Shown: positions 1 through 64,000 of the stretch, piece by piece
Layout: each line of letters starts with the position of its first letter
Position numbering within the stretch: the first letter of the stretch is position 1
Assembly (NCBI GenBank): GCA_000492175.2
Contig: CP097573.1
Coordinates: 1,364,001 to 1,428,000, forward strand
DNA: 64,000 nucleotides
Reading direction: 5' to 3'
From: Firmicutes bacterium ASF500
GTDB lineage: Bacteria > Bacillota > Clostridia > Oscillospirales > Oscillospiraceae
Notes under the pieces: generated by a model
What the model was told of the DNA's origin: nothing
Seen by the model: the letters and a program-made list of their open reading frames with translations, nothing else
The model's database searches: none
Made by a program: the position numbers and the translations under genes

Positions 1-474
1 TCGATAAAGGCGGAGGACGGCCGGGACTGCCTGCCCCGGATGGTGGCCGGGGTGCTGGACAAGGTGGCCGACATGACCGTGTTTCTCAACCCGGTAGCGG
101 AATCCTACGCCCGCTTCGGCGGGCACAAGGCCCCCAAATACATCTCCTGGTCCCATGAAAACCGCTCCCAGCTGGTGCGCATCCCCGCCGCCGTGGGGGA
201 GTACCGCCGGGCGGAGCTGCGCTCCCCCGACCCCGCCGCCAATCCCTATCTGGCCTTCGCCCTGATGATTCAGGCAGGCCTGTGGGGCATTGAGGAGGGG
301 CTGGAGCCGCCCTCTGCCTCCAATCTGAATTTCTACCAGGCGGATGGTGAGAGCCTGTCCAGGTTCCAGTCTCTGCCCCAGGACCGGGGCGCGGCGGTGA
401 CCGCAGCGCGGTCCAGTGAATTTATCCGGTCTATCGTCCCAGAGGCGGTGGCGGAGGAATATTTTAAGGGATGA
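1..474 (+). CDS. glnA: Glutamine synthetase, C-terminal part (cut by window edge)
   Basis: The reading frame is open from base 1, so only the last ~157 residues are present. Glutamine synthetase makes glutamine from glutamate, ammonia and ATP in the cytosol. The segment LNPVAESYARFGGHKAPKY, the NRSQLVRIP stretch and the RSPDPAANPYLAFA stretch match the catalytic C-terminal half of type I glutamine synthetases, where the Arg-rich loop binds ATP/glutamate. It is followed 24 bases later by an ANTAR regulator, a pairing common in Clostridia where the RNA-binding protein is thought to control nitrogen genes. Family assignment is secure; subtype cannot be judged without the N-terminus. Confidence 0.93.
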   Translation, partial: SIKAEDGRDCLPRMVAGVLDKVADMTVFLNPVAESYARFGGHKAPKYISWSHENRSQLVRIPAAVGEYRRAELRSPDPAANPYLAFALMIQAGLWGIEEGLEPPSASNLNFYQADGESLSRFQSLPQDRGAAVTAARSSEFIRSIVPEAVAEEYFKG

Positions 475-498
475 TGCCGATTTCAGAGGGATGAGGGG

Positions 499-1089
499 AT
501 GTGTATGGAGCTACAGGAGCAGGTCTACAGCGTGCTCATTGTGTCGAACTCAGAAAAATTTCAAAACGCCCTGCGCTCCTTCCTGCCTGAAAGCGCCTAC
601 TCCCCTATTGTCACTGCGGCCAGCGTGGGAGCGGCGGAGCGCGCCCGAAACAGCCAGGACTTCGACTTTGTTTTCGTCAACTCCCCCCTCCCGGACGACG
701 CCGGTATCCGCTTCGCCATCGACTGCTGCCGCGCCGGGGGGGCGGTGGTGCTGCTCTTCGCGGCGGCGGCGCTGTACGATTCGATTCAGAGCAGGGTAGA
801 GAAACACGGGGTATTTGTCCTGCCCAGGCCTATTCCCCGGGACGCTATCCTCCGGGGACTGAACTGGATGACCGCCGCCCGGGAGCGGCTGAGAAGCTAT
901 GAGAAGAAGGTCCAGCCCGTTGAGGAGAAGATGGAGGAGATTCGCCTGGTCAACCGGGCCAAATGGCTGCTTATCAGCGAGCTGAAAATGTCGGAGCCCG
1001 ATGCCCACCACTACATCACCCATCAGGCCATGGACCGCTGCTGCTCCAAGCGGACGGTGGCGGAGGAGATTATCCGGCTGTACACCTAG
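499..1089 (+). CDS. ANTAR-domain RNA-binding response regulator (pseudo-receiver)
   Basis: 196 residues. The first ~125 residues have a receiver-like fold pattern (VYSVLIVSNSEKF, FDFVFVNSPLPDDAG), but the position that is normally the phosphorylated Asp reads Asn in FVFVN, so it may be a pseudo-receiver. Residues ~135-196, after a charged helical linker, form an ANTAR domain (VNRAKWLLISELKMSEPDAH, then the CSKRTVAEEII end), which binds paired-hairpin RNA and causes antitermination. It lies directly behind glnA, so control of nitrogen assimilation is likely. A second Met at codon 3 (505) is an equally good start; the purine-rich GAGGGG just upstream fits either. Confidence 0.85.
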   Translation: MCMELQEQVYSVLIVSNSEKFQNALRSFLPESAYSPIVTAASVGAAERARNSQDFDFVFVNSPLPDDAGIRFAIDCCRAGGAVVLLFAAAALYDSIQSRVEKHGVFVLPRPIPRDAILRGLNWMTAARERLRSYEKKVQPVEEKMEEIRLVNRAKWLLISELKMSEPDAHHYITHQAMDRCCSKRTVAEEIIRLYT

Positions 1090-1116
1090 CAACGTCAAGG
1101 AAGAAGCCGCCGGCAG

Positions 1117-2553
1117 CTACTGATGAGAGGTTATGGCGTTTTTCTCTGACAGCTTCTGTTCAAAGCGGTCTTTTCGTGTGTTTACAGGAACCAGCATAGG
1201 GTATAGCCCAGTAAAACAGGCGCTGCAGTAATGCGCCTGCCCAATGAGCGCCCCCAGCTGTTCTACAGGCAGATAACCCAAAGAATCCACTCCAATGATC
1301 CGGGCAATCTCCTCCACATTGTGATGGCAGGCGATGAGGTTTTCCCGGGAATCAATGTCAGTACCATAGTAACAGGGGTTCAGAAAGGGGGGCGCGGACA
1401 CCCGGAGATGGACCTCCCGGGCCCCCGCTTCCCGCAGCAGGCTGACGATTCGGCCGCTGGTGGTTCCCCGGACGATGGAGTCATCCACCAGCACCACCCG
1501 CTTTCCGGCCACGCTGTCCTGGATAGCGCTGAGTTTAATTTTCACTTGATCCAAGCGGTGGTCCTGGCCAGGAGCGATAAAGGTACGGCCGATATACTTG
1601 TTCTTGATGAGGCCGATACCGTAGGGAATGCCGGACGCATAGCTGTAGCCCAACGCGGCATCCAGCCCGGAGTCGGGCACACCCACCACCACGTCCGCCT
1701 GGACCGGGTGGGTCTGGGCCAGTATCTCCCCGGCCCGCAGACGGGCAGCATGGACGGACACCCCGTCAATGACCGAGTCGGGCCGGGCAAAGTAGATGTA
1801 CTCAAAGATGCAGGAGGATGGCTCCGCTTTTCCGCAGTGCTCCCGGCGGGATACGATGCCATCCTTGGAAAACACTAAAATCTCCCCCGGTTCCAAGTCA
1901 CGGACAAATTCCGCCCCTACAGCAGCCAAAGCGCAGCTCTCGGAGGCAGCCACATAACTCCCGTTCTCCATTTTTCCATAGCACAGGGGGCGAAAGCCGT
2001 TGGGGTCCCGGGCACAGATCAGCTTCTGGGGAGACATGAGCACCAGGGAGTAGGCCCCCTCCAGCCTGTTCATGGCCGCGCTGAGGGCAGCCTCAATAGA
2101 GGGGGCGCTCAGCCACTCCCTGGTGACGATGTAGGCGATGATCTCGGTATCGCTGGTACCATGGAAGATAGCTCCAGACAGCTCCAGCTTGTCTCGAAGC
2201 TGGGCTGCATTGCTCAGATTTCCGTTGTGCGCCAGGGCCATATGTCCTTTCTGATGATTGACCTCGACGGGCTGGCAGTTGCTCCGGTTGGCGGCCCCGG
2301 TTGTGCCGTAGCGGGTATGGCCCACCGCCATAGTCCCTTGGGGCAGCCGGTCCAATGTCTCGCCGGAAAAGACCTCCCCCACCAGCCCCAGGTCCTTGCG
2401 GGAGACAAATATCCCGTCGTCGTTGACCACAATGCCGCAGCTCTCCTGTCCTCGGTGCTGGAGGGCATACAGGCCGTAATAAGCCAGCCGGCCCACGTCC
2501 GCAGGCCGGGGAGCAATCACTCCAAAGACACCGCATTCCTCATGGATGCTCAT
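1117..2553 (-). CDS. purF: Amidophosphoribosyltransferase
   Basis: 478 residues; first committed step of de novo purine synthesis, PRPP plus glutamine to 5-phosphoribosylamine. The N-terminus MSIHEECGVFGV places Cys7 as the Ntn glutaminase nucleophile after a short propeptide, as in Bacillus-type enzymes. The PRPP-binding motif VVLVDDSIVRGTTS is present, and Cys residues around SSCIFEY, NPCYYG and HYCSACF fit the Fe-S-containing subclass. The start follows a GGAGG site. It is transcribed away from glnA on the opposite strand, alone here, from a strong promoter with a hairpin at the very 5' end of the transcript (see leader features). Confidence 0.95.
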   Translation of the reverse strand: MSIHEECGVFGVIAPRPADVGRLAYYGLYALQHRGQESCGIVVNDDGIFVSRKDLGLVGEVFSGETLDRLPQGTMAVGHTRYGTTGAANRSNCQPVEVNHQKGHMALAHNGNLSNAAQLRDKLELSGAIFHGTSDTEIIAYIVTREWLSAPSIEAALSAAMNRLEGAYSLVLMSPQKLICARDPNGFRPLCYGKMENGSYVAASESCALAAVGAEFVRDLEPGEILVFSKDGIVSRREHCGKAEPSSCIFEYIYFARPDSVIDGVSVHAARLRAGEILAQTHPVQADVVVGVPDSGLDAALGYSYASGIPYGIGLIKNKYIGRTFIAPGQDHRLDQVKIKLSAIQDSVAGKRVVLVDDSIVRGTTSGRIVSLLREAGAREVHLRVSAPPFLNPCYYGTDIDSRENLIACHHNVEEIARIIGVDSLGYLPVEQLGALIGQAHYCSACFTGLYPMLVPVNTRKDRFEQKLSEKNAITSHQ

Positions 2554-2680
2554 TTCTATACCTCCATTTGATTATTATTGCTTTACTATGCGCCGTTTGT
2601 AAAAGCGTATCGGCACGTTTCAAACGAGCTCTAGAATCTCCCAATTTACGAAAAAAGAGTTTAGATGCAAATGGTTTGAG

Positions 2681-2728
2681 AAAAAAGGGCAAAGACACCT
2701 ATGAGAAATTCTCAAAGACGTCTTTGCC
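2681..2728 (-). terminator. Hairpin plus U-run in purF leader; likely attenuator
   Basis: On the minus strand GGCAAAGAC pairs with GTCTTTGCC (9 bp) around an inner TGAGAA/TTCTCA-type pairing, followed by CTTTTTT. The 5' arm overlaps a second perfect palindrome, CAAAGACGTCTTTG (2726-2713), so the arm has two mutually exclusive partners. It lies ~130 bases ahead of the purF start and just after the promoter, which points to leader control of purF. Confidence 0.6.
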
Positions 2729-2738
2729 TTATATTTGC

Positions 2739-2767
2739 ATTGTAGTCCCTGGACAGCGAATTGTCAA
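2739..2767 (-). promoter_or_regulatory. Promoter of purF
   Basis: On the minus strand TTGACA (2767-2762) and TACAAT (2744-2739) are separated by exactly 17 bases, a near-perfect housekeeping promoter. Transcription would begin near 2732, only a few bases before the hairpin described next. Confidence 0.75.
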
Positions 2768-2828
2768 CAATAAATTTTCGGCCTTTATGGCATGGCGCAT
2801 TCGATAAAACAATTTTGAAACCCAGAAG

Positions 2829-3294
2829 TGCAACGGGGAGATGATCGTTGTAGCGCCGCAGCTCAGTGATTGGGGCGAAACTTCCGCCAACCAGACGATT
2901 GCCTTGGTGGAATACTTTCTGAAACACTATAATATAGACCCGGCCAAGGTGTATGCCGACGGCGGACTGTTCGCAAGCGATGAAAAATTATAGGTTAGCT
3001 GTTCGGCCAGACGAAGCACACCGCACTGAGCGGCATCATTCCGGAGGAACCGGAGTATGTCCCCGAAGGATACCAGCAGCCCGCACGGCATCCGGGGACG
3101 TTGGAAAAGCTGGAGTATCAGAACTGGGAATCCTTTTCCTATGCGGAAAAGTCCCAAAACTTACCAAGACCGCTTGGGTCTACCTGCCTTATGGATACGA
3201 TGGGAGCAAGCAGTACAACATTCTCTATCTGAGCCACGGCGGTTGGAGCCACGAAACCACCCCCATGGTGACCCCGGATAACCCCCAGCAATCG
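2829..3294 (+). pseudogene. Scrambled esterase/alpha-beta hydrolase fragments
   Basis: Two pieces of what looks like a polysaccharide-esterase-type hydrolase. Bases 2829-2993 encode an internal segment (VVAPQLSDWGETSANQTIA, then HYNIDPAKVYADGG) that ends where a nucleophile-elbow glycine motif would be expected. Bases ~3000-3294 encode an N-terminal-like segment (GIIPEEPEYVPEGYQQ, TAWVYLPYGYDGSKQYN, LYLSHGGWSHETT), needing one frameshift near 3163. The C-terminal-like piece lies before the N-terminal-like piece, so this is rearranged debris, not a gene. Family naming rests on motif memory. Confidence 0.5.
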
Positions 3295-3381
3295 TAATAA
3301 TCGCTGCCCTTTGGTCATGCTCAAAACGGTTTTTTTGTTGTTGCCCTTATGCTGGGTGGCCCTCGGATGCCCGCTCTCTTT

Positions 3382-3732
3382 TTATTGCTTCATCACCTTT
3401 TCAAAGCGGAAAACCCCCTCCCCGCCGGGAGCATCGGCCTCCGCTAAGAACTCCACCAAAGGCATGTGAGGGTCCGGATGGTGACGGTTGTAGAACTCCA
3501 CGATGTGAAATCCGCACTTGTTCACATAGAAGTGGATGTTCCGCTGTTCAAAGTAAGGGGTGCCTGTTTCCCAAACCTTTGTTTCCGGGTACAGCGTCTC
3601 CACGGCCTGCCACGCGGCCAGGCCGATACCCTGGCTGCGGTATTCCGAAAAAACGAAGAACAGCGCCAAATGATTGTGCTGAGTGGCCTCGTCAATAGTC
3701 AGCACTACGCCCCCCGCCTTTTGTCTCCTCAT
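3382..3732 (-). pseudogene. GNAT-family acetyltransferase, N-terminus missing
   Basis: About 117 residues of a GCN5-related acyltransferase. FVFSEYRSQGIGLAAWQAVE carries the acetyl-CoA pyrophosphate-binding loop (R-x-x-G-x-G/A), and a YVNKCGFHIVEF segment matches the C-terminal beta strand region. The usual first ~40 residues are absent. The reading frame continues upstream only across the antisense of a CAP-gene signal peptide (3735-3888), so the gene is fused to foreign sequence at about 3735, the same place where homology to the CAP locus at 27.9 kb begins. Probably inactive. Confidence 0.6.
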
Positions 3733-3973
3733 TCGATATTGTGTTGCTTGGCAAAAGCCCAACAAAATGTAGAAAACGGGAGAAAAAAATATGATTAATA
3801 TGAAAAAGTGTATTTTCGCCGTACTAATGGCAACCATCCTTGCAACTGTCCTCACCGTCCCTGCTATAGCAGCAGAAGCCCCGTCCATCCGGGTGAGCAG
3901 CTACAAGGGCAGTACCCTGGAGGTGGGAGAGCGAAGCGGACTCATCATCGGACCCAGTGGTACAGATAAATAG
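3733..3973 (+). pseudogene. 5' fragment of a CAP-domain secreted protein gene
   Basis: The stretch from the leader (3733) to codon 60 of the frame starting ATG 3791 closely matches the start of the intact CAP gene at 27968: same pre-start region (TATTGTGTTGCTTG), same signal peptide style (MKKCIFAVLMATILATVLTV...AIAAEA) and same VRVSSYKGSTLEVG / SGLIIGPSG segment. It then stops at TAG (3971-3973) where the intact protein continues. The remaining ~200 codons are missing here; a matching 3' end piece occurs at 12489-12584. Confidence 0.75.
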
Positions 3974-4044
3974 AAATTTCGTTCTTTATACCTGATCCGG
4001 CGAAATCACCAAAAAAGTGTTCAAAATTTTATGCGCTCTGCGAA

Positions 4045-4073
4045 TTGAACCCCGATTGAGGACATGTTATCTT
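4045..4073 (+). promoter_or_regulatory. Putative promoter of the LacI-type regulator
   Basis: TTGAAC (4045-4050) and TATCTT (4068-4073) are 17 bases apart. An operator-like sequence lies just downstream at 4086-4099, the usual place for an autoregulatory site. Confidence 0.5.
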
Positions 4074-4085
4074 ATATTCATCTTG

Positions 4086-4099
4086 AGAATACGGATTCA
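4086..4099 (+). promoter_or_regulatory. Imperfect LacI-family operator (autoregulation)
   Basis: AGAATACGGATTCA differs at two of 14 positions from the perfect palindrome AGAATACGTATTCT found before the PTS gene (5123-5136). Its position between the putative promoter and the regulator start suggests the regulator represses itself. Confidence 0.55.
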
Positions 4100-4112
4100 C
4101 ACGGTAAAAGAT

Positions 4113-5081
4113 ATGATTACAATGACTGAAATCGCAAGGCTGACCCACGTATCCCAGCCCACAGTATCCCGAGTGCTCAATGGCAGCCAAACGGTAGATC
4201 CAGAGATTCGGGAACGGGTGTTGGCCTGTGCCAAAGAACACGACTATCAGTTCAACGCTTTAGCAAAAGGACTGCAAGGCAGCAAAACTCAGCTTTTGGG
4301 CGTGCTGGTTACCGACATCTCCAACGGCTTTTTTGCTGACTTGGCCAAACAGATCGAGACAGCGGCCCGGAAACGCGGGTACAGCATCATCCTGTTCAAC
4401 AGCGACTACAACCCTCAGAATGAACAGGAGTACCTGGGTGTGGTCCGCCGCTATCGGGTGGATGGTGTTTTGGCAGTTCCCATTCGGGAAACCAGCGCCG
4501 AGTGGAAGGAATACGTCAAGAAGCTGGATGTCCCTATTGTCACCGTCACCCGCCGGGCCGAGGGCTTGGATTCAGTCTATGTGGATCACGCCCAGGCCGG
4601 AGCCATGGTAGCGGAACACTTACTGGAACGGGATTTCCGCCGGTTCCTCTTTATCGGAAAAGACTACGATGGGAAATATGTGGGATTCCGTCAGCTGCTT
4701 GTTCAAATGGGCTATGGCGGGCAGACGGCAAATCTTGTCTATCAGGACGACGTCCAGTTAAAGCAAGCCCTGGAGCATTGGCTCTGTCAAGCTTCGGAGC
4801 GTGGGGCTGTCTTTGCCGGCAACGACATTTACGCCCTGCGGGTGCTGGACGCCCTGCGCAAGCTGGATGTTTCCATCCCGGAGGAAGTCGGGGTCATCGG
4901 CTTTGATGACACCTCCACCGGCCGCTATCTCAATCCCCGGCTAAGCAGTGTATCCCAGCCCATTGCACAGATGGCCCAGGAAGCTGTAACGCGGCTGCTG
5001 GATCGGATTGAGCACCCTGGACAGCGGGAGGTTCTGGATTACCCTCTCTCAGCGGAACTGGTACCGCGGGAGAGCACATAA
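4113..5081 (+). CDS. LacI-family transcriptional repressor of the sucrose PTS locus
   Basis: 322 residues from ATG 4113 (MITMTEIARLTHVSQPTVSR); a frame extending further upstream would lengthen the protein beyond the family norm and cover the operator. Residues ~4-50 are a LacI HTH (IARLTHVSQPTVSRVLNGSQ), followed by the hinge, then a periplasmic-binding-protein-like sugar-sensing domain (LLGVLVTDISNGFFADLAKQ ... VIGFDDTSTGRYLNPRLSSV). Located immediately upstream of and co-directional with the PTS genes, separated by a terminator and a perfect palindromic operator, it most likely senses a sucrose-derived sugar. No strong ribosome site is visible; Met36-equivalent (4122) is an alternative start. 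Confidence 0.88.
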   Translation: MITMTEIARLTHVSQPTVSRVLNGSQTVDPEIRERVLACAKEHDYQFNALAKGLQGSKTQLLGVLVTDISNGFFADLAKQIETAARKRGYSIILFNSDYNPQNEQEYLGVVRRYRVDGVLAVPIRETSAEWKEYVKKLDVPIVTVTRRAEGLDSVYVDHAQAGAMVAEHLLERDFRRFLFIGKDYDGKYVGFRQLLVQMGYGGQTANLVYQDDVQLKQALEHWLCQASERGAVFAGNDIYALRVLDALRKLDVSIPEEVGVIGFDDTSTGRYLNPRLSSVSQPIAQMAQEAVTRLLDRIEHPGQREVLDYPLSAELVPREST

Positions 5082-5112
5082 AAAGGACGGCACCTGGTTG
5101 TCCTTTTTTTTT
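5081..5112 (+). terminator. Intrinsic terminator after lacI-type gene
   Basis: AAAAGGAC and GTCCTTTT form an 8-bp stem around an 11-base loop, running into nine T residues. It separates the regulator transcript from the PTS operon. Confidence 0.85.
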
Positions 5113-5122
5113 GGAACAATCG

Positions 5123-5136
5123 AGAATACGTATTCT
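5123..5136 (+). promoter_or_regulatory. Palindromic LacI-family operator before PTS operon
   Basis: AGAATACGTATTCT is a perfect 14-bp palindrome with the central CG typical of LacI-family operators. It sits 60 bases before the PTS gene start and recurs in imperfect form ahead of the regulator. Confidence 0.7.
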
Positions 5137-5196
5137 TTTATGGTTTGTCTATCTGCTCCGACTGGAGCTGAAATAAATAGGAAGGGAACATGCGCT

Positions 5197-7080
5197 ATGG
5201 ACTACAAAAAAACAGCCCTGGAAATCTATGAAAGGGTAGGCAAAAAAGAGAACCTGGTCTCCGCCGCTCACTGTGCCACCCGGCTGCGGCTTGTGTTGGC
5301 GGACAACGCCAAGTGCGATGCCAAGGCCGTGGAGGACATCGACGGGGTCAAGGGGGTATTCAGCGCCTCTGGCCAGCTCCAGATCATTCTGGGCACCGGC
5401 ACGGTAAACAAGGTCTATGACGAGTTTATCGCCATCTCCGGTCTCACCGCCGCCACCAAGGAGGAGGTCAAGGCTGCCGCCGCCGCTAAGCAGAATATTT
5501 TCAAGCGAGCCATCAAGTGCCTGGGAGATATCTTTGTTCCCATTATCCCCGCCATTGTAGCCAGCGGCTTCCTTATGGGTATCATGGAAGCGCTGAACTT
5601 TATGGTAAACAACGGCTTTCTGAATATTGACACCTCTGGCTCCATCTATGTCTTTGCCAATCTTTTTGCCAATACAGCATACGTATTCTTACCAATTTTG
5701 ATTGCCTATTCTGCAGCAAAAGCCTTTGGCGGAAACCCCTATCTGGGTGCGGTCATAGGAATGCTGATGATCCACCCGGACCTGCAAAACGCCTGGACGG
5801 TGGCAACACAGGGCGTGCTTCGGACCCAGAGTGTGTGGTTTGGCCTGTATGAGGTGGATCTGGTGGGTTATCAGGGCCACGTGATTCCGGTCATCATCGC
5901 CGTGTGGGTGATGTGCTTCATCGAAAAGCGGCTGCACAAAATTGTCCCCGCCATGTTTGATCTGTTTGTCACCCCCTTGGTCAGCGTGTTCGTCACCGGA
6001 TATCTGACCTACTCCATTATCGGCCCCATCTTTGTCACCATTGAGAACAGCGTGATTGGCGGCATCCAGACCCTGCTCACTCTGCCCCTGGGCCTGGGCA
6101 GCCTCATCATGGGCGGTCTGTACTCCACCACCGTGGTGGCCGGCATCCACCATATGTACACCGTCATCGACATGGGCCAGCTGTCCATGTACGGCGTGAC
6201 CTACTGGCTCCCCCTGGCCTCCGCCGCCAATATGGCTCAGGGCGCGGCCACCCTGGCAGTAGCCCTCAAGACCAAGAACGGCAAGACCAAATCCGTTGCC
6301 CTTCCCTCCGCCTTCTCCTGCTTCATGGGCATCACCGAGCCCGCCATTTTCGGCGTCAATCTGCGCCACTTCAAGCCCTTCATCTGTGGCGCCATCGGCG
6401 GCGCGGCGGGCGCCATGTACGCTTCCCTGGTGGGCCTGGGGGCCAGCGGAACCGGTGTCACCGGCCTGTTCGGCCTGCTGCTCTGTCTCAATGACCCCAT
6501 CAACTACATCATCATGGCGGCCATTGCTATCGGTGTCTCCTTTGCCCTGACCTGGGTGTTTGGCTACAAGGACCCCGTCCCCGCAGAGAAAAAAGCTCCC
6601 CAGCCCCAGCCCGCCGTCCCCGCCATTGACTGCCAGCCCGGTGCGGTGTACGCCCCTGTCTCCGGTACAGTGATTCCCTCTGAGGAAATTCCTGACGAGA
6701 CCTTTGCCGCGGGCGTTCTGGGTCAGGGCGTGGGAATCCAGCCCGAAAACGGGGTTGTGGTCGCCCCCTTCGATGGGGAAATCTCCTCTGTCACCGACAC
6801 CAGACACGCGGTGGGAATCTCTTCCCCCGGCGGCATGGAGCTGCTCATCCATGTGGGTGTAGATACCGTCGCCATGAACGGAGATGGCTTTGAATGCTTC
6901 GTTCAGGAGGGTCAGCAGGTAAAGGCCGGCGACAAGCTGATTGCCTTTGACCGGGAGAAGATCGCCGCAGCCGGACACCCCGATGTGGTGGTCGTTCTGG
7001 TGACCAACTCCGACGACTACGAAAATCTCTCCATTCAAGCCGGAACCTGCAAGGTGCTGGACAAGGTCATTCAGGTTTGA
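5197..7080 (+). CDS. PTS sucrose/beta-glucoside-type EIIBCA transporter
   Basis: 627 residues from ATG 5197, which follows AGGAAGGGAA. Order of domains: EIIB (~1-85) with phospho-acceptor Cys26 in SAAHCATRLRL; EIIC membrane domain (~105-450) with about ten hydrophobic segments and the GITEPAIFGVNLR motif; a Pro/Ala-rich linker; and EIIA (~490-620) with the active His552 in ELLIHVGVDTV. It imports and phosphorylates a sugar in the Glc-Scr-Bgl family; a GH32 enzyme in the same operon makes sucrose (or a fructoside) the best guess. Driven from the operator region at 5123. The fused EIIA means only HPr and EI are needed, and both are encoded downstream. Confidence 0.92.
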   Translation: MDYKKTALEIYERVGKKENLVSAAHCATRLRLVLADNAKCDAKAVEDIDGVKGVFSASGQLQIILGTGTVNKVYDEFIAISGLTAATKEEVKAAAAAKQNIFKRAIKCLGDIFVPIIPAIVASGFLMGIMEALNFMVNNGFLNIDTSGSIYVFANLFANTAYVFLPILIAYSAAKAFGGNPYLGAVIGMLMIHPDLQNAWTVATQGVLRTQSVWFGLYEVDLVGYQGHVIPVIIAVWVMCFIEKRLHKIVPAMFDLFVTPLVSVFVTGYLTYSIIGPIFVTIENSVIGGIQTLLTLPLGLGSLIMGGLYSTTVVAGIHHMYTVIDMGQLSMYGVTYWLPLASAANMAQGAATLAVALKTKNGKTKSVALPSAFSCFMGITEPAIFGVNLRHFKPFICGAIGGAAGAMYASLVGLGASGTGVTGLFGLLLCLNDPINYIIMAAIAIGVSFALTWVFGYKDPVPAEKKAPQPQPAVPAIDCQPGAVYAPVSGTVIPSEEIPDETFAAGVLGQGVGIQPENGVVVAPFDGEISSVTDTRHAVGISSPGGMELLIHVGVDTVAMNGDGFECFVQEGQQVKAGDKLIAFDREKIAAAGHPDVVVVLVTNSDDYENLSIQAGTCKVLDKVIQV

Positions 7081-7109
7081 TATCATGCACTCCAGAAGGA
7101 GGAGTTACT

Positions 7110-7943
7110 GTGAAAATACGCTACTTGGGCACTGCCGCAGCCGAGGGTTGGCCCGCCCTGTTCTGTTCCTGTCCCATCTGCACCCACGCCCGGACACAGG
7201 GGGGCAAAAACCTGCGCACCCGCACCCAGGCAATCCTGGACGGCGAACTGCTGATTGATTTTCCCCCGGACACCTACTGCCACGCCCTGCAATACGGGCT
7301 GGAGCTGGCAAAGGTTCACACCCTGCTGGTGACCCACAGCCACATGGATCACTGGTTTCCCACCGATTTAATCCACCGGCATGAACACTTCGGTCATGGG
7401 GCAACAGGTACTCTGGAGGTCTACGGCAGCCAGACGGTCAAGGACGCTTTTGACGCCCACATCCTCATTGACCGCTTCAAGCCCCATCCCATTGACGGTG
7501 TGGTGAACTTTCATATTACTCACGGCGGCGACCGCATCCAGGCAAATGGCTGGGAGATTACCGCCGTCCCTGCCGACCACGACAAGCGTGAGGAGTGTCT
7601 GGTTTACATCTGCAAAAAGGATGGTAAAACGGTTTTTTACGGCCATGATACCGGCATCAACCTGAGTCCTGAAGCTTGGGGCCTTATCACAGCGGAACAC
7701 TACGACCTGATCAGTCTGGACGCCACGATGGGCAAAAAGACCATTCCGGGCTATCACATGGGCCTGCCCGATGATGAAACTATGTTTCAAAGGCTGACAG
7801 ATCTTGGCTGCGCAGACGAACACACTGTCAAGGTAATCAACCACTTCAGCCATAACGGAGAGATGACCCACGACCAGTTGACCGCTTGGGGCGCTGAACG
7901 GAACATTTTAGCGGCCTATGACGGCATGGAAATTGAATTTTAA
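7110..7943 (+). CDS. MBL-fold metallo-hydrolase (PhnP-like)
   Basis: 277 residues from GTG 7110, chosen because AGAAGGAGG ends 7 bases before it. The metallo-beta-lactamase metal site is clear: THSHMDHW (HxHxDH) at ~residue 76, a further His in VPADHDKRE, the Asp/His pair in YGHDTGINL, and a late VINHFSHNG. The N-terminus has a Cys pair (FCSCPIC) like PhnP-type phosphodiesterases. Its substrate is unknown; its place inside the PTS operon, between transporter and HPr, suggests processing of a sugar phosphate or cyclic phosphate by-product. That role is inference only. Confidence 0.75.
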   Translation: MKIRYLGTAAAEGWPALFCSCPICTHARTQGGKNLRTRTQAILDGELLIDFPPDTYCHALQYGLELAKVHTLLVTHSHMDHWFPTDLIHRHEHFGHGATGTLEVYGSQTVKDAFDAHILIDRFKPHPIDGVVNFHITHGGDRIQANGWEITAVPADHDKREECLVYICKKDGKTVFYGHDTGINLSPEAWGLITAEHYDLISLDATMGKKTIPGYHMGLPDDETMFQRLTDLGCADEHTVKVINHFSHNGEMTHDQLTAWGAERNILAAYDGMEIEF

Positions 7944-7961
7944 CAGAAAGGAAGTATCCCC

Positions 7962-8222
7962 ATGAAAAGCTTCGCGTACACCATCACCGATCCCCTGGGC
8001 ATCCACGCCCGCCCCGCCGGCCTGCTGGCCAAAACCGCAAAGGCTTACAGCGACACCACTGTTACCGTCACCAAGGACGGAAACACCGTGAAAGCCTCCC
8101 AGCTGATGAAGCTGATGGGCCTGGGCGTCAAGCAGGGCGATACCGTCACCGTGGCCGCCGAAGGTCCTGCCGAGGAGGAGGCCATCACCGCCATGAAGAA
8201 GTTCTTCGAGGAGAATTTGTAA
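7962..8222 (+). CDS. ptsH: HPr phosphocarrier protein
   Basis: 86 residues. His15 in DPLGIHARPAG is the residue phosphorylated by Enzyme I. By numbering there is a Ser at 46 (VKASQLMKLMGLG), but aligned on the following hydrophobic helix this protein has one extra residue, so the regulatory Ser of Bacillus HPr aligns with Gln47. It may therefore be a poor HPr-kinase substrate. It sits within the sucrose operon 18 bases after the hydrolase and overlaps ptsI by one base (TAATG), so translation is coupled. Operon-borne HPr is unusual since ptsHI is normally a separate housekeeping pair. Confidence 0.93.
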   Translation: MKSFAYTITDPLGIHARPAGLLAKTAKAYSDTTVTVTKDGNTVKASQLMKLMGLGVKQGDTVTVAAEGPAEEEAITAMKKFFEENL

Positions 8223-9877
8223 TGATTGTCATACAAGGAAAGGGTGTCTCCAAGGGCGTAGCCAACGGCCCCATCTACTTCTTCCAGCGCGCCAGCGCTG
8301 CCATCACGGACGCGCCCGCCGCCGACATCAAGGCCGAGAAAGCTCGCATTGCCGCCGCCCAAGAGAAGTCCGCCCAGCAGCTCAACGCCCTGGCGGACAA
8401 GGCCCGGGCTGAAGCGGGGGACGAGACCGCCATTCTCTTTGAGACCCATGCCATGTTCGTGGAGGACGACGACTATGTGGAGTGCATGATGAACGCTCTG
8501 GAGGAGAAGCACTGTACCGCCGAGAAAGCGGTTGAGCTCGCCGGTGAGGAATTCTCCGCTATGCTGGCCGCGATGGACGACGCCTATATGCAGGCCCGGG
8601 CCGCCGACATCAAGGACGTAACCCGGCGCATCCTCAACAACCTGATGGGTGTGACCGAGGGCGGCATCGACTCCAACGTGCCCGTCATCCTGGCCGCCGA
8701 CGACCTGGCCCCCTCCGAGACCCTCCAGCTGGACAAATCCAAGATCCTGGGCTTCATCACTCAGGGCGGCTCCGGCAACAGCCACACCGCCATCCTGGCC
8801 CGGACCATGGGCATCCCCGCCATCTGCGGCCTGGGCGAGGCGCTGAAAGCGGAGCTCAGCGGACGGCAGGTCTACATCGACGGTGAGACCGGACAGATGG
8901 CCATTGAGCCGGACGAAATTACCCTGGCGGCCTTCCAATCCAAGCAGGCCAAGCAGCAGGAAATGAAAGAGCTGATGGAGACCATGAAGGGTCAGAAGGA
9001 CGTAACCTTGGACGGCCGGGAGATGATGGTCTACTGCAACATCGGCTCCCCCGAGGATGTGACCGCCGTCCAATCCAACGACGGCCAGGGCATCGGACTG
9101 TTCCGCTCTGAGTTTTTGTATCTGGCGGCCAGCGACTACCCCACCGAGGAGGAGCAGTTCCAGGCCTACAAGGATGTCGCCGCCGCCATGGGCGGCAAGC
9201 GGGTGGTCATCCGCACCCTGGACATCGGGGCCGATAAGCAGGTGGACTATTTTGAGATGCACAAGGAGGAGAACCCCGCTCTGGGCGTCCGGGCCATCCG
9301 GATCTGTCTCAACCGGCCCGAGGTCTTCCGCACCCAGCTGCGGGCCCTGTACCGGGCCTCCGCCTACGGCAAGGTGGCTATCATGTTCCCCATGATTACC
9401 TCTGTCTGGGAGGTGAAGGAGTGCAAGCGGGCCTGCCAGAAGGTGATGGCCGAGCTGGACAAGGAGGGCGTCCCCTACCGGAAGGACACCGAGATTGGTA
9501 TTATGATCGAGACCCCCGCCTCCGTCCTGGTGGCGGAGGAGCTGGCAAAAGAGGTGGACTTTTTCTCGGTGGGCACCAACGACCTGACTCAATACACCCT
9601 GGCCTGTGACCGGCAGGCCAACGACCTGGGCAAGTTCTTCGATCCCCACCACCCCGCTGTCCTCCGGGCGCTGAAAATGGCCGCCGATGCCGCCCACAAG
9701 GCGGGTATCTGGATCGGTATCTGCGGCGAGCTGGGCGCGGACCTCAGCCTGCTGGAGACCTTCCTCGCCATTGGCATCGACGAGTTGTCCGTCTCCCCCA
9801 CCTCCGTCCTGCCCCTCCGGGCGGAAATCCGCAAGTCTATCGCCAAAACCTGCACCCTGGAAAAACTGGAGTGTTGA
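8222..9877 (+). CDS. ptsI: PTS Enzyme I (phosphoenolpyruvate-protein phosphotransferase)
   Basis: 551 residues, close to the usual ~570. Takes phosphate from PEP and passes it to HPr. The phospho-His188 lies in GGSGNSHTAILARTMGIPA, a slightly unusual version of the GGxTSHxAI motif. The C-terminal PEP-binding TIM barrel shows GIGLFRSEFLYL, GVRAIRICLNRPEVF and the Cys-containing VGTNDLTQYTLACDRQ signature, ending with GICGELGAD. Start codon overlaps the ptsH stop. With EIIBCA and HPr this completes a phosphorelay inside one operon. Confidence 0.95.
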   Translation: MIVIQGKGVSKGVANGPIYFFQRASAAITDAPAADIKAEKARIAAAQEKSAQQLNALADKARAEAGDETAILFETHAMFVEDDDYVECMMNALEEKHCTAEKAVELAGEEFSAMLAAMDDAYMQARAADIKDVTRRILNNLMGVTEGGIDSNVPVILAADDLAPSETLQLDKSKILGFITQGGSGNSHTAILARTMGIPAICGLGEALKAELSGRQVYIDGETGQMAIEPDEITLAAFQSKQAKQQEMKELMETMKGQKDVTLDGREMMVYCNIGSPEDVTAVQSNDGQGIGLFRSEFLYLAASDYPTEEEQFQAYKDVAAAMGGKRVVIRTLDIGADKQVDYFEMHKEENPALGVRAIRICLNRPEVFRTQLRALYRASAYGKVAIMFPMITSVWEVKECKRACQKVMAELDKEGVPYRKDTEIGIMIETPASVLVAEELAKEVDFFSVGTNDLTQYTLACDRQANDLGKFFDPHHPAVLRALKMAADAAHKAGIWIGICGELGADLSLLETFLAIGIDELSVSPTSVLPLRAEIRKSIAKTCTLEKLEC

Positions 9878-9903
9878 CCCCCAAAGCAGCCAGAAGCAAA
9901 AAC

Positions 9904-9935
9904 AAGGGCAGGGGTACTGCGCCCCTGCCCTTTAT
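9904..9935 (+). terminator. Hairpin between ptsI and the GH32 gene
   Basis: AAGGGCAGGGG and CCCCTGCCCTT form an 11-bp perfect stem with a 7-base loop, followed only by TTTAT. It may be a partial terminator or an RNA-stability element that sets the level of the downstream hydrolase. Confidence 0.55.
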
Positions 9936-9959
9936 CAAACAGGAGTCGGAGGAACCGTT

Positions 9960-11444
9960 ATGATCAGCGAAACATTGCAGAAAGCCCGGGAGTTTGAGGC
10001 CCAATACGGCCCCCATATCCCGGACAGTGAACGCCCCACCTTTCACGCTACCCCTACCATTGGCTGGATGAACGACCCCAACGGCTTCTCCTTCTATCGG
10101 GGCGAATGCCATCTGTTCTACCAGTATCACCCCTATTCCAACGAGTGGGGCCCCATGCACTGGGGGCATCTGAAAACCCGTGACTTTCTCCACTGGGAGC
10201 GGCTGCCCATTGCCTTGGCCCCGGATCAGGACTACGACAGCGCCGGATGCTTCTCCGGCGGAGCGGTGGAGCTGCCCGATGGGCGGCAGCTGCTGATGTA
10301 CACCGGCGTGCGGCGGGGCCACAACGCTGACGGCTATCTCCGGGACAGTCAGACCCAGTGTTTGGCGATTGGAGATGGGCTGAACTATGAGAAGCTGAGG
10401 GATAACCCTGTCCTGGACGGCGAAAACCTGCCCCAGGGGGGCAGCACCATTGACTTCCGGGACCCAAAGGTGTGGCGAGACCCGGACGGTACCTTCTATG
10501 CCGTCGTGGGCAACCGCACCGCTGATGGCAGCGGCGCTATTTTGCTTTACCGATGCATCGAGGATTCCAAGTGGGAGTTTGTTTGCACGCTGGACGCAAG
10601 CCACAACCAGTACGGAAAGATGTGGGAATGCCCTGACTTTTTCCCCTTGGACGGCAAGCAGGTGCTCATCACCAGTCCCCAGGAAATGTCGCCCATAGGG
10701 CTGGAATTCCATGCGGGTAACGGAACCGTGTGCTTGATCGGGGAGTATAGCCCGGATGGCGGCTTTGCCCGACAGAACGTACAAGCGATTGACTACGGCC
10801 TGGACTTCTACGCTCCGCAGACAGTGGATACCCCCGATGGCCGGCGGATTATGATTGCCTGGATGCAGAACTGGGATACGGTGAACGCCAAGCCTTACAA
10901 CTGCCGGTGGTTTGGGCAGATGACCCTGCCCAGAGAACTGTCAGTCAAAGATGGGCGGCTGATTCAAAATCCGGTCCGGGAGTTGGAAGCATATCGGAGA
11001 CAGCGAGTCGTCCATCGAAATATCCCTGTCAGCGGGGAGATCAATCTGCCAGGGGTCCAGGGGCGGGTGCTGGATATGACAGTCACGATCCGACCCACTG
11101 GCCCCAACCTCTACCGCTGGTTCCGTATCCGGGTGGCCAAGGACGGGCAGCATGAGACCATCATCCGTTACCGCCCCGACCAGGGCACCCTGAAGCTGGA
11201 CCGCATCCGCAGTGGACTGCCCCACGACATCGTCCACACCCGCTCTTTTCTGGTGCGGCCCCGGGACGGGGAAATCAAGCTGAGGATTCTTCTGGACCGC
11301 TTCAGCGTGGAGGTCTTTGTCAACGACGGCGAACAGGCGGCCAGCGCGGTCATCTACACCCGCCAGCCCGCCGATGCCATCACTTTTGAGGCAGGCGGCT
11401 CCGCACTGATAGATGTGGAGAAATATGACTTGGCCTTTTTCTAA
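9960..11444 (+). CDS. GH32 sucrose-6-phosphate hydrolase / beta-fructosidase
   Basis: 494 residues from ATG 9960, after AGGAGTCGGAGG. The five-bladed propeller signatures of family GH32 are present: GWMNDPNGF with nucleophile Asp39, DFRDPKVW (transition-state Asp), and WECPDFFPLDG with the acid/base Glu. A C-terminal beta-sandwich (~350-494) ends with LRILLDRFSVEVFVNDGEQA. No signal peptide, so it works in the cytosol, which fits cleavage of the phosphorylated sugar delivered by the PTS. Called scrB-like; whether it prefers sucrose-6-phosphate or fructo-oligosaccharide phosphates is not decidable here. Confidence 0.92.
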   Translation: MISETLQKAREFEAQYGPHIPDSERPTFHATPTIGWMNDPNGFSFYRGECHLFYQYHPYSNEWGPMHWGHLKTRDFLHWERLPIALAPDQDYDSAGCFSGGAVELPDGRQLLMYTGVRRGHNADGYLRDSQTQCLAIGDGLNYEKLRDNPVLDGENLPQGGSTIDFRDPKVWRDPDGTFYAVVGNRTADGSGAILLYRCIEDSKWEFVCTLDASHNQYGKMWECPDFFPLDGKQVLITSPQEMSPIGLEFHAGNGTVCLIGEYSPDGGFARQNVQAIDYGLDFYAPQTVDTPDGRRIMIAWMQNWDTVNAKPYNCRWFGQMTLPRELSVKDGRLIQNPVRELEAYRRQRVVHRNIPVSGEINLPGVQGRVLDMTVTIRPTGPNLYRWFRIRVAKDGQHETIIRYRPDQGTLKLDRIRSGLPHDIVHTRSFLVRPRDGEIKLRILLDRFSVEVFVNDGEQAASAVIYTRQPADAITFEAGGSALIDVEKYDLAFF

Positions 11445-11451
11445 ATCGACG

Positions 11452-12486
11452 CTATTCTATCTTGCTAAAACGCACAAAACCGCTTCCGCATTTCTTGGAC
11501 AATTCTCCCCGCTCTGCCATGTCCAGCACTTTCTGCGCCTGAGATACGAAAGTGTTCCACTCTTCTTTGCTGATTTTCCCCCTCTGCTTTCTCGCCTTCA
11601 AACGGTTGTAGACTTTCCGGTACTCCACGCCCGCAGGACTCAGACCCTGCGGGTGGTTCGCTTTCCTGTGAGCCCCAACCTTCCGACAGGCGCGCTTCGT
11701 CTCACCTGGGGCGATATTGTTGCAGTAGCAAGTGTGGTATCCATTGGTCAGAAGAAAGTAGCGCCCGCAGTTGTGGCAACGGCGTGGTGCGTTGCCTGCC
11801 ATCAGCCCACGGTAAAACTCGGTATAAAGAAAATGGGAGAGATAACCAAACTCCAACTTTTCTGCCAGGAAAACTTTCCCAGCCTCCGTCGGATGCGCCA
11901 TGGGAACAAAGCAGAGTTGGACGGAAAATCTCTGCTCAAATTCCTGTTCCGGGAAAAACAATTCTCCTGCAGCTGCTATTTCAGTGAAATAGACGGTGTA
12001 GCCTTTCGCATATGAGTCAGCACTGCGGCGGGACAGCGGTTCAAAATAGAGCTCCAGCATCCCATCCAACTGCCCTCGGAAGTTTCGCAAACTCTCTGCA
12101 AAGTATTCCAGTCCAGAGAGAAACTCCTCAAACATCCGGTGGCCCTCGGAGTCAACGTCCAGAACCTCCAACCACTTCGCTCGGTCAGACAACAGGTCAG
12201 GAAACAAGTTCCGGGCAGTTTCTGTGTCCAGGCGCAAGCTCCGGTAGACTGGCAAATCAAAAACCAAATTCCAGACAGCGTTGAGCCGTTCCTGTGTGGA
12301 CCGGGCAGCGTTGTCTGTTTTTTCTTCTTGGAGCAGCGTCCATACGTCAGATATAAAGTTATTCACTCGCCGGTCAATCTCTCTCAGCACCTCGCCGTCC
12401 AAGTTTAGAACATCCGTCGTGAGCTGACCCAGTGGAAATGCTGTTCCATCCAGAAACACAGTATCTCCGGTAAAGAAAGCCGAGAA
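11452..12486 (-). pseudogene. DUF6076-family protein, 5' end truncated
   Basis: About 345 codons remain open on the minus strand; the first in-frame GTG is at 12459 but coding-like sequence (FFTGDTVFLDG) continues upstream to ~12486, where it abruptly meets a CAP-gene 3' fragment on the other strand. The C-terminal third has a zinc-binding pattern (RRCHNCGRYFLLTNGYHTCY ... RACRK) followed by a basic EYRKVYNRLKARKQRGKISK helix, which I associate with the DUF6076 family of Clostridia. Function unknown; nucleic-acid binding is plausible from the zinc cluster and basic tail. It converges on the GH32 gene with 7 bases between stops. Confidence 0.6.
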
Positions 12487-12488
12487 GA

Positions 12489-12584
12489 TGTGACTGCATC
12501 GGCGTGGGAGTAACCCAGCACGATGGTATAACCTACTGCTACATGTTCGTCGGGATACCCAACAGTGTCAACTTCTATGCGTAA
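12489..12584 (+). pseudogene. 3' fragment of a CAP-domain gene
   Basis: Encodes CDCIGVGVTQHDGITYCYMF and the VGIPNSVNFYA end, then TAA, almost identical to the last 32 codons of the intact CAP protein at 27968-28747. It starts abruptly next to the truncated DUF6076 gene. With the 5' fragment at 3733-3973 it brackets the entire sucrose PTS locus. Confidence 0.85.
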
Positions 12585-12610
12585 TGTGGAAATTCCAAAA
12601 ATGCAGACCT

Positions 12611-12652
12611 AAAATCAGGGGCAGATCGTGATCATGATCTGCCCCTGATTTT
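12611..12652. terminator. Strong bidirectional hairpin terminator
   Basis: AAAATCAGGGGCAGATC and its exact reverse complement form a 17-bp perfect stem with an 8-base loop, ending in TTTT on both strands. It lies between the CAP fragment (+) and the end of the GH3 gene (-), serving both directions. Confidence 0.85.
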
Positions 12653-12710
12653 CAGATACCTTATATACCTTTAATGAATTGGAAATTGGACTTCAGTAGA
12701 CAAAAAGGAG

Positions 12711-15122
12711 TCAATCAATTTTCAAAATCAACCCCAACACTCTCCGGGCGCAGATTTCCAAATCGGCACGGGTGATCGCCCCCAGTTTTATGGCCTCCTC
12801 CACCCGCTCCGGGTAGCCGTTGGCCATTTTCAGGTCATTGCCGGCCAGGAGCTCCTTGTAGTGCTCCCCCCGGGTCCACCAGTCGGACATCACCAGACCG
12901 GCGTAGCCCCACTCCTCCCGGAGGATGGTGGTCAGCAGCTCCCGGCTCTCCGAGGCCCGCTGGCCGTTGATGACGTTGTAGGAGCTCATAATGGCCCAGG
13001 GCTGTTCCTCCCGGACGATAATCTCAAAGGCCTTCAGGTAAATCTCCTGCAGGGCCCGCTGAGACAGGCGGGAGTCGCTGTACTTCCGGTTGCTTTCCTT
13101 GTTGTTGCAGGCGAAGTGCTTCACGGTGGCGGCGATGTGCTGGGACTGGATGCCCCGCACCATGGCCCCGGCCAGCTTCCCGGTGAGCAGGGGGTCCTCG
13201 GAATAATATTCAAAATTCCTGCCGCACAGGGGGCTTCTATGGATGTTTACCGCCGGAGCCAGCCAGATCGAGATGTTGTTCTCCTTCACCTCTGCGGCGG
13301 CAGCGGCCCCTACCTTGGACACCAGCTCCCCATCCCAGGTGGCCGCCAGCAGGGTGGCGCAGGGCCAGGCGGTGGTACAGACTCCCACCTCGGGCTGAAT
13401 GCGCAGGCCGGCAGGGCCGTCGGCAGTGGTGAGGTTAGGCACGCCGTATTCCGGGAGGTTGCCTAAGCCAAAGGTGTTGGACACCCCCACGTTGGGCTGT
13501 CCCCCCAAGAGATGGATCAAGTCGCCATCGCTGAGCTGGGCCATGAACTCATCCAGAGACAGCTTTCCCTCCGCTACGCTGGACAGGGGCTGTATCCCTG
13601 GGGCGTAAGGTTGGGCCAACATATAGCGGCCCCGCCCGGTTGTGGCGGGAGCCACCCCCTCCGCCTGGGCGGTGGTGAGGCGGGGGAACAGATCGGCGCC
13701 GGTGTCCGCCGCCGGGGCGGCGGGCAGGTCCTCATAGGTCCCGTCGGCCAGCAGGCGCTTGGGCAGATGGGAGGGGGCCAGGCTGGCGCTGAGTTGGGCC
13801 AGGACCTCCGTCTCCGCCTGCTCCCAGGCGTAATCCAGGACCTCCGCGTCCCGGACGGAGGTGCCCATGTAAAGGGAATAGCGGCCCGCCTCCAGCACCC
13901 AGGCGGCGGGGGCGATTTTCCCCAGGTCGTCGAAGCTGGCCATGTCGGCCACGGCGAAGGACAGCTCCACCGTCTCGCACTCCCCCGGCTCCAGCAGCCT
14001 GGTCTTTTGAAACGAAGCCAGACAGCGGGCGGGCTTTTGCAGCTTGCCCCAGGGGGCGGCATAGTAGAGCTGGACCACCTCTTTGCCCGTCCGTTTCCCG
14101 GTGTTGGTCACCCGGACGGACACCTTGATTTGCCCCTCCGACTCCCCAGCGCTCACCGTCTCCAGAGAAAAGCTGGTGTAGGACAGGCCGTAGCCAAAGG
14201 GGTAGCACACCCGCTCCGCCGCCCCTGGAAGAGTTTCAAAATACCGGTAGCCCACATAAATATCCTCGGTGTAGTCCACATAGTGGGGGGAGTCGTGGAA
14301 GTGCTCCGTGGAGGGGTAGTCGGACAAATCCCGGGCAAAGGTGTCGGGTAGCTTGCCGCAGGGATTAGCTTTCCCCATGAGCAGGGCGGCAACAGCCGCA
14401 CCTCCCTCTATGCCCCCCTGATAGGCCAGCAGAGCGGAGGAGATACGGTCGTCCTCACAAAACCAAGATACGTCCACCACACCGCCCACGTTTAGTACGA
14501 CCACAACCTTGTCAAAGGCGGCGCAGACTCTCTCCACCATGGACCGCTCCTCCTCGGTGAGGTAGTAGTCCCCCCTGGGGAAGATGGCTTTGGCCTTTCG
14601 GGGCATATTTAGCTCGTCGGGCCAGGGGTAGTCCTCCTCCAGATAAAAGGAGGGCTCCCGGTCCCAGCCCTCCCCGGAGAAGCGGCTGAGGACAATTACT
14701 GCCACATCCACAGCCTCCCGGGCCGACCGGACCATCACCAGGGGCAGCTCCGCCTCGGCCATCAGGCCGGGGACTTCCCCCGCCGCGTACCGCTCGGCCA
14801 CATAGTCCCGGTAGTAGTCACACAGAGGTTCATAGAGGGAGACGCCTTCCCCCTTCAGACCGTCGTACAGGTTTTTCACATAGGCCACGGTGACGTCGCC
14901 GCTGCCGCCGCCCCCTTTCACATAGTCAAAGCTCCCCTTGCCGAAGAGGGCCACCCGGGTGTCCGGGGCCAGGGGGAGCAGGTCCCCGTCGTTTTTCAGC
15001 AGGACAGCCCCCTCCTGGGCGGCCCGGCGGGACAGTGCTATATGCTCCGGACTGGCAGTCACCCGGCGGTCCCCATTCAGGGGCAGATTGGGCTGATAAC
15101 GGGCGCGAATCCACTTTTCCAT
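12711..15122 (-). CDS. GH3 beta-glucosidase with permuted domain order
   Basis: 803 residues, start ATG 15122 after AAGGAGGAA. The protein starts with the GH3 C-terminal-type alpha/beta domain (AAQEGAVLLKNDGDLLPL, ~30-260), then a fibronectin-III-like segment (~290-420), and ends with the (beta/alpha)8 catalytic domain (~490-803: TTADGPAGLRIQ, GRNFEYYSEDPLLTGKLAG, KHFACNNKE). The presumed nucleophile Asp is in GLVMSDWW. This is the inverted order known from some Ruminococcus/Butyrivibrio beta-glucosidases. No signal peptide: cytosolic. It follows the ABC importer genes in the same direction and probably belonged to their operon before an IS element landed between them. Confidence 0.9.
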   Translation of the reverse strand: MEKWIRARYQPNLPLNGDRRVTASPEHIALSRRAAQEGAVLLKNDGDLLPLAPDTRVALFGKGSFDYVKGGGGSGDVTVAYVKNLYDGLKGEGVSLYEPLCDYYRDYVAERYAAGEVPGLMAEAELPLVMVRSAREAVDVAVIVLSRFSGEGWDREPSFYLEEDYPWPDELNMPRKAKAIFPRGDYYLTEEERSMVERVCAAFDKVVVVLNVGGVVDVSWFCEDDRISSALLAYQGGIEGGAAVAALLMGKANPCGKLPDTFARDLSDYPSTEHFHDSPHYVDYTEDIYVGYRYFETLPGAAERVCYPFGYGLSYTSFSLETVSAGESEGQIKVSVRVTNTGKRTGKEVVQLYYAAPWGKLQKPARCLASFQKTRLLEPGECETVELSFAVADMASFDDLGKIAPAAWVLEAGRYSLYMGTSVRDAEVLDYAWEQAETEVLAQLSASLAPSHLPKRLLADGTYEDLPAAPAADTGADLFPRLTTAQAEGVAPATTGRGRYMLAQPYAPGIQPLSSVAEGKLSLDEFMAQLSDGDLIHLLGGQPNVGVSNTFGLGNLPEYGVPNLTTADGPAGLRIQPEVGVCTTAWPCATLLAATWDGELVSKVGAAAAAEVKENNISIWLAPAVNIHRSPLCGRNFEYYSEDPLLTGKLAGAMVRGIQSQHIAATVKHFACNNKESNRKYSDSRLSQRALQEIYLKAFEIIVREEQPWAIMSSYNVINGQRASESRELLTTILREEWGYAGLVMSDWWTRGEHYKELLAGNDLKMANGYPERVEEAIKLGAITRADLEICARRVLGLILKID

Positions 15123-16687
15123 AAAAAATTCCTCCTTAATAAAGCGCCGTCAGACTGACGGCGCTTCAGCTTGTCGAAAAATGGCCTGTCTGGTAGTGAA
15201 GCCAGACAGGCCACAACGTTAATGAGGAATAAAATGTAGGAGGAGGGTGTGGAGGAAGGCGGAGCAAAGCGCTTTCTGGCTTTCCATCTTGCCAACTTTT
15301 TGAGGTTCATGGCAGCAAATTTAAGCCTCACCCAGTTGGAAACCTGGGCCAGACCACGGTAAACGGTATAGCGCATGGCGTGTTTTTCTTTTGCATCGGC
15401 AAAAACTCGCTCAATGGTCTCTTTGCGCCTTGAATAGAGCTGCTTGTACTCCGGGGTGTACCTGGCATCATCGGCCAATTCCTCATAGCCCTTCCAGATG
15501 TGCCGCAGGACAGTCTTTACGAAGCTTTTGGATTTTGTACATAAATGCCGGGTGGGGCACTGGGCGCAAATTTTCGGATCGCTGCGGTATTCACGGTATC
15601 CATCCCGGTTGGTGGTGCGGTAGGACAGGATGTGGTATTCCGGGCAGATCACGCAGTCATAATATTCATCATAGACGTAAGACCACCAGGGATGTCCACC
15701 CTTCATCGTCATGGGCCGCTTGTAGGCTGTAGACAATACCCGGCCATCTCGAAATACCTTTTTGCAGATATGCGGGGTCTTGTAGGCGGCATCTGCCACC
15801 ACTGTTTCCACCTCTGGAAACGATTGAATCAATTTGTCGTAAACATCGTCAAACGCCACGCTGTCATGGACATTTCCGGGGGTGACCACTGTTTCCAATA
15901 CGTAACCGCTCTTGTCACAGGCGGTATGGGCCTCATAAGCGAAGCACCGCTTGTGCTCCCCTTTGTGGAACATTCCACTCTCCGGGTCTGTGGTGGATAC
16001 CGTTACTGTTTTCTGCTTTTTTGCCGCTTTCTTCCTCCGGCTCTGCTTCTTTTTTGAGGTGTTGTCCTGTTTCTTCCCTCCAGCTTTGGGTGGTTCTTCT
16101 TCATCATCCAGTGGCTTTTTTCCATGAGCCTCCCGGTCCGCGTTCACTTCCGCCAGCAGTTCTTCCTGGTATCGTTTTGCCGCTGCTGGTACCTCCTGCT
16201 TCATTTTCTTCTTCAGATTTGCGCTGGCTTTGATGTGTGTCCCATCTATAAATACCGCCGCCGGGGTCAGTGCTCCCGCACTGCCCGCCTCCTCCAATAT
16301 CCACTGAAACACCAACTCTATCGTTTCCGGAGTGTACCGGTGCCGGAAGTTGTAGCTCACCGTGGAAAAATGGGGCAGCTCCTCACTCAGCGTGTATCGC
16401 AGAAACCACCGGTATGCTACATCTGTCTGCGCTCTGCGCAGCGTTCCCCGCAAAGATACATTCCCATCCAAATGCTGCAGCAATACGATTTTGAACAGCA
16501 CCACTGGGTCGATGCTCCGCCGCCCCTCTTCTTCGCTGTACAACGCCTCCACGATTTCGTACAATTTCTCGAAATCTACCGCTGCATCCACCTGCCGCAA
16601 TAGATGTTCGGGCGGCACCAGGCTTTCTGTGTCCACCATTTCTATAACCCCTCGCTCATTTTTCCCTCGCTCCAACATTTCCCTCAC
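15077..16687 (-). CDS. IS1182-family DDE transposase
   Basis: 536 residues from ATG 16687 (MREMLERGKNERGVIEMVDT). N-terminal DUF772-like HTH region (~20-120, with DPVVLFKIVLLQHLDG and ELPHFSTVSYNFRHRY), a Lys/Glu-rich insert (~175-225), and the DDE catalytic core (FIDGTHIKASAN, VVADAAYKT, ETIERVFADAKEKHAMRY). The frame has no stop inside the element: the last ~30 residues are read through the left inverted repeat (PFFDKL), the flanking palindrome and into the antisense-free start of GH3, so the C-terminal tail is not natural or a stop was lost. Likely active otherwise. Confidence 0.85.
   Translation of the reverse strand: MREMLERGKNERGVIEMVDTESLVPPEHLLRQVDAAVDFEKLYEIVEALYSEEEGRRSIDPVVLFKIVLLQHLDGNVSLRGTLRRAQTDVAYRWFLRYTLSEELPHFSTVSYNFRHRYTPETIELVFQWILEEAGSAGALTPAAVFIDGTHIKASANLKKKMKQEVPAAAKRYQEELLAEVNADREAHGKKPLDDEEEPPKAGGKKQDNTSKKKQSRRKKAAKKQKTVTVSTTDPESGMFHKGEHKRCFAYEAHTACDKSGYVLETVVTPGNVHDSVAFDDVYDKLIQSFPEVETVVADAAYKTPHICKKVFRDGRVLSTAYKRPMTMKGGHPWWSYVYDEYYDCVICPEYHILSYRTTNRDGYREYRSDPKICAQCPTRHLCTKSKSFVKTVLRHIWKGYEELADDARYTPEYKQLYSRRKETIERVFADAKEKHAMRYTVYRGLAQVSNWVRLKFAAMNLKKLARWKARKRFAPPSSTPSSYILFLINVVACLASLPDRPFFDKLKRRQSDGALLRRNFLWKSGFAPVISPICP
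15142..15166. repeat. 25-bp palindrome, left copy flanking IS1182 element
   Basis: Arms AAGCGCCGTCA and TGACGGCGCTT around GAC. An identical copy lies at 16758-16782 on the other side of the transposon, so it looks like a target duplication. On the minus strand it lies between the permease gene and GH3, a likely intercistronic hairpin used as the insertion target. Confidence 0.8.
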
Positions 16688-16757
16688 CCCTTACTCCCTA
16701 TTTTATCATCTTTACATGAAAAAGTCTACCAAAAGGCAGACTTTTTCGACAGGCTGA
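15167..16757 (-). mobile_element. IS1182-family insertion sequence (complete)
   Basis: Ends are CAGCTTGTCGAAAAA on the left and, read inward on the other strand, CAGCCTGTCGAAAAA on the right. Contains one transposase gene, a terminator-like hairpin near the left end (15183-15213) and a right-end hairpin (AAAAGTCT/AGACTTTT). Both sides are bordered by the same 25-bp palindrome. A second, truncated copy is at 61037-61482. It separates the ABC importer genes from the GH3 gene. Confidence 0.88.
15183..15213 (-). terminator. Hairpin at the transposase 3' end
   Basis: GGCCTGTCTGG and CCAGACAGGCC form an 11-bp stem around an 8-base loop; on the minus strand it is followed by ATTTTT. It lies inside the IS left end and probably terminates the transposase transcript. 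Confidence 0.7.
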
Positions 16758-16782
16758 AGCGCCGTCAGACTGACGGCGCTTT
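16758..16782. repeat. 25-bp palindrome, right copy flanking IS1182 element
   Basis: Identical to 15142-15166. It lies 10 bases beyond the stop of the permease gene on the minus strand, so it also serves as that gene's 3' hairpin. Confidence 0.8.
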
Positions 16783-16792
16783 CTGTATTGGT

Positions 16793-17635
16793 TTACTCCT
16801 TGACGCCGCCCAGCGTCACACCTTCCACAATGAATTTCGACAGAAGCAGATAAATAATAATGATGGGTACGATGGCGATGGTGATCATCATGTAAATCTT
16901 TCCCATGTCGAAGTTCATGTAATCGGCTCCCCGGAGGGTAGCAATCATGATGGGCAGGGTCTGCTTGTTCTTGGAGGTGATAACCAGGGCGGGAATGAAG
17001 TAGTTGTTCCAGGAGCCCACGAAGGTGAAGATGGCCTGGACCGCGATGGCCGGCTTCATGATGGGCAGGACAATGCGGTTGAAGGTACCGAACTCCTTGG
17101 AGCCGTCAATCCGGGCGGCCTCAATCAGCTCCTTGGGCAGGGAGGACTGCATGTAGCTGTGCATGAAGTAGAAGACGGCGGGGGAGGCGATAGAGGGGAT
17201 AATCAGGGGAATCAGGGAGTCGTCCAGCCCCATGCTGGTAATCAGCCGCAGGAAGCCCAGGGCGGTCACCTGGGTGGGCATGACCAGGATGGCCATGATG
17301 AAGGTGAAAGCCGCGTTTTTCAGCTTGAAGTCGTAGGCGTAGATACCGTAGGCTGTCAGGGCGGAGAAATAGGTCACGATGGCGGCGCAGCAGCCCGAGA
17401 CGATCAGGCTGTTCTGGATGCCCTTCAGGATGGGGATGGCCGGGTCGTTGATAACGTTTTGGAAGTTGGTGAGCAGGCTGGAGCCGGGCAGGGCGGAGAA
17501 GCCCAGCTGGAGCTGCGCGTGGGAGCGGCTGGCGTTGATAATCAGGATGTAGAAGAAGAACAGACACAGGAACGCCAGGATAATCAGCACCACGTGGGCC
17601 AGAATGGTCCGGCCGTTGGATTTTTTGTTTTCCAT
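16793..17635 (-). CDS. Carbohydrate ABC transporter permease (MalG type)
   Basis: 280 residues with six hydrophobic segments. The cytoplasmic EAA loop that contacts the ATPase is EAARIDGSKEFGTFNRIVLP. Belongs to the CUT1 sugar importer class. Start overlaps the stop of the upstream permease (TAATG), so the two are translationally coupled partners. No ATPase gene is in the locus; CUT1 importers commonly share an MsmK/UgpC-type ATPase encoded elsewhere. Nearby GH94/GH16/GH3 genes point to beta-glucan oligosaccharides as cargo. Confidence 0.92.
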   Translation of the reverse strand: MENKKSNGRTILAHVVLIILAFLCLFFFYILIINASRSHAQLQLGFSALPGSSLLTNFQNVINDPAIPILKGIQNSLIVSGCCAAIVTYFSALTAYGIYAYDFKLKNAAFTFIMAILVMPTQVTALGFLRLITSMGLDDSLIPLIIPSIASPAVFYFMHSYMQSSLPKELIEAARIDGSKEFGTFNRIVLPIMKPAIAVQAIFTFVGSWNNYFIPALVITSKNKQTLPIMIATLRGADYMNFDMGKIYMMITIAIVPIIIIYLLLSKFIVEGVTLGGVKE

Positions 17636-18591
17636 TACGCTTTACCCCCTTTCTTGGCGCGCTTGGCCGCAGACTTGGAGCCGTCGGGGTCGCTGTCGGT
17701 GTTCATCTTAAAGACGAACCAGCACAGGATGGCGCTGATGATGAACAGGAAGACGGACAGGGCGCCGGCGATGCCGTAGTTCTTGGCCTGGAGGTGTTTG
17801 TTCAGGTACATGATCAGGGTCATGGTGGTGCGGTCGGGGGCTCCCTTGCCGCCGGTCAAAATCTGAGGCACGTCGAACATCTGGAGACCGCCGATGAGGG
17901 AGGTAATCAGCGTATAGGTCAGCAGGGGCTTGATCTGGGGCAGAGTGATCTTGAAGAACTTCTGGAGGTGGGTGCAGCCGTCCAGCTCCGCCGCCTCAAA
18001 GATGGAGGGGTTGATGCCCATGATGGCCGCCATGAGCATGATGGTGGTGTTGCCGAACCACATGAGGAAGTTCATCAGGCCCACTAGGGTCCGGGCGCCC
18101 AAGGTGGACTCCATAAACCGGATGGCCTCTCCGATGACCCCCATGCGCAACAGGATGCTGTTCACCGGGCCGGCGTTGGAGAACAGGGCGAAGAACAGCA
18201 TGGCGAAAGCGGAGGCCATAATCAGGTTGGGCAGATAGATGACCACCTTGAAGAACTGCTTGCCCCGGATCTTCAGCCGGGCGTCGGTGAACCAGGAGGC
18301 CAGCACCAGGGCCACGATGATCTGGGGCACAAAGCCCAGGATCCACATGACGAAGGTGTTCCAGGCGTACTTGGGCAGGTCGGAGGAGAGCAGGGAGGTG
18401 TAGTTGGACAGCCCGGTCCAGTTGGGCCCCACGGTTTTCAGACCGAAGGCGTAGTACTCATAAAAGCTGTTCCGGATGGTGTCCGCCAGCGGAATCAGGG
18501 AGAAAATGGCGTAGCTCAAAAAGAAGGGGAGGATGAAGATGTATCCCCATTTGGCGTAGCTGACGCTTTTGATTCTGTTCTCATTTTTCAT
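17635..18591 (-). CDS. Carbohydrate ABC transporter permease (MalF/UgpA type)
   Basis: 318 residues with six membrane segments; the EAA loop reads EAAELDGCTHLQKFFKITLP. Membrane partner of the downstream MalG-type permease in a CUT1 sugar importer. Follows the lipoprotein gene by ~30 bases with an AGGAGG-type site before the start, so the three genes form one operon on the minus strand. The C-terminus carries a basic tail (SAAKRAKKGGKA). Confidence 0.92.
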   Translation of the reverse strand: MKNENRIKSVSYAKWGYIFILPFFLSYAIFSLIPLADTIRNSFYEYYAFGLKTVGPNWTGLSNYTSLLSSDLPKYAWNTFVMWILGFVPQIIVALVLASWFTDARLKIRGKQFFKVVIYLPNLIMASAFAMLFFALFSNAGPVNSILLRMGVIGEAIRFMESTLGARTLVGLMNFLMWFGNTTIMLMAAIMGINPSIFEAAELDGCTHLQKFFKITLPQIKPLLTYTLITSLIGGLQMFDVPQILTGGKGAPDRTTMTLIMYLNKHLQAKNYGIAGALSVFLFIISAILCWFVFKMNTDSDPDGSKSAAKRAKKGGKA

Positions 18592-18622
18592 AAATAGGTC
18601 CTCCTTTCACAACATTTCTCTT

Positions 18623-20011
18623 TTACGGCCAGACCACGCCGCCGCCCACCAGCCAAGGGTAGCGCTCGGTGATGGACATCTCAAAGTTGGCCTTGGCCTT
18701 GTCCAGGCTGATCTTGTTGTTGAAGTAGTCGCCGAAGGTGTTCTGGAACTCCTCCACGCAGCCCTGGTCGTAGGAGGAGATGTTGGACAGGTCCACCGTA
18801 GCCGCCACGTCGGACAGCACGCCGATGTAGTTCTGCCCGCCCAGCAGCTCGATACCGAAGTCGGGGGACTGGGACAGCTCCTCCATCAGGGGCTGGTCGT
18901 TGCTCATCTCGCCGTAGTTCATGGCCAGAGTGCGCAGGATGTCCCGGTTGGCGGTCATGGTCAGCATGATGTCCTTGACCTGGGAGGCGTTGTCGGTGCC
19001 GTTGGCGGCCACCAGCCAGGTGCCGCCCCAGAAGAAGCTCTGGGGGCTGGGGCAGGCAGCCCAGTCCTGGGCGGCGGCGGTGTCCTTCACGTTGGGGGCG
19101 ATACACACATCCAGGCCCCAGGCGGGGAGGAAGAAGCAGAACACCTTGGAGTCGGGGCCCATGTCCTTGTTCCACTCGTCGTTCCACTGGCCCGGCACGT
19201 TGTGGTTGATGCCCTCCTGGGTATCCTTCATGGAGCGCTCCACCCATTTCATCATATTGGGGTCCACCACAACGGTCTTGTCGTTCTTCACCCAGGGGGC
19301 GGAGACGTTGTTGGAGTAAATGCGGTAGGTGTCGGCCCTGCCGGAGTACATATAGTAGCCGGCGGCCTTCATCTGTTCGGCGGTCTCATAGAACTTGTCC
19401 CAGTCGGCCACGGCGGCGCCCACGGCCTCCGGGTCGTCGGTGCCCAGCACCGCCTTGGCGATGGAGCGGCGGTAGACCAGCATACCGGGGGTGGCCTGAT
19501 AGCTCAAGCCCCGGACCTCCCCGTCGGAGCCGGTCATGGCCTCCAGGGTGTACTTATACTGGTTGGCGATGTCCCCCTCGGTGATGCCCAGCGCAGAGAT
19601 GGGCAGGGCCACGTTGACCTCGGGGTCCACGTACTTCAGGGCGTAGTCGGCCTCCACCAGAAACATGTCCACCCGCTCGTCGGCGGATACCCTGCCCTGT
19701 TTAAGCAGGGCCTCGTCCAGCTTCTGCTGATAGACGCCGTCCTGGGTGGGGTTGACGATCCAGTGGACCTCGGTGCCGTCCTTCAGATAGGCGACGGATT
19801 TGTCGTTGGAGAGCCGCTCCACCTCGGGGTAGTTCTCGTTGAACTTGCCCTGGAACTCCTCGTTCCACACATAGATATTGATGATTTTTCCGCCGTCGCT
19901 GGCCTGCACGCCGTCGAGCAGGCCGCTGCCGCCGCCCCCTCCGCAGCCGCTGAGCAGCCCAAGGACCATCATGGACGCCAGCGCCAGGCTCAGAACTCTC
20001 TTTTTCCTCAT
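18623..20011 (-). CDS. Extracellular sugar-binding lipoprotein of ABC importer
   Basis: 462 residues. N-terminal signal with lipobox LLSGCGGGG (Cys ~22 lipidated) and a short Gly/Ser-rich tether. The rest resembles CUT1 family 1 solute-binding proteins: WNEEFQGKFNENYPEVERL near the start, a large Trp-rich ligand-binding body (FFWGGTWLVAANGTDN), and the C-terminal TERYPWLVGG. It delivers the sugar to the two permeases that follow. Divergent from the AraC regulator across ~240 bases, which probably holds the activator sites. Confidence 0.9.
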   Translation of the reverse strand: MRKKRVLSLALASMMVLGLLSGCGGGGGSGLLDGVQASDGGKIINIYVWNEEFQGKFNENYPEVERLSNDKSVAYLKDGTEVHWIVNPTQDGVYQQKLDEALLKQGRVSADERVDMFLVEADYALKYVDPEVNVALPISALGITEGDIANQYKYTLEAMTGSDGEVRGLSYQATPGMLVYRRSIAKAVLGTDDPEAVGAAVADWDKFYETAEQMKAAGYYMYSGRADTYRIYSNNVSAPWVKNDKTVVVDPNMMKWVERSMKDTQEGINHNVPGQWNDEWNKDMGPDSKVFCFFLPAWGLDVCIAPNVKDTAAAQDWAACPSPQSFFWGGTWLVAANGTDNASQVKDIMLTMTANRDILRTLAMNYGEMSNDQPLMEELSQSPDFGIELLGGQNYIGVLSDVAATVDLSNISSYDQGCVEEFQNTFGDYFNNKISLDKAKANFEMSITERYPWLVGGGVVWP

Positions 20012-20190
20012 GTTCCACTCCTCCTATACTTACTTTGTGCAGCCCGCAGGCTGTCGTGCTGATATAATTATAAATTTGGTCTTATTTCCCGTATATTAAA
20101 TCAAAGGTGCAAATATCAAATTCATAATATGTTTTTATCGGCTGTAAAAAATTGTTCCCTGATAAATTGCACAAAAATATCTGGTGTATC

Positions 20191-20219
20191 TTGATAAAAG
20201 GGCAGACCTATGATATATT
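20191..20219 (+). promoter_or_regulatory. Promoter of the AraC-type regulator
   Basis: TTGATA (20191-20196) and TATATT (20214-20219) are 17 bases apart, 30 bases ahead of the chosen start codon at 20249. The rest of the divergent region (20012-20190) is AT-rich; I see no clear consensus promoter for the lipoprotein gene, consistent with a need for an activator. Confidence 0.6.
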
Positions 20220-20248
20220 CGGGGCAATATTGGAGGGAGGCCCTTTCT

Positions 20249-21025
20249 ATGAACGTCGAACAGATATGGCAGCCTGTCATCCTGGAGGAGAACGGCGAAA
20301 TCACCAGCCACCGGGAACCGGGGGAGGAATTCCTCTTTTACCGCGCGGTAGCGGCGGGGCTCATCGATGCGGTGCAGGATAACTGCAGCCGGGGCGCCTT
20401 TGAGAACATGGAGGGAGCCGGAAAACTGTCGGACGATCCGGTGACCAATCTGCGCTACCATTTTGTGGTCACTGCCGCTATGATTACCCGCTTCTGCACC
20501 GAGGGCGGGATGCCTATGGAGGAAGCTTTTGGCCTGAGTGACGAGTACATCCGTCGGATGGACTGCTGCAACAACATGGCGGAAATTGTCTACGTCCACG
20601 ACCAGATGGCCCTGGATTTCGTGTGCCGGATGCGGCACCTGCGGAAGAACATCGCCTCCTCCAAGCAGGTGGCCCAGGCCATCGACTACATCTACGTCCA
20701 CATCATGGACCGGATCACGGTGGATGAACTGGCCGGGGCCATCGGCATCTCTCCCACCCACCTGTCCCGGATTTTCAAACAGGAGACGGGCATTTCGGTG
20801 AGCGAGTACATCCGCCAGCGGAAGATCGACATGGCGAAAAACCTCCTCCGGTTCAGCGATTACGACTATGTGGAGATCGCCGTCATGCTGTCCTACTCCT
20901 CCCAGAGCCACTTCATCCAGCACTTCCGCTCCCAGACGGGGATGACCCCCAAGGCCTACCGGAAACAGAATTATCTGAACAACTGGAACGTCAACCGGGA
21001 ACCTGAAGCTACATCGTCAAAATGA
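20249..21025 (+). CDS. AraC-family transcriptional regulator
   Basis: 258 residues from ATG 20249, chosen for the GGAGGGAGG just upstream. The C-terminal ~100 residues hold two HTH motifs (TVDELAGAIGISPTHLSRIF and VEIAVMLSYSSQSHFIQHFR) and the family signature ending TGMTPKAYRKQ. The N-terminal ~150 residues are helical and lack an obvious cupin pattern; ligand unknown. Lies divergent from the ABC importer and convergent with the GH94 operon (17-base overlap of 3' ends), so it probably activates one or both in response to a beta-glucan oligosaccharide. Confidence 0.88.
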   Translation: MNVEQIWQPVILEENGEITSHREPGEEFLFYRAVAAGLIDAVQDNCSRGAFENMEGAGKLSDDPVTNLRYHFVVTAAMITRFCTEGGMPMEEAFGLSDEYIRRMDCCNNMAEIVYVHDQMALDFVCRMRHLRKNIASSKQVAQAIDYIYVHIMDRITVDELAGAIGISPTHLSRIFKQETGISVSEYIRQRKIDMAKNLLRFSDYDYVEIAVMLSYSSQSHFIQHFRSQTGMTPKAYRKQNYLNNWNVNREPEATSSK

Positions 21026-23414
21026 TCTCCGTGGTATCTGTAAGCACCTCCGCCGGGACGTAGTTCCCGGGCAGCTCCTCCCCGTTGACGGTGAGTTTGG
21101 CGCAGCCGTTCTCTTTGCCGTCAGGGTTTTGAATCTGAATGTGCAGCTTCTTCCCCCGGTAATCCTTCCAGATTTCCAGCGCCTTCCACTCCTTCGGGAT
21201 GGAGGGCGCTATTTTGATCCCTCCCAGGTCGGGACGCATCCCCAGGATGCCCTCCACACAGCCCACCATGACCGTGGAGGCCGTACCGGTGAGCCAGTGG
21301 ACGTGGGACCGTCCGGCGTGGGGACTGGCCGGCCCTTCGGTGAACTGGCCGTAGCAGTAGGGCTCGATTTTGCGAATTTCGGCCCGGTCGTTCTGCATAG
21401 AAGGGGCGTTCTCCTTGAAATAGGTGAAGGCCCGGTCTCCCCGGCCCATCAGGGCCTCCGCCAGGATCAGCCAGCCCTGGGACTGGGAGAACACCCCAGC
21501 GTTCTCCTTCACCCCGGCGTTGTAGATGACGGCCAGTGCCCCGTCGAAGGCGTGGGCGTGGTAGGGCGGGTCCATCAGGATCGCGCCGTAGTCGGTGTTC
21601 AGCCGGTCATAGACGTTGTTCATGGCCAGTTCGGCCTGCTTTTCGTTCGCCAGCCCGCTGATGACCGCCCAGCTCTGGGGATTGAGCCACAAATTCGCCT
21701 CAGGGGCGCTGTGATGCCCGATGACCTCGCCGGCTTCGGTAAAGCCCCGGATGTAGCGGTCTCCGTCCCAGCACAGGTCGTTGAGCAAGGCTCGGAGCTT
21801 TTCCTGCTCCCGCTCCAGCCAGTCCAGATACTTGATATCCTTCTGGCAGGCGGCAAACTCCCGCAGGACGGTAAAGGCGTAATAGAACTGGAAGGCTACA
21901 AAGGAGGACTCCCCGTTGGCCCCCAGCCGCAGGCAGTCGTTCCAGTCGGCGTGGAGCCCGGCGGGCATCCTGTGGGGGCCCAGGTGCTTCAGGGAGAAGT
22001 CCAGCGCCCGCTTCAGGTGGTCGTAGACGCTGCCCTGGTCCCGGTTGGCGTAGGGGATCATCTCGTCCAGGAAGGCGGTGTTGCCGGTCTCGGCGACATA
22101 CTTGTACACCGTGGGGAACAGCCACAGGGCGTCGTCCGCCCGGTAGGCGGGGTGGCCCGTCTCCTGAACGTAAGACGCATCCTCCGGAGTGTCCTCATGG
22201 CCGGGGTCGTGGGTGAACTTCACCAGGGGCAGGCCCCCGCCGTGGTCCACCTGGGCGGAGAGCATGAACCGCAGCTTTTCCGCCGCCGCCTCCGGTTCCA
22301 GATGGATGATCCCCTGGATGTCCTGGACCGTGTCCCGGTAGCCGTAGCCATTGCGCAGGCCGCAGTAGAAGAAGGAGGCCGCCCGGGACCAGGTGAAGGT
22401 GATAAAGCTGTTGTAGGCGTTCCAGGTGTTGATCATGGCGTCAAATTCCGGGCAGGGCGTCTTTACCTGGAAATGGGACACCCGTCCGTGCCAGTGGCGG
22501 ATCAAGGTATCCAATTCCTGCCGGCATACCTTGTGGGGCTCCCGATAGGTGTCCAAAAGAGCGGCGCTGTCCTTGTTGGGCTTCTCCCCCAGCAGGAAGG
22601 CGACAACCTTACTCTCTCCCGGCTCCAGGGCCACAACGGTGGACAGAGCTCCGCAGCTGTTGCCGTTGTAGTTGAGGGCGCCCCTCAGATTCCCGGACTC
22701 CACCCCCACAGGGTTTCCATACCCACGATAGGGACCCAAAAACTCCGCCTTGTCCCCGCAGTAGGAGGATACCTCAGCCCCGGCCAGGCCGAAGAACCTT
22801 TCGATTACAATTTTCGCGTCCACTTCGCTGCTTTGTGCGTCCAGATTGCCGTGGATCTGTTGCCGGATGCGGTCTTGGTCGAAGAGGGTGCGAGTGATGA
22901 ACTGGGAATATTGAAGGTTCACCTGGTCCTGCTCATAGTTGCCGTTGCTGGTGAACTCGGCGTAGCCTGTCAGGGTCAGCTCCCGCCGCTTCTCAGACTG
23001 GTTGGTCACAGACAGCAGCCAGACCTCGTGGGAGGCGTCCAGCGGGACATAGTACACCGCCTCGCTGTGGATATCGGCGTAGTCCGCAATCATCTGAGTG
23101 TACCCGGTCCCGTGGCGGCACTCGCTTTTGTAGACATCCAGAGACTTGCCCACCGGCTGCCAGGAGGCGGACCAGAAATCCCTTGTCTCGTTATCCCGGA
23201 GGTAGATGTACCGCCCCGGCTGGTCAAACTGGTTGAACACATAGCGCAGGATGCGCCCGTTGGCCCCGGACTTGACAAAGCTGTATCCCCCGGCGTTGTT
23301 GGAAATCAGTGCCCCGTACTCCGGGGACCCCAGGTAGTTGGCCCAGGGGGCCGGGGTGTCGGGCCGGGTGATTACATACTCCCGGGCCTGGTCGTCAAAA
23401 TATCCGTACTGCAT
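21009..23414 (-). CDS. GH94 glycoside phosphorylase (cellobiose/chitobiose phosphorylase type)
   Basis: 801 residues. Cleaves a beta-linked disaccharide with phosphate to give a sugar-1-phosphate, saving ATP. The N-terminal beta-sandwich starts MQYGYFDDQAREYVITRPDT and PWANYLGSPEYGALISNNAGG, typical of cellobiose- and chitobiose-type enzymes; the (alpha/alpha)6 barrel carries the catalytic Asp in LHADWNDCLRLG; the end has the usual HVHWLTGTAS and small beta-sheet cap. No signal peptide. Last gene of the operon YesL-GH16-GH94-GH94. Length fits cellobiose and N,N-diacetylchitobiose phosphorylases (~800). Exact disaccharide not decidable. Confidence 0.88.
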   Translation of the reverse strand: MQYGYFDDQAREYVITRPDTPAPWANYLGSPEYGALISNNAGGYSFVKSGANGRILRYVFNQFDQPGRYIYLRDNETRDFWSASWQPVGKSLDVYKSECRHGTGYTQMIADYADIHSEAVYYVPLDASHEVWLLSVTNQSEKRRELTLTGYAEFTSNGNYEQDQVNLQYSQFITRTLFDQDRIRQQIHGNLDAQSSEVDAKIVIERFFGLAGAEVSSYCGDKAEFLGPYRGYGNPVGVESGNLRGALNYNGNSCGALSTVVALEPGESKVVAFLLGEKPNKDSAALLDTYREPHKVCRQELDTLIRHWHGRVSHFQVKTPCPEFDAMINTWNAYNSFITFTWSRAASFFYCGLRNGYGYRDTVQDIQGIIHLEPEAAAEKLRFMLSAQVDHGGGLPLVKFTHDPGHEDTPEDASYVQETGHPAYRADDALWLFPTVYKYVAETGNTAFLDEMIPYANRDQGSVYDHLKRALDFSLKHLGPHRMPAGLHADWNDCLRLGANGESSFVAFQFYYAFTVLREFAACQKDIKYLDWLEREQEKLRALLNDLCWDGDRYIRGFTEAGEVIGHHSAPEANLWLNPQSWAVISGLANEKQAELAMNNVYDRLNTDYGAILMDPPYHAHAFDGALAVIYNAGVKENAGVFSQSQGWLILAEALMGRGDRAFTYFKENAPSMQNDRAEIRKIEPYCYGQFTEGPASPHAGRSHVHWLTGTASTVMVGCVEGILGMRPDLGGIKIAPSIPKEWKALEIWKDYRGKKLHIQIQNPDGKENGCAKLTVNGEELPGNYVPAEVLTDTTEIILTM

Positions 23415-23426
23415 GGTTTCATCTCC

Positions 23427-26120
23427 TCACATCAATTCAATCACAATCTCACTGCCCTGTTCGGGCAGTTCCAGCAGCTTTTCCCGCTCCAGCACCGCCC
23501 TGCCGTCCACAACGGTCAGCGCCTGGGCACCCAGACAGGCTTTCTCCACCAGGTACTGGCCAAAGTCCTTGCCGTTCCGGTTGATAAAGGTGATCTGAAG
23601 CTCCCGGCCACCGAAGGGAAGGGTGAGGCTGGCTGTTCCGTTCTCGTCAAACTGCTCCCGCACCAGCTTGGGCTCGATTACCAGGTCGCCCCCCTCCCCT
23701 CGAACTCCGAAAGTCTGGGTGATCACCGTCAGCATGTACCAGCTGGCCGCGCCGGTGAGATAGTGGTACATCCCCCGGCCGTCCGCCCGGAAATACTCGG
23801 GAATACCGGGGAAAATTTTGCTGGTCTGGAAGTCTAGGGCAGTGTCCGCCAGGGTCTGGAGAGCCCTGTACCCCTCCCGGACAAAGCCCCGGCGGTAGAG
23901 GGCGTTGGCGTACATCACTGTCATGTGGGAGAATACCGCGCCGTTCTCCTTTTCCCCGTAGGCGAAGCCAAACATCCGGCCCATGTCGAATTTCGTCTCG
24001 TGGAAGTCGGTATTCAGCCGGTAGCCCCCCGCCTCTTTTTTGTAGAGGTAGCGGTCCGCACTGCGGGCGACGGCCTCCACCTGGGTGTCCGTGGCCGTGC
24101 CGCTCATAATGGCGAAAACCTGCCCGGTGAGCATCATGCGCACGCTGCCGTCGGGCTGTACCCCCTCCACTTGGCGGCCGTGGTTGTCGTAGTAGCTGTT
24201 GAACCAGCCGTTCTCGCCGTCCGATATCCACTCCTGGCAGCGGAGGTGCTCCATGAGCCAGTCCGCCTTGATCTCCAGATTGTCCGCCAGCTCCCGGAAG
24301 GAGACCTGAACCGTGCGCCCGCTGACGTTGTGGATACACCGCCGGGTATACCGCTCCAGAATGGCGGTCTTGGCCGGGATGTCCGGGTAAATCGCGGGTC
24401 CTCCCGCTAGCAGCTCCTGAATCTCCTCCAGCAGGCTGACGGTATCCTCCCCACTTCTCTTTGCCAGCTGCCGCAGCAGTTCGGCCAGGTCCCGGAGGTT
24501 TCCGGCGTAGGCACAGGTGAAGGCCACGCTCTCCCCGTGCTCGGCGGCCATGTCCAGGGCGTCGTTCCAGTCGGCCCCCCGGAGGCGGAAGATATTGTGT
24601 TCCCCCACCTCATAAAAGGCGGCCAGGTGTTGGATGAGCAGGTGCTCCAGGATGGTGCCCTGGTAGATTTTTCCGTCCTCCGTCCGCTGCCGGTTCCCGT
24701 AGGCGTCGGTCCAGTCTTTGTCCACGTCCGTCCCCCGGAGGGCCTGGGGGTCCTTGAAATAGGGGGCGGGGGCGTTGAGAATGTCGATGTCCCCCGTCTG
24801 GTCGATGTACAGCCTGGTAGTCATCAGGGGCCAGAGGGCGTGGTCCATCCACACCCGGGCGATGCCGTTGCGGTCGGCGATGAAGTTGCCGTCCCCCGCG
24901 CCGATGATGGTGGCGTTGGTGCCGCCTACCCGCACACCGCCGAAGTTTTTTCGGATCATCTCCCCCACATTCTGGGGGTCCATAATCAGCAGGGACAGGC
25001 AGTCCTGCCACAGGTCCCGCCAGCCCCGGCCTCCCCGGCCGTAGTCGTGGTGGGGGAGGAAGGAACAGCCGTAAATCCGGCGCAGGAAAGGCTGGAAGCT
25101 GACCCACCGCATCCAGCGGTCAAAATTGGGGTTCCCGGTGTGATAGCGGACGTTCACCTGTTCCTGCCAGTGGGCCCTGGTCACGCTGAGGGCCGCCCGC
25201 ACCTGTTCCACTGTGGAGAAAGAGGAGAGGACCCGTTGGATTTCCTCCTCGTCCTCCGAGACCCCCAGCAGCACGATGTACTCGGCGCTCTGTCCCGGCT
25301 CCAGGGTAATGGCGGGGAAGCGGATGCCGCCCATGGCCTCCCGGCCGGCAAACGACCTCCCTGCGGGGACGCCCTCCGCCCCCTCATAGACCGCCCGGGG
25401 CTTGAGGAAGGTGCCCCCCTCTCCAATAAAGCTGTCCACCGTGGGATAAAACGCCGCCGGGCACTCTCCCATTCCGGTGGACCCCAGCACATAGTAGATT
25501 TTGTGGTTCTCCCGGTGGCCCTTTTCGTCAAAGGACATGGTGGGCTTCACCAGAACGCCATGCTCTGTGGTCTGGAGACGATGAAGCATGGAGGTCACGT
25601 TCCGGTGGTCCCGGATATTGTCCGCGCTACGGCCGTAGATGGGGATGGCGGCAATGCCGGTCACTTTCTGAGAAACAGCCCCGGTGTTGGTGAGCTGAAC
25701 CTCCATGATCTCCACGTTCTCCTGGGGCGGGACAAAGGAGGTAATCTCAGCCTTGAGGCCAACCCCCTTCGACTCCCGCTCCACCGTCTGCCACATCAGG
25801 CCGGCGGTCAGGGCGCTCCCGTCCTGAGCCTGGGTAAAGCGGTCCGCCTCCTGTTGGGCGGATGCCCCCGTGGCCGACCAGCAGCCCTCCTCCGTGACGC
25901 ACCAGAAGTTTCGGGTGCTCCGACTGGTGTGCAGGTTTTCGGAGCTCACCGGCTCCAGCAGGAAGATCTCCTGGTCCAGCTTGCAGTCCCCACCCAGACC
26001 GGGGGTAATGGCGCTCTTCAGCCCGGCCTCGCTGGCCAGGGGGAAATAGAGACAGCTGACCGCCTCGGGATTATTCAGCGTAAAGGTCCCGTCGTCGTCC
26101 AAAAAGCGAATTGGTTCCAT
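23427..26120 (-). CDS. GH94-type phosphorylase, laminaribiose/other beta-glucan class
   Basis: 897 residues from ATG 26120 (MEPIRFLDDDGTFTL), 8 bases after GGAGG; an upstream TTG in frame is less likely. Long GH94 form: N-terminal sandwich (YFPLASEAGLKSAITPGLGG, SSENLHTSRSTRNFWC), helical linker, and barrel with RGADWNDALDMA carrying the catalytic Asp, then GSGTA-like phosphate region (FAIMSGTATD). It differs strongly from the neighbouring ~800-residue GH94 enzyme, so the two likely split different linkages. The GH16 partner suggests beta-1,3-glucan, so laminaribiose or laminari-oligosaccharides are the preferred guess; a beta-1,2 specificity is possible. Cytosolic. Confidence 0.82.
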   Translation of the reverse strand: MEPIRFLDDDGTFTLNNPEAVSCLYFPLASEAGLKSAITPGLGGDCKLDQEIFLLEPVSSENLHTSRSTRNFWCVTEEGCWSATGASAQQEADRFTQAQDGSALTAGLMWQTVERESKGVGLKAEITSFVPPQENVEIMEVQLTNTGAVSQKVTGIAAIPIYGRSADNIRDHRNVTSMLHRLQTTEHGVLVKPTMSFDEKGHRENHKIYYVLGSTGMGECPAAFYPTVDSFIGEGGTFLKPRAVYEGAEGVPAGRSFAGREAMGGIRFPAITLEPGQSAEYIVLLGVSEDEEEIQRVLSSFSTVEQVRAALSVTRAHWQEQVNVRYHTGNPNFDRWMRWVSFQPFLRRIYGCSFLPHHDYGRGGRGWRDLWQDCLSLLIMDPQNVGEMIRKNFGGVRVGGTNATIIGAGDGNFIADRNGIARVWMDHALWPLMTTRLYIDQTGDIDILNAPAPYFKDPQALRGTDVDKDWTDAYGNRQRTEDGKIYQGTILEHLLIQHLAAFYEVGEHNIFRLRGADWNDALDMAAEHGESVAFTCAYAGNLRDLAELLRQLAKRSGEDTVSLLEEIQELLAGGPAIYPDIPAKTAILERYTRRCIHNVSGRTVQVSFRELADNLEIKADWLMEHLRCQEWISDGENGWFNSYYDNHGRQVEGVQPDGSVRMMLTGQVFAIMSGTATDTQVEAVARSADRYLYKKEAGGYRLNTDFHETKFDMGRMFGFAYGEKENGAVFSHMTVMYANALYRRGFVREGYRALQTLADTALDFQTSKIFPGIPEYFRADGRGMYHYLTGAASWYMLTVITQTFGVRGEGGDLVIEPKLVREQFDENGTASLTLPFGGRELQITFINRNGKDFGQYLVEKACLGAQALTVVDGRAVLEREKLLELPEQGSEIVIELM

Positions 26121-26138
26121 GGCTTCCACCTCCAAAAA

Positions 26139-26906
26139 TTATGGCTTTCTTTGATAGACCCGCACATAGTCCACTGCAAATATGGCATCTGTAAAGTCTG
26201 TGGTTTCGTCGGGATAGCCCACCCAATTTCCGCCCACAGCCAGGTTCAAAATGAGATACATGTCGTGGTCAAAGGGGGCGGGGAAAGGCTTTTTTACGCC
26301 GTCCTTCCCGACGGAGTACCATCGGCTCACTTGGTGAAACTGCCTGCCGTCCACATACCAGCGCAGTCTCCCCGGCTCCCAGAGAAGGGCAAAGTTGTGG
26401 AACTCCTCCGTAAAATCTGCCTGGGCCAGCGTCACCGTCCCCTGGTCCTGCTCGTGGGGCAGACCGTAGTGAATGGTTCCGTGGTTTGTCCCGATCCGGT
26501 CCCCCATGATTTCCATGATGTCGATTTCCCCGCACTCCGGCCACTGGCCGTACCGGTCCTCGTCGGTGGTCATCAGCCAGAAGGCGGGGAGAAAGCCCTT
26601 TCCCTTTGGCACCCTCAGCCGGGCCTCAAACAGCCCGTAGGTGAAGTCGTGCTTCCACTGGGTGGAGATTCGCCCGGAGGTATAGAAGACATGGCCGTCC
26701 TCGTGGACCGTTTTCACGGGGCGGATCAGCAGCTTGCCGTCCTCCAGGGTGATATTGTCCCTGGAGTCCACATATTCCTGGAGCTCCTCGTTGACCCAGC
26801 CCGGCTCATGCAGCTCCACATTCCAGCGGCTCCGGTCCAGCACCGGACCGTCGAAGTTGTCCTCAAAAACCAATTTGTAATTCTGGTAAGAGAGCATATT
26901 GTCCAT
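26139..26906 (-). CDS. GH16 endo-beta-glucanase (laminarinase/lichenase type), cytosolic
   Basis: 255 residues; jelly-roll endo-glucanase. The catalytic motif is GEIDIMEIMG, with nucleophile Glu127, assisting Asp129 and acid/base Glu132; the extra Met in the motif marks the laminarinase-like branch. ELVFEDNFDG-like start (KLVFEDNFDGPVLD) and end (FAVDYVRVYQRKP) are complete, so the protein is a bare catalytic domain. There is no signal peptide, which is unusual because GH16 enzymes usually act outside the cell; here it would trim imported oligosaccharides. 18 bases upstream of the GH94 gene. Confidence 0.88.
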   Translation of the reverse strand: MDNMLSYQNYKLVFEDNFDGPVLDRSRWNVELHEPGWVNEELQEYVDSRDNITLEDGKLLIRPVKTVHEDGHVFYTSGRISTQWKHDFTYGLFEARLRVPKGKGFLPAFWLMTTDEDRYGQWPECGEIDIMEIMGDRIGTNHGTIHYGLPHEQDQGTVTLAQADFTEEFHNFALLWEPGRLRWYVDGRQFHQVSRWYSVGKDGVKKPFPAPFDHDMYLILNLAVGGNWVGYPDETTDFTDAIFAVDYVRVYQRKP

Positions 26907-26912
26907 TTCGGT

Positions 26913-27530
26913 TCAGCCTCCTTGCAACGCTTCAAAGATTCTGTTCAGATAGAAGGAGTTCACCCAGGCTCCCGCTCCAAAGCCGAACAGCAGCCAGAAG
27001 GCGAACACCACTCCCAGCGAAAGGGGAATCAGCATACAGAGCAGGAGGGGCAGCAGATTGACTGTGGTCATCAGAAATGTAACCGGTAGATTGACCAGAG
27101 CTAGCCGGGCTGCGTTGCTCAGGTGGTTGGAAAAGGTATTCTCAAAGCGGGCCAGCAAGGGAAACAGCCAGGACAGCAGGGCTGTCAAAAAAACGGCGAT
27201 GATTGTTAACAGAATGAACAGCATCGGTGATATGAGCAGCGTCTCGGCATAGAGCGCAGCGCGGAGCACTGCCAGAAGAGTCACATCCACAAAGAGCATG
27301 ATGGCGGCCGGAAACGATGGCAGGAAGTTTTCCCTCAGTGCCCGGAGGAAGTCTTTGATAGGTGTGTAGTCCTGCCCCCGGATCATTTTCAGTGTCACGG
27401 TGTACAGCGACGTGACAGCCGTTCCCGAAAAGACAACGGTCACACAGGAGAGGACCAACGCCAGATTCAAAAGCAGCAAGTCACACACCTTTGTCAAAAA
27501 TCGAATCAGCAGACCGTCTGGATGAAACAT
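26913..27530 (-). CDS. YesL/DUF624-family membrane protein
   Basis: 205 residues with about five to six hydrophobic segments (CDLLLLNLALVLSCVTVV, then FLLTIIAVFLTALLSWLF and others). The sequence pattern FSGTAVTSLYTVTLKMIRGQ after the first segment is typical of YesL-like proteins, which accompany CUT1 sugar importers in Firmicutes. Role unknown, perhaps an accessory transport component. First gene of the operon, 6 bases before GH16, with AAAAGGAGGG ahead of the start. Confidence 0.8.
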   Translation of the reverse strand: MFHPDGLLIRFLTKVCDLLLLNLALVLSCVTVVFSGTAVTSLYTVTLKMIRGQDYTPIKDFLRALRENFLPSFPAAIMLFVDVTLLAVLRAALYAETLLISPMLFILLTIIAVFLTALLSWLFPLLARFENTFSNHLSNAARLALVNLPVTFLMTTVNLLPLLLCMLIPLSLGVVFAFWLLFGFGAGAWVNSFYLNRIFEALQGG

Positions 27531-27967
27531 ATCTGTATCCCTCCTTTTGATTATTTTATCTTAATCTAACTTTCCTATATATCAGTGTAATATCAAAAAT
27601 ATTAAAATCAATTCATTCTTCAATTTCAGTTTGCACCTGCGTATCCAAAGAGGTCTGCAAAGATTTTTTAGACAAATTTTGATAGTTTATAGCCGTTTCT
27701 ACTCCTTTTCATTTACTCTCCGGCACTCTTTGAAAACAGTGTTTCCACGTGTTCCACATCTGTCTGTGGCTGTTTATGTGGTCAGGAGGATCGACGCTCC
27801 GGAAGAGGCACCCTATAAACACAACGAAACGCTGTGTAATCCGCTCGATTTTTACCTCTGTATTTCTCCGTTTTAGATTGCAATTTTCTATCGACTTTCG
27901 CCTCCTATTTCGGTATTGTGTTGCTTGCAAAAGCCCCACAAAACACTGAAAATTAGGAGGAAAATGT
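27531..27967. other. Intergenic region between glucan operon and CAP gene
   Basis: AT-rich near 27540-27620, where the promoter of the YesL-GH16-GH94 operon must lie; I see TATATA-like and TTGATT-like motifs on the minus strand but no pair with good spacing. From ~27905 the sequence matches the region before the CAP fragment at 3733. No gene supported between 27620 and 27900. Confidence 0.4.
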
Positions 27968-28747
27968 ATGACCAACATGAAAAAGCGCATTGCCGCCACA
28001 CTGACAGCAGCTATCCTCACAACTGTCCTCACTGTCCCCGCCATGGCAACGGAAACGCCCGACAAATCCGTCCGGGTGAGCAGTTACAAGGGAAGTACCC
28101 TGGAGGTAGGAGACCGTAGCGGACTCATCATCGGTCCCAGCGGTGCAAACTATACTGTGACTTCCAGCAACCCAGACACGGTAGCGGTGGAACAGGTGCT
28201 GACCTTCTGGGTTGCCATTGCCAAAGCGGAGGGGATCGCAGAGATCACCGTCTCCAACAGCGCTGGAGAACGTGGGACCGTAATACTGACGGTTGGCTCC
28301 GCAGCCCCCGCTGCGCCGGAAGCCCCCGCCAGCGGGGACAGCGCCGGCCTGACAGACAACCTGGAGATACGGCAGGAGATGATCTGGCTCATCAACCAGA
28401 CCCGAAAGGACAACGGAGTGTCGGAACTGCCGGTCAGCGAGGCCCTAATGAATGCCGCCCAAGCCTGCTCCGACCGGCGCTACACATGGCATCACGCCCT
28501 GGAGGAAAGCCAAGCCGCTGTTGACGCCGGTTACCCCTATGGCTTCGGCGACAACCTCACCGTGTTCACTGGTACAGACAACGCCGCCCAGCGCGCTGTC
28601 GACAATTGGATCAACTCGCCCGGCCACTTCCAGACCATGATCGACCCGAGATGCGACTGCATCGGTGTGGGCGTGACCCAGTACGACGGCATCACCTACT
28701 GCTATATGTTTGTCGGAATACCCAACAGCGTCAACTTCTACACATAA
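27968..28747 (+). CDS. Secreted CAP-domain (SCP/PR-1) protein with Ig-like domain
   Basis: 259 residues. Residues 1-28 form a Sec signal peptide (KKRIAATLTAAILTTVLTV, cut near AMA-TE). Residues ~32-110 resemble a bacterial Ig-like (BIG2) domain, followed by a Pro/Ala-rich linker, and residues ~125-259 are a CAP domain (IRQEMIWLINQTRKDNGV, WINSPGHFQTMID, GVGVTQYDGITYCYMF). CAP proteins in Firmicutes are secreted and of mixed or unknown function. Good site TAGGAGGAAAA before the start. Partial copies of this gene occur at 3733, 12489, 35664 and perhaps 48690. Confidence 0.88.
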   Translation: MTNMKKRIAATLTAAILTTVLTVPAMATETPDKSVRVSSYKGSTLEVGDRSGLIIGPSGANYTVTSSNPDTVAVEQVLTFWVAIAKAEGIAEITVSNSAGERGTVILTVGSAAPAAPEAPASGDSAGLTDNLEIRQEMIWLINQTRKDNGVSELPVSEALMNAAQACSDRRYTWHHALEESQAAVDAGYPYGFGDNLTVFTGTDNAAQRAVDNWINSPGHFQTMIDPRCDCIGVGVTQYDGITYCYMFVGIPNSVNFYT

Positions 28748-28803
28748 CCAAACAGTAACCAAGGAGGGCCGTCCAGGAAGCTGGATGGCCTTCTCTCATG
28801 GTG

Positions 28804-28902
28804 GTAGAAAGCAGAGTACAGGCAGAAAAATACAACACCGGGGAGCAGATTTACTGCTCAGATATTGCGTACCAGTAAACAAGGAATTAAACCCCTTTAT
28901 CA
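28804..28902 (+). repeat. Direct repeat DR-L at the left edge of the immunity/mob island
   Basis: A ~100-base stretch containing AAGCAGAG-ACAGGCAGAAAAATA and ATTTACTGCTCAGATATTGC is repeated in the same orientation at 35697-35794. It encodes no intact gene. The remainder of 28903-29090 holds only small non-conserved frames (one reads CVCYLNKENGGTAYTVDYAG, ending at 29053), probably a gene remnant. Confidence 0.75.
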
Positions 28903-29130
28903 GTCCCAAGGCTGTATGCACAAGCGGAACCGCCATTTGGTAGACAACAGCAGCGTGTGTGTCTGCTACCTCAACAAGGAGAACGGCGGGACGGCCTATA
29001 CAGTGGACTATGCGGGAAAGAAAGGACTGGAGATCATCAACCTTGCCCTCTAACAGCAAAAGCGCACCATAGGCGGTTAGGGGCTGTTCTCTTGACGGTC
29101 TGGATAGGCGGAACGGACATAGAGCAGGGA

Positions 29131-29159
29131 TTGTTTCCAGCGGGGAAGTGTGCTATACT
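29131..29159 (+). promoter_or_regulatory. Cassette promoter P (left copy)
   Basis: TTGTTT and TATACT are spaced by 17 bases. The whole module from 29091 (CTTGACGGTCTGGATA...) to 29160 is repeated on the minus strand at 35118-35050 ahead of the SUKH gene, with the same promoter spacing. Confidence 0.75.
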
Positions 29160-29209
29160 GGGGTTAGCAAACTAAGCGACAAGTTGGATTTTCAGAGGAG
29201 GGTTTCTTA

Positions 29210-29596
29210 ATGGAGATGGAAGGTATTGTATCTGTATGGGCGGGTGTATTTGAAACAGACAAGGCATTAAGGGAATATTTTGATTATATGCCTGGGCGTG
29301 ACATTCCTCCTTTTAGCCAGGATTTTTTTGATGGGTGCGACATCTATCCTTTTGACATAGATTTTTCAGAACGAAGTGTTCATGAATTTACAGTAGACCC
29401 AGAAGTGTTGGTATGTCATAATTCTGAAGGTACAGATATAGGGCTGGAATTGAAAAAACTCTTTCCGCAGGGGTTGGAAAAGCCCTGCAATGCGGCAATT
29501 TTGGTCTACAACTACAAGTATGACCCAGAAGACGGCACTCCCAACCCCAATGCACCAGTGACTTTTTTAGGTGCGGTTCCATGTGCTTTGGATTGA
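29210..29596 (+). CDS. Imm22/DUF4284-like immunity protein
   Basis: 128 residues, start ATG 29210 after GAGGAGGG. The pattern GIVSVWAGVF near the start, then an acidic stretch with FSQDFFDGCDIYPFDIDF, and a late NAAILVYNYKYD fits the Imm22 (DUF4284) family, whose members neutralise nuclease domains of polymorphic toxins. No toxin gene is adjacent, so it would be an orphan immunity gene. It has its own promoter module shared with the SUKH gene at 34995. Less GC-rich than its neighbours, a sign of transfer. Family call from motif memory. Confidence 0.6.
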   Translation: MEMEGIVSVWAGVFETDKALREYFDYMPGRDIPPFSQDFFDGCDIYPFDIDFSERSVHEFTVDPEVLVCHNSEGTDIGLELKKLFPQGLEKPCNAAILVYNYKYDPEDGTPNPNAPVTFLGAVPCALD

Positions 29597-29636
29597 TACA
29601 CACCAGCTTATCAGGCTGACAAAAGTACAAAACAGT

Positions 29637-29658
29637 GCGGCGGTGATTATCCCGCCGC
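29637..29658 (-). terminator. Hairpin T (inverted copy of the relaxase terminator)
   Basis: GCGGCGG and CCGCCGC around TGATTATC. On the minus strand this region (29670-29600) matches 34300-34375, the terminator that follows the relaxase, including the downstream ACTTTC/ATAAGC bases. So a relaxase 3' flank lies here in reverse, next to the Imm22-like gene, just as T lies next to the SUKH gene. Confidence 0.65.
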
Positions 29659-29701
29659 GCTCTCTATTATTGCCCCATATCCTGCCCTTGTCGGTCAAGC
29701 A

Positions 29702-29913
29702 TTTGCCCCTATCCTGTTCTTTGGGAGAGGCCGGGGGCGCAGGGGCAGAGCCACCGCAAAACCTACCGTCAGCCGCCGCACCAGTGCAGACGGTTTTGCC
29801 GTTATAATGAAGCGGACGAAAGCGAGGGGCAGGGTTGTCAAATCCTGTTCCCCGTTTTCGGCGGCGAAATGGCAACGGCAAAAATGCAGACAGTCAAGGG
29901 GACAGAGTGGAGT
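29702..29913 (+). repeat. Inverted repeat IR-L (about 210 bp)
   Basis: Nearly identical to the reverse complement of 35151-35360 (shared runs include GGGAGAGGCCGGGGGCGC and TTGTCAAATCCTGTTCCCCG). The two copies flank the DUF3847-immunity-relaxase region. Small frames inside are probably not genes. Recombination between the copies would invert the 5.2 kb between them. Confidence 0.85.
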
Positions 29914-30063
29914 CCTTGACCGTTCCGGGCTGGGCTTATCGCAAAAAAATGACAGAAAGCCATAGGCCGGAGTGGTACTGGCAGCGGCTCTCAACCATCA
30001 GAACCATTTCCGTTTTGTCAGTAGCGGTGTCGGTGATGTCCTGCACAAAATAGCCGGAAACGG

Positions 30064-30474
30064 GTGGGGACGGTGTTGCCCCTGGGGCGCTGTGTCACAC
30101 AGTCCGAATTGAGAAGATTAAGCATTGAGGAAGAAATCCGCCAGCTTGAAAACAAGAAAAAGCGGCTCATCCAAGAGCAGAAAGAGCAAGAGCGCAAGGA
30201 CAGGACAAACCGGCTCTGCAAGCGCATGGGGCTTTTTGAGAAGCTGCTGCCCGACACCATCCCGCTGACGGAGGAGCAGTTCAAGACCTTTTTGGAGCAG
30301 ACCGTACTGACCGAACACAGCCGCCGCATACTGGACGGATTGACCGCCCAGAACGCCGCCACAGCCCCCGCACAGGGCGCAGGAACGGCGGGGAGGGATA
30401 ACACCCAGCCTGCCGCCAAAACCGCCCATCCAGCACAGGAGGGCGGCGCAGACGGGAGCGCGGTGCAAGGGTAA
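30064..30474 (+). CDS. DUF3847-family mobilisation-associated protein
   Basis: Up to 136 residues from GTG 30064; the natural start is unclear because the region before SELRRLSIEEEIRQLENKKK looks foreign. The core is a charged coiled coil (IRQLENKKKRLIQEQKEQER) followed by RLCKRMGLFEKLLPDTIPLT and EEQFKTFLEQTV, which I recognise as DUF3847, a small protein encoded just before MobA/MobL relaxases in Firmicute mobilisable elements. The tail is Ala/Gly-rich and ends AVQG. Its 3' end is repeated twice more downstream (R1 copies), while the relaxase now lies 2.4 kb away. Confidence 0.7.
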   Translation: MGTVLPLGRCVTQSELRRLSIEEEIRQLENKKKRLIQEQKEQERKDRTNRLCKRMGLFEKLLPDTIPLTEEQFKTFLEQTVLTEHSRRILDGLTAQNAATAPAQGAGTAGRDNTQPAAKTAHPAQEGGADGSAVQG

Positions 30475-30532
30475 CGGGCTTGCGGAGTGAGGCCGGGGGT
30501 ATTATCCATCCCCGGCCCCGTTGGGCGTTATT
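30412..30532 (+). repeat. Repeat R1, copy 1 (3' end of DUF3847 gene plus hairpin)
   Basis: Contains GCAAGGGTAACGGGCTTGCG (30465-30484), whose TAA is the DUF3847 stop, then a GGCCGGGG/CCCCGGCC hairpin and CCGTTGGGCG. Further copies at 31692 and 32843 each begin an immunity unit or the relaxase. Confidence 0.8.
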
Positions 30533-30561
30533 GTGCCGCTGTTCTGCCGGTGGATGTTGCC

Positions 30562-30885
30562 TTAATGCGCCTTAAAAACAGAGATATATTCATCATAGGC
30601 TTCCTTTATTTTTCTTCGGCAAATACTTTTCCATAAGGAAATGCACTTGCCCCTATCTCGTAAGGTGTCCGGTTCCATATTGCCCCCAAATCCAATACAA
30701 TCCTCGTCGTATTCAATTAACCCTTTTTCTCCAGATATTGCAATTTCATTCGGACATTCACAAAAGCTAAACTGCGTACACTTAAAACAGTATATTCCCA
30801 GCTTAAATGTATTTTTGCATGGGTGAATTTCTTCACCTATCGCTCCATCGCAATACCCTTCGATAAGCAAATGTTGCATTTTCAT
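30562..30885 (-). CDS. Unrecognised small Cys-rich protein, slot-1 gene of unit 1
   Basis: 107 residues (MKMQHLLIEGYCDGAIGEEI...). Eight Cys residues, several in the middle (CFKCTQFSFCECPNEI) that could bind a metal. No family recognised. It occupies the position between R1 and R3, the same slot as the 111-residue gene of unit 2, and like it is antisense to the mobilisation genes. Size, low GC and setting suggest an orphan immunity protein, but that is inference. A stretch with CUUCUCC on the minus strand serves as ribosome site region. Confidence 0.5.
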   Translation of the reverse strand: MKMQHLLIEGYCDGAIGEEIHPCKNTFKLGIYCFKCTQFSFCECPNEIAISGEKGLIEYDEDCIGFGGNMEPDTLRDRGKCISLWKSICRRKIKEAYDEYISVFKAH

Positions 30886-30967
30886 TTTGGTAAGACTTCT
30901 CCTTCCGTTTATTACCTGATACCATACTTTTCTCCTTCGACAAAAATATAACTTTGCGCCCGCCGCC

Positions 30968-31020
30968 TGGACTGCGTGACCGAGGTACGCATGGGCAACA
31001 CCGGCCTCACCGTTTCCGGC
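30968..31020 (+). repeat. Repeat R3, copy 1
   Basis: ACTGCGTGACCGAGGTACGC then GGGCAACACCGG and CACCGTTTC; matched by 32187-32239 with ~80% identity by eye. Both copies remain open in one plus-strand frame (C-V-x-E-V-R-x-G-N-T-G), so R3 looks like the 3' end of a lost gene. Confidence 0.75.
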
Positions 31021-31568
31021 TAATTCAAAATGATAGAAAGATATTTACTATCAACAAAACTGCCCCAGCCATCCCATGCCGACATATGCTTGATTTTGCT
31101 CATATCTGGGAGTGGAATATCATGTTTAGATAAAAGTTGCTGCATATCTCGAAAGACACTTATCGTTTCTTGAAACGCATAATCCAGACTTGCACCATCG
31201 CAGGTATTGCAAAATTCAATGGGCAGCATCAAGAGTTGATTGATTTCATCCTCTGCGTTGCCAGTTGTCAGACCTGCAAACAAGGCTGTCAGTTCTTGAT
31301 AATCTTTTTCGGAAAGTGTCCCATTATAGTTTCCTGTATTTGTCTTTTCATAGCCCTCAAACTCAAAAAGAAATTCGGGAATAACAGCAGAATAGATGTC
31401 CCAGCCCTTGTCCCAATAATCTTCCGTCCACTGCCAACAACGCTTTGCTACTGGTGTCCAATCTCGTTCGGGGAAACGAGTGACCAAGTATGTTTCAACA
31501 CACATAAACAGGTAGCAAAACCTCCCGGTCAAAGAGAGTTTTTTCCAAGCTCTTTCTATATTTTTCAT
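31020..31568 (-). CDS. Imm6-like immunity protein, slot-2 gene of unit 1
   Basis: 182 residues from ATG 31568 (MKNIERAWKKLSLTGRF), picked because CGGAGGTCACT is directly upstream; a longer version from 31595 is possible. Helical, with CYLFMCVETYLVTRFPERDW, AKRCWQWTEDYWDKG and a C-terminal WDGWGSFVD. The Trp-rich central part resembles Imm6 family immunity proteins, but the match is from memory. Lies between R3 and R2, in the slot taken by a membrane protein gene in unit 2. No toxin partner nearby. Confidence 0.5.
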   Translation of the reverse strand: MKNIERAWKKLSLTGRFCYLFMCVETYLVTRFPERDWTPVAKRCWQWTEDYWDKGWDIYSAVIPEFLFEFEGYEKTNTGNYNGTLSEKDYQELTALFAGLTTGNAEDEINQLLMLPIEFCNTCDGASLDYAFQETISVFRDMQQLLSKHDIPLPDMSKIKHMSAWDGWGSFVDSKYLSIILN

Positions 31569-31604
31569 AGTGACCTCCGATAGATTTTCCATCACTATCC
31601 ATTA

Positions 31605-31665
31605 AAGAATTTCAAAACTGCAACCTCGCTCCTGCCAAAATCGGTGGGAGCATTTTTCATGGAAG
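31605..31665 (+). repeat. Repeat R2, copy 1 (includes terminator-like hairpin)
   Basis: AATTTCAAAA-CTGCAACCTCGCTCC then GGTGGGAGC and ATTTTT. GCTCCTGCC pairs with GGTGGGAGC. Matched by 32775-32840 (GCTTCTGCC/GGCGGGAGC then GTTTTT). Confidence 0.75.
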
Positions 31666-31691
31666 CATATGACGAACCGGCCTAAACGGTA

Positions 31692-31783
31692 GCCAGAACG
31701 GGGGCGGGGCGCAAGGGTAACGGGCTTGCGGAGCGAGGCCGGGAGGGGGTACACTTCCCTTGGCCTTGTTGGGCACTACTGCG
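31692..31783 (+). repeat. Repeat R1, copy 2
   Basis: Again contains GCAAGGGTAACGGGCTTGCG (31711-31730) preceded by a DUF3847-like C-terminal reading (GAQG stop), then GAGGCCGGG and CTTGTTGGGC. It begins the second unit 1246 bases after the first. Confidence 0.8.
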
Positions 31784-31817
31784 CCATCTTCGTGTAAAGC
31801 TATCGGTGTAATATCTC

Positions 31818-32153
31818 CTACTTGAGCTTTTGGTTAATTAGGTCTATCTCATCCGTCAATTCTTCGAGTTCATCCTCTGAAAGAACATGACCATGACACA
31901 GTTCAGAAGAGAATAGGCAATTCAATTTATTTATATGCTTTCTAAAGAACCTCAACTCATCGGCTGAATGGAAAGCCGCCCTGTAAAAAAGAGTGCTATA
32001 TACAGCCAATGCATCCAAGCCACCTTCGGATATTTGTTTTCCAAACTCATATAAGCATCTATCCACAGATTGCCTTATTGTAAAGTTTTCTGCAATAATG
32101 TACTCGTAAAATGCCTCAATAACATGATACTTTAGTTTATAAAACTCGCTCAT
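31818..32153 (-). CDS. Imm3-like small helical protein, slot-1 gene of unit 2
   Basis: 111 residues, all-helical by composition (FYKLKYHVIEAFYEYIIAEN, SVDRCLYEFGKQISEGG, then VLSEDELEELTDEIDLINQK). The N-terminal half recalls the Imm3 family (small immunity proteins with an EYI...A...EF pattern), but similarity is weak and I hold it loosely. It lies between R1 copy 2 and R3 copy 2, antisense to the mob genes, matching the position of the 107-residue Cys-rich gene in unit 1 although the two proteins are unrelated. Confidence 0.45.
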   Translation of the reverse strand: MSEFYKLKYHVIEAFYEYIIAENFTIRQSVDRCLYEFGKQISEGGLDALAVYSTLFYRAAFHSADELRFFRKHINKLNCLFSSELCHGHVLSEDELEELTDEIDLINQKLK

Positions 32154-32186
32154 GCTTATTGTTCTCCTTAAAACACTGCCATCACT

Positions 32187-32239
32187 CAGCCTGCGTGAAC
32201 GAGGTACGCATAGGCAACACCGGCTTCATCGTTTCTGAC
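32187..32239 (+). repeat. Repeat R3, copy 2
   Basis: CTGCGTGAACGAGGTACGCA then AGGCAACACCGG and CATCGTTTC; second copy of R3, 1.22 kb after the first. It overlaps the 3' end of the membrane protein gene. Confidence 0.75.
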
Positions 32240-32705
32240 GTTTCTGCCAGCGGAATAGACCAAGGGAATAATCTATCATGTAAAGTAAGGGCATTCCTGC
32301 GATGAATATCCAAAAATAGTGACTTGTAAAAAGAATGAAACATATATCCTTTAGGATATTCATAAATGGGGAAATGATAAAATTGGACTTACTTATATTA
32401 AGGATTAAAAACAAAAGCACAATTATCAATTCGCTTAAAAGCCACGGAAACGCTACTATGCAATATACACACCCTAAAAGGGGAAGTTTATTTCGCTCTC
32501 CTGGTGCTGTTTCAGAATCTTTTGACCTGGTACGTCGAGGAGAGATTAAAATGCCTCGTAGTTTTTTGCTCCGAACTCGATAATAAAATTTCGCTGATAG
32601 TAAAAAAGGAAAATAGCAAGAACAAAGTCGTTCCAAAAATATTGCGACCATCACTTCCCAAATCCATCCAAAGAAGATAAGGCACAAACAGGTTTCAATA
32701 CTCAT
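32226..32705 (-). CDS. Small multi-pass membrane protein, slot-2 gene of unit 2
   Basis: 159 residues with four hydrophobic segments: CLCLIFFGWIWEVMVAIF, CVYCIVAFPWLLSELIIVLL, a third in FMNILKDICFILFT, and WIFIAGMPLLYMIDYSLGLF. A polar loop (~45-75) is basic. No family recognised. By position (between R3 copy 2 and R2 copy 2) it is the counterpart of the Imm6-like gene. A membrane immunity protein against a pore-forming or envelope-targeting toxin would fit, but nothing in the sequence proves it. Confidence 0.5.
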   Translation of the reverse strand: MSIETCLCLIFFGWIWEVMVAIFLERLCSCYFPFLLSAKFYYRVRSKKLRGILISPRRTRSKDSETAPGERNKLPLLGCVYCIVAFPWLLSELIIVLLFLILNISKSNFIISPFMNILKDICFILFTSHYFWIFIAGMPLLYMIDYSLGLFRWQKRQKR

Positions 32706-32774
32706 CGCGATTATCCATCCCCATTAGTTTGTAACCAGTCTACCACAACAGTCGTCATTTTTCCACTATCATCC

Positions 32775-32840
32775 ATCAAACAATTTCAAAATATCAACCT
32801 CGCTTCTGCCCAAAAACGGCGGGAGCGTTTTTATCGCAAC
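32775..32840 (+). repeat. Repeat R2, copy 2
   Basis: AATTTCAAAATATCAACCTC then GCTTCTGCC, a short loop, GGCGGGAGC and GTTTTTAT; second copy of R2 1.17 kb after the first, ending unit 2. Confidence 0.75.
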
Positions 32841-32842
32841 CA

Positions 32843-32924
32843 CCGTCAAAACCGACCATCAGCACAGGGGAACGGCGCAGGCGGGAGCCGGAACGGGGGC
32901 GCGGCGCAGAGGTAACGGGCTTGC
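32843..32924 (+). repeat. Repeat R1, copy 3, fused to relaxase
   Basis: Matches the end of the DUF3847 gene over ~80 bases (CCGTCAAAACCGACCATC, AGCACAGG, GGCGCAGGCGGGAGC, GGTAACGGGCTTGCG). The relaxase frame begins right after it, without start codon. Confidence 0.8.
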
Positions 32925-34310
32925 GCCACGTTCCCTGCCCCCAGCAAGGGCAAGTCCGCCGTTGCCGCCGCCGCTTACCGGGCGGGGGAGAAACTCACCA
33001 ACGACTTTGACGGGGAAACCCACGACTACACCCACAAGGGCGGCGTTGTCCATACCGAGATTTTATTGCCAGACCACGCCCCCAGCCAGTACGCAGACAG
33101 GGCGGTTTTGTGGAACGCGGTGGAGAAAATCGAGAAAGCGAAAAATGCCCAGCTTGCAAGAGAAATTGAAATTGCCCTGCCCCGTGAATTGACAAGGGTG
33201 CAGGGCATTTCTCTTGTCCGCGAGTATGTGAAAGAGCAGTTTGTCAATGCGGGAATGTGCGCCGACTTTGCCATCCACGACACCGGCGGCGGCAACCCTC
33301 ACGCCCATATCATGCTGACAATGCGCCCCATCCAGCAGGGCGGCGCGTGGGGAGCAAAGCAGAAAAAGGAGTACATCCTTGACCCGCAGGGAAAGAAAAT
33401 CTATGACCCGAAAAAGCGGCAGTACAAGTGCAAGGCCATCCCCGCCACCGACTGGAACGAGCAGACCAAGGTCGAGGAATGGCGGGCGGCGTGGGCGCAG
33501 CTTTGCAACCGGGCGTTGGAGCAGTACGGACACGCCGGGCGCATCGACCACCGCAGTTATGAGCGGCAGGGCATCGACCAGATACCCACCGTCCATTTAG
33601 GCGTTGCCGCTTCCGCTATGGAGAAGCGCGGCATCCGTACCGAGCGCGGCGATCTGAACCGGGAAATCGAAGTGACAAATCAGAAGTTGCGGCAACTGAA
33701 AGCCCGTATCGCCAAGCTGCAAAAGTGGCTGAAAGAGGAACAGGAGAACACCGAGCCGCCCACCCTTGCCGACTATATCCAGGGCATCCTGTCCCGCAGG
33801 GCGCGGGAGGGGAAATCGCAGGTTTCCCAATCCATCTATAATCTCAAGGACGCGGCGAAAATGCTGAATTTCCTGCAAGCCAACAACATCATGGATATGG
33901 CGGGGCTTGATGAAAAATTCAAGTCCATGATAGGGGAACAACTGGACATTCAAGGCAAGCTGAAACCCGTTGAACGGCGGTTAGGCACTCTGAAAAAGCA
34001 CATCGAGCAAGCCGACATTTACTTCAAGTACAAGGGGAAAAAGCCGCTGACCGAGGCCGAGCAAATCCTATTCACGGCGGCGCATGACTATCTGAAAGGC
34101 GTGATGAACGGCAAGACCGTCCTGCCGGTAAAGGCGTGGAAAGCGGAGTATACCAAACTGACCGCCAAGAGGGAAACGCTCAACCGGCGGTATCTCGCGC
34201 TGAAAGGGGAAGTGAAAGAAGCCGAGCAAATCCGCAGGAGCGTTTACAATATCGTGCGGCAGGAACAGCGGGAGCAGCAGCCCCGCAGGGCGCAGGATAT
34301 GGAGCAGTAA
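32916..34310 (+). pseudogene. MobA/MobL-family relaxase, 5' end missing
   Basis: Open from the stop at 32913 to 34310; the recognisable family sequence begins at ~32943 with GKSAVAAAAYRAGEKLTND, so the usual first ~12-15 residues with the initial Met (HCSVKII...RG-type) are lost. The first internal Met is at 33066. The relaxase HUH site is visible as GNPHAHIMLTMR (paired His), with an upstream Tyr-bearing N-terminal part damaged. C-terminal half is coiled coil (REIEVTNQKLRQLKARIAKL). Relaxases nick oriT for conjugal mobilisation. The break sits exactly at R1 copy 3, so loss came with the insertion of the immunity units. An unnoticed non-ATG start is possible. Confidence 0.8.
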
Positions 34311-34314
34311 CACG

Positions 34315-34348
34315 CAGGGCGGCGGGATAGTCACCGCCGCCCTGTTTT
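34315..34348 (+). terminator. Terminator T after the relaxase
   Basis: CAGGGCGGCGG and CCGCCGCCCTG form an 11-bp stem with an 8-base loop, then TTTT. An inverted copy lies at 29604-29670. Confidence 0.85.
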
Positions 34349-34428
34349 GGACTTTCAGCAATCGAATAAGCCGGTCAAAGAAGGGGCTAAGGTGGCAACC
34401 TCAGCAAGTAACAGACCAGATACCACAG

Positions 34429-34995
34429 TTATATAAAATCTGATATTTCTTGGTTACCATTAAGCCACTTCAAAAGCCATTCAAAGAAAGTCAACTTAGG
34501 CTTACATGGGGACATTCCTTCGCCACAGAAAAACCAGATTTGTCCCTTGCTTGGCCCATTCAAGATTAAATCCCATCCAGCGCCATCACCTAATTCAATT
34601 AGCGTCAAGTGTCCATAAACCGTAGAGTCTAATAAATCGCTGATTCGACCTTTGTATTCCTTTTCAGATTCATCCGGTTTTCTTGGGAAAACTGCCTCAT
34701 CGTCATCATCTTCCCATATCCATCCATTCCAAAAAGGAAAGTCTTTTTTCAAAAAATTAGGTTTGCGAAAAGTTTGATTTAAGCGATTCATACACACGGA
34801 TGAAAAGTGTTGATTGCGGACTTTTTTCCATCCATCCCCTACTGTGGTTAAAAACAACACATATTCTGTTGGGAGTTCAACACCATACTGCTCATTAAAG
34901 TTTTCGATGTCCATCTTTGTCAAACACGGATAAGTAGGAACTTCTTTTTCTTTTATTAATTTTTCTATTTCTCTCAACATAATATCTGGTGGCAT
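34429..34995 (-). CDS. SMI1/KNR4 (SUKH) family immunity-like protein
   Basis: 188 residues from ATG 34995 with AGGAGGAAAAT before it. The SUKH fold signature is clear: MDIENFNEQYGVELPTEYVL followed by FLTTVGDGW, then later LTLIELGDGAGWDLILNG and GQIWFFCGEG, ending WLLKWLNG. SUKH proteins are the most common immunity proteins against contact-dependent and polymorphic toxins. AT-rich compared with the relaxase. Carries the same promoter module P as the Imm22-like gene and lies antisense to the relaxase between T and P. No toxin gene nearby. Confidence 0.85.
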   Translation of the reverse strand: MPPDIMLREIEKLIKEKEVPTYPCLTKMDIENFNEQYGVELPTEYVLFLTTVGDGWKKVRNQHFSSVCMNRLNQTFRKPNFLKKDFPFWNGWIWEDDDDEAVFPRKPDESEKEYKGRISDLLDSTVYGHLTLIELGDGAGWDLILNGPSKGQIWFFCGEGMSPCKPKLTFFEWLLKWLNGNQEISDFI

Positions 34996-35049
34996 ATTTT
35001 CCTCCTATTGCAGCCTTAATCTTGCGTTGGGACAAATCTGTTAAAATTA

Positions 35050-35078
35050 ATTATAGCATATTTTCTTGCTGAAAACAA
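35050..35078 (-). promoter_or_regulatory. Cassette promoter P (right copy) of SUKH gene
   Basis: On the minus strand TTGTTT (35078-35073) and TATAAT (35055-35050) with 17-base spacing. The module 35118-35050 matches 29091-29160 (TCTGGATAG-CGGAACGGA-ATAGA-C-G-GATTGTTT). Confidence 0.8.
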
Positions 35079-35129
35079 TCTCCGTTCTATATCCGTTCCG
35101 ACTATCCAGACGGTCAAGGGCCGAGTAGT

Positions 35130-35150
35130 ATTTTTTGCTCCGCAAAAAAT
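35130..35150. repeat. Short perfect inverted repeat next to IR-R
   Basis: ATTTTTTGC and GCAAAAAAT flank TCC. The left IR lacks this hairpin: there the sequence jumps from AGTGGAG directly to TCCTTGACCG. Could be a nick-site hairpin or a recombination scar. Confidence 0.5.
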
Positions 35151-35360
35151 CTCCACTCTTCCCCCTTGACTGTCTGGATTTTTGCCGTTGCCATTTCGCC
35201 GCCGAAAACGGGGAACAGGATTTGACAACCCTGCCCCCCGCTTTCGTCTGCTTCATTTTAACGGCAAAACCGTCTGCACTGGTGCGGCGGCTGCCGGTAG
35301 GTTTTGCGGTGGCTCTGCCCCCGCGCCCCCGGCCTCTCCCAAAGAACAGGATAAGGGCAA
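35151..35360 (-). repeat. Inverted repeat IR-R (about 210 bp)
   Basis: Reverse complement of IR-L (29702-29913), ~95% identical by eye. Bases 35361-35660 beyond it hold no gene I can support; they contain a CTTGACA at 35552 and GC-rich short frames. Confidence 0.85.
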
Positions 35361-35663
35361 GTGCGTCACCGGCGGGCGTGGACATTTAGGCTTGCGGCAC
35401 AGCCCCCAAACTCCCATGAATACGGCTTCCTGGGGCGCTCCAAGCCCCGATGCAGGGCGGGGTAAGGTTTTATACTACCCACCCCCGAAAACGGCTTCTA
35501 ACCGTCCACGGGACTTTTCCCGCTTGATTTTTCCCATCCCTTGAAAAGTTCCTCTTGACAAAAAGCCTAAAGGACTGTTCAGGGAACTACCGGCCCGGCA
35601 TGAGCTTTGCCGCCAAGCGGGATTACCAACGTGCTTCTAACATAGCCGGAGGATGATATTAGC

Positions 35664-35794
35664 CCTATGGCTTTGACGACAACCTCCTCGTGACGGCAGA
35701 AAGCAGAGCACAGGCAGAAAAATATAACGCCGAAGGCCACAGATTTACTGCTCAGATATTGCGTAACCGAAAACAAAGAATGAAACCCTTTCCG
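35664..35794 (+). repeat. CAP-gene scrap joined to direct repeat DR-R
   Basis: 35664-35696 (CCCTATGGCTTTGACGACAA then CCTC-CGTG) matches an internal part of the CAP gene near 28531-28562. It runs directly into 35697-35794, the right copy of the ~100-base direct repeat found at 28804-28902. The pair marks candidate outer edges of the island. Confidence 0.65.
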
Positions 35795-35881
35795 TTGACC
35801 CGCGCAAGATTCAGGCCGACTCCTGGCAAAACAATATAGGATGTGGTAAAATAGTATATCATTATCTGGAGCGCATGCATT

Positions 35882-36232
35882 ATGAATAACGACAAAGTGT
35901 TTCAAATGAATTTCGGGAAAGTTTACGGGCTTCTGCTGGACAAGGCCACCAGGAAGGGCAGGACGAAGGCCGAGGTGGATGAAGTCATCTGCTGGCTGAC
36001 GGGGTACAGCCCGGAGCAGCTGGAGGCGTTCCGCCCCGCCGGCCTCTGCTACGGGGACTTTTTCCGCAAGGCACCCCAGCCCAATCCGAACCGGGTGCTG
36101 ATCAAGGGCGTGGTCTGCGGCGTCCGGGTGGAGGAGGTAGAGGACCCGCTCATGCGGGAAATCCGTTACCTGGATAAGCTGATCGACGAGTTGGCGAAGG
36201 GAAAGACGATGGAGAAGATTCTGCGGAAATAG
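35882..36232 (+). CDS. DUF2200-family protein
   Basis: 116 residues. [20 protein letters not shown], then [20 protein letters not shown] and the highly conserved block [20 protein letters not shown] with [20 protein letters not shown] match DUF2200, a widespread small cytosolic family of unknown function. Complete length. Followed 12 bases later by a DUF1801 gene in the same direction, so probably a two-gene operon. This is ordinary chromosomal-type sequence after the island. Confidence 0.85.
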
Positions 36233-36244
36233 GAGGAAGCAGCC

Positions 36245-36646
36245 ATGTGGGTATGTCCCAAGTGCGGGCGATCATTCAAAAATGTGGACCAGAGCCACTA
36301 CTGCGGGAAACCTCCGGCGACGATTGAGGAGTATATCGCCGCCCAGCCGGAGGAGGCGCAGGACTATCTGCGGCAGATCAACGCCGCCATCAAGGCCAGC
36401 ATCCCGGAGACCAAGGAGAAAATCTCCTGGAGTATGCCCACCTACTGGAAGGGCCGCAACCTGATCCAGTTCGCAGCCTTCAAGCGGCACATCGGCCTGT
36501 ACCCCAGCCCGGAGGCTGTGGAGGCGTTCGCTGGGCGGCTGACGGAGTACAAGACCAGCAAGGGTGCCATCCAGCTCCCCTACAGCAAGCCGCTCCCGCT
36601 GGAGCTGATTGGGGAGATTGCGAGGTGGTGCGAGGATAACATCTGA
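36245..36646 (+). CDS. Zinc-ribbon plus DUF1801 (YdhG-like) protein
   Basis: 133 residues. The first ~25 residues form a zinc finger (CPKCGRSFKNVDQSHYCG, C2HC-type spacing); residues ~27-133 are a DUF1801 domain (ATIEEYIAAQPEEAQDYLRQ, KEKISWSMPTYWKGRNLIQF, GAIQLPYSKPLP). Proteins with this fold include Fra/YdhG frataxin-like members, but the function here is unknown. AGGAGGAAGCAGCC precedes ATG 36245. Confidence 0.8.
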   Translation: MWVCPKCGRSFKNVDQSHYCGKPPATIEEYIAAQPEEAQDYLRQINAAIKASIPETKEKISWSMPTYWKGRNLIQFAAFKRHIGLYPSPEAVEAFAGRLTEYKTSKGAIQLPYSKPLPLELIGEIARWCEDNI

Positions 36647-36679
36647 GTACAGACGAATCATTGTGTAGCCTGAAAGAAC

Positions 36680-36716
36680 GCCTGCCCGCCTTCTCCAGAG
36701 CGCGGGCAGGCATTTT
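36680..36716 (+). terminator. Intrinsic terminator after DUF1801 gene
   Basis: GCCTGCCCGC and GCGGGCAGGC form a 10-bp stem with a 12-base loop followed by ATTTTC. Confidence 0.8.
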
Positions 36717-36804
36717 CTGTGTCTTAATTTTGCAGAAAATTTTTGTGGGATTTTGCCGTCTCCGGTGTATAGTAGGACATACGAAGAAAAAGGAGGGAGA
36801 CATT

Positions 36805-37347
36805 GTGGAGGATGTGCAGCTGGTTCACGCCCTGCAAAACCGGCAGAATGGGGCGATGGAGCAATTCCAGACGGCGTACACCCCTCTGCTCCGGTACATC
36901 ATCGCCCCCATCCTCCCTGACGAGCGGGACCGGGAGGAGTGCCTGTCCGACGTGCTGCTTCGGGTGTGGGACTCCATCGGCACGTTTGACCCCGGCAAGG
37001 CCGCTCTGACCACCTGGCTCACCCATCTGACCCGCAACGCGGCCCTCAACCGCCGCCGGGGGAATGAGCGCCGCAGGGAGGGCGGCACACTGGACGAAAC
37101 CATGCCGGATTCCGCCGACGGCCCGGAGCAGTCACTTCTCAAAGCGGAAGCGGCGCGGACCCTTTGGGCGGCGGTGGAGCGGCTGGGCCGCAGGGACCGG
37201 GAGCTGTTCCTGCGCAAATATTACTACTACCAGCCCACCGCCCAGATCGCAGCCGAATCCGGCCTGACCGTCCGGGCGGTGGAGGGGAAGCTGTACCGTA
37301 TCCGCAAGCATTTACAGTCGGAACTGGGAGGTGTATTCCATGGATGA
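36805..37347 (+). CDS. ECF-type RNA polymerase sigma factor
   Basis: 180 residues from GTG 36805, 7 bases after AAGGAGGGA. Region 2 (~10-75) includes LRYIIAPILPDERDREECLS and DVLLRVWDSIGTFDPGKAAL; region 4 (~125-175) includes RDRELFLRKYYYYQPTAQIA and ESGLTVRAVEGKLYRIRKHL. Such sigma factors direct polymerase to a small stress or envelope regulon. The last 8 bases overlap the next gene, which encodes a membrane protein likely acting as its partner or anti-sigma factor. Confidence 0.9.
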   Translation: MEDVQLVHALQNRQNGAMEQFQTAYTPLLRYIIAPILPDERDREECLSDVLLRVWDSIGTFDPGKAALTTWLTHLTRNAALNRRRGNERRREGGTLDETMPDSADGPEQSLLKAEAARTLWAAVERLGRRDRELFLRKYYYYQPTAQIAAESGLTVRAVEGKLYRIRKHLQSELGGVFHG

Positions 37348-38818
37348 ATTTGACCGTCTGCTCTATGAGGGCTCCGCCCAGCTGCCGCCGGAGCTGTCCG
37401 AGCTGAAGCCGCCCTGTCCGTGGAAAAAGCCCATCAGCCAGATTTGCTGGGGACTGGCTCTCGTTACCATCACCCTCAACTTTTTGGGCCTGGACACCAT
37501 TCTGCCGGCGGTGGGGGCGGCGTTGCTGTGGCTGGGCCTGGCCCCCCTGCGGCGGGAGAACAGTGGATTCCGGTTCGCCTATGCCTGTGCCACTCTGTAC
37601 GCCCTGCTGCGCTTGGCTGTTGTGTTGTTCCAGGCTACACCTTTGGATCATTGGCTTGCGGGCCTAATCGGTCAGGAGTGGAACACCACCACCGGCCCAG
37701 TGCCCCTCTACTATGCGCTGCGGACAGTCCTGATCCAGTTGGTTCTGGTCTTTGCGGTCGGCGGACTGTGGCAGGGATTGAAGGGGGTGTTCCATCAAGC
37801 CGGACAGAAGCCCCGCACCGCCGCTGCCGGAGGACTGGTCATGCTGGAGGTTCTGCTGCTTCCGATGGCCCTCGTTGGGCTGGAGGGATGGCTGCTGGTG
37901 GGACCCATCCTGATCCTGTGGGTCTGCCTGATCGTGAGCCTGCGCAGAATTGGCAAAAGTCTGGATCAGGCGGGCTATACCATGCAGCCCGCTCCTATGG
38001 CCGTCTCCAACAGGCTGGCCCTGGGGGTGTGGCTGGGCCTTCATCTCCTGATCATCGCCGCCCTGCCGCTGCTGTTCTCCCGCCTGCCCGCCGGTGTTCA
38101 GACGCAGGTATATGGTACAACTGCCAGCGATTCTCCTCTCCGTTCTGAACTGCTGGAGCTTGGCTTCCCGGAGGACATCTTGAGCAAGCTGGACGACAGC
38201 GAACTGGCTCGGTTTGAGGGGGCCTATGGGCTGAAAAAGGCGGGGTATCGCAATGACGAAAGCAATCTTCCAGACGGAATGCCCAGTATTGTCACCGTGG
38301 AGGTTCCGGTGCGGGACGAGAAATACGGGTTCCGCACGGTCTACCTGGCCTATCTGCACTGGAATCCCAATGAGGCGTCCGGCGGCTATATGGAGGGCGT
38401 CCAGATCGCCCAGGACTACCAGGGCGTTACTGCTTGGACTACGCAGCCAGATGGAGTTCTGAAGTGGCAGGACAGCGCCGGGAACGCTTATACCATGCCG
38501 CTGAACTTCCGGTTTGACACGGACAACGCCGGAACGGCTTGCTATTACGCCAACTTCTCTCTGCCGAAGGATGTCAGCGGCCCCACGGAGGGTTTCCTGT
38601 TCTGGGAAGCGACGCCTACTTTTCCGGAGATCGTCTCGCTATACAATTTTTCCGTGACTGCCGCCCACAAGCGCAGCTGCTGGCAGTACCCCTACACCCT
38701 GCCGTCTGAACTGCTGGCCTCCAGCTTCCACGCGCCCAGCTGGCAGTGGCGGATGTACCAATGGACCTCCGAGGGCCAGCTGGCCCCGGAAGGGCAGTAT
38801 GATCCCGGAAAGTATTGA
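37340..38818 (+). CDS. Membrane protein, putative anti-sigma partner of the ECF factor
   Basis: 492 residues from ATG 37340 (MDEFDRLLYEGSAQLPPELS), overlapping the sigma gene at ATGGATGA. A ~35-residue cytosolic N-terminus, then about six to seven membrane segments (~35-245, e.g. LALVTITLNFLGLDTILPAV and LVMLEVLLLPMALVGLEGWL), then a ~240-residue extracytoplasmic domain with no family I recognise. Coupling to the sigma gene and topology suggest it senses an envelope signal and holds the sigma factor. The short N-terminal region has no HCxxC zinc anti-sigma motif, so the mechanism is unclear. Confidence 0.7.
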   Translation: MDEFDRLLYEGSAQLPPELSELKPPCPWKKPISQICWGLALVTITLNFLGLDTILPAVGAALLWLGLAPLRRENSGFRFAYACATLYALLRLAVVLFQATPLDHWLAGLIGQEWNTTTGPVPLYYALRTVLIQLVLVFAVGGLWQGLKGVFHQAGQKPRTAAAGGLVMLEVLLLPMALVGLEGWLLVGPILILWVCLIVSLRRIGKSLDQAGYTMQPAPMAVSNRLALGVWLGLHLLIIAALPLLFSRLPAGVQTQVYGTTASDSPLRSELLELGFPEDILSKLDDSELARFEGAYGLKKAGYRNDESNLPDGMPSIVTVEVPVRDEKYGFRTVYLAYLHWNPNEASGGYMEGVQIAQDYQGVTAWTTQPDGVLKWQDSAGNAYTMPLNFRFDTDNAGTACYYANFSLPKDVSGPTEGFLFWEATPTFPEIVSLYNFSVTAAHKRSCWQYPYTLPSELLASSFHAPSWQWRMYQWTSEGQLAPEGQYDPGKY

Positions 38819-38903
38819 GACCGTTCAGCGTTCTGAATGAGAACGCACAGCCCCGTTCCTATATAGAACAGTTCGTCATCAGCCTCAACATCTTCTGTTA
38901 CGA

Positions 38904-38939
38904 TCACCCGTCAGACTTAGTTCTGGCGGGTGAGTTTTT
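38904..38939 (+). terminator. Intrinsic terminator
   Basis: TCACCCG-TCAG pairs with CTGG-CGGGTGA, then GTTTTT. It closes the sigma/membrane-protein operon just before mobile element A. Confidence 0.8.
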
Positions 38940-39077
38940 ATACAGCAAAAATTTTTTCGGCACATGAAAAATAAAATGTCGTTTTTGGACTCTGGAGGTT
39001 GTGGTAGATGGATGAGAGAGTCAGCGCATAAGGGCAGAGGAAAAACTGACTCAACAGAAAGGATGGGCAAGTACAAC

Positions 39078-39617
39078 ATGAAAGAATCCAGCTACAAGAG
39101 CTACGATGAACTGCCGCTGTTCCTGAATGCGGCAACGGTAGCGAAGGTGCTGGGCGTCTCGGCACACCCAAGGAGGTGCGGATTGAAGTACAAGCAGTGG
39201 CCCAAGCGTGATCCAATCAAGAACTACTTCCAGCTGCCCAACGAGATATTCCTGCTGGGACTGTCGCCCGGTGCGCTGGCCGTCTACTCCTATCTGCTCT
39301 GCTGTGAGAACCGAAACACCTACCAATGCTGGCCCAGCTACAAGACAATCGGCAGAGCAGTGCGGATGAGCGCCAACACCGTCCGCAAGTATGTGTGTGA
39401 ACTGGAGGAGCGGCGGCTCATCAGTACAGAGAGTACGACAGTCACCACCAAGGCTGGTCTGAAGCGCAACGGCAATCTGCTCTACACCATCCGTCCGATT
39501 CAGCTGGCGCTGGACCAGTTCTACGAACAGCAGTTGGCGCAGATAGATGTGGCGGCTGAGCGTCATCGGGTCGCAACGACACTCGCACTCCGCAACAATA
39601 GTGCGCACTCAACGTGA
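39078..39617 (+). CDS. Element A: fused excisionase-like/HTH replication-type protein
   Basis: 179 residues from ATG 39078. Residues 1-29 (MKESSYKSYDELPLFLNAAT) match the start of the excisionase-like protein of element C, and residues ~34-179 (KYKQWPKRDPIKNYFQLPNE ...) match the separate HTH protein of element C. Sequence corresponding to ~40 residues of the first protein, its stop, and the start of the second is deleted, producing an in-frame fusion. The HTH part has SYKTIGRAVRMSANTVRKYV (winged-helix, replication-initiator-like). The fusion has lost the DNA-recognition half of the excisionase, so excision of element A may be impaired. Confidence 0.75.
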   Translation: MKESSYKSYDELPLFLNAATVAKVLGVSAHPRRCGLKYKQWPKRDPIKNYFQLPNEIFLLGLSPGALAVYSYLLCCENRNTYQCWPSYKTIGRAVRMSANTVRKYVCELEERRLISTESTTVTTKAGLKRNGNLLYTIRPIQLALDQFYEQQLAQIDVAAERHRVATTLALRNNSAHST

Positions 39618-40130
39618 CAGCCTGTGCGCCGCTGTGTGGCCTCTCTGCTATCCGGAAGGTAACAAGCCGCCGCTCACCGCAGACGCAGCCGTGTCCAAAG
39701 CGTGTGGCCGGTGTGCGCCATCCAGTGAATTCAGCACAACCGAAAGTGGCAGGTGAACCGAGGGGTCGAAAAATGTGCAGGATAAAGGCCGGGGGTCGCT
39801 TGCGCGTCCCCCGGCCAGCCACACCGCCCCGCAGAGCGGGTCGGGGCTTTTCCATAGGTGGTCGGAATTTTCGCTTTTTGCTGTGGCAGGTGGCCGTAAA
39901 TGAGGAGAACAGAGAAAATACTGCATCATTTCACCATTTCACAAGGTGGCTGTCACAGGTGGTTTTCAGAGATTTTGCAGAAACCAACGCGGGGGTCATT
40001 TTTCACCCCCTGGGGTCAAGCCGGGGGTCAGTTTTTCATCTGCCCTTACAGTCACCGCAATACTGGCGGGTCTAAGCGGGGATATGTGCAAGGATCTGCG
40101 CCAACAACAAGTGGATACCTCAGAGGTCAA
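39618..40130 (+). repeat. Non-coding region of element A with hairpins and GGGGTCA repeats
   Basis: Highly similar to 53762-53924 plus 55526-55850 in element C. Holds a GGCCGGGGG/CCCCCGGCC hairpin (39787-39816), a GCCCCG/CGGGGC terminator with TTTT (39826-39851), and three GGGGTCA copies at 39992, 40012 and 40024, two of them in GGGGGTCA-TTTTTCA-like context. Could be a replication origin or recombination region for the adjacent HTH protein. Confidence 0.55.
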
Positions 40131-40180
40131 AAATGCTGAGCAGCAAGCTGCCGCCCAGCATGAAATCAAAACCAAGCTCG

Positions 40181-40792
40181 TCAGGTCATCCGCATTCCCA
40201 TCTGTGGCCACTCAATCGTCTGCTCAAAAAAGTCAACCAGCTGATCCATAACGCCCTGCGCCGCATAGATCGTAGCGATCATGAACGCATCCGGGTCTAC
40301 AGAACTCAAGTCAAGATCGTACCCAAGACTGCGAATCCACTGCGTAAAAAAGACACGCTGTACTCTGCCGTTGCCTTCCCGAAATGGATGCAGCATATTG
40401 ACGGTGTGATAAAAGTCCGCTACCTCCTCCGCCAGCCCACGATGGGACAAGCGCTCACCGCTGAAACCAGCCAGGCGCTTGAAGCACGCATCGGCACACG
40501 GTTCGATTTCTGCAGCAGGAACAAAAGCGGTTCCCTTCTTGGAGATATTGATAGTGCGTATTTGTCCAGCCCAGTCATAGAGATCACAGAACAGGAATTG
40601 GTGGATGCGTTTGTAGTGGTCAAAGTCAAAGCCGCCGACAATCGGCTGCTGATCCAGCAGACTGGCTTTTCCTAAAACGACAGCCGCCTCTGTTTCCGCT
40701 AGCACCGCTTCGTCTTGGATACCCAGCTTGTTGATCAGGCAAGTTGTTCCCGGATAGCAGCCGTCTGTTGTGGAGTCCATGCTGTAGGCCAT
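40181..40792 (-). CDS. Fic-domain toxin (AMP transferase)
   Basis: 203 residues from ATG 40792 (MAYSMDSTTDGCYPGTTCLI). The active-site motif HPFREGNGRVQR is complete (H-x-F-x-E-G-N-G-R-x-x-R), with the preceding LYDWAGQIRTINISK and the flap region KKGTAFVPA. Fic enzymes transfer AMP (or other groups) to target proteins such as gyrase or topoisomerase IV and are toxic unless held by an antitoxin. A tiny gene for such an antitoxin ends one base upstream (stop TGA then C then ATG). Sits in the slot between the non-coding repeats and DUF6809 of element A. Likely functions in maintenance of the element. Confidence 0.88.
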   Translation of the reverse strand: MAYSMDSTTDGCYPGTTCLINKLGIQDEAVLAETEAAVVLGKASLLDQQPIVGGFDFDHYKRIHQFLFCDLYDWAGQIRTINISKKGTAFVPAAEIEPCADACFKRLAGFSGERLSHRGLAEEVADFYHTVNMLHPFREGNGRVQRVFFTQWIRSLGYDLDLSSVDPDAFMIATIYAAQGVMDQLVDFFEQTIEWPQMGMRMT

Positions 40793-40793
40793 G

Positions 40794-40961
40794 TCAGCAC
40801 TCTCCTCTGCTGGAAGTAACATGAGCCAGGTACTGCTCCAGCGTAATTTCGCCGGCGAGCAATTTCCGGCACAGTTCCTTACAGACTTCCGTAACAAAAA
40901 GTCCCTCCATCCGCAGAGAAACCTCCGCAGCCTCAATAGAGTGCTCAATGGAACGCGGCAT
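40794..40961 (-). CDS. Class I Fic antitoxin (VbhA-like), 55 residues
   Basis: ATG 40961 to TGA 40794. Sequence begins MPRSIEHSIEAAEVSLRMEG. SLRMEG fits the inhibitory helix motif (S/T)xxxE(G/N) of Fic antitoxins, whose Glu blocks ATP gamma-phosphate binding in the Fic pocket. The C-terminal part KLLAGEITLEQYLAHV matches the VbhA-type tail. It directly precedes fic, one base apart, so the two are co-translated. Short enough to be missed by length-filtered gene callers. Confidence 0.8.
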   Translation of the reverse strand: MPRSIEHSIEAAEVSLRMEGLFVTEVCKELCRKLLAGEITLEQYLAHVTSSRGEC

Positions 40962-41154
40962 GAATCACACCTCCACCTAATCAGGAGTTATTATATGCAT
41001 TGTAGCACAAAGGGTAAACGGTTGCAAACTGAAAATCACCTCTGCCCCTATCAAATTTTGCGCCACAAAACAAAGAATAAAAGTCCTCGAAAAAAATAGT
41101 AGCTATTCCCGACAAAGTGTGGTATGTGTTGGTGTTGCAAAGGAGGCAGTAGAT

Positions 41155-41451
41155 ATGAGAACGACTCTGGAAGATCTCTACTACGGCAATATCACACCCA
41201 ACGAACAGAGGATGGCGCCTGGCTCAGAGTTAAAGCGGGCGGTAGATCGTGTCGCCAGCTACGAAAAACAACTCACAGAGCAACTCGAAGAAGCTGAGCA
41301 AGAGACTCTTACAAAGCTCATCCGGTCACAGCATGAGATCAACAGCATCACAGCAACCAAGAATTTTATCCTGGGCTTTCGGCTGGGTGTCAGGATCATG
41401 GCCGAGTGCATGAATGACAATGACGGTGATATTCGGACTGGAGGTGAATGA
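41155..41451 (+). CDS. DUF6809-family protein of element A
   Basis: 98 residues from ATG 41155 after AAAGGAGGCAG. Reads MRTTLEDLYYGNITPNEQRM, a mid coiled coil (VASYEKQLTEQLEEAEQETL) and an end FILGFRLGVRIMAEC, the pattern I associate with DUF6809, a small protein found next to integrases in Clostridia. Function unknown. Three bases before Int1, and the paralogue in element C has the same arrangement, so it is probably part of the recombination module. Confidence 0.7.
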   Translation: MRTTLEDLYYGNITPNEQRMAPGSELKRAVDRVASYEKQLTEQLEEAEQETLTKLIRSQHEINSITATKNFILGFRLGVRIMAECMNDNDGDIRTGGE

Positions 41452-41454
41452 CAA

Positions 41455-42624
41455 ATGGCAAAGCGCAGACCGTCCGGCGACGGCATGGTGCGCAAGCGTG
41501 ACGACGGTCGCTGGGAGGGCCGCATCGTAGTAGGCCACAAGGAAAACGGCGACTCTATCTTCCGCTACGTCTATGCTCCCACGCAGAAAGAGCTGTCCGT
41601 GAAGCTCCGCCAGCATATCGACAACTACCAGGGCGCCGACCTGACAGAGCAGAGCCGGATGACCTTGAGCGAGTGGCTCGACAAGTGGCTGGAAAATATG
41701 GTGGATACTCTGCGGCCCAACACGCTGAGGAACTACCGAAGCTACATCGAGAACCACATCCGCCCCGGCCTGGGCGATAAGCCGCTGGCCCGGATTACAC
41801 CGAAAGACGTCCAACGGTTCTATGAGAAGCTGAACAACACCCTGGCCAGCAGTACAGTTCGCCGCATCCACACCACGCTCCACGGTGCGCTGAAGGCGGC
41901 ACAGCAGGCTCACCTGATCGCCAGCAACCCGACCGAGCAGATCACCGCTCCCAGGTTCAGCTATGGGACAAAGCAAATACTGACGGATGAGCAGTTGGAT
42001 GTGTTCATGAAGGTCATCGCAGAGGATGAAATCTGGTGTGACTTCTTCTACACAGAACTGACCACAGGCCTGCGCCGGGGCGAGATCTGCGGGCTCAAGT
42101 GGGAGGACTTCGATGAAACTAGCGGCACTCTGAAAATCTGCCGCACCCTCTACCGAGAAGATGGTGGTGGGCTGACTGCCGGAGATACCAAGACCAGCGC
42201 CGGTACTCGGAAGATCGTTCTGCCCTCCAGTACAGCGGCTCTGCTCAGTAAAAGGAAAGTATCGGCTCTGACTGAGTGGATATTCCCCAACCCGCTGAAG
42301 CCGGAGCAGCCCACTGATCCTGGCTCCGCATACCGCCAGTTGAAAGTTCTGCTGAAGCGGGCCGGCCTTCCGAACATTCGCTTCCACGACTTGCGTCACA
42401 CCTTCGCAACTCACGCTCTGGCGTCAGGTGTGGACGTGAAAACCCTGTCCAGTATCCTGGGCCACACCAGAGCGGCGTTTACCTTGGATACCTACACCCA
42501 TACCACTGGCGATATGCAAAAGCGGGCATCGGAAGTAGTAGGAGATTTCCTGATAGATATTTTTGGAGAGGAGCTGAGACCATGGGAAGAAAGCGCAAAA
42601 GTGGCGAGGGTACCGTCCGACTGA
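41455..42624 (+). CDS. Tyrosine integrase 1 of element A
   Basis: 389 residues. N-terminal arm-binding AP2-like domain (~1-55: GDGMVRKRDDGRWEGRIVVG), SAM-like core-binding domain (~60-155: TLSEWLDKWLENMVDTLRPN), and catalytic domain with Arg in TTGLRRGEICGLKWED, HDLRHTFATH (H-x-x-R), and LGHTRAAFTLDTYTH with the nucleophile Tyr. All catalytic residues present. Overlaps Int2 by 43 bases, so the two are expressed together. Near-identical to Int1 of element C. Confidence 0.93.
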   Translation: MAKRRPSGDGMVRKRDDGRWEGRIVVGHKENGDSIFRYVYAPTQKELSVKLRQHIDNYQGADLTEQSRMTLSEWLDKWLENMVDTLRPNTLRNYRSYIENHIRPGLGDKPLARITPKDVQRFYEKLNNTLASSTVRRIHTTLHGALKAAQQAHLIASNPTEQITAPRFSYGTKQILTDEQLDVFMKVIAEDEIWCDFFYTELTTGLRRGEICGLKWEDFDETSGTLKICRTLYREDGGGLTAGDTKTSAGTRKIVLPSSTAALLSKRKVSALTEWIFPNPLKPEQPTDPGSAYRQLKVLLKRAGLPNIRFHDLRHTFATHALASGVDVKTLSSILGHTRAAFTLDTYTHTTGDMQKRASEVVGDFLIDIFGEELRPWEESAKVARVPSD

Positions 42625-44015
42625 GAAAGGATGGCCGCTGGGAGGGGCGGGTGGTCATCGGTTATGATGACAAGGGCCTGCCCAAGACGAAGAATGTCCT
42701 TGCCAGGACTAAGGGGGAGTGCGTGGAGAAGCTGAGCGCTCTGAAAAACGTAGTAACGCCAACAGCCGCTGTCAAGGTCAGATCGGATATGCCCTTTGGT
42801 GAGTGGATGACATTCTGGTATGAGACCTGCTGTAAACCCGCCGTCCGGCCAAACACGCGGACAGGCTATGAAAATAATATCCGCCTGTACATCCGTCCAA
42901 GGTTGGGCAATGTTCCTCTCAATAAGCTGACCGCAAACGACCTCCAGCGGTTCATAAACTGGATGAGGCAAGATGGACGGAGTGAATATCGGGAATCCAG
43001 AGGTGACGGGCTCTCCGCTAATACGATACGGCACTGTTATGGTCTCTGCCGCAGAGCCTTGGAAAAAGCTGTGGCTGAAAAACTGATTTCTCAAAATCCG
43101 GCAAAGGAATGTAAACTCCCTTCGGCCAGACGAATGGAGATGCGGCTGCTCAACCGGGAGGAACTGCAAAAGCTGCTGATTCAGGCCAGGGCCGAGGGTT
43201 ACTATGAGGTGTTCCTGCTGGAACTGACCACCGGGCTTCGAGTGGGAGAGTTGATGGCCCTCCAGTGGGATGATCTGAATCTCAACACCGGCGAACTAAG
43301 AATCGAGCGTCAGGTCTACCAGATCAAAGGCGAGCTGCTGATACAACCGCCGAAAAACAAAGCCTCCATTCGAACGGTGATTCTGCCGCCCGCAGTGGTC
43401 GCCGCACTGAGAATGTACAAGCAGGCCGTCTCTTCACGGTGGATATTTCCCTCGCCTAAAAAAGAGGACGCTCCGATAGCCCCCTCCGTCGTCAGCCACC
43501 GTCTGGCCAAGATTCTAAAACACGCCGGATGCAAAAAGGTGCGGTTCCATGACCTGCGTCATGTGTTCGCTACCAACGCACTGGAGCATGGAATGGATGT
43601 GAAGACCCTGTCCACCATCATCGGTCACATCTCCAGTGCTACTACATTGAACGTCTACGCCCACGTGACTGATGATATGCAGAAGCAGGCCGCCGCAAAA
43701 ATCGACCGGGGCATCGGTAGGGCGGAGGCAGCGGAGCCCGCACCGCCGGCAGAACCCAAGGCTATGATGACCGATTTCCAGCCCACCTGGAAGGGGAGGC
43801 GACGGTGGGGAACCGGGTCCCTCAGTCAAAGTAAAAGCGGTCGATGGACTGGACGGTGCGCAATCACATGGCCGGATGGGAGGCTGGAAACACGAAACGT
43901 CCATGCCGATACAGAGGAAGAATGCGAAAGGCTGCTGGCAATCATGATTGCCGAGATGCGAGCGGAGGTGGCTGCTGAAAAAGAGCGGCTGAGGGCAGAG
44001 AGCAAGGCTGGTTGA
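42582..44015 (+). CDS. Tyrosine integrase 2 of element A, with extra C-terminal arm-like domain
   Basis: 477 residues from ATG 42582. Same layout as Int1: arm domain (GEGTVRLRKDGRWEGRVVIG), core-binding domain, catalytic domain with TTGLRVGELMALQWDD, FHDLRHVFATNALEHG and GHISSATTLNVYAHV. Beyond residue ~380 it has a ~85-residue extension whose start (WGTGSLSQSKSGRWTGRCAI) resembles the N-terminal arm domain (GxGxxxxxxxGRWxGR), so the protein may have arm-binding domains at both ends. The element C copy lacks this end. Both integrases may act together, as in other tandem-recombinase elements. Confidence 0.9.
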   Translation: MGRKRKSGEGTVRLRKDGRWEGRVVIGYDDKGLPKTKNVLARTKGECVEKLSALKNVVTPTAAVKVRSDMPFGEWMTFWYETCCKPAVRPNTRTGYENNIRLYIRPRLGNVPLNKLTANDLQRFINWMRQDGRSEYRESRGDGLSANTIRHCYGLCRRALEKAVAEKLISQNPAKECKLPSARRMEMRLLNREELQKLLIQARAEGYYEVFLLELTTGLRVGELMALQWDDLNLNTGELRIERQVYQIKGELLIQPPKNKASIRTVILPPAVVAALRMYKQAVSSRWIFPSPKKEDAPIAPSVVSHRLAKILKHAGCKKVRFHDLRHVFATNALEHGMDVKTLSTIIGHISSATTLNVYAHVTDDMQKQAAAKIDRGIGRAEAAEPAPPAEPKAMMTDFQPTWKGRRRWGTGSLSQSKSGRWTGRCAITWPDGRLETRNVHADTEEECERLLAIMIAEMRAEVAAEKERLRAESKAG

Positions 44016-44020
44016 CGGAC

Positions 44021-44055
44021 CCGCCCCACCGGGGATAACCCGGTAGGGCGGTTTT
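44021..44055 (+). terminator. Terminator after Int2 of element A
   Basis: CCGCCC...GGGCGG with inner CCGG/CCGG pairing, then GTTTTC. Confidence 0.75.
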
Positions 44056-44235
44056 CTCTGTCTGTGGGCAAATATGTGGTCAGAGGGTATGCACTCATAA
44101 TGGACAGGCAAAAAAGGTTGTGGAAGCAGTGGGTTTCGGGGAGTTATCGGATGCTTTCACAGGTATAAATCTGCTAATTCCTATGAGACACTACTTGCGC
44201 TGATACATACAAAGAGAAAAGTCTGTGATCTACTC

Positions 44236-44264
44236 TTGACAAACAGGAACATTTGTTTTATTCT
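44236..44264 (+). promoter_or_regulatory. Promoter of module B with LexA-like box in the spacer
   Basis: TTGACA (44236-44241), 17-base spacer, TATTCT (44259-44264). The spacer holds GAACATTTGTTT (44247-44258), which fits GAAC-N4-GTT(C/T), the Firmicute LexA box. Suggests SOS control of the module B genes. The remaining 44056-44456 shows no gene. Confidence 0.5.
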
Positions 44265-44456
44265 TTTGGTAGGCGAAAGCCAATCTCGTAGCTTTCCGGT
44301 GAGGTCCACACCCAGGTGTGGCCTCAGATATTCATGGGCCTCGTAGGGCAATAACGCCACCCTGTACGAAGGGAACTCCATGAAGGTCTACAGTTTTTGG
44401 CGCTGTGCCGGCAGTGCGGGTGTGTATCTTTCCGTGGAAAGCGGAAAGGACACAAA

Positions 44457-44843
44457 ATGAGCGAAGCAGTCACCATTGTCTACTGTGGAGAAACAGTATC
44501 GGTGCCAAAGGAGGTCGCAGACTTCCTGGAGCAGGATCAAAAGCGGGAACAGGCGCAGACCCGGCAGGATACCAGACACCTGAGTAGAAGTGAGTTTGAA
44601 ACGGTGCCGTCCGGTTGGAGAGGTGCTAGGCGTCCCGTGGAAGATGAGGTGCTCCGGAACCTCCGGCTTGAAAATCTGCAGAAAGCCATGAATCAGCTGG
44701 ACCAGAACGACCAATGTCTTCTCTCTCTTCGTTATGACGATGAGTTGACTATGGAGGAAATCGGTAAGGTCTACGGGATATCCAAGATGGCTGTATCAAA
44801 GCGGCTGAGAAAACTCCACGAAAAGTTGAGGGGCTCTGTATGA
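44457..44843 (+). CDS. Sigma-70 region 4-like regulator, module B
   Basis: 128 residues from ATG 44457. The C-terminal ~65 residues (NLQKAMNQLDQNDQCLLSLR, then MEEIGKVYGISKMAVSKRLR) form a sigma region 4 HTH; region 2 is absent, and the N-terminal half is short and polar. Such lone region-4 proteins act as regulators in phages and integrative elements. Lies after a promoter with a LexA-like box, and is followed by a small unknown gene, an excisionase-like gene and an HTH gene. Confidence 0.8.
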   Translation: MSEAVTIVYCGETVSVPKEVADFLEQDQKREQAQTRQDTRHLSRSEFETVPSGWRGARRPVEDEVLRNLRLENLQKAMNQLDQNDQCLLSLRYDDELTMEEIGKVYGISKMAVSKRLRKLHEKLRGSV

Positions 44844-44960
44844 CAGGGCTCCTCAATTTTTATTTTTTAAAAATTGGTTTACAAACTGTTGACGAGTGTC
44901 CTTATAGACAGAGGGGTGTGGAGCAGCAGTTCCATATCTCTACTTTTTATGAGAGGGAGA

Positions 44961-45329
44961 ATGAAAATGAACAGGTCAGAAAAGGAGAAAAATCTGTTGC
45001 TGCAGCTTCTGTCAGAGATGGCTCAAGGCGAAACCGTGGACTATGTCGTTCGAGGAATGCAAGAGAGCCTGGGTGCGGATGCGCCAACGGTGGAGGCGGT
45101 GCGGGAGTATCTGCTGAGGCAGGACAACACCGACAGCTTGGATACACAGCAACAGGCTCTGGTGATGGATCAGCTGCTGGAGTACGCGGAGGTCAACTTC
45201 CGAACCACCTGCGATCTGATCCGTTACCGGCACTTCAAGTCTGCAGGACTGGTAAGCTCCATGGAAGAATTCCTGGCACTCATCTATCCGGACGAAACGT
45301 CTGATTGGAGGGAGGAGGAATCAACATGA
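44961..45329 (+). CDS. Hypothetical helical protein, module B
   Basis: 122 residues from ATG 44961 (MKMNRSEKEKNLLLQLLSEM), with GAGAGGGAG upstream. Mostly helical, acidic, with no family recognised; the second half (QQQALVMDQLLEYAEVNFRT, CDLIRYRHFKSAGLVSSMEE) could pack as a small bundle. Overlaps the start of the excisionase-like gene by four bases (ATGA), implying joint translation and a linked role. Confidence 0.55.
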   Translation: MKMNRSEKEKNLLLQLLSEMAQGETVDYVVRGMQESLGADAPTVEAVREYLLRQDNTDSLDTQQQALVMDQLLEYAEVNFRTTCDLIRYRHFKSAGLVSSMEEFLALIYPDETSDWREEEST

Positions 45330-45505
45330 AAGTATCTCAATTCAAAGACTACAGTGAGCTGCCGCTGTTTCTCAATGCGGAGTTGGTAGCAAAGGTACTT
45401 GGCGTGTCGCCCTCCAGCGGCTACGAACTGATGCACGAACCGGGCTTCCCGATTCTGAAAATCGGAAACAGGATGGTCGTACCCAAGGAGAAGTTCATCC
45501 GGTAG
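45326..45505 (+). CDS. Excisionase-like HTH protein, module B (premature stop)
   Basis: 59 residues from ATG 45326, MKVSQFKDYSELPLFLNAEL then VAKVLGVSPSSGYELMHEPG and MVVPKEKFIR. Winged-helix excisionase type (recognition helix SSGYELMHE). At the TAG (45503-45505) the element C paralogue has a Trp (KEKFMEW). Reading past the TAG gives VEQNTGGGGN then TGA, similar to its tail, so a TGG-to-TAG change probably removed ~11 residues. The missing tail may be dispensable, so activity is possible. Confidence 0.7.
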   Translation: MKVSQFKDYSELPLFLNAELVAKVLGVSPSSGYELMHEPGFPILKIGNRMVVPKEKFIR

Positions 45506-45537
45506 GTGGAGCAGAACACTGGTGGAGGTGGTAACTG

Positions 45538-46155
45538 ATGAGGCGACGATTCACTCCCATTAGCTGGCCTCGCCGTGACCCAAGACACTACCGATTCGCT
45601 ATACCCAACGCAGTGTGGGAGTATCAGCTCAGACCTGCTGAGTTCGTGATTTTTTCCTATCTCTGCTATCACAGCTCCGCCAGCGAACCCACTCTGGAAG
45701 AAATCGCGGCTGGTGTCCACATGACGACAGGTACAGTGAAAAAGTATATGGACAGTCTGTCAGCCAAGAAACTTATCAGTGGAGATAGTACTCCTGCACT
45801 CAAGAGCAAAGACAAAAAATTTTTCACGCTACCCAACGAGATGTTTCTGTTGCGGCTCTCACCCTCTGCGTTTGTGGTCTACGCCTATCTGCTGCTAATC
45901 GAGGATCGCCAGACGCACACCTGCCACCCAAGCTACAACACCATCGCCACGGCAACAGGTTTGGCGAAGAACACTGCGATGAAAAGTATCAACACACTGT
46001 TGGAGATAGAACTCATCGCAGTGGAGTCCAGCAGCTATTTCGACAAGCGCGGGATGAAGTGGAAGGGTAACAATCTCTACACGATTCTGCCGGTGCGGGC
46101 GGCAGTGGATGCGTTGGCTTCCGTATGCCATAATGAAACTGGGTGCGGTCTTTGA
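45538..46155 (+). CDS. Winged-helix replication-initiator-like protein, module B
   Basis: 205 residues, start ATG 45538 after TGGAGGTGG. Two related HTH halves: ~20-75 (EYQLRPAEFVIFSYLCYHSS, EEIAAGVHMTTGTVKKYMDS) and ~95-175 (FFTLPNEMFLLRLSPSAFVV, YNTIATATGLAKNTAMKSIN). The second half is related to the HTH proteins of elements A and C, so this is a longer form. The last ~15 codons run into foreign sequence at ~46133, where a truncated peptidase gene starts, so the natural C-terminus may be lost. Confidence 0.75.
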   Translation: MRRRFTPISWPRRDPRHYRFAIPNAVWEYQLRPAEFVIFSYLCYHSSASEPTLEEIAAGVHMTTGTVKKYMDSLSAKKLISGDSTPALKSKDKKFFTLPNEMFLLRLSPSAFVVYAYLLLIEDRQTHTCHPSYNTIATATGLAKNTAMKSINTLLEIELIAVESSSYFDKRGMKWKGNNLYTILPVRAAVDALASVCHNETGCGL

Positions 46156-47960
46156 TCTGAAAAGCTATCTGCTGATATACCTGATTTTTATGTATGGAGC
46201 GATTCCTCTGGCGATTTTGTTCGCCTCCGCCGCCTATCAATTCACCCGGCGGGCGGATCTGTCTCTGGTCCTCTTTGCCGCCTTTGCCGCCCTCAGTCTG
46301 ACGGTCTGGAAGGAGAAATGGCAGCTCTGCTGGCTGAATCCCTGTGTTTGGGCAGTCTCCGATGATTTTTCCAATTACCGTATTTTTCGCTCGGTGGCCT
46401 ATGTGCGGCTTACCTGGCTGCTGGCAATGGCCGGACTGTGGGTATTGTCCTATCTCTGTGTACGTCAATACGGGAAGGGACCGCTCGGCTCATTTGCTCA
46501 TAATATCCGGCGATTTTACCGTCCAGCGATAGCGGCGGCATTGATAGCCTGTTCCAGCCTGCTCTATATGGGCCAGCCCTTCCTCGATCACAGCAGCCCG
46601 GATATCGATTATGATTTTGTATTTGCCTCTGAATATATGGAGGCTGTCACCTGTTCCGGCTGTTATGCAGACGTGCGTCCCGACCCCAAAACGGGCAGCG
46701 TATATGGGAAGGCCCAATTTCAGCTTCAAAATACCAGCGGTCAGGAACAGAATGTCCGTTTCCTTATCAATCCGGGATACGAAATTTCCCCCATTCAAGC
46801 AAATGGCGCAGATGTGCCGTTTACCTTGGAGGATAGGCAGGAAATCAACGAAAAGGCGTTCGTTGTGGTCATCCCTGCCGCCCCGGAAATTGAGCTTACC
46901 ATGGAATATGGCGGTTTTCCCCAGGAGTGGAATATCGTGTCCGCTGAACAGGGCAGTCTGGAAATCAGCGGCGCCTATATGAAGCTGGAAAACGACGCGC
47001 TGGCTCCCTGCCCCTATAAAGTGCGGTATCAGGGAGATCACCTTTCCAACGTGACAGACATCACCCTCCCCGGACATATGACCCCCATTTTGTTTGGGCT
47101 TGGCTCCACTGAGCTGCTGCGGGAAAACTCGGACAGCACAAAAACATGGCGCATGGAGCGGGACAGCTATCGTATGATTATATATGCCGGGGATTATATC
47201 CGGGAGGAAATTCCGGTGGAATCGGCGGGCATTACTGTTAATTTCTATTACAGCCGTAAGCATCAGCCTGTCATGGAGGCTATGAACGCCGCGGAATCCA
47301 TCCGCCAGACCATTGAATACTGTACCGAACATATCGGCCCGCTGTCTTTTTATGGAGATGGGACCTTTGACCTGATCGAGCGGCGAAGCGACGGCGGCGG
47401 ATATGCGGGAGACGGCGCCAGCATTGCGGATGAGCTGGACTATACCGCTGAAAACCTGTCCAACAGCGCAAAAGGCGGCTCCTCCGCTCAGGTGACGATC
47501 CATGAAATTGTCCATCAATGGTGGGGCCTGGGGAATATGTTTGACCCCATGGATGAGAGCGGCATCTGGTCTGCCGAGGGGCTGACCTGCTACACCACTT
47601 ATCGCATTGTAAAGGCGCTGTATGGGGAACGTGAGGCCCAGACCAGCTTTGTGGACACTTGGCAGGAGGCCGCAGACGACTACTACAAGGATTTCTATGT
47701 CCGCCCCCCGGAGTACCTGTCAGCTTTGCCGGAGCAGTATCAGGCTGACATTACCAAATAACTTGCGAGGGATGCGGCAATATAACGAAATGCCCTTGAA
47801 AATCTTGAAGGCTGAACAACTGGTGGGCGGTGAGGAGGCTATGGACGAGATTTTGAAAGGTCTCTTTGGCCGGGAGCTGAACCCGGAATATCCCTATCTG
47901 ACCTATCAGGAGTTTCTGGATGCCTGCCATCTGACAGAGGAGGACTTAAACCTTGAATAA
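46133..47960 (+). pseudogene. ABC-2 permease/M1-type metallopeptidase fusion, truncated and frameshifted
   Basis: The remaining protein starts inside a membrane domain (LLIYLIFMYGAIPLAILFAS, then further segments to ~residue 170) and continues into an extracytoplasmic M1-like peptidase domain with HEIVHQWWG and SGIWSAEGLT (HExxH...E zinc site, 20-residue spacing). The frame ends at a TAA (47759-47761), but the family C-terminus (NNLRGMRQYNEMPLKILKAE, YPYLTYQEFLDACHLTEED) follows in another frame up to 47960, so a single frameshift lies near 47740-47757. The N-terminal half is missing at the junction with module B. In intact form such proteins pair with an ABC ATPase and the ABC-2-like gene that follows. 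Confidence 0.7.
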
Positions 47961-48681
47961 AATATTTCGATATGAGCTGCGGCGCTTGCTGTGGAACAGG
48001 CTGTTCTTCGGTATTCTGCTGGTGTCCCTGGGATATGGCTGGCTGACACTGACTGGCTCTGTGGTCCGGGGCGTGGCTCACACAGCGCCTTTTTCCCCAT
48101 GGAGCTTTGGATACTATCTCAGCCAAGCGCTGCCGCTGATCTGCCTGGGAGAATTGTTTTTCCTTGCGTTCTTCTTCTCCAGGGAGGAGCGCCTGCTCCA
48201 GCCTTTGACCCAAGCCACCCCAATCAGGCAGCGGCGGTATGCGGCTCTGCGGTGTGGAGCGGTGCTGACAGCTACCCTTGTCCTCTGCCTATGTGTCGCA
48301 GTCCTGGCGGTTGGATTCTATGTGTCGCTGTTTGGGTGGGTGGATTATGGGGAACTGATTTTACCCGCTCTATTGACCCTGATCCCGCCCATTGTCTTTT
48401 GCCTGGGGGCAGGGCTGATGTTGAGCCGCTTCGACCATACCCTGATCTACGCTCTTATGGCGGCAGTAATTTTATCGACTGTGTTACCCCTGCCCCCGGC
48501 AATCAATTTTTCGTTGAGCGGTTTCTTCTCTCAATTTCCTTTGACGATTGAAAAATTAGACCCAGCATTTCATGTTCCGGGATGGCTTGCGGTACATCAA
48601 ATTATCTTAACCGCCCTGGGGACTTTTTTGCTGTTCATGTACCGAGAAATGGCAGCTGCCAAACTATGTGACAAGGCATAA
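47953..48681 (+). CDS. ABC-2-like membrane protein
   Basis: 242 residues from TTG 47953, which follows GAGGAGG at good distance and overlaps the end of the peptidase remnant. Starts MNKIFRYELRRLLWNRLFFG, typical of ABC-2 permease subunits, with six hydrophobic segments (FGYYLSQALPLICLGELFFL, VLTATLVLCLCVAVLAVGFY, etc.). Probably the partner of the truncated upstream gene, whose loss leaves it an orphan. No ATPase gene is present. Confidence 0.65.
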   Translation: MNKIFRYELRRLLWNRLFFGILLVSLGYGWLTLTGSVVRGVAHTAPFSPWSFGYYLSQALPLICLGELFFLAFFFSREERLLQPLTQATPIRQRRYAALRCGAVLTATLVLCLCVAVLAVGFYVSLFGWVDYGELILPALLTLIPPIVFCLGAGLMLSRFDHTLIYALMAAVILSTVLPLPPAINFSLSGFFSQFPLTIEKLDPAFHVPGWLAVHQIILTALGTFLLFMYREMAAAKLCDKA

Positions 48682-48689
48682 CAACAAGA

Positions 48690-48830
48690 CCTGTTACTGC
48701 ATCTTCTTCGCAACACTCAACGGCGTCAATTTCTATGGATCAGTCGTTCTGTGGATAATAATGTGTAACGTTGAAAAACCATAAAACTGCAAGCTGTGCG
48801 TTCCATTCAGCGTGGAGCGCACAGTTTTTC
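48690..48830 (+). other. Possible CAP-gene 3' scrap followed by terminator
   Basis: 48690-48740 reads TCYCIFFATLNGVNFYG, reminiscent of the CAP C-terminus TYCYMFVGIPNSVNFY, without a stop at the expected place. A CTGTGCG/CGCACAG hairpin with inner TCCA/TGGA pairing and TTTTT follows at 48794-48830. From 48831 to 49151 the sequence is AT-rich with no gene. Confidence 0.4.
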
Positions 48831-49151
48831 TCACTTATTTCAGTGGATGCCCAATCAAATTTTGCATAGCAGAAAACAAGGAAATAGTGCCTTGTAACCA
48901 GAGGCTTTATCCATTATAATAAAATTATAATTACCTTGAAGGGAATACAACAATGAAAGAATAAAATGAAGAAGTCGTTAAGTACATTTTTGTTCTATAC
49001 GTTATACAACAGCAACAAAAGTATTTTTCTCAAAAATGGATATTGTTTTGTTGGCCTGTAACAACATAAAAAATGACAGACACCGCCCTGTAATGAGCCA
49101 AAGCCTTGCGGGAGAGTATTTTGAAGAAAGAATTTGAAGAGGGGCTTTAAA

Positions 49152-50138
49152 ATGATTAGAAAACAGATTATTGCTACATCCGGAGTGGACCGGCAAAATC
49201 AGCAGCTTTCAATAGAAGTACTGGCCGAGAATGCAAAAGCTTTTTCTGCTGAAACTGCGGTAACGCGTATGAGTATCAATCATGATTGTACACTGCTTCC
49301 AATCGGGAAAATTTTATCAGGTTCTTTAAAACAACTTGATAGTGGAGACGTTGCCCTTGAAGTGTTGATTGACGATTTTGCTGACTCCTTTGTCCCTTTT
49401 AAGGGTCCAAACGGCGAATCATTATATTTTGCTGAAAGTTCCTATGATTCCAGGCCATTTATAGACTTTCAATCAGAAACACTAAAAAAACTCAATATTA
49501 TGATCAATCCTCTTAATTTCACACAGGATGATTATAATGATATTGTAGCTTACTTGTGCAATTGTTGTGATGCTCAAGTCGAAACAACGATTGCAAAAAG
49601 TTTGCTTCCTACTCCAGAAATAGTCTTTAACTTTGTAACAGGTTATCTGCTCGGCGCACTATGTAAGCAAACTTTAAGTAAAACAAATGATAAACTTTCT
49701 AATGATATTTCAGACGATCTTGCAAAATGTTATACTGCTATAAAAAGTGCCATTAAAAAGATTATGCAAAAGATTACATCTCGTGGACAAGTTGTCTATA
49801 TATTTACGGAGCCAAATCAGCCCATTGAATTAGTTGTAAAAGCTAAAAAAGTCGATACTGTTCTAAAAGCTCTCGAAGCATTGAAAGAATATGATATTTC
49901 TCAAAAAGTTCAGCAATTTAACTACTATACGAATGGAAATTTAAAAAAGATTCAATTTATTTATGATGAAAATGAATTCAAATGGGAAATGAACTATCTT
50001 ACAACTAATACTGGGCAAGTAATCGGAACGAAAGCTAATTACAAACGCACTATTCAAATGTATCACTCGGTTTTGGAAAGCCCAACTGCCGGATTCTCTA
50101 TTGGCGGTACCGCAACTATGGAAAGCCAGGAAGAATAA
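49152..50138 (+). CDS. AT-rich orphan gene of unknown function
   Basis: 328 residues from ATG 49152 (MIRKQIIATSGVDRQNQQLS); AGAGGGGC lies ~12 bases upstream. No membrane segment or signal peptide. The N-terminal ~85 residues include MSINHDCTLLPIGKILSGSL, a beta-rich pattern; the middle is helical (KTNDKLSNDISDDLAKCYTA, IKSAIKKIMQKITSRGQ); the C-terminus is beta-rich (YTNGNLKKIQFIYDENEFKW). I do not recognise a family. Codon use is much more AT-rich than all neighbours, pointing to recent transfer, and it sits next to a broken type I restriction-modification gene, so a defence-related role is possible but unproven. Confidence 0.6.
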   Translation: MIRKQIIATSGVDRQNQQLSIEVLAENAKAFSAETAVTRMSINHDCTLLPIGKILSGSLKQLDSGDVALEVLIDDFADSFVPFKGPNGESLYFAESSYDSRPFIDFQSETLKKLNIMINPLNFTQDDYNDIVAYLCNCCDAQVETTIAKSLLPTPEIVFNFVTGYLLGALCKQTLSKTNDKLSNDISDDLAKCYTAIKSAIKKIMQKITSRGQVVYIFTEPNQPIELVVKAKKVDTVLKALEALKEYDISQKVQQFNYYTNGNLKKIQFIYDENEFKWEMNYLTTNTGQVIGTKANYKRTIQMYHSVLESPTAGFSIGGTATMESQEE

Positions 50139-50150
50139 AATCCCTGGTAA

Positions 50151-51691
<1,541 letters not shown>

Positions 51692-52838
51692 TCCGCCTGG
51701 AGCCGATGAAGATCATTGCAGATCCATGCTGTAGCAGCGTCGGATTTTTCCTTGCCGCTCAGGAATACATCGCCCACCCGGAACGATACACCCTGGATCG
51801 GGAGCAGAAAGAATTTTTGAAAAATCAGACCTTTTATGGAAGTGAGATTGTACCAGCCACCTACAAAACCGCACTGATGAATTTGTACCTCCACAACATC
51901 GGAGACATCTACGGAACCGTCCCCGTTACCTTGGGGGATGCGCTGTTGACCGCCCCCGGCTACCGAGTGGACTACGTGCTGACCAATCCGCCTTTCGGAA
52001 AGAAGTCCTCCATTACCTTCACCAATGAGGAGGGAGAGCAGGAGGAGGAAGACCTGGTTTACAACCGAACCGACTTCTGGACCACCAGCTCCAACAAGCA
52101 GCTGAATTTTGTCCAGCACATCAATACGCTCCTGAACGCCAGGGGCAAGGCGGCGGTGGTTGTGCCGGACAACGTGCTCTTCGAGGGTGGGGCCGGTGAG
52201 ACGGTGCGCCGAAAGCTGCTGGAGACCACTGACCTGCACACGATCCTGCATCTGCCCACCGGGATTTTTTACAAGCCGGGCGTCAAGGCAAACGTGATTT
52301 TCTTTGACAAGCGCCCCGCCAGCCCGGAGCGGCAGACGAAAGAGGTGTGGGTGTACGACTTCCGCACCAACATCCATTTCACGCTGAAGCAGCATCCCAT
52401 GACGGACGCCGATCTGGAGGATTTTATCTCCTGCTTCCATCCGGAGAACCGGCATCAGCGCCATGAGACATGGTCGGAGGATCACCCGGATGGCCGCTGG
52501 AGGAAATTCACCGTTCAGGAAATTCTGGACCGGGATAAAGCCAGTCTGGATATCTTCTGGATCAAGGACAAATCTCTTGCGGACCTGGACAGCCTGCCCG
52601 CGCCGGATGTATTGGCTCTGGATATTATCGAAAATCTCCAGAGCGCACTGGATGGTTTCCAAGAACTACTGATGCAGCAACTAAACACGACACCGGAATG
52701 ATAGTTCTATGCACATCTATCATGATGCTTCACGAAATACACCTGCAAGGTTCAACCTCTGCGGGTGTATTCTTTCAGTGGCACTCACAGCAGAATTATT
52801 TATTATGTCCAGTTGCAAAAAAATTTATACGCTCCCTC

Positions 52839-52867
52839 TTGACAAAGCTTACTCAATCAAGTATCCT
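52839..52867 (+). promoter_or_regulatory. Promoter of element C excisionase operon
   Basis: TTGACA (52839-52844), 17 bases, TATCCT (52862-52867). GAACATACATTC lies at ~52876, one base off a LexA-type GAAC-N4-GTTC site. Long leader (about 240 bases) follows. Confidence 0.6.
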
Positions 52868-52947
52868 ATATACAGAACATACATTCGGTTACAACAACTA
52901 AACAACCTGCCTCGCTCTACTTCCGACTTACATATCTGAGGCTGTGC

Positions 52948-53018
52948 AAGACCTTGCGGTACGACATTCTGTACCGCTGGTCGTTTTGCCAGCAAGGATG
53001 TGTAGGTCTTTTGTTTTT
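52948..53018 (+). ncRNA. Structured leader RNA / attenuator upstream of excisionase gene
   Basis: Nested pairing: AAGACC (52948) with GGTCTT (53005), CCTTGC (52952) with GCAAGG (52992), an inner GGTAC/GTACC hairpin and a small TGG/CCA hairpin, then TTTTGTTTTT. The outer pair with its T-run looks like a terminator that competes with the CCTTGC/GCAAGG stem. Not present in element A. Confidence 0.45.
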
Positions 53019-53117
53019 CTGGTATGGAGGGAACAGCGTGGGCGGCTATCACACTCTGTCCTGTATTCCATCACAGAGAGAAAAGACCGTCACAACTGAC
53101 AAGGAGGCAAGTCCTAT

Positions 53118-53330
53118 ATGAAAGAATCCGCCTACAAGAACTATGACGAGCTGCCGTTGTTCCTGAACGCAGCAACGGTGGCAAAGGTGCTGGGTGTCTC
53201 ACCATCCAGCGGCTACGAGTTGATGCACGAGTCGGATTTTCCGGTTCTGAAAATCGGCAGCAGACTCGTGGTTCCCAAAGAGAAATTTATGGAGTGGGTG
53301 TCGCAGCACATTCAGGGAGGCGAAGATTGA
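53118..53330 (+). CDS. Excisionase-like HTH protein, element C
   Basis: 70 residues: MKESAYKNYDELPLFLNAAT, VAKVLGVSPSSGYELMHESD, LVVPKEKFMEWVSQHIQGGE. A complete winged-helix excisionase/AlpA-type DNA-binding protein with recognition helix SSGYELMHE. Intact version of the gene that is deleted in element A and carries a stop in module B. Preceded by AAGGAGGCAAG and followed by the HTH gene that starts at TTG 53327 overlapping the stop by two bases. Confidence 0.82.
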   Translation: MKESAYKNYDELPLFLNAATVAKVLGVSPSSGYELMHESDFPVLKIGSRLVVPKEKFMEWVSQHIQGGED

Positions 53331-53761
53331 AGTACGCACAGTGGCCCAAGCGTGATCCGAGCAAGAACTACTTCCAGCTACCCAACGAGATATTCCTGCT
53401 GGGCCTGTCACCAGGCGCACTGGCCGTCTACTCCTACCTGCTCTGCTGTGAGAACCGGAGTACCTACCAGTGCTGGCCCAGCTACAAGACCATCGGCAGA
53501 ACAGTGCGGATGAGCGCCAACACCGTCCGCAAGTATGTGTGCGAGCTGGAGGAGCGGCAGCTCATCAGTACAGAGAACACATCCGTCACCACCAAGGCTG
53601 GCCTGAAGCGCAACGGCAATCTGCTCTACACCATCCGTCCGATCCAACTGGCTCTGGATCAGTTCTACGAACAGCAGCTGGCGCAGATGGACACGGCGGC
53701 TGAACGTCATCGAGCCGCAACGGCACTCGCACTCCGCAGTGATAGCGCGCACTCAGTGTGA
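53327..53761 (+). CDS. Winged-helix replication-type protein, element C
   Basis: 144 residues from TTG 53327 (reads KYAQWPKRDPSKNYFQLPNE after the initiator); GGGAGGCGA is well placed. PGALAVYSYLLCCENRSTYQ and SYKTIGRTVRMSANTVRKYV give the winged-helix pattern; the end is a basic/alanine helix. Similar to N-terminal domains of replication initiators of Firmicute elements. Coupled to the excisionase gene by overlap. The downstream non-coding repeats may be its DNA target. Confidence 0.78.
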   Translation: MKYAQWPKRDPSKNYFQLPNEIFLLGLSPGALAVYSYLLCCENRSTYQCWPSYKTIGRTVRMSANTVRKYVCELEERQLISTENTSVTTKAGLKRNGNLLYTIRPIQLALDQFYEQQLAQMDTAAERHRAATALALRSDSAHSV

Positions 53762-54045
53762 CAGCCTGTGTACCGCTGTGTGGCCCTGATGGTGTCCGGA
53801 AGGTAACAAGCCGCCGCTCACCACAGGCACAACCGTGTCAAAAGCGCGTGGCCGGTGTACGCCATCCAGCGAAATCAGCGCGACCGAAAGTGGCAGGTGA
53901 ACCGGGGGGTCGAAAAAGGTGCAGCCGGCTAAGGATTTGTCAAGAATAAAAATTCAGAAAGAGTTGAATAGACCAGAGAGGAAAGAGGGTACAGGAAACC
54001 AGGCCCACCATAGTGGACCAGATGAGTTGTATGGAAAGTGGACTG

Positions 54046-55230
54046 CTAAGCGGCAGGCAAAACTGGTTCGTAGAGTTTGTTGTCTCTCATGATCGCAAAA
54101 ATGACGGACGTCATCTTCTTGGACACATGGCCGATGATATTCATGTAGCGCAGCCCCTCCGCCGATTTCTTTTCGTAATAGACCTTGAACATCGGATCGA
54201 ACTGTACCGCAATGGCGCCAGCCATCCAGATGGCCCGGCGCAGATATGGCGAACCACGTTTGGACATATGGACGGCACGGGATTTTTTGTCTCCAGACTG
54301 TTTCACTTTTGGATTCAGCCCCGCATAAGCCGCCAGTTTATCCGCCGAGGCAAAGCAGGAGATGTCCCGAATCTCGCTGAGGATGACGGCGCCCAGCACA
54401 GGGCCAATACCGGTGATGGAGGTGAGGGTGGAGTCAAACTGGGAGAACAGTTCCGCAATTCTTTTCTCCAATACGGCGGCCGCGTCCTGAAGAGACTGGA
54501 ACTGATCCAGGTACAGCAGAAGCAGTGCGGAGTAAGCGCCCGCGCAGTCCGGGATACCGAAACTGTCCCTGGCAAGCTCCTTGAGCTGTCTGGCTTTCCA
54601 CTCCCCAAAGCGTCCGTTGCTGGCCGCCTGGAGGACCTCGGTCAGCTTCCCGGTCTGCGCTCTGGACAGCTTCTCCGGCGTGGGATACTGACGCAAAACG
54701 GCGAGGGCAGTTTTCCCGAAGATCGTACTGAACTGGCTTTCAAACTCGGGGAATACCTGATCCAAAAGAGCGGTGATCTTCCGCTTGAGATCGCTTCCCA
54801 TATCGATGAGGTAGAAGCGGTTCCGGCAGAGCTCCCGCAGCGCCAGCAGCTTCTCCTGCGGTACACTGCTGGCCTTGTACCGGCCAAAGCGGATGGTCTC
54901 CGCAATGACCAGGGTGTCGATCTCGTCTGTCTTATTATCCTCCATCAGCATCTCCCGCATGGCATCCGTCTGGATGGGATTGAGTACCACCACCTGGTAT
55001 CCCTCTTTCCGCAGACGGGTGTAGAGAGCCAGCCAGTAGTGGGCCGTTGATTCCATGGCGAAGAGAAACTCGCTCTTGTGGTTTGTTAGTTTTCTCAGCC
55101 GCTCCAGCAGTACGCTGCAGCCTGAGCAGCTGTTGCGGATAGAGAAAGGCTTATACACTGTCCGCCCCTCCGAATCAATGACGCGGACCATGTGGCTGCG
55201 CTTGGAGATGTCGATTCCAACGATAAACAT
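54046..55230 (-). CDS. IS110-family DEDD/Ser transposase
   Basis: 394 residues from ATG 55230 (MFIVGIDISKRSHMVRVID); the in-frame ATG at 55242 is an alternative. N-terminal RuvC-like domain with GIDISK (first Asp), FAMESTAHYW (Glu) and NKTDEIDTLVIAE (Asp pair); coiled-coil linker; C-terminal Transposase_20 domain with ITGIGPVLGAVILSEI and AYAGLNPKVKQSGDKKSR, holding the catalytic Ser. Full length. These enzymes are guided by a bridge RNA encoded next to the gene. Confidence 0.93.
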   Translation of the reverse strand: MFIVGIDISKRSHMVRVIDSEGRTVYKPFSIRNSCSGCSVLLERLRKLTNHKSEFLFAMESTAHYWLALYTRLRKEGYQVVVLNPIQTDAMREMLMEDNKTDEIDTLVIAETIRFGRYKASSVPQEKLLALRELCRNRFYLIDMGSDLKRKITALLDQVFPEFESQFSTIFGKTALAVLRQYPTPEKLSRAQTGKLTEVLQAASNGRFGEWKARQLKELARDSFGIPDCAGAYSALLLLYLDQFQSLQDAAAVLEKRIAELFSQFDSTLTSITGIGPVLGAVILSEIRDISCFASADKLAAYAGLNPKVKQSGDKKSRAVHMSKRGSPYLRRAIWMAGAIAVQFDPMFKVYYEKKSAEGLRYMNIIGHVSKKMTSVIFAIMRDNKLYEPVLPAA

Positions 55231-55242
55231 AGCAAACACCAT

Positions 55243-55525
55243 CCTGCTAAAATTTACAGACAGTCCTCGCGCTCTTACTGAGTCATATCCTGCTTCGAGA
55301 TGAGCGGAGAGCTGCCGCTCCCGCATCCGGCTCAACAATGAACCCTCATAAGATAGAGGTCCCATGCTGCACAAGCGGATTAACGCCGCAGGGATAAAAG
55401 AAGGGAACCTCTGTCTGCGGGGAAAGTATATCACCGCCGTACCCGGCGAGGATACCGAAACTGTTGAATCAGCCGGTGCATAACCGGTGGGTAATCTTCC
55501 GCTGAACCCACCGGTCGAAATTATA
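55243..55525 (-). ncRNA. Candidate bridge-RNA region of the IS110 element
   Basis: About 280 bases of non-coding DNA lie between the element end and the transposase start, on the side expected for the IS110 group where the bridge RNA is encoded 5' of the transposase. The region contains several short inverted repeats (for example CCGGTTATGCACCGG near 55474-55488). Exact RNA ends and loops were not determined. Confidence 0.5.
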
Positions 55526-55850
55526 GCAGGATAAAGGCCGGGGGTCGCTTATGCGCCCCCCGGCCAGCCACACCGCCCCGCAGAGCGGGTCGGGGCTTTT
55601 CAATAGGTGGTCGGAATTTTCACTTTTTGCTGGGGCGGGTGGCCGGTATCAGAAAATTCAGAGAGAAAACCACAGTGTTTCGCCATTCCGCAAGGTGGCT
55701 GTCGCAGGTGGTTTTCAGAGATTTTGCAAAAACCAACGCGGGGGTCATTTTTCACTCCCTGGAGTCAAGTCGGGGGTCAGTTTTTCCTCTGCCCTTACAG
55801 CCGCCGTATTCTCGACGGCTCCAAGCGGGGATATTTGCGAATTTCAGGAA
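55526..55850 (+). repeat. Non-coding region of element C (continuation)
   Basis: Counterpart of 39774-40090 in element A: GGCCGGGGG/CCCCCGGCC hairpin, GCCCCG/CGGGGC terminator with TTTT, and GGGGTCA repeats near 55740-55780, the middle one reading GGAGTCA. Confidence 0.6.
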
Positions 55851-55921
55851 GAGCATCATGCCAGGAGAAAAAACAAATTTGTGTGCGAACCTCCCCTGAG
55901 ACACAGCAACTCGTCAAAGAG

Positions 55922-56089
55922 ATGTGTCCTCTGGACAGCTGCCGTCTGCTCTTCAAGCTGGCGGTGGAGTTGGACATGGTGATGAATGCGCTGGCTGCAG
56001 GGATGGAGATTCCCGATGAGCAACTCCGCACACTGCGGAGTCGGTGCATCCAGGATGTGAAAAATCGGCGGCAGTATCTCGCTGGATGA
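55922..56089 (+). CDS. Small hypothetical protein in element C variable slot
   Basis: 55 residues if started at ATG 55922 (MCPLDSCRLLFKLAVELDMV), ending GRRQYLAG-type basic tail before TGA. The frame is open further upstream, so the start is uncertain and it could be a remnant. It takes the place held by the Fic toxin-antitoxin pair in element A. No family recognised. Confidence 0.4.
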   Translation: MCPLDSCRLLFKLAVELDMVMNALAAGMEIPDEQLRTLRSRCIQDVKNRRQYLAG

Positions 56090-56240
56090 CGCTGTCCACT
56101 ATCAGAGGGGTAGTCTGTGATCACCCGTACCCTGTTCAAATTCTGCGTTGCAAAACAAAGAATAAAAGTCCTCGAAAAAAGTAGTAGCTATCTTCCGCAA
56201 AGTGTGGTATGTGTTTGTGTTGCAAAGGAGGTAGCCGGAG

Positions 56241-56537
56241 ATGAGAAAAATACTGGAAGATCTCTACTATGGCAACATCATACCCAACGAACAGCAGATG
56301 ATACCTGGCTCAGAGCTGAAGCGGGCAGTAGACCGTGTCGCCAAATATGAAAAGCAGCTCATGGAACAACTGAAGGAGACTGATCAAGAAATCCTCACAA
56401 AGCTCATCCGGTCACAGCATGAGATCAACAGTATCACAGCAACCGAGAATTTCATCCTGGGCTTCCGATTGGGTGTCAGGCTGATGGCCGAGTGCATGGA
56501 TGAAAACGACGGTGATATTCGGACTGGAGGTGAGTAA
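56241..56537 (+). CDS. DUF6809-family protein of element C
   Basis: 98 residues, closely similar to the element A protein (MRKILEDLYYGNIIPNEQQM; AKYEKQLMEQLKETDQEILT; FILGFRLGVRLMAEC). Start after AAAGGAGGTAG. The upstream ~90 bases are also conserved between the elements, including AAAGTCCTCGAAAAAA-type and GTGTGGTATGTGTT-type stretches, a probable shared promoter. Three bases before Int1. Confidence 0.7.
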   Translation: MRKILEDLYYGNIIPNEQQMIPGSELKRAVDRVAKYEKQLMEQLKETDQEILTKLIRSQHEINSITATENFILGFRLGVRLMAECMDENDGDIRTGGE

Positions 56538-56540
56538 CAA

Positions 56541-57710
56541 ATGGCGAAGCGCAGACCGTCTGGCGACGGCATGGTGAGGAGACGCGATGACGGTCGCTGG
56601 GAGGGCCGCATCGTGGTGGGCCACAAAGAAAACGGCGACTCCATCTTCCGGTATGTCTACGCTCCTACACAGAAAGAGCTGTCCGCGAAGCTCCGCCAGC
56701 ACATCGACAGCTACCAGGGGGCCGACCTGACGGAGCAGAGCCGGATGACCTTGAGCGAGTGGCTCGACAAGTGGCTGGAAAATATGGCGGATACTCTGCG
56801 GCCCAACACGCTGAGGAACTATCGCAGTTACATTGAGAACCACATCAGGCCCAGTCTGGGCGATAAGCAACTGGCCCGGCTTACGCCGAAGGATATCCAG
56901 CGATTCTATGAGAAACTGGGCGGCAGTCTGGCCAGCGGCACGGTTCGCCGCATCCACACCACGCTCCACGGAACATTGAAGGCGGCGCAGCAGGCTCACC
57001 TGATCGCCAGCAACCCCACCGAACAAATTATCGCACCCAAGTTCAGCTATGGAGCAAAGCAAATACTGACGGACGAGCAGCTGGATGTGTTCATGAAGGT
57101 CATCGCAGAGGACGAAGTCTGGTGCGACTTCTTCTACGCAGAACTGACCACCGGCTTGCGGCGGGGTGAGATCTGTGGCCTCAAGTGGGAGGACTTCGAT
57201 GAGGTTGCCAGCACGCTGAAAGTCTGCCGCACCGTCTACCGAGAAGATGGTGGCGGGCTGACTGCCGGGGATACCAAGACCAACGCCGGCACTCGAAAGA
57301 TCGTGCTGCCCTCCAGTACAGCAGCTTTGCTCAGCAAAAGGAAAGCATCGGCACTGACTGAGTGGATATTCCCCAACCCGCTAAAGCCGGAACAGCCCAC
57401 CAACCCTGGCTCCGCATACCGCCGACTGAAGGTCCTGCTGAAGCGGGCCGGTCTCCCGAATATTCGCTTCCACGACTTGCGTCACACCTTCGCAACTCAC
57501 GCTCTGGCGTCGGGCGTGGATGTGAAAACCTTATCGGGTATCCTCGGTCACACCAGGGCGGCGTTCACGCTGGACACCTACACCCACACCACCGGCGACA
57601 TGCAGAGGCGGGCATCGGAAGTAGTAGGAGATTTCCTGACAGATATTTTCGGAGAGGAGCTGAGACCGTGGGAAGAAAACGCAAAAGCGGCGAGGGTACA
57701 GTCCGGCTGA
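56541..57710 (+). CDS. Tyrosine integrase 1 of element C
   Basis: 389 residues, same length and nearly the same sequence as Int1 of element A, with all catalytic residues (TTGLRRGEICGLKWED, HDLRHTFATH, LGHTRAAFTLDTYTH). Changes are scattered, mostly conservative (for example ITPKDVQ to LTPKDIQ), so the gene has been under selection. Overlaps the Int2 start (GTG 57668) by 43 bases. Appears functional although its partner Int2 is broken. Confidence 0.92.
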   Translation: MAKRRPSGDGMVRRRDDGRWEGRIVVGHKENGDSIFRYVYAPTQKELSAKLRQHIDSYQGADLTEQSRMTLSEWLDKWLENMADTLRPNTLRNYRSYIENHIRPSLGDKQLARLTPKDIQRFYEKLGGSLASGTVRRIHTTLHGTLKAAQQAHLIASNPTEQIIAPKFSYGAKQILTDEQLDVFMKVIAEDEVWCDFFYAELTTGLRRGEICGLKWEDFDEVASTLKVCRTVYREDGGGLTAGDTKTNAGTRKIVLPSSTAALLSKRKASALTEWIFPNPLKPEQPTNPGSAYRRLKVLLKRAGLPNIRFHDLRHTFATHALASGVDVKTLSGILGHTRAAFTLDTYTHTTGDMQRRASEVVGDFLTDIFGEELRPWEENAKAARVQSG

Positions 57711-58853
57711 GAAAAGACGGGCGTTGGGAGGGCCGAGTGGTTATCGGCTACGATGACAAGGGCCTGCCCAAGACAAAAAATGTGCTGGCAAAGACCAGGG
57801 CAGACTGCGTGGCGAAACTGGGGTCGCTGAAAGAGTCCATGGCTCCCGCAAACGCCGCCAAGATCAGAGCGGATATGCCCTTCGGTGAATGGGTGGAGTT
57901 CTGGTATGAGAATCACTGCAAGCCCGCCGTCCGGCCAAACACACGGACAGGCTACGAAAATAATATCCGCCTGTATATCCGTCCAAGGTTGGGCAATGTT
58001 CCTCTCAATAAGCTTGACCGCAAACGACCTCCAGCGGTTCATAAACTGGATGAGGCAGGACGGTCGGAGCGAATACCGGGAGTCCAGAGGCGATGGACTC
58101 TCCGCCAATACGATACGGCACTGCTGTGGTCTGTGCCGCAGGGCTCTGGAGAAAGCCGTTACCGAAAAATTGATCGTGCGAAACCCAGCGGAAGAATGTA
58201 AACTCCCACCGGTCAGACGAATGGAGATGCGGCTGCTCAGCCGGGAGGAACTGCAGAAGCTGCTGATCCAGGCCCAGGCCGAGGGATACTATGAGGTATT
58301 CCTGCTGGAACTGACCACTGGACTCCGAGTAGGAGAACTGATGGCCCTCCAGTGGGATGACCTGAACCTCAACACCGGCGAGCTGAGGATTGAGCGGCAG
58401 GTCTATCAAATTAAAGGCGAGCTGCTGATACAGCCGCCAAAGAATAAAGCGTCCATCCGGACAGTGATCCTGCCGCCCGCAGTGGTCACTGAACTGAAAA
58501 AATATAAGCAGACGGTTTTCTCCCGGTGGATGTTCCCCTCCCCGAAGAAAGAAGACGCTCCGATAGCCCCCTCAGTCGTCAGCCACCGGCTGGCCAAAAT
58601 CCTGAAGCACGCTGGATGTAAAAAGGTACGCTTTCACGACCTGCGGCACGTTTTCGCTACCAATGCTCTGGAACATGGGATGGATGTGAAGACCCTGTCC
58701 ACCGTCATCGGCCACGTCTCCAGTGCCACCACACTGAATGTCTACGCCCACGTCACCGATGATATGCAGAGGCAAGCCGCCGTCAGGATCGACCGGGGCA
58801 TCGGCAAGGCGAAAACAGCGGAATCCACTGTCAGCGCCAGTGATAAAATGTAA
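57668..58853 (+). pseudogene. Tyrosine integrase 2 of element C, frameshifted and truncated
   Basis: Starts GTG 57668 (GRKRKSGEGTVRLRKDGRWE). Matches Int2 of element A until ~58013, where AATAAGCTTGACCG replaces AATAAGCTGACCG: one extra T shifts the frame. The rest continues in another frame (DLQRFINWMRQDGRSEYRES ... HDLRHVFATNALEHG) to a stop at 58851-58853 that is supplied by the IS21 left end. The C-terminal extra arm-like domain is missing. Not functional unless frameshifting occurs. Confidence 0.88.
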
Positions 58854-58951
58854 AAAAACGCCGAGGAAAAAATGTAGTTTTGTGGCGGAGGAGGCGAAAA
58901 AAAGATAGACTCCCAATAGGGCGAAAAAGAGCCCGGAAAGGGAGTCAGAAA

Positions 58952-60175
58952 ATGAAAGGAGCACAGTGGATGGATATCCGAAGCGACAGACAGAAAGGAC
59001 TTAGCTATGTGGAGCTGGGACGGAAGTACCACATGGACCCGCGGACGGCAAAGCGGTACGCGGAATCGCCGCAGAAGCCGGAGTACACATTGAGCGAACC
59101 GAAGCCAACAAAGATGGATCCGTACAAGCAGATCGTGGACGAGTGGCTGGAGGAAGCGCCGTATTCGGCGCTGCGGATCCTGGAGAAGCTGCGGGAAATG
59201 GGATTCGACGGAGGCTACAGCATCGTCAAGGCGTATGTGAGCAGCCGGAAGATGGACTTGAATGAGAAAGCAACAGTGCGGTTTGAGACGATGCCGGGAA
59301 AGCAGGGGCAGATGGACTGGGGATTCTTCGAGGATCACCTGGTGTACGAGGATGGGAAGTGGAAGAAGCTGTACTGTTTTCTCATGATACTGGGGTACTC
59401 GCGGATGCGGTACATCGAATTTGTAACGGATATGAGCACAAACACACTGATTCGGTGTCACCAGAACGCATTCCGGTACTTTGGCGGGTACCCGGAGGAA
59501 ATCCTGTACGACAACATGAAGCAGGTGGTCATTAAGCGGCTGCTGAAACAGGAGGACTCTACTCTGAACCGGCAGTTTGAGGACTTTGCGGGATTTTACG
59601 GGTTCAAGCCCATCCTGTGCCGCCCCTACCGTGGCCAGACGAAAGGAAAAGTGGAGCGGACGGTGCAGTTTGTGCGGGACAACTTCATGGTCGGGATCAA
59701 GTACAACAGCCTGGCAGATTTGAATGGACAAGCCTTGGCTTGGTGTAATAAGGTCAATGGCAAAGTTCATGCCACCACGAACGAGGTTCCTTTTGAGCGG
59801 CTGAAAAAGGAGGGGTTGAGTCCCCTCTCCAGAGAGTACATCATCGACAAGATCAACCTTAGGCGGGTACAAAAAGACTGCCTCATCTCCTACGCCGGCA
59901 ATCAGTACTCCGTGCCAGCGGAGTATGTCGGCAAAGATGTGGCAGTCGTAGCCCTCGACAGTATGCTGGCGGCCTACTATGAAGGCAAGCAGATCGCTCT
60001 GCACCGAATATCGTATCAAAGGAAGGACATGGTTGTCAATCCTCAGCATTACCGAAGGCTTACGTTGAAGCAGACAATGGATGCAGAAAATATTCTGCTG
60101 GAACAGGGCAAAGTGATAGATTTCCCCTTGAAACCCTCTGATTTATCCAGATATGACGAGGTGCTGTATGACTGA
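58952..60175 (+). CDS. istA: IS21 transposase IstA
   Basis: 407 residues from ATG 58952 (MKGAQWMDIRSDRQKGLSYV). N-terminal HTH (GLSYVELGRKYHMDPRTAKR), rve integrase core with first Asp in QGQMDWGFFEDH, second in EILYDNMKQVV, and Glu in KGKVERTVQFVRDN, then a beta-barrel C-terminal domain (CLISYAGNQYSVPAEYVGK). Complete and apparently active. Ends 8 bases inside istB. Confidence 0.93.
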   Translation: MKGAQWMDIRSDRQKGLSYVELGRKYHMDPRTAKRYAESPQKPEYTLSEPKPTKMDPYKQIVDEWLEEAPYSALRILEKLREMGFDGGYSIVKAYVSSRKMDLNEKATVRFETMPGKQGQMDWGFFEDHLVYEDGKWKKLYCFLMILGYSRMRYIEFVTDMSTNTLIRCHQNAFRYFGGYPEEILYDNMKQVVIKRLLKQEDSTLNRQFEDFAGFYGFKPILCRPYRGQTKGKVERTVQFVRDNFMVGIKYNSLADLNGQALAWCNKVNGKVHATTNEVPFERLKKEGLSPLSREYIIDKINLRRVQKDCLISYAGNQYSVPAEYVGKDVAVVALDSMLAAYYEGKQIALHRISYQRKDMVVNPQHYRRLTLKQTMDAENILLEQGKVIDFPLKPSDLSRYDEVLYD

Positions 60176-60965
60176 ATTTACTATGGACAGGCTGAGGGAA
60201 AACCTGGAAGCCCTTAAAATGAAAAACACCCTGGAGATTCTGGACAACTACCTGGAACGGGCGGTGGCGGACAAGCTCAACATTGTGGAGGTTTTGGATC
60301 ACATTTTCTCAGAAGAAGCCAAATCCAAGCGGAAACGGGCCTATGAGAAGCAGATCCAGATGTCTGGCTTCCCCATTAAGAAGACCCTGGACGACTTCGA
60401 TTTCTCTTTCCAGCCCTCCATCGATAAACGCCAAATCGATGAGTTGGCCACCATGCGCTTCCTGGAGAACGGGGAGAATGTGGTTTTCCTCGGCCCGCCA
60501 GGCGTGGGCAAGACCCATTTGGCCTCCGCCCTGGGCCTGGTGGCAGCACAGCACCGTTTCTCCACCTACTACATCAACTGCCACCAGCTTATTGAGCAGC
60601 TCAAAAAGGCCCACTTTGAGAACCGCCTGCCGGACAAGCTCAAAGTTCTGGCCAAGTACAGGATGCTCATCATTGACGAAATCGGCTATCTCCCTATGGA
60701 TATCCAGGGCGCAAATCTCTTTTTCCAGCTCATTGCCAGACGGTATGAAAAAACGTCTACCGTTTTTACCTCCAACAAGACTTTCTCCCAGTGGAACGAG
60801 GTCTTTGCCGACGTCACCATCGCCTCCGCCATCCTGGATCGTGTACTGCATCACTGCACCGTTATCAACATCAAGGGTGAGTCTTACCGCCTGAAAGAAC
60901 GCAAAGAATTTATGCGTCAGAAACAGCAAATCGTGAACACTCTTTTTGAGCAAGGCAGCTGCTGA
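60168..60965 (+). CDS. istB: IS21 helper ATPase IstB
   Basis: 265 residues from ATG 60168, overlapping istA. AAA+ ATPase that assists IstA in target choice: Walker A GPPGVGKTH, Walker B MLIIDEIGYLPMD, sensor 1 TVFTSNKTFSQWNEVFAD, C-terminal RLKERKEF. N-terminal helical part (KMKNTLEILDNYLERAVADK) binds IstA/DNA. Complete. Confidence 0.93.
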   Translation: MTEFTMDRLRENLEALKMKNTLEILDNYLERAVADKLNIVEVLDHIFSEEAKSKRKRAYEKQIQMSGFPIKKTLDDFDFSFQPSIDKRQIDELATMRFLENGENVVFLGPPGVGKTHLASALGLVAAQHRFSTYYINCHQLIEQLKKAHFENRLPDKLKVLAKYRMLIIDEIGYLPMDIQGANLFFQLIARRYEKTSTVFTSNKTFSQWNEVFADVTIASAILDRVLHHCTVINIKGESYRLKERKEFMRQKQQIVNTLFEQGSC

Positions 60966-61036
60966 TTTTGTTACCCACCCCCGCCGAAAAACTACAAAAT
61001 TTCTTCGGCGTTTTCTTACAATTTCATATTGGCGTT

Positions 61037-61413
61037 GACAACTCTATCGTTTCCGGAGTGTACCGGTGCCGGAAGTTGTAACTCACCGTGGAAAAATGGG
61101 GCAGCTCCTCACTCAGCGTGTATCGCAAAAACCACCGGTATGCTATATCTGTCTGGGCTCTGCGCAACGTTCCCCGCAAAGATACACTCCCATCCAGATG
61201 CTGCAGCAATACGATTTTGAATAGCACCACTGGGTCGATGCTCCGCCGGCCCTCTTCTTTGCTGTACGACGCCTCCACGATTTTGTACAATTTCTCGAAA
61301 TCTACCGCTGCATCCACCTGCCGCAATAGATGTTCGGGCGGCACCAGGCTTTCTGTGTCCACCATTTCTATGACCCCTCGCTCATTTTTCCCTCGCTCCA
61401 ACATTTCCCTCAC
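61037..61413 (-). pseudogene. IS1182 transposase N-terminal fragment
   Basis: About 125 residues from ATG 61413 (MREMLERGKNERGVIEMVDT) matching the first quarter of the complete transposase, with a few substitutions (for example KLYKIVEASYSKEE for KLYEIVEALYSEEE). It ends after RHRYTPETIEL, lacking the whole DDE domain, so it is inactive. Confidence 0.9.
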
Positions 61414-61482
61414 CCCTTACTCCCTATTTTATCATCTTTACATGAAAAAGTCTACCAAAAGGCAGACTTTTTCGACAGGCTG
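61037..61482 (-). mobile_element. IS1182-family remnant (right end only)
   Basis: Nearly identical to the right ~450 bases of the complete IS1182 element at 15167-16757, ending in the same terminus (…GACTTTTTCGACAGGCTG). The left ~1.1 kb is missing beside the IS21 element. Contains a transposase N-terminal fragment (start 61413). The IS end is followed by a GCAAGGGC/GCCCTTGC palindrome at 61485-61503. Confidence 0.88.
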
Positions 61483-61654
61483 GAGCAAGGGCTCTGCCCT
61501 TGCCTTTCCCGATTTTTATCCCCTTTCGGGGATAAGCAGGGGTAGAACCCCCGCCCTACTTCATCTGTCTTGATAGAACCCGCCCTACACCCACCGCCGG
61601 CTCTTTGTAGGGCGCGACGAAAAAACGATTTCCCTGCCCCGGCCAGAGGCGGAC

Positions 61655-61683
61655 TGGACAAAGGAGGAAAAAACGGATATAAT
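61655..61683 (+). promoter_or_regulatory. Promoter of CmpB-like gene
   Basis: TGGACA (61655-61660) and TATAAT (61678-61683), 17 bases apart, 30 bases before the start codon. Confidence 0.65.
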
Positions 61684-61713
61684 AGGAAAAACCGCGCAAA
61701 AGGGAGCCTTGTT

Positions 61714-62604
61714 ATGCTGTATCGTTTTATCTGGATGTTTTTCATATACGCCTTTCTGGGCTGGTGCACCGAGGTGAGCTACGCCGCCCTGGTCACGGGG
61801 AAATTTGTCAACCGGGGCTTTCTCAACGGCCCGGTCTGCCCGGTCTATGGCTTCGGGGCGGTCATCGTCCTGGCCGCGCTGACCCCGCTGGCGGACAATC
61901 TGCTCCTGCTCTTTCTGGGCTCCATGGCCCTCACCTCCGCCCTGGAGTGGCTCACCGGCTTCGCTCTGGAGAAGCTGTTCCATCAGCGGTGGTGGGACTA
62001 CTCCGACCAGCCCTTTAACCTCAACGGCTACATCTGCCTGCGCTTCTCCGTCGCCTGGGGCTTTGCCTGCCTGTTTGTGGTCAAGCTCCTTCACCCCACG
62101 GTGCTGCTGTTCATCCGCCTGATCCCCCAGGTCCTGGGCGTTGTCCTGCTGGCGCTGATGGGGGCGGTGATGGCGGCGGACCTGGCCGCCACTGTCTCCA
62201 CCGTCGTCAAGCTGAACCGCCGGCTGGAGCAGATCGACGAGCTGGCCGCCCGGATTAAAGAGGCCTCCAACGAGTTCGGAGAGAACCTGGCCGACCGGGT
62301 GCTGGAGGCCGCCGAGGTGGGGGTCGGCTGGAAAGAGGACCTGGACGAGCTGTCCTTCAAGCTGGCGGAGCGCCGGGCCGAGCTGGCCGACAGCCTGGAG
62401 GAGTGGGAGGCCCACCGTGAGGAGCACCGGGCTCAGGTCCGCCGCCAGCTGGAGGAGTGGCGCGAGGCCATGGAAAATCTCCACAGCGGGGAGTTTTTTG
62501 GGCGCCGCCGCCTGCTGCGGGCCTTCCCCCGCCTGCGCTCCATCGACCACCGGGACGCCCTGGAGCGCCTGCGCCGCCGGACTGAGAATTTTAGAAAACC
62601 TTAA
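61714..62604 (+). CDS. Putative ABC transporter permease, CmpB/DUF1113-like membrane protein
   Basis: 296 residues from ATG 61714 (MLYRFIWMFFIYAFLGWCTE), after AAAGGGAGCC. Five membrane segments in the first ~165 residues with the family marks GWCTEV, RGFLNGPVCPVYGFGA and WDYSDQPFNLNGYICLRFSV; the C-terminal ~130 residues are a long charged coiled coil (KLAERRAELADSLEEWEAHR), ending RRLLRAFPRLRS. Family is labelled ABC_trans_CmpB in domain databases but real function is unknown. Marks the return to ordinary chromosome. Confidence 0.8.
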   Translation: MLYRFIWMFFIYAFLGWCTEVSYAALVTGKFVNRGFLNGPVCPVYGFGAVIVLAALTPLADNLLLLFLGSMALTSALEWLTGFALEKLFHQRWWDYSDQPFNLNGYICLRFSVAWGFACLFVVKLLHPTVLLFIRLIPQVLGVVLLALMGAVMAADLAATVSTVVKLNRRLEQIDELAARIKEASNEFGENLADRVLEAAEVGVGWKEDLDELSFKLAERRAELADSLEEWEAHREEHRAQVRRQLEEWREAMENLHSGEFFGRRRLLRAFPRLRSIDHRDALERLRRRTENFRKP

Positions 62605-62615
62605 CGCTTCCGCCC

Positions 62616-62645
62616 TTTACAATATGGGAAATCTTATGATATAAT
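62616..62645 (+). promoter_or_regulatory. Promoter of DUF1836 gene
   Basis: TTTACA (62616-62621), 18 bases, TATAAT (62640-62645). Confidence 0.7.
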
Positions 62646-62679
62646 TGCCGGGATTTTATCCCAGAAAGAGGCCTCGCCT

Positions 62680-63201
62680 ATGGACGAACTGCAAAACTTA
62701 AAGGACCGCATGGAGCGGGAACGGCCCACCGCCTGGAAGGACCTGCCCGACATCGCCCTCTACATGGATCAGCTGATCTCCTACATGCCCCGCCAGCTCA
62801 TCCGCTTTGACGAGGGGAACGCTCTCACCTCCGCAATGGTGAACAACTACATCAAGGACGGCCTGGTCCCCCGGGCGGAGGGCAAGCGGTACGGCCCCAT
62901 CCACCTGGGCTATCTCACCGCCGTGGTGGCGCTGAAGCAGGTGCTGTCCGTCCGGGACATCGGCGCGCTGATGGGCGCGGGCCGCGCCCTGGAAAAGACG
63001 CCCCCGGAGCAGTACGCCTATTTCTGTGACGCCCTGGACCACGCCCTCTCCGACACAGCCCAGGCCATCGACCCGGAGGCCGGCCAGTCCGACCTGGCCA
63101 AGATGGCCCTGGACTTCGCCGTGCGCAGCTACGCCAATCAGCTGGCCTGCCAGCGGATTCTCGGCATCCTCCAGCCCCAGGACGGCAAAAAAAACAAGTG
63201 A
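62680..63201 (+). CDS. DUF1836 MerR-like HTH protein
   Basis: 173 residues. LYMDQLISYMPRQLIRFDEG then LTSAMVNNYIKDGLVPRAEG form the winged-helix typical of DUF1836, with a following helical part (YLTAVVALKQVLSVRDIGAL). Found widely in Clostridia, often beside DegV-family genes, as here (19 bases to the next start). DNA-binding role is predicted, targets unknown. Confidence 0.82.
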   Translation: MDELQNLKDRMERERPTAWKDLPDIALYMDQLISYMPRQLIRFDEGNALTSAMVNNYIKDGLVPRAEGKRYGPIHLGYLTAVVALKQVLSVRDIGALMGAGRALEKTPPEQYAYFCDALDHALSDTAQAIDPEAGQSDLAKMALDFAVRSYANQLACQRILGILQPQDGKKNK

Positions 63202-63220
63202 AATAAAAGGAGTCCTTCCT

Positions 63221-64000
63221 ATGTCAGACTTTGTCATCCTCACCGATTCCTCCGCCGATCTGGGCGCCGACCTGGCCCAGCGGCTCAACGTACAGGTCGT
63301 CCCCCTCTGCTTTGTGATGGACGACCATACCTATTATAACTATCCCGACAACCGGGAGATGGACCCCCATGCGTTCTACGACCGCCTGCGCCGCGGGGAC
63401 ATGGCCACCACCAACGCCGTCAACGTGGCCCAGTACACCGAGGCCCTGGAGCCCCTGCTCCAGGAGGGGCGGGATGTGCTCATCCTCGCCTTCTCCTCCG
63501 GCCTGTCCAACACCTATAACTCCTCCCGTCTGGCGGTGGAGGAGCTGAGCGTCAAATACCCCGACCGGAAGCTGTACACCGTGGACACCCTCTGCGCCTC
63601 CCTAGGCCAGGGCCTTCTCGTGTGGTACGCCGCCCGGGAGCGGGACCGGGGCCACTCCATTGACGAGGTCCGGGATTGGGTGGAGGAGCGCAAGCTGAAT
63701 CTGTGCCACCAGTTCACCGTGGACGACCTCCACTTCCTCAAGCGGGGCGGGCGCATCTCCGCCGCCACCGCTATGGTGGGCTCCATGCTGCACATCAAAC
63801 CCGTCCTCCATGTGAACGACGAGGGCCTCCTCGTAAGCACCGGCAAGGCCCGGGGCCGTCAGGCCGCCCTCAAGGCCCTGGTGGACCGGATGGAGGAGAC
63901 CGCCATCGACTCAGGGAGCCTCACCGTCTTCATCAGCCACGGCGACTGCCTGGAGGACGCCCAGACCGTGGAGCGCATGGTCCGGGACCGCTTCGGCGTC
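63221..64000 (+). CDS. DegV-family fatty-acid-binding protein (cut by window edge)
   Basis: The first 260 residues of a frame that runs off the window; start ATG 63221 after AAAGGAGTCC. MSDFVILTDSSADLGADLAQ, FSSGLSNTYNSSRLAVEEL and DDLHFLKRGGRISAATAMVG are the conserved DegV blocks (the Ser/Arg set that grips the carboxylate of a fatty acid). Such proteins (FakB-type) hold fatty acids for phosphorylation by FakA. Co-directional with the DUF1836 gene, likely one operon. About 20-30 residues are expected beyond base 64000. Confidence 0.93.
   Translation, partial: MSDFVILTDSSADLGADLAQRLNVQVVPLCFVMDDHTYYNYPDNREMDPHAFYDRLRRGDMATTNAVNVAQYTEALEPLLQEGRDVLILAFSSGLSNTYNSSRLAVEELSVKYPDRKLYTVDTLCASLGQGLLVWYAARERDRGHSIDEVRDWVEERKLNLCHQFTVDDLHFLKRGGRISAATAMVGSMLHIKPVLHVNDEGLLVSTGKARGRQAALKALVDRMEETAIDSGSLTVFISHGDCLEDAQTVERMVRDRFGV

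Follow-up and report, generated by a model that had tools for sequence, protein, structure and literature searches.

A tandem array of small genes lies between a DUF3847 gene and a relaxase gene in the window, the stretch of 64,000 nucleotides that was analyzed, and it is a real variant of an orphan-immunity island of which we found no published description. Small mobile genetic elements in gut Clostridia appear to exchange short genes, some of them resembling antidotes to the toxins of rival bacteria, at a few conserved borders derived from scraps of their own genes. The array is probably best understood as part of a decayed MOBQ mobilizable element of Oscillospiraceae-type gut bacteria, where small orphan genes, some of them immunity genes against toxins of rival bacteria, arrive and are reshuffled.

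Organization of the array

From DUF3847 to the relaxase the order is R1-A-geneA-R3-geneB-R2-R1-A-geneC-R3-geneD-R2-R1-relaxase, with a period of ~1.2 kb (the R1 copies are spaced by 1246 and 1195 nt). The DUF3847 gene (30064..30474, plus strand; Pfam PF12958, E 1.4e-13) carries at its start a tnpW-like fragment on the minus strand, inverted relative to R3 (30048..30105; inverted repeat I4, 79% over 58 nt). All border copies of the array are on the plus strand. R1 copy 1 (30433..30484) comprises the DUF3847 3' end, the stop codon and 10 nt beyond; like copies 2 (31679..31730) and 3 (32877..32925), it was identified as a repeat and by profile match. Block A is an extra block 3' of the first two copies (30485..30539, an imperfect hairpin by profile match and folding, and 31731..31787, by profile match) and is absent after the third. 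R3 occurs at 30970..31019 (profile match) and 32189..32238 (repeat and profile match), and R2 at 31584..31655 and 32757..32830 (both profile matches). Pairwise blastn gave E-values of 4.8e-13 and 2.5e-10 for the R1 copies, 6.6e-13 for the R3 copies (91% over 45 nt) and 7.4e-14 for the R2 copies (80% over 56 nt). Values of ~1e-10 to 1e-14 mean that the repeat array is not a product of chance, and they confirm the tandem R1-gene-R3-gene-R2 order and period proposed in an earlier note on this DNA. The profile E-values for the borders are stronger yet circular, because the window copies are among the profile seeds.

The limits of 30412..32924 first assigned to the island proved too narrow. A further slot (34312-35048) lies between the relaxase and R4 (35049..35385, plus strand, profile match), and contains an SMI1/KNR4 (SUKH-1)-like immunity-type gene (34429..34995, minus strand; PF09346, E 2.5e-4, below the cut-off). 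At 29091-29913 there is an inverted partial copy of this relaxase-side slot, in which an Imm22 (DUF4284) immunity-type gene (29210..29596, plus strand; PF14112, E 1.3e-7, above the cut-off) is flanked by two minus-strand R4 fragments, one at 29091..29159 (model 2-70, profile match) and one at 29689..29913 (model 101-325, profile match; inverted repeat I1, 95%). The Imm22 gene has a counterpart in locus L030 (88% over 595 bp).

The slot genes

The four slot genes comprise 107-183 codons, and all are on the minus strand: gene A (30562..30885), 107 aa and Cys-rich; gene B (31020..31571), 183 aa from its ATG (191 aa if translation starts at a GTG further upstream, at 31595) and predicted to be all-helical; gene C (31818..32153), 111 aa with five predicted helices; and gene D (32226..32705), 159 aa, whose hydrophobic stretches, by reading, suggest a membrane protein. 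None belongs to a known family. As had been claimed, they are mutually unrelated, the best blastp E-value being 0.5 even when the SUKH and Imm22 proteins are included. Pfam matched no known immunity family to any of the four, and a comparison of 10 slot proteins with NCBIfam gave no hit at E 0.01. The predicted structure is confident for gene B (pLDDT 89.7) and moderate for gene C (73.2), and neither model matched a solved fold in the PDB at E 0.001. A search with gene A found 19 proteins. A gene A relative on an Arthrobacter citreus plasmid has no annotated toxin in the 12 kb displayed. Gene B matched nothing in the collections of plasmids and phages and, among 200 family genomes, only the window itself; gene C had no match in the plasmid collection and is conserved in L025 and L028. 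These searches with genes A, B and C found no toxin partner. With no immunity family for any of the four, no solved fold for B and C and no toxin partner found, an immunity role for these genes is inferred from the genes with which they occur. The earlier impression that several of them look like immunity genes is not confirmed for the four themselves and fits the neighboring slots (SUKH-like at 34429, Imm22 at 29210) and the same slots elsewhere. The four are direct candidates for new immunity families.

Borders and cargo in other genomes

Of 64 genomes of the genus, 10 (the window's own among them) have a match to an R1 query. The exact R1-A pattern occurs in 4 contigs of 3 GTDB genomes; its carriers are Oscillibacter sp. 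1-3 and two MAGs, and the named R1-A carriers are Oscillibacter, Christensenella and an uncultured Clostridia MAG. At the family level the strict pattern was found in 2 of 400 genomes, own included, so the exact R1-A form is rare outside the genus. Two exact border patterns searched in viral contigs gave no match.

Between these borders, other genomes carry PoNi, SUKH-1/2/3, Imm22 and DUF4279 genes, which bears out the expectation that the same borders would enclose immunity families elsewhere. With a threshold of E 1e-3, named immunity families were assigned to 6 of 42 slot ORFs, three of the six above the Pfam cut-off; the 42 are drawn from 45 bracketed ORFs and include copies of one gene. 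At this threshold the other 36 matched no named immunity family. Beyond the six, a PoNi gene in L041 and a Tdi1-like gene in L034 are bounded on one side only. The random-gene background of 120 ORFs shows 25 of 82 families and does not settle enrichment. Of the seven SUKH-1 matches in the whole genome, two, both below the cut-off, fall in the two islands. By hand count, 33 of the 45 bracketed ORFs across all loci run against the direction of the element (a scripted count gave 31, tying two ORFs to distant landmarks).

The same cargo is found with different neighbors across genomes, and homology starts and stops near the borders. R3-geneB is 98% identical between the window and L029, and the gene between R1-A and R3 differs; R1-A is 79% identical between the two, with 87% to window copy 2. 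R3-geneB-R2 recurs at 94% in L041 beside another neighbor. The window matches Oscillibacter sp. 1-3 (L044) at 633 of 633 bases, after which the two diverge inside gene A.

Origin of the borders

R1 is the 3' end of the DUF3847 gene, as the earlier note stated, and R3 is the 5' coding part of tnpW, a plain gene fragment. R2 is probably the leader of tnpW, with a terminator-like hairpin; this assignment rests on L041 and on reading, and R2 was not found next to tnpW at five native copies. As a 78-bp query R2 matched 2 of 27 genomes, own included, far below R3 and R4 (11 of 27 each). Rfam gave four matches, all far under the gathering score of their family, and NCBIfam had no match for TnpW.

The earlier note had likened the array to an integron. 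In such a cassette system the R1-A hairpin would be a site for an integrase or relaxase, and cassettes would be inserted beside oriT; this now appears quite improbable. R1-A does align as an imperfect hairpin at 14 sites, three of the six folded as DNA reach z below -2.5, the genes are short and mostly co-oriented and, by reading, block A and the native block diverge from R1 at the same base. However, the other three sites do not stand out on folding (z -0.5 to -1.9), and the border ends are ragged, with shared extents differing by up to ~25 nt and no fixed crossover base as in an integron. R1-A as an integron attC was also tried: it is hairpin-like, but by reading it does not match the attC consensus. 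The borders are instead fragments of the element's own genes, R3 among them, and no IntI or other tyrosine integrase (PF00589) lies within 9 kb of the array in its own genome, the nearest match lying 9.1 kb past the end of the array, at a distance of 6.6 kb from R4. Ragged borders and the lack of a nearby tyrosine integrase disfavor integron-like insertion. Recombination at element-derived borders, either homologous, as proposed earlier, or based on short homology, fits better; it is deduced from the arrangement of extant copies rather than from an observed event. The borders, at 50-75 bp and 70-91% identity, are poor RecA substrates.

Relaxase, oriT and decay

R1 copy 3 leads into the MobA/MobL (MOBQ-type) relaxase remnant (32938..34311, plus strand; PF03389, E 1.6e-78). 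This corrects the fusion described earlier: the relaxase has lost its start codon, its first codons and the upstream oriT. Upstream of the conserved region its frame has a stop codon and no start codon. The RSF1010-like oriT motif, TAAGTGCG/CCCT on the nicked strand, does not occur in the window when up to 2 mismatches are allowed. The window copy is a decayed MOBQ-type mobilizable element, and the earlier term "Mob element" has to be qualified accordingly. Of the features of MOBQ integrative mobilizable elements, it has the MobA/MobL relaxase and lacks the RSF1010-like oriT. A PF07508 serine recombinase lies upstream of DUF3847 in genomes G009, G010 and G055, and none lies near the window's island among the matches listed.

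The motif is present in L025, L030 and L032, which carry arrays and keep oriT and the relaxase start (L032 as far as its contig goes). In relatives that keep both, the array sits between DUF3847 and oriT. In 14 of 14 more distant relatives, DUF3847 is followed after 15-20 nt by the oriT motif, with no cargo. The R1 core CTTGCG had been considered as the relaxase nick site, as the copies part right after it. The idea was dropped because the RSF1010-like motif lies 25-26 nt beyond R1 in three elements and directly after DUF3847 in the distant regions, and this also counts against an integron-like site in R1.

Several slots hold decayed genes, so the island also fits a neutral scrapyard, formed by nesting and decay of mobile elements, where immunity genes are merely common and shuffling is not selected. 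Relaxases are 5'-truncated in L026, L033, L044 and L089 as well as in the window, an IS110 transposase occupies one slot, and proteins related to gene A are joined to parts of other mobile genes (partly by reading). Slots of L025, L027 and L028 that match gene D DNA have no ORF of 60 aa mostly inside and are overlapped by a long ORF. We nevertheless consider this account unlikely, since arrays occur on the three elements that retain oriT and the relaxase start, named immunity families recur, and dN is well below dS in 4 of 5 cargo genes tested (B, C, SUKH-like and DUF2716; few differences). For gene B against L041, dN is 0.016 and dS 0.118; for gene D, purifying selection is not clear.

Proposed mechanism

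In the mobilizable-element reading that we favor, border copies on elements that share a cell, or on one that enters it, would recombine through homology or short homology (by RecA or illegitimately), and the enclosed gene would thereby be exchanged, duplicated or deleted. Intact elements would spread by conjugative mobilization, and useful immunity genes may be kept through selection by toxin-armed neighbors. Judging from the RSF1010-like nic sequence, the array should lie in the leading region of transfer, and would thus enter the recipient first. It is very unlikely that the R1-A hairpin by oriT is a true cassette-joining site. In that case the array would be an integron-like trap for immunity genes that works without an integrase; the transfer machinery itself would fill it, perhaps through annealing of single strands or strand joining by the relaxase while the element is mobilized, and it would be the first part to enter each new host.

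Comparison with known systems

Four published systems resemble the array in some respects. The rAID (recombinase-associated acquired interbacterial defense) islands of Bacteroidales gut bacteria are arrays of short co-oriented genes, some of them SUKH, with conserved intergenic motifs (PMC12247911). The present array shares the gene arrangement, some SUKH cargo, the gut habitat and the presence of conserved intergenic motifs (here R1-A, R3 and R2). It differs from what is described there in its Clostridia hosts, in that no adjacent tyrosine recombinase was found, in borders made in part from fragments of genes of the mobile element itself, and in its position, in relatives, beside the oriT of a MOBQ element. 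The genes of rAID islands encode predicted orphan immunity proteins; here, immunity families were matched by 0 of the 4 window slot genes and by 6 of 42 slot ORFs across loci.

In the T6SS orphan immunity arrays of Vibrio cholerae, immunity genes likewise accumulate and are exchanged by homologous recombination at no specific integration site (Kirchberger 2017, PMC5361080). Those arrays lie downstream of an effector-immunity pair whose old effectors were displaced, whereas no effector was seen here and the frame is a mobilization module. The esaG/tipC T7SS immunity clusters, also of Firmicutes, have short homology blocks (~55-100 nt for esaG) that drive gain, loss and mosaics (Garrett 2022, PMC9484751). 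These are paralogues of one gene, whereas the genes here are unrelated by blastp and share borders alone.

Anti-defense islands in the leading regions of conjugative elements (Samuel 2024, PMC11541004) resemble the array in that protective-type genes lie by oriT, in the part that should reach the recipient first. Their genes are anti-CRISPR and anti-restriction, whereas those here are of interbacterial-toxin immunity types, and most of the present cargo is oriented in the sense of the transferred strand; according to PMC9849209, this orientation excludes reading from the single strand. Most cargo would therefore be readable only after second-strand synthesis, and early expression is not claimed.

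Biological implications

Orphan immunity islands with conserved intergenic motifs are already known from Bacteroidales. If gut Clostridia have a similar island that is mobile and swaps genes at its borders, it would reveal how these less studied commensals acquire protection and pass it on. Short, recognizable borders can serve as hooks for new immunity families, and with the island next to oriT, "immunity delivered first" becomes a testable idea.

Organization of the Array in the Window

The array between the DUF3847 gene and the relaxase gene is real. Repeat, blastn and profile searches placed the border blocks R1, R3 and R2 at the positions and with the spacing claimed by the earlier note (the profile models were seeded with window copies; blastn between copies was free of such seeding), in a source genome that is a single contig of 3.67 Mb, of which the window covers bases 1364001–1428000. 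A fourth block, A, lies directly after R1 copies 1 and 2, giving the order DUF3847-R1-A-geneA-R3-geneB-R2-R1-A-geneC-R3-geneD-R2-R1-relaxase. Slot genes A–D are all on the minus strand, and comparison of the slot proteins with each other revealed no similarity among them. An extra slot between the relaxase and block R4 contains a SUKH-1-like gene, and an inverted partial copy to the left of the array carries Imm22. Imperfect direct repeats (85–88%) bracket the whole island: the left copy (28531–28897) starts toward the 3′ end of what reads as a CAP-type gene, and the right copy (35659–35791) is located past R4.

Origin of the Borders and the Host Element

The identification of R1 as the 3′ end of the DUF3847 gene holds, with the stop codon and 10 further bases included. 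R3 is a 5′ coding part of tnpW: the five native copies that were read encode CVTE(I/V)R(M/R)GN(T/S)VL(T/V)VSG(Y/F)FK, and the one native copy tested matches Pfam TnpW (E = 1.7e-10). R2 contains a terminator-like hairpin. At locus L041 a start codon and R3 come after it, an order that suggests a leader of a tnpW copy; its absence beside all five native tnpW copies counts against this reading.

Fourteen DUF3847-to-relaxase regions of distant relatives were compared, 13 loci picked among the higher-ranking matches and a Monoglobus plasmid, with DUF3847 identified by tblastn in nine and by Pfam in the other five. In all 14, the motif GCGCACTTAT(A/G)CACC starts 15–20 nt past the DUF3847 stop codon, a gap that leaves no room for cargo. 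Its reverse complement resembles the RSF1010 nic site, TAAGTGCG/CCCT. In the window's subfamily, GCGCACTTATATACC starts 25–26 nt past R1 at L025, L030 and L032; it was not found in the window, even when two mismatches were allowed. Just before oriT, the DUF3847 stop codon is spanned by a long inverted repeat made up of R1 and the native right half (L025, 10285–10380, z = −5.2; L032, 580–680, z = −2.0). By reading, L025 and L032 differ at both bases of one pair in this repeat, and the pairing is kept.

Three genomes (G009, G010 and G055) have a serine recombinase upstream of DUF3847; after that gene come the array, then the oriT motif and then a relaxase that has its start. The first R1 of L025 (in G010) is without block A, and the contig of L032 (in G055) stops inside the relaxase, of which the first 486 bases are visible. 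The window relaxase is a remnant, since a stop opens the frame before its conserved region and no start codon occurs there. Relaxases truncated at nearly the same point, further in, occur at L026 (cut at 4699), L033 (4462), L044 of Oscillibacter sp. 1-3 (3430) and L089 (2554). The sequences upstream of these cuts differ, although L033 and L089 have a common one.

Distribution of the Borders

Ten of 64 genus genomes gave a match to a 121-bp query around R1 copy 2, and the strict R1-A pattern occurs in two of 400 family genomes; both counts include the window's own genome. Four contigs from three GTDB genomes carry the exact R1-A pattern: Oscillibacter sp. 1-3 (two contigs), a Christensenella MAG and an uncultured Clostridia MAG. 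R3 and R4 each occur in 11 of 27 selected genomes, the window's own among them, and R2 in two; several of the full-length R3 matches are native tnpW genes. Near 3.616 Mb the window's genome contains another island (locus L006, G000:C1:3614000-3618600), more decayed than the first, with several SUKH-like genes, R1-A, R4 fragments and the tail of a relaxase. A third type of right half (CACCTGCCCTTGACAAAAAGCC and variants) follows R1 at L025 (13636), L026 (8698), L027 (969) and L028 (1642); at L026 a DUF434/DUF5616 gene comes next.

Exchange of Cargo Between Loci

R3-geneB is 98% identical between the window and L029, R1-A is 79% identical (87% against window copy 2), and the intervening gene differs. 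At L041, R3-geneB-R2 (94% identity) has yet another neighbor. Gene C is also present at L025 and L028 with other sequences adjoining, and at L027, where the contig begins within it. One SUKH-like gene is common to L006 and L043, and DUF2716 to the relaxase-side slots of L025 and L089. The window and Oscillibacter sp. 1-3 are identical over 633 bases, up to a point of divergence within gene A. Among the gene A relatives in a protein collection, P0051 is fused to a tail reading like the R4 region and P0049 to a PF12696-labelled piece that precedes it, joining gene A-type cargo to another mobile-element gene.

The ends of the borders are variable. On the left side of a 20-nt core, 55 pairs of R3 copies have 8–38 nt in common; on its right side, 48 pairs share 1–20 nt and the remaining seven share 89–590 nt of cargo. 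Copies of A share 0–23 nt on the right, apart from those with the same cargo (600) or the same promoter-like stretch (42–51). Such ends point to homologous or short-homology recombination and speak against a fixed crossover, so the integron analogy once proposed is a weak one. The mechanism that fits best is recombination between leftover pieces of the element's own genes.

Cargo Families and Selection

Landmark gaps of 150–2200 bp were counted as slots (43 gaps, 45 ORFs), and 42 of the ORFs, some of them copies of one gene, were scanned for families. At E ≤ 1e-3, six matched immunity families that have a name: SUKH-1 (two), Imm22, SUKH-2, SUKH-3 and PoNi (one each). The shared borders do flank other immunity families, as had been expected of exchangeable immunity cargo. 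In addition, a PoNi gene at L041 and a Tdi1-like gene at L034 have a border on one side only. Other slot matches were DUF2716 (two), DUF4279, DUF5104, IS110 transposase, GRAM and DUF4367 (one each). Genes A–D gave no family match above threshold (gene B matches DUF6179 weakly, E = 0.007), and an immunity function for them is putative. Among 120 other ORFs used as background, no named immunity family appeared in the 25 families listed of 82. The two islands, which make up ~0.3% of the genome by profile search, contain two of the seven SUKH-1 matches genome-wide, both below the cut-off.

Only Imm22, one SUKH-1 and PoNi exceed the Pfam cut-off. Because the other three of the six do not reach it, and because the reading of R2 has weakened, the odds of neutral nesting and decay of mobile elements with no selected shuffling function rise slightly, and those of a shuffled immunity-gene island fall slightly; we still consider neutral decay unlikely. 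Gene B (dN 0.016, dS 0.118), gene C (0.013–0.017, 0.040–0.056), the L006/L043 gene (0.003, 0.047) and DUF2716 (0.005, 0.046) each have a dN far lower than dS, calculated from few differences; gene D against L028 (0.192, 0.265) does not show this.

Position Relative to Transfer

Should the nicked strand correspond to that of RSF1010, the array would be transferred ahead of all other DNA beyond oriT. According to Samuel et al. (2024; PMC11541004), anti-defense genes are located in such leading regions. By hand count, 33 of the 45 bracketed ORFs are oriented against the DUF3847-to-relaxase direction (31 by script, which tied two ORFs to distant landmarks), that is, in the sense of the transferred strand. 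According to PMC9849209, a leading gene not templated by the T-strand is expressed only after second-strand synthesis; because of this requirement, early expression is not claimed for cargo with that sense.

The literature searched, mostly papers free of subscription, contained no mention of DUF3847 and, among the matches listed, no orphan-immunity island of this type in Clostridia. The closest known systems are rAID (PMC12247911), the V. cholerae arrays (PMC5361080) and the esaG/tipC clusters (PMC9484751). Taken as a whole, the array is probably a shuffled immunity-gene island of a mobilizable element.
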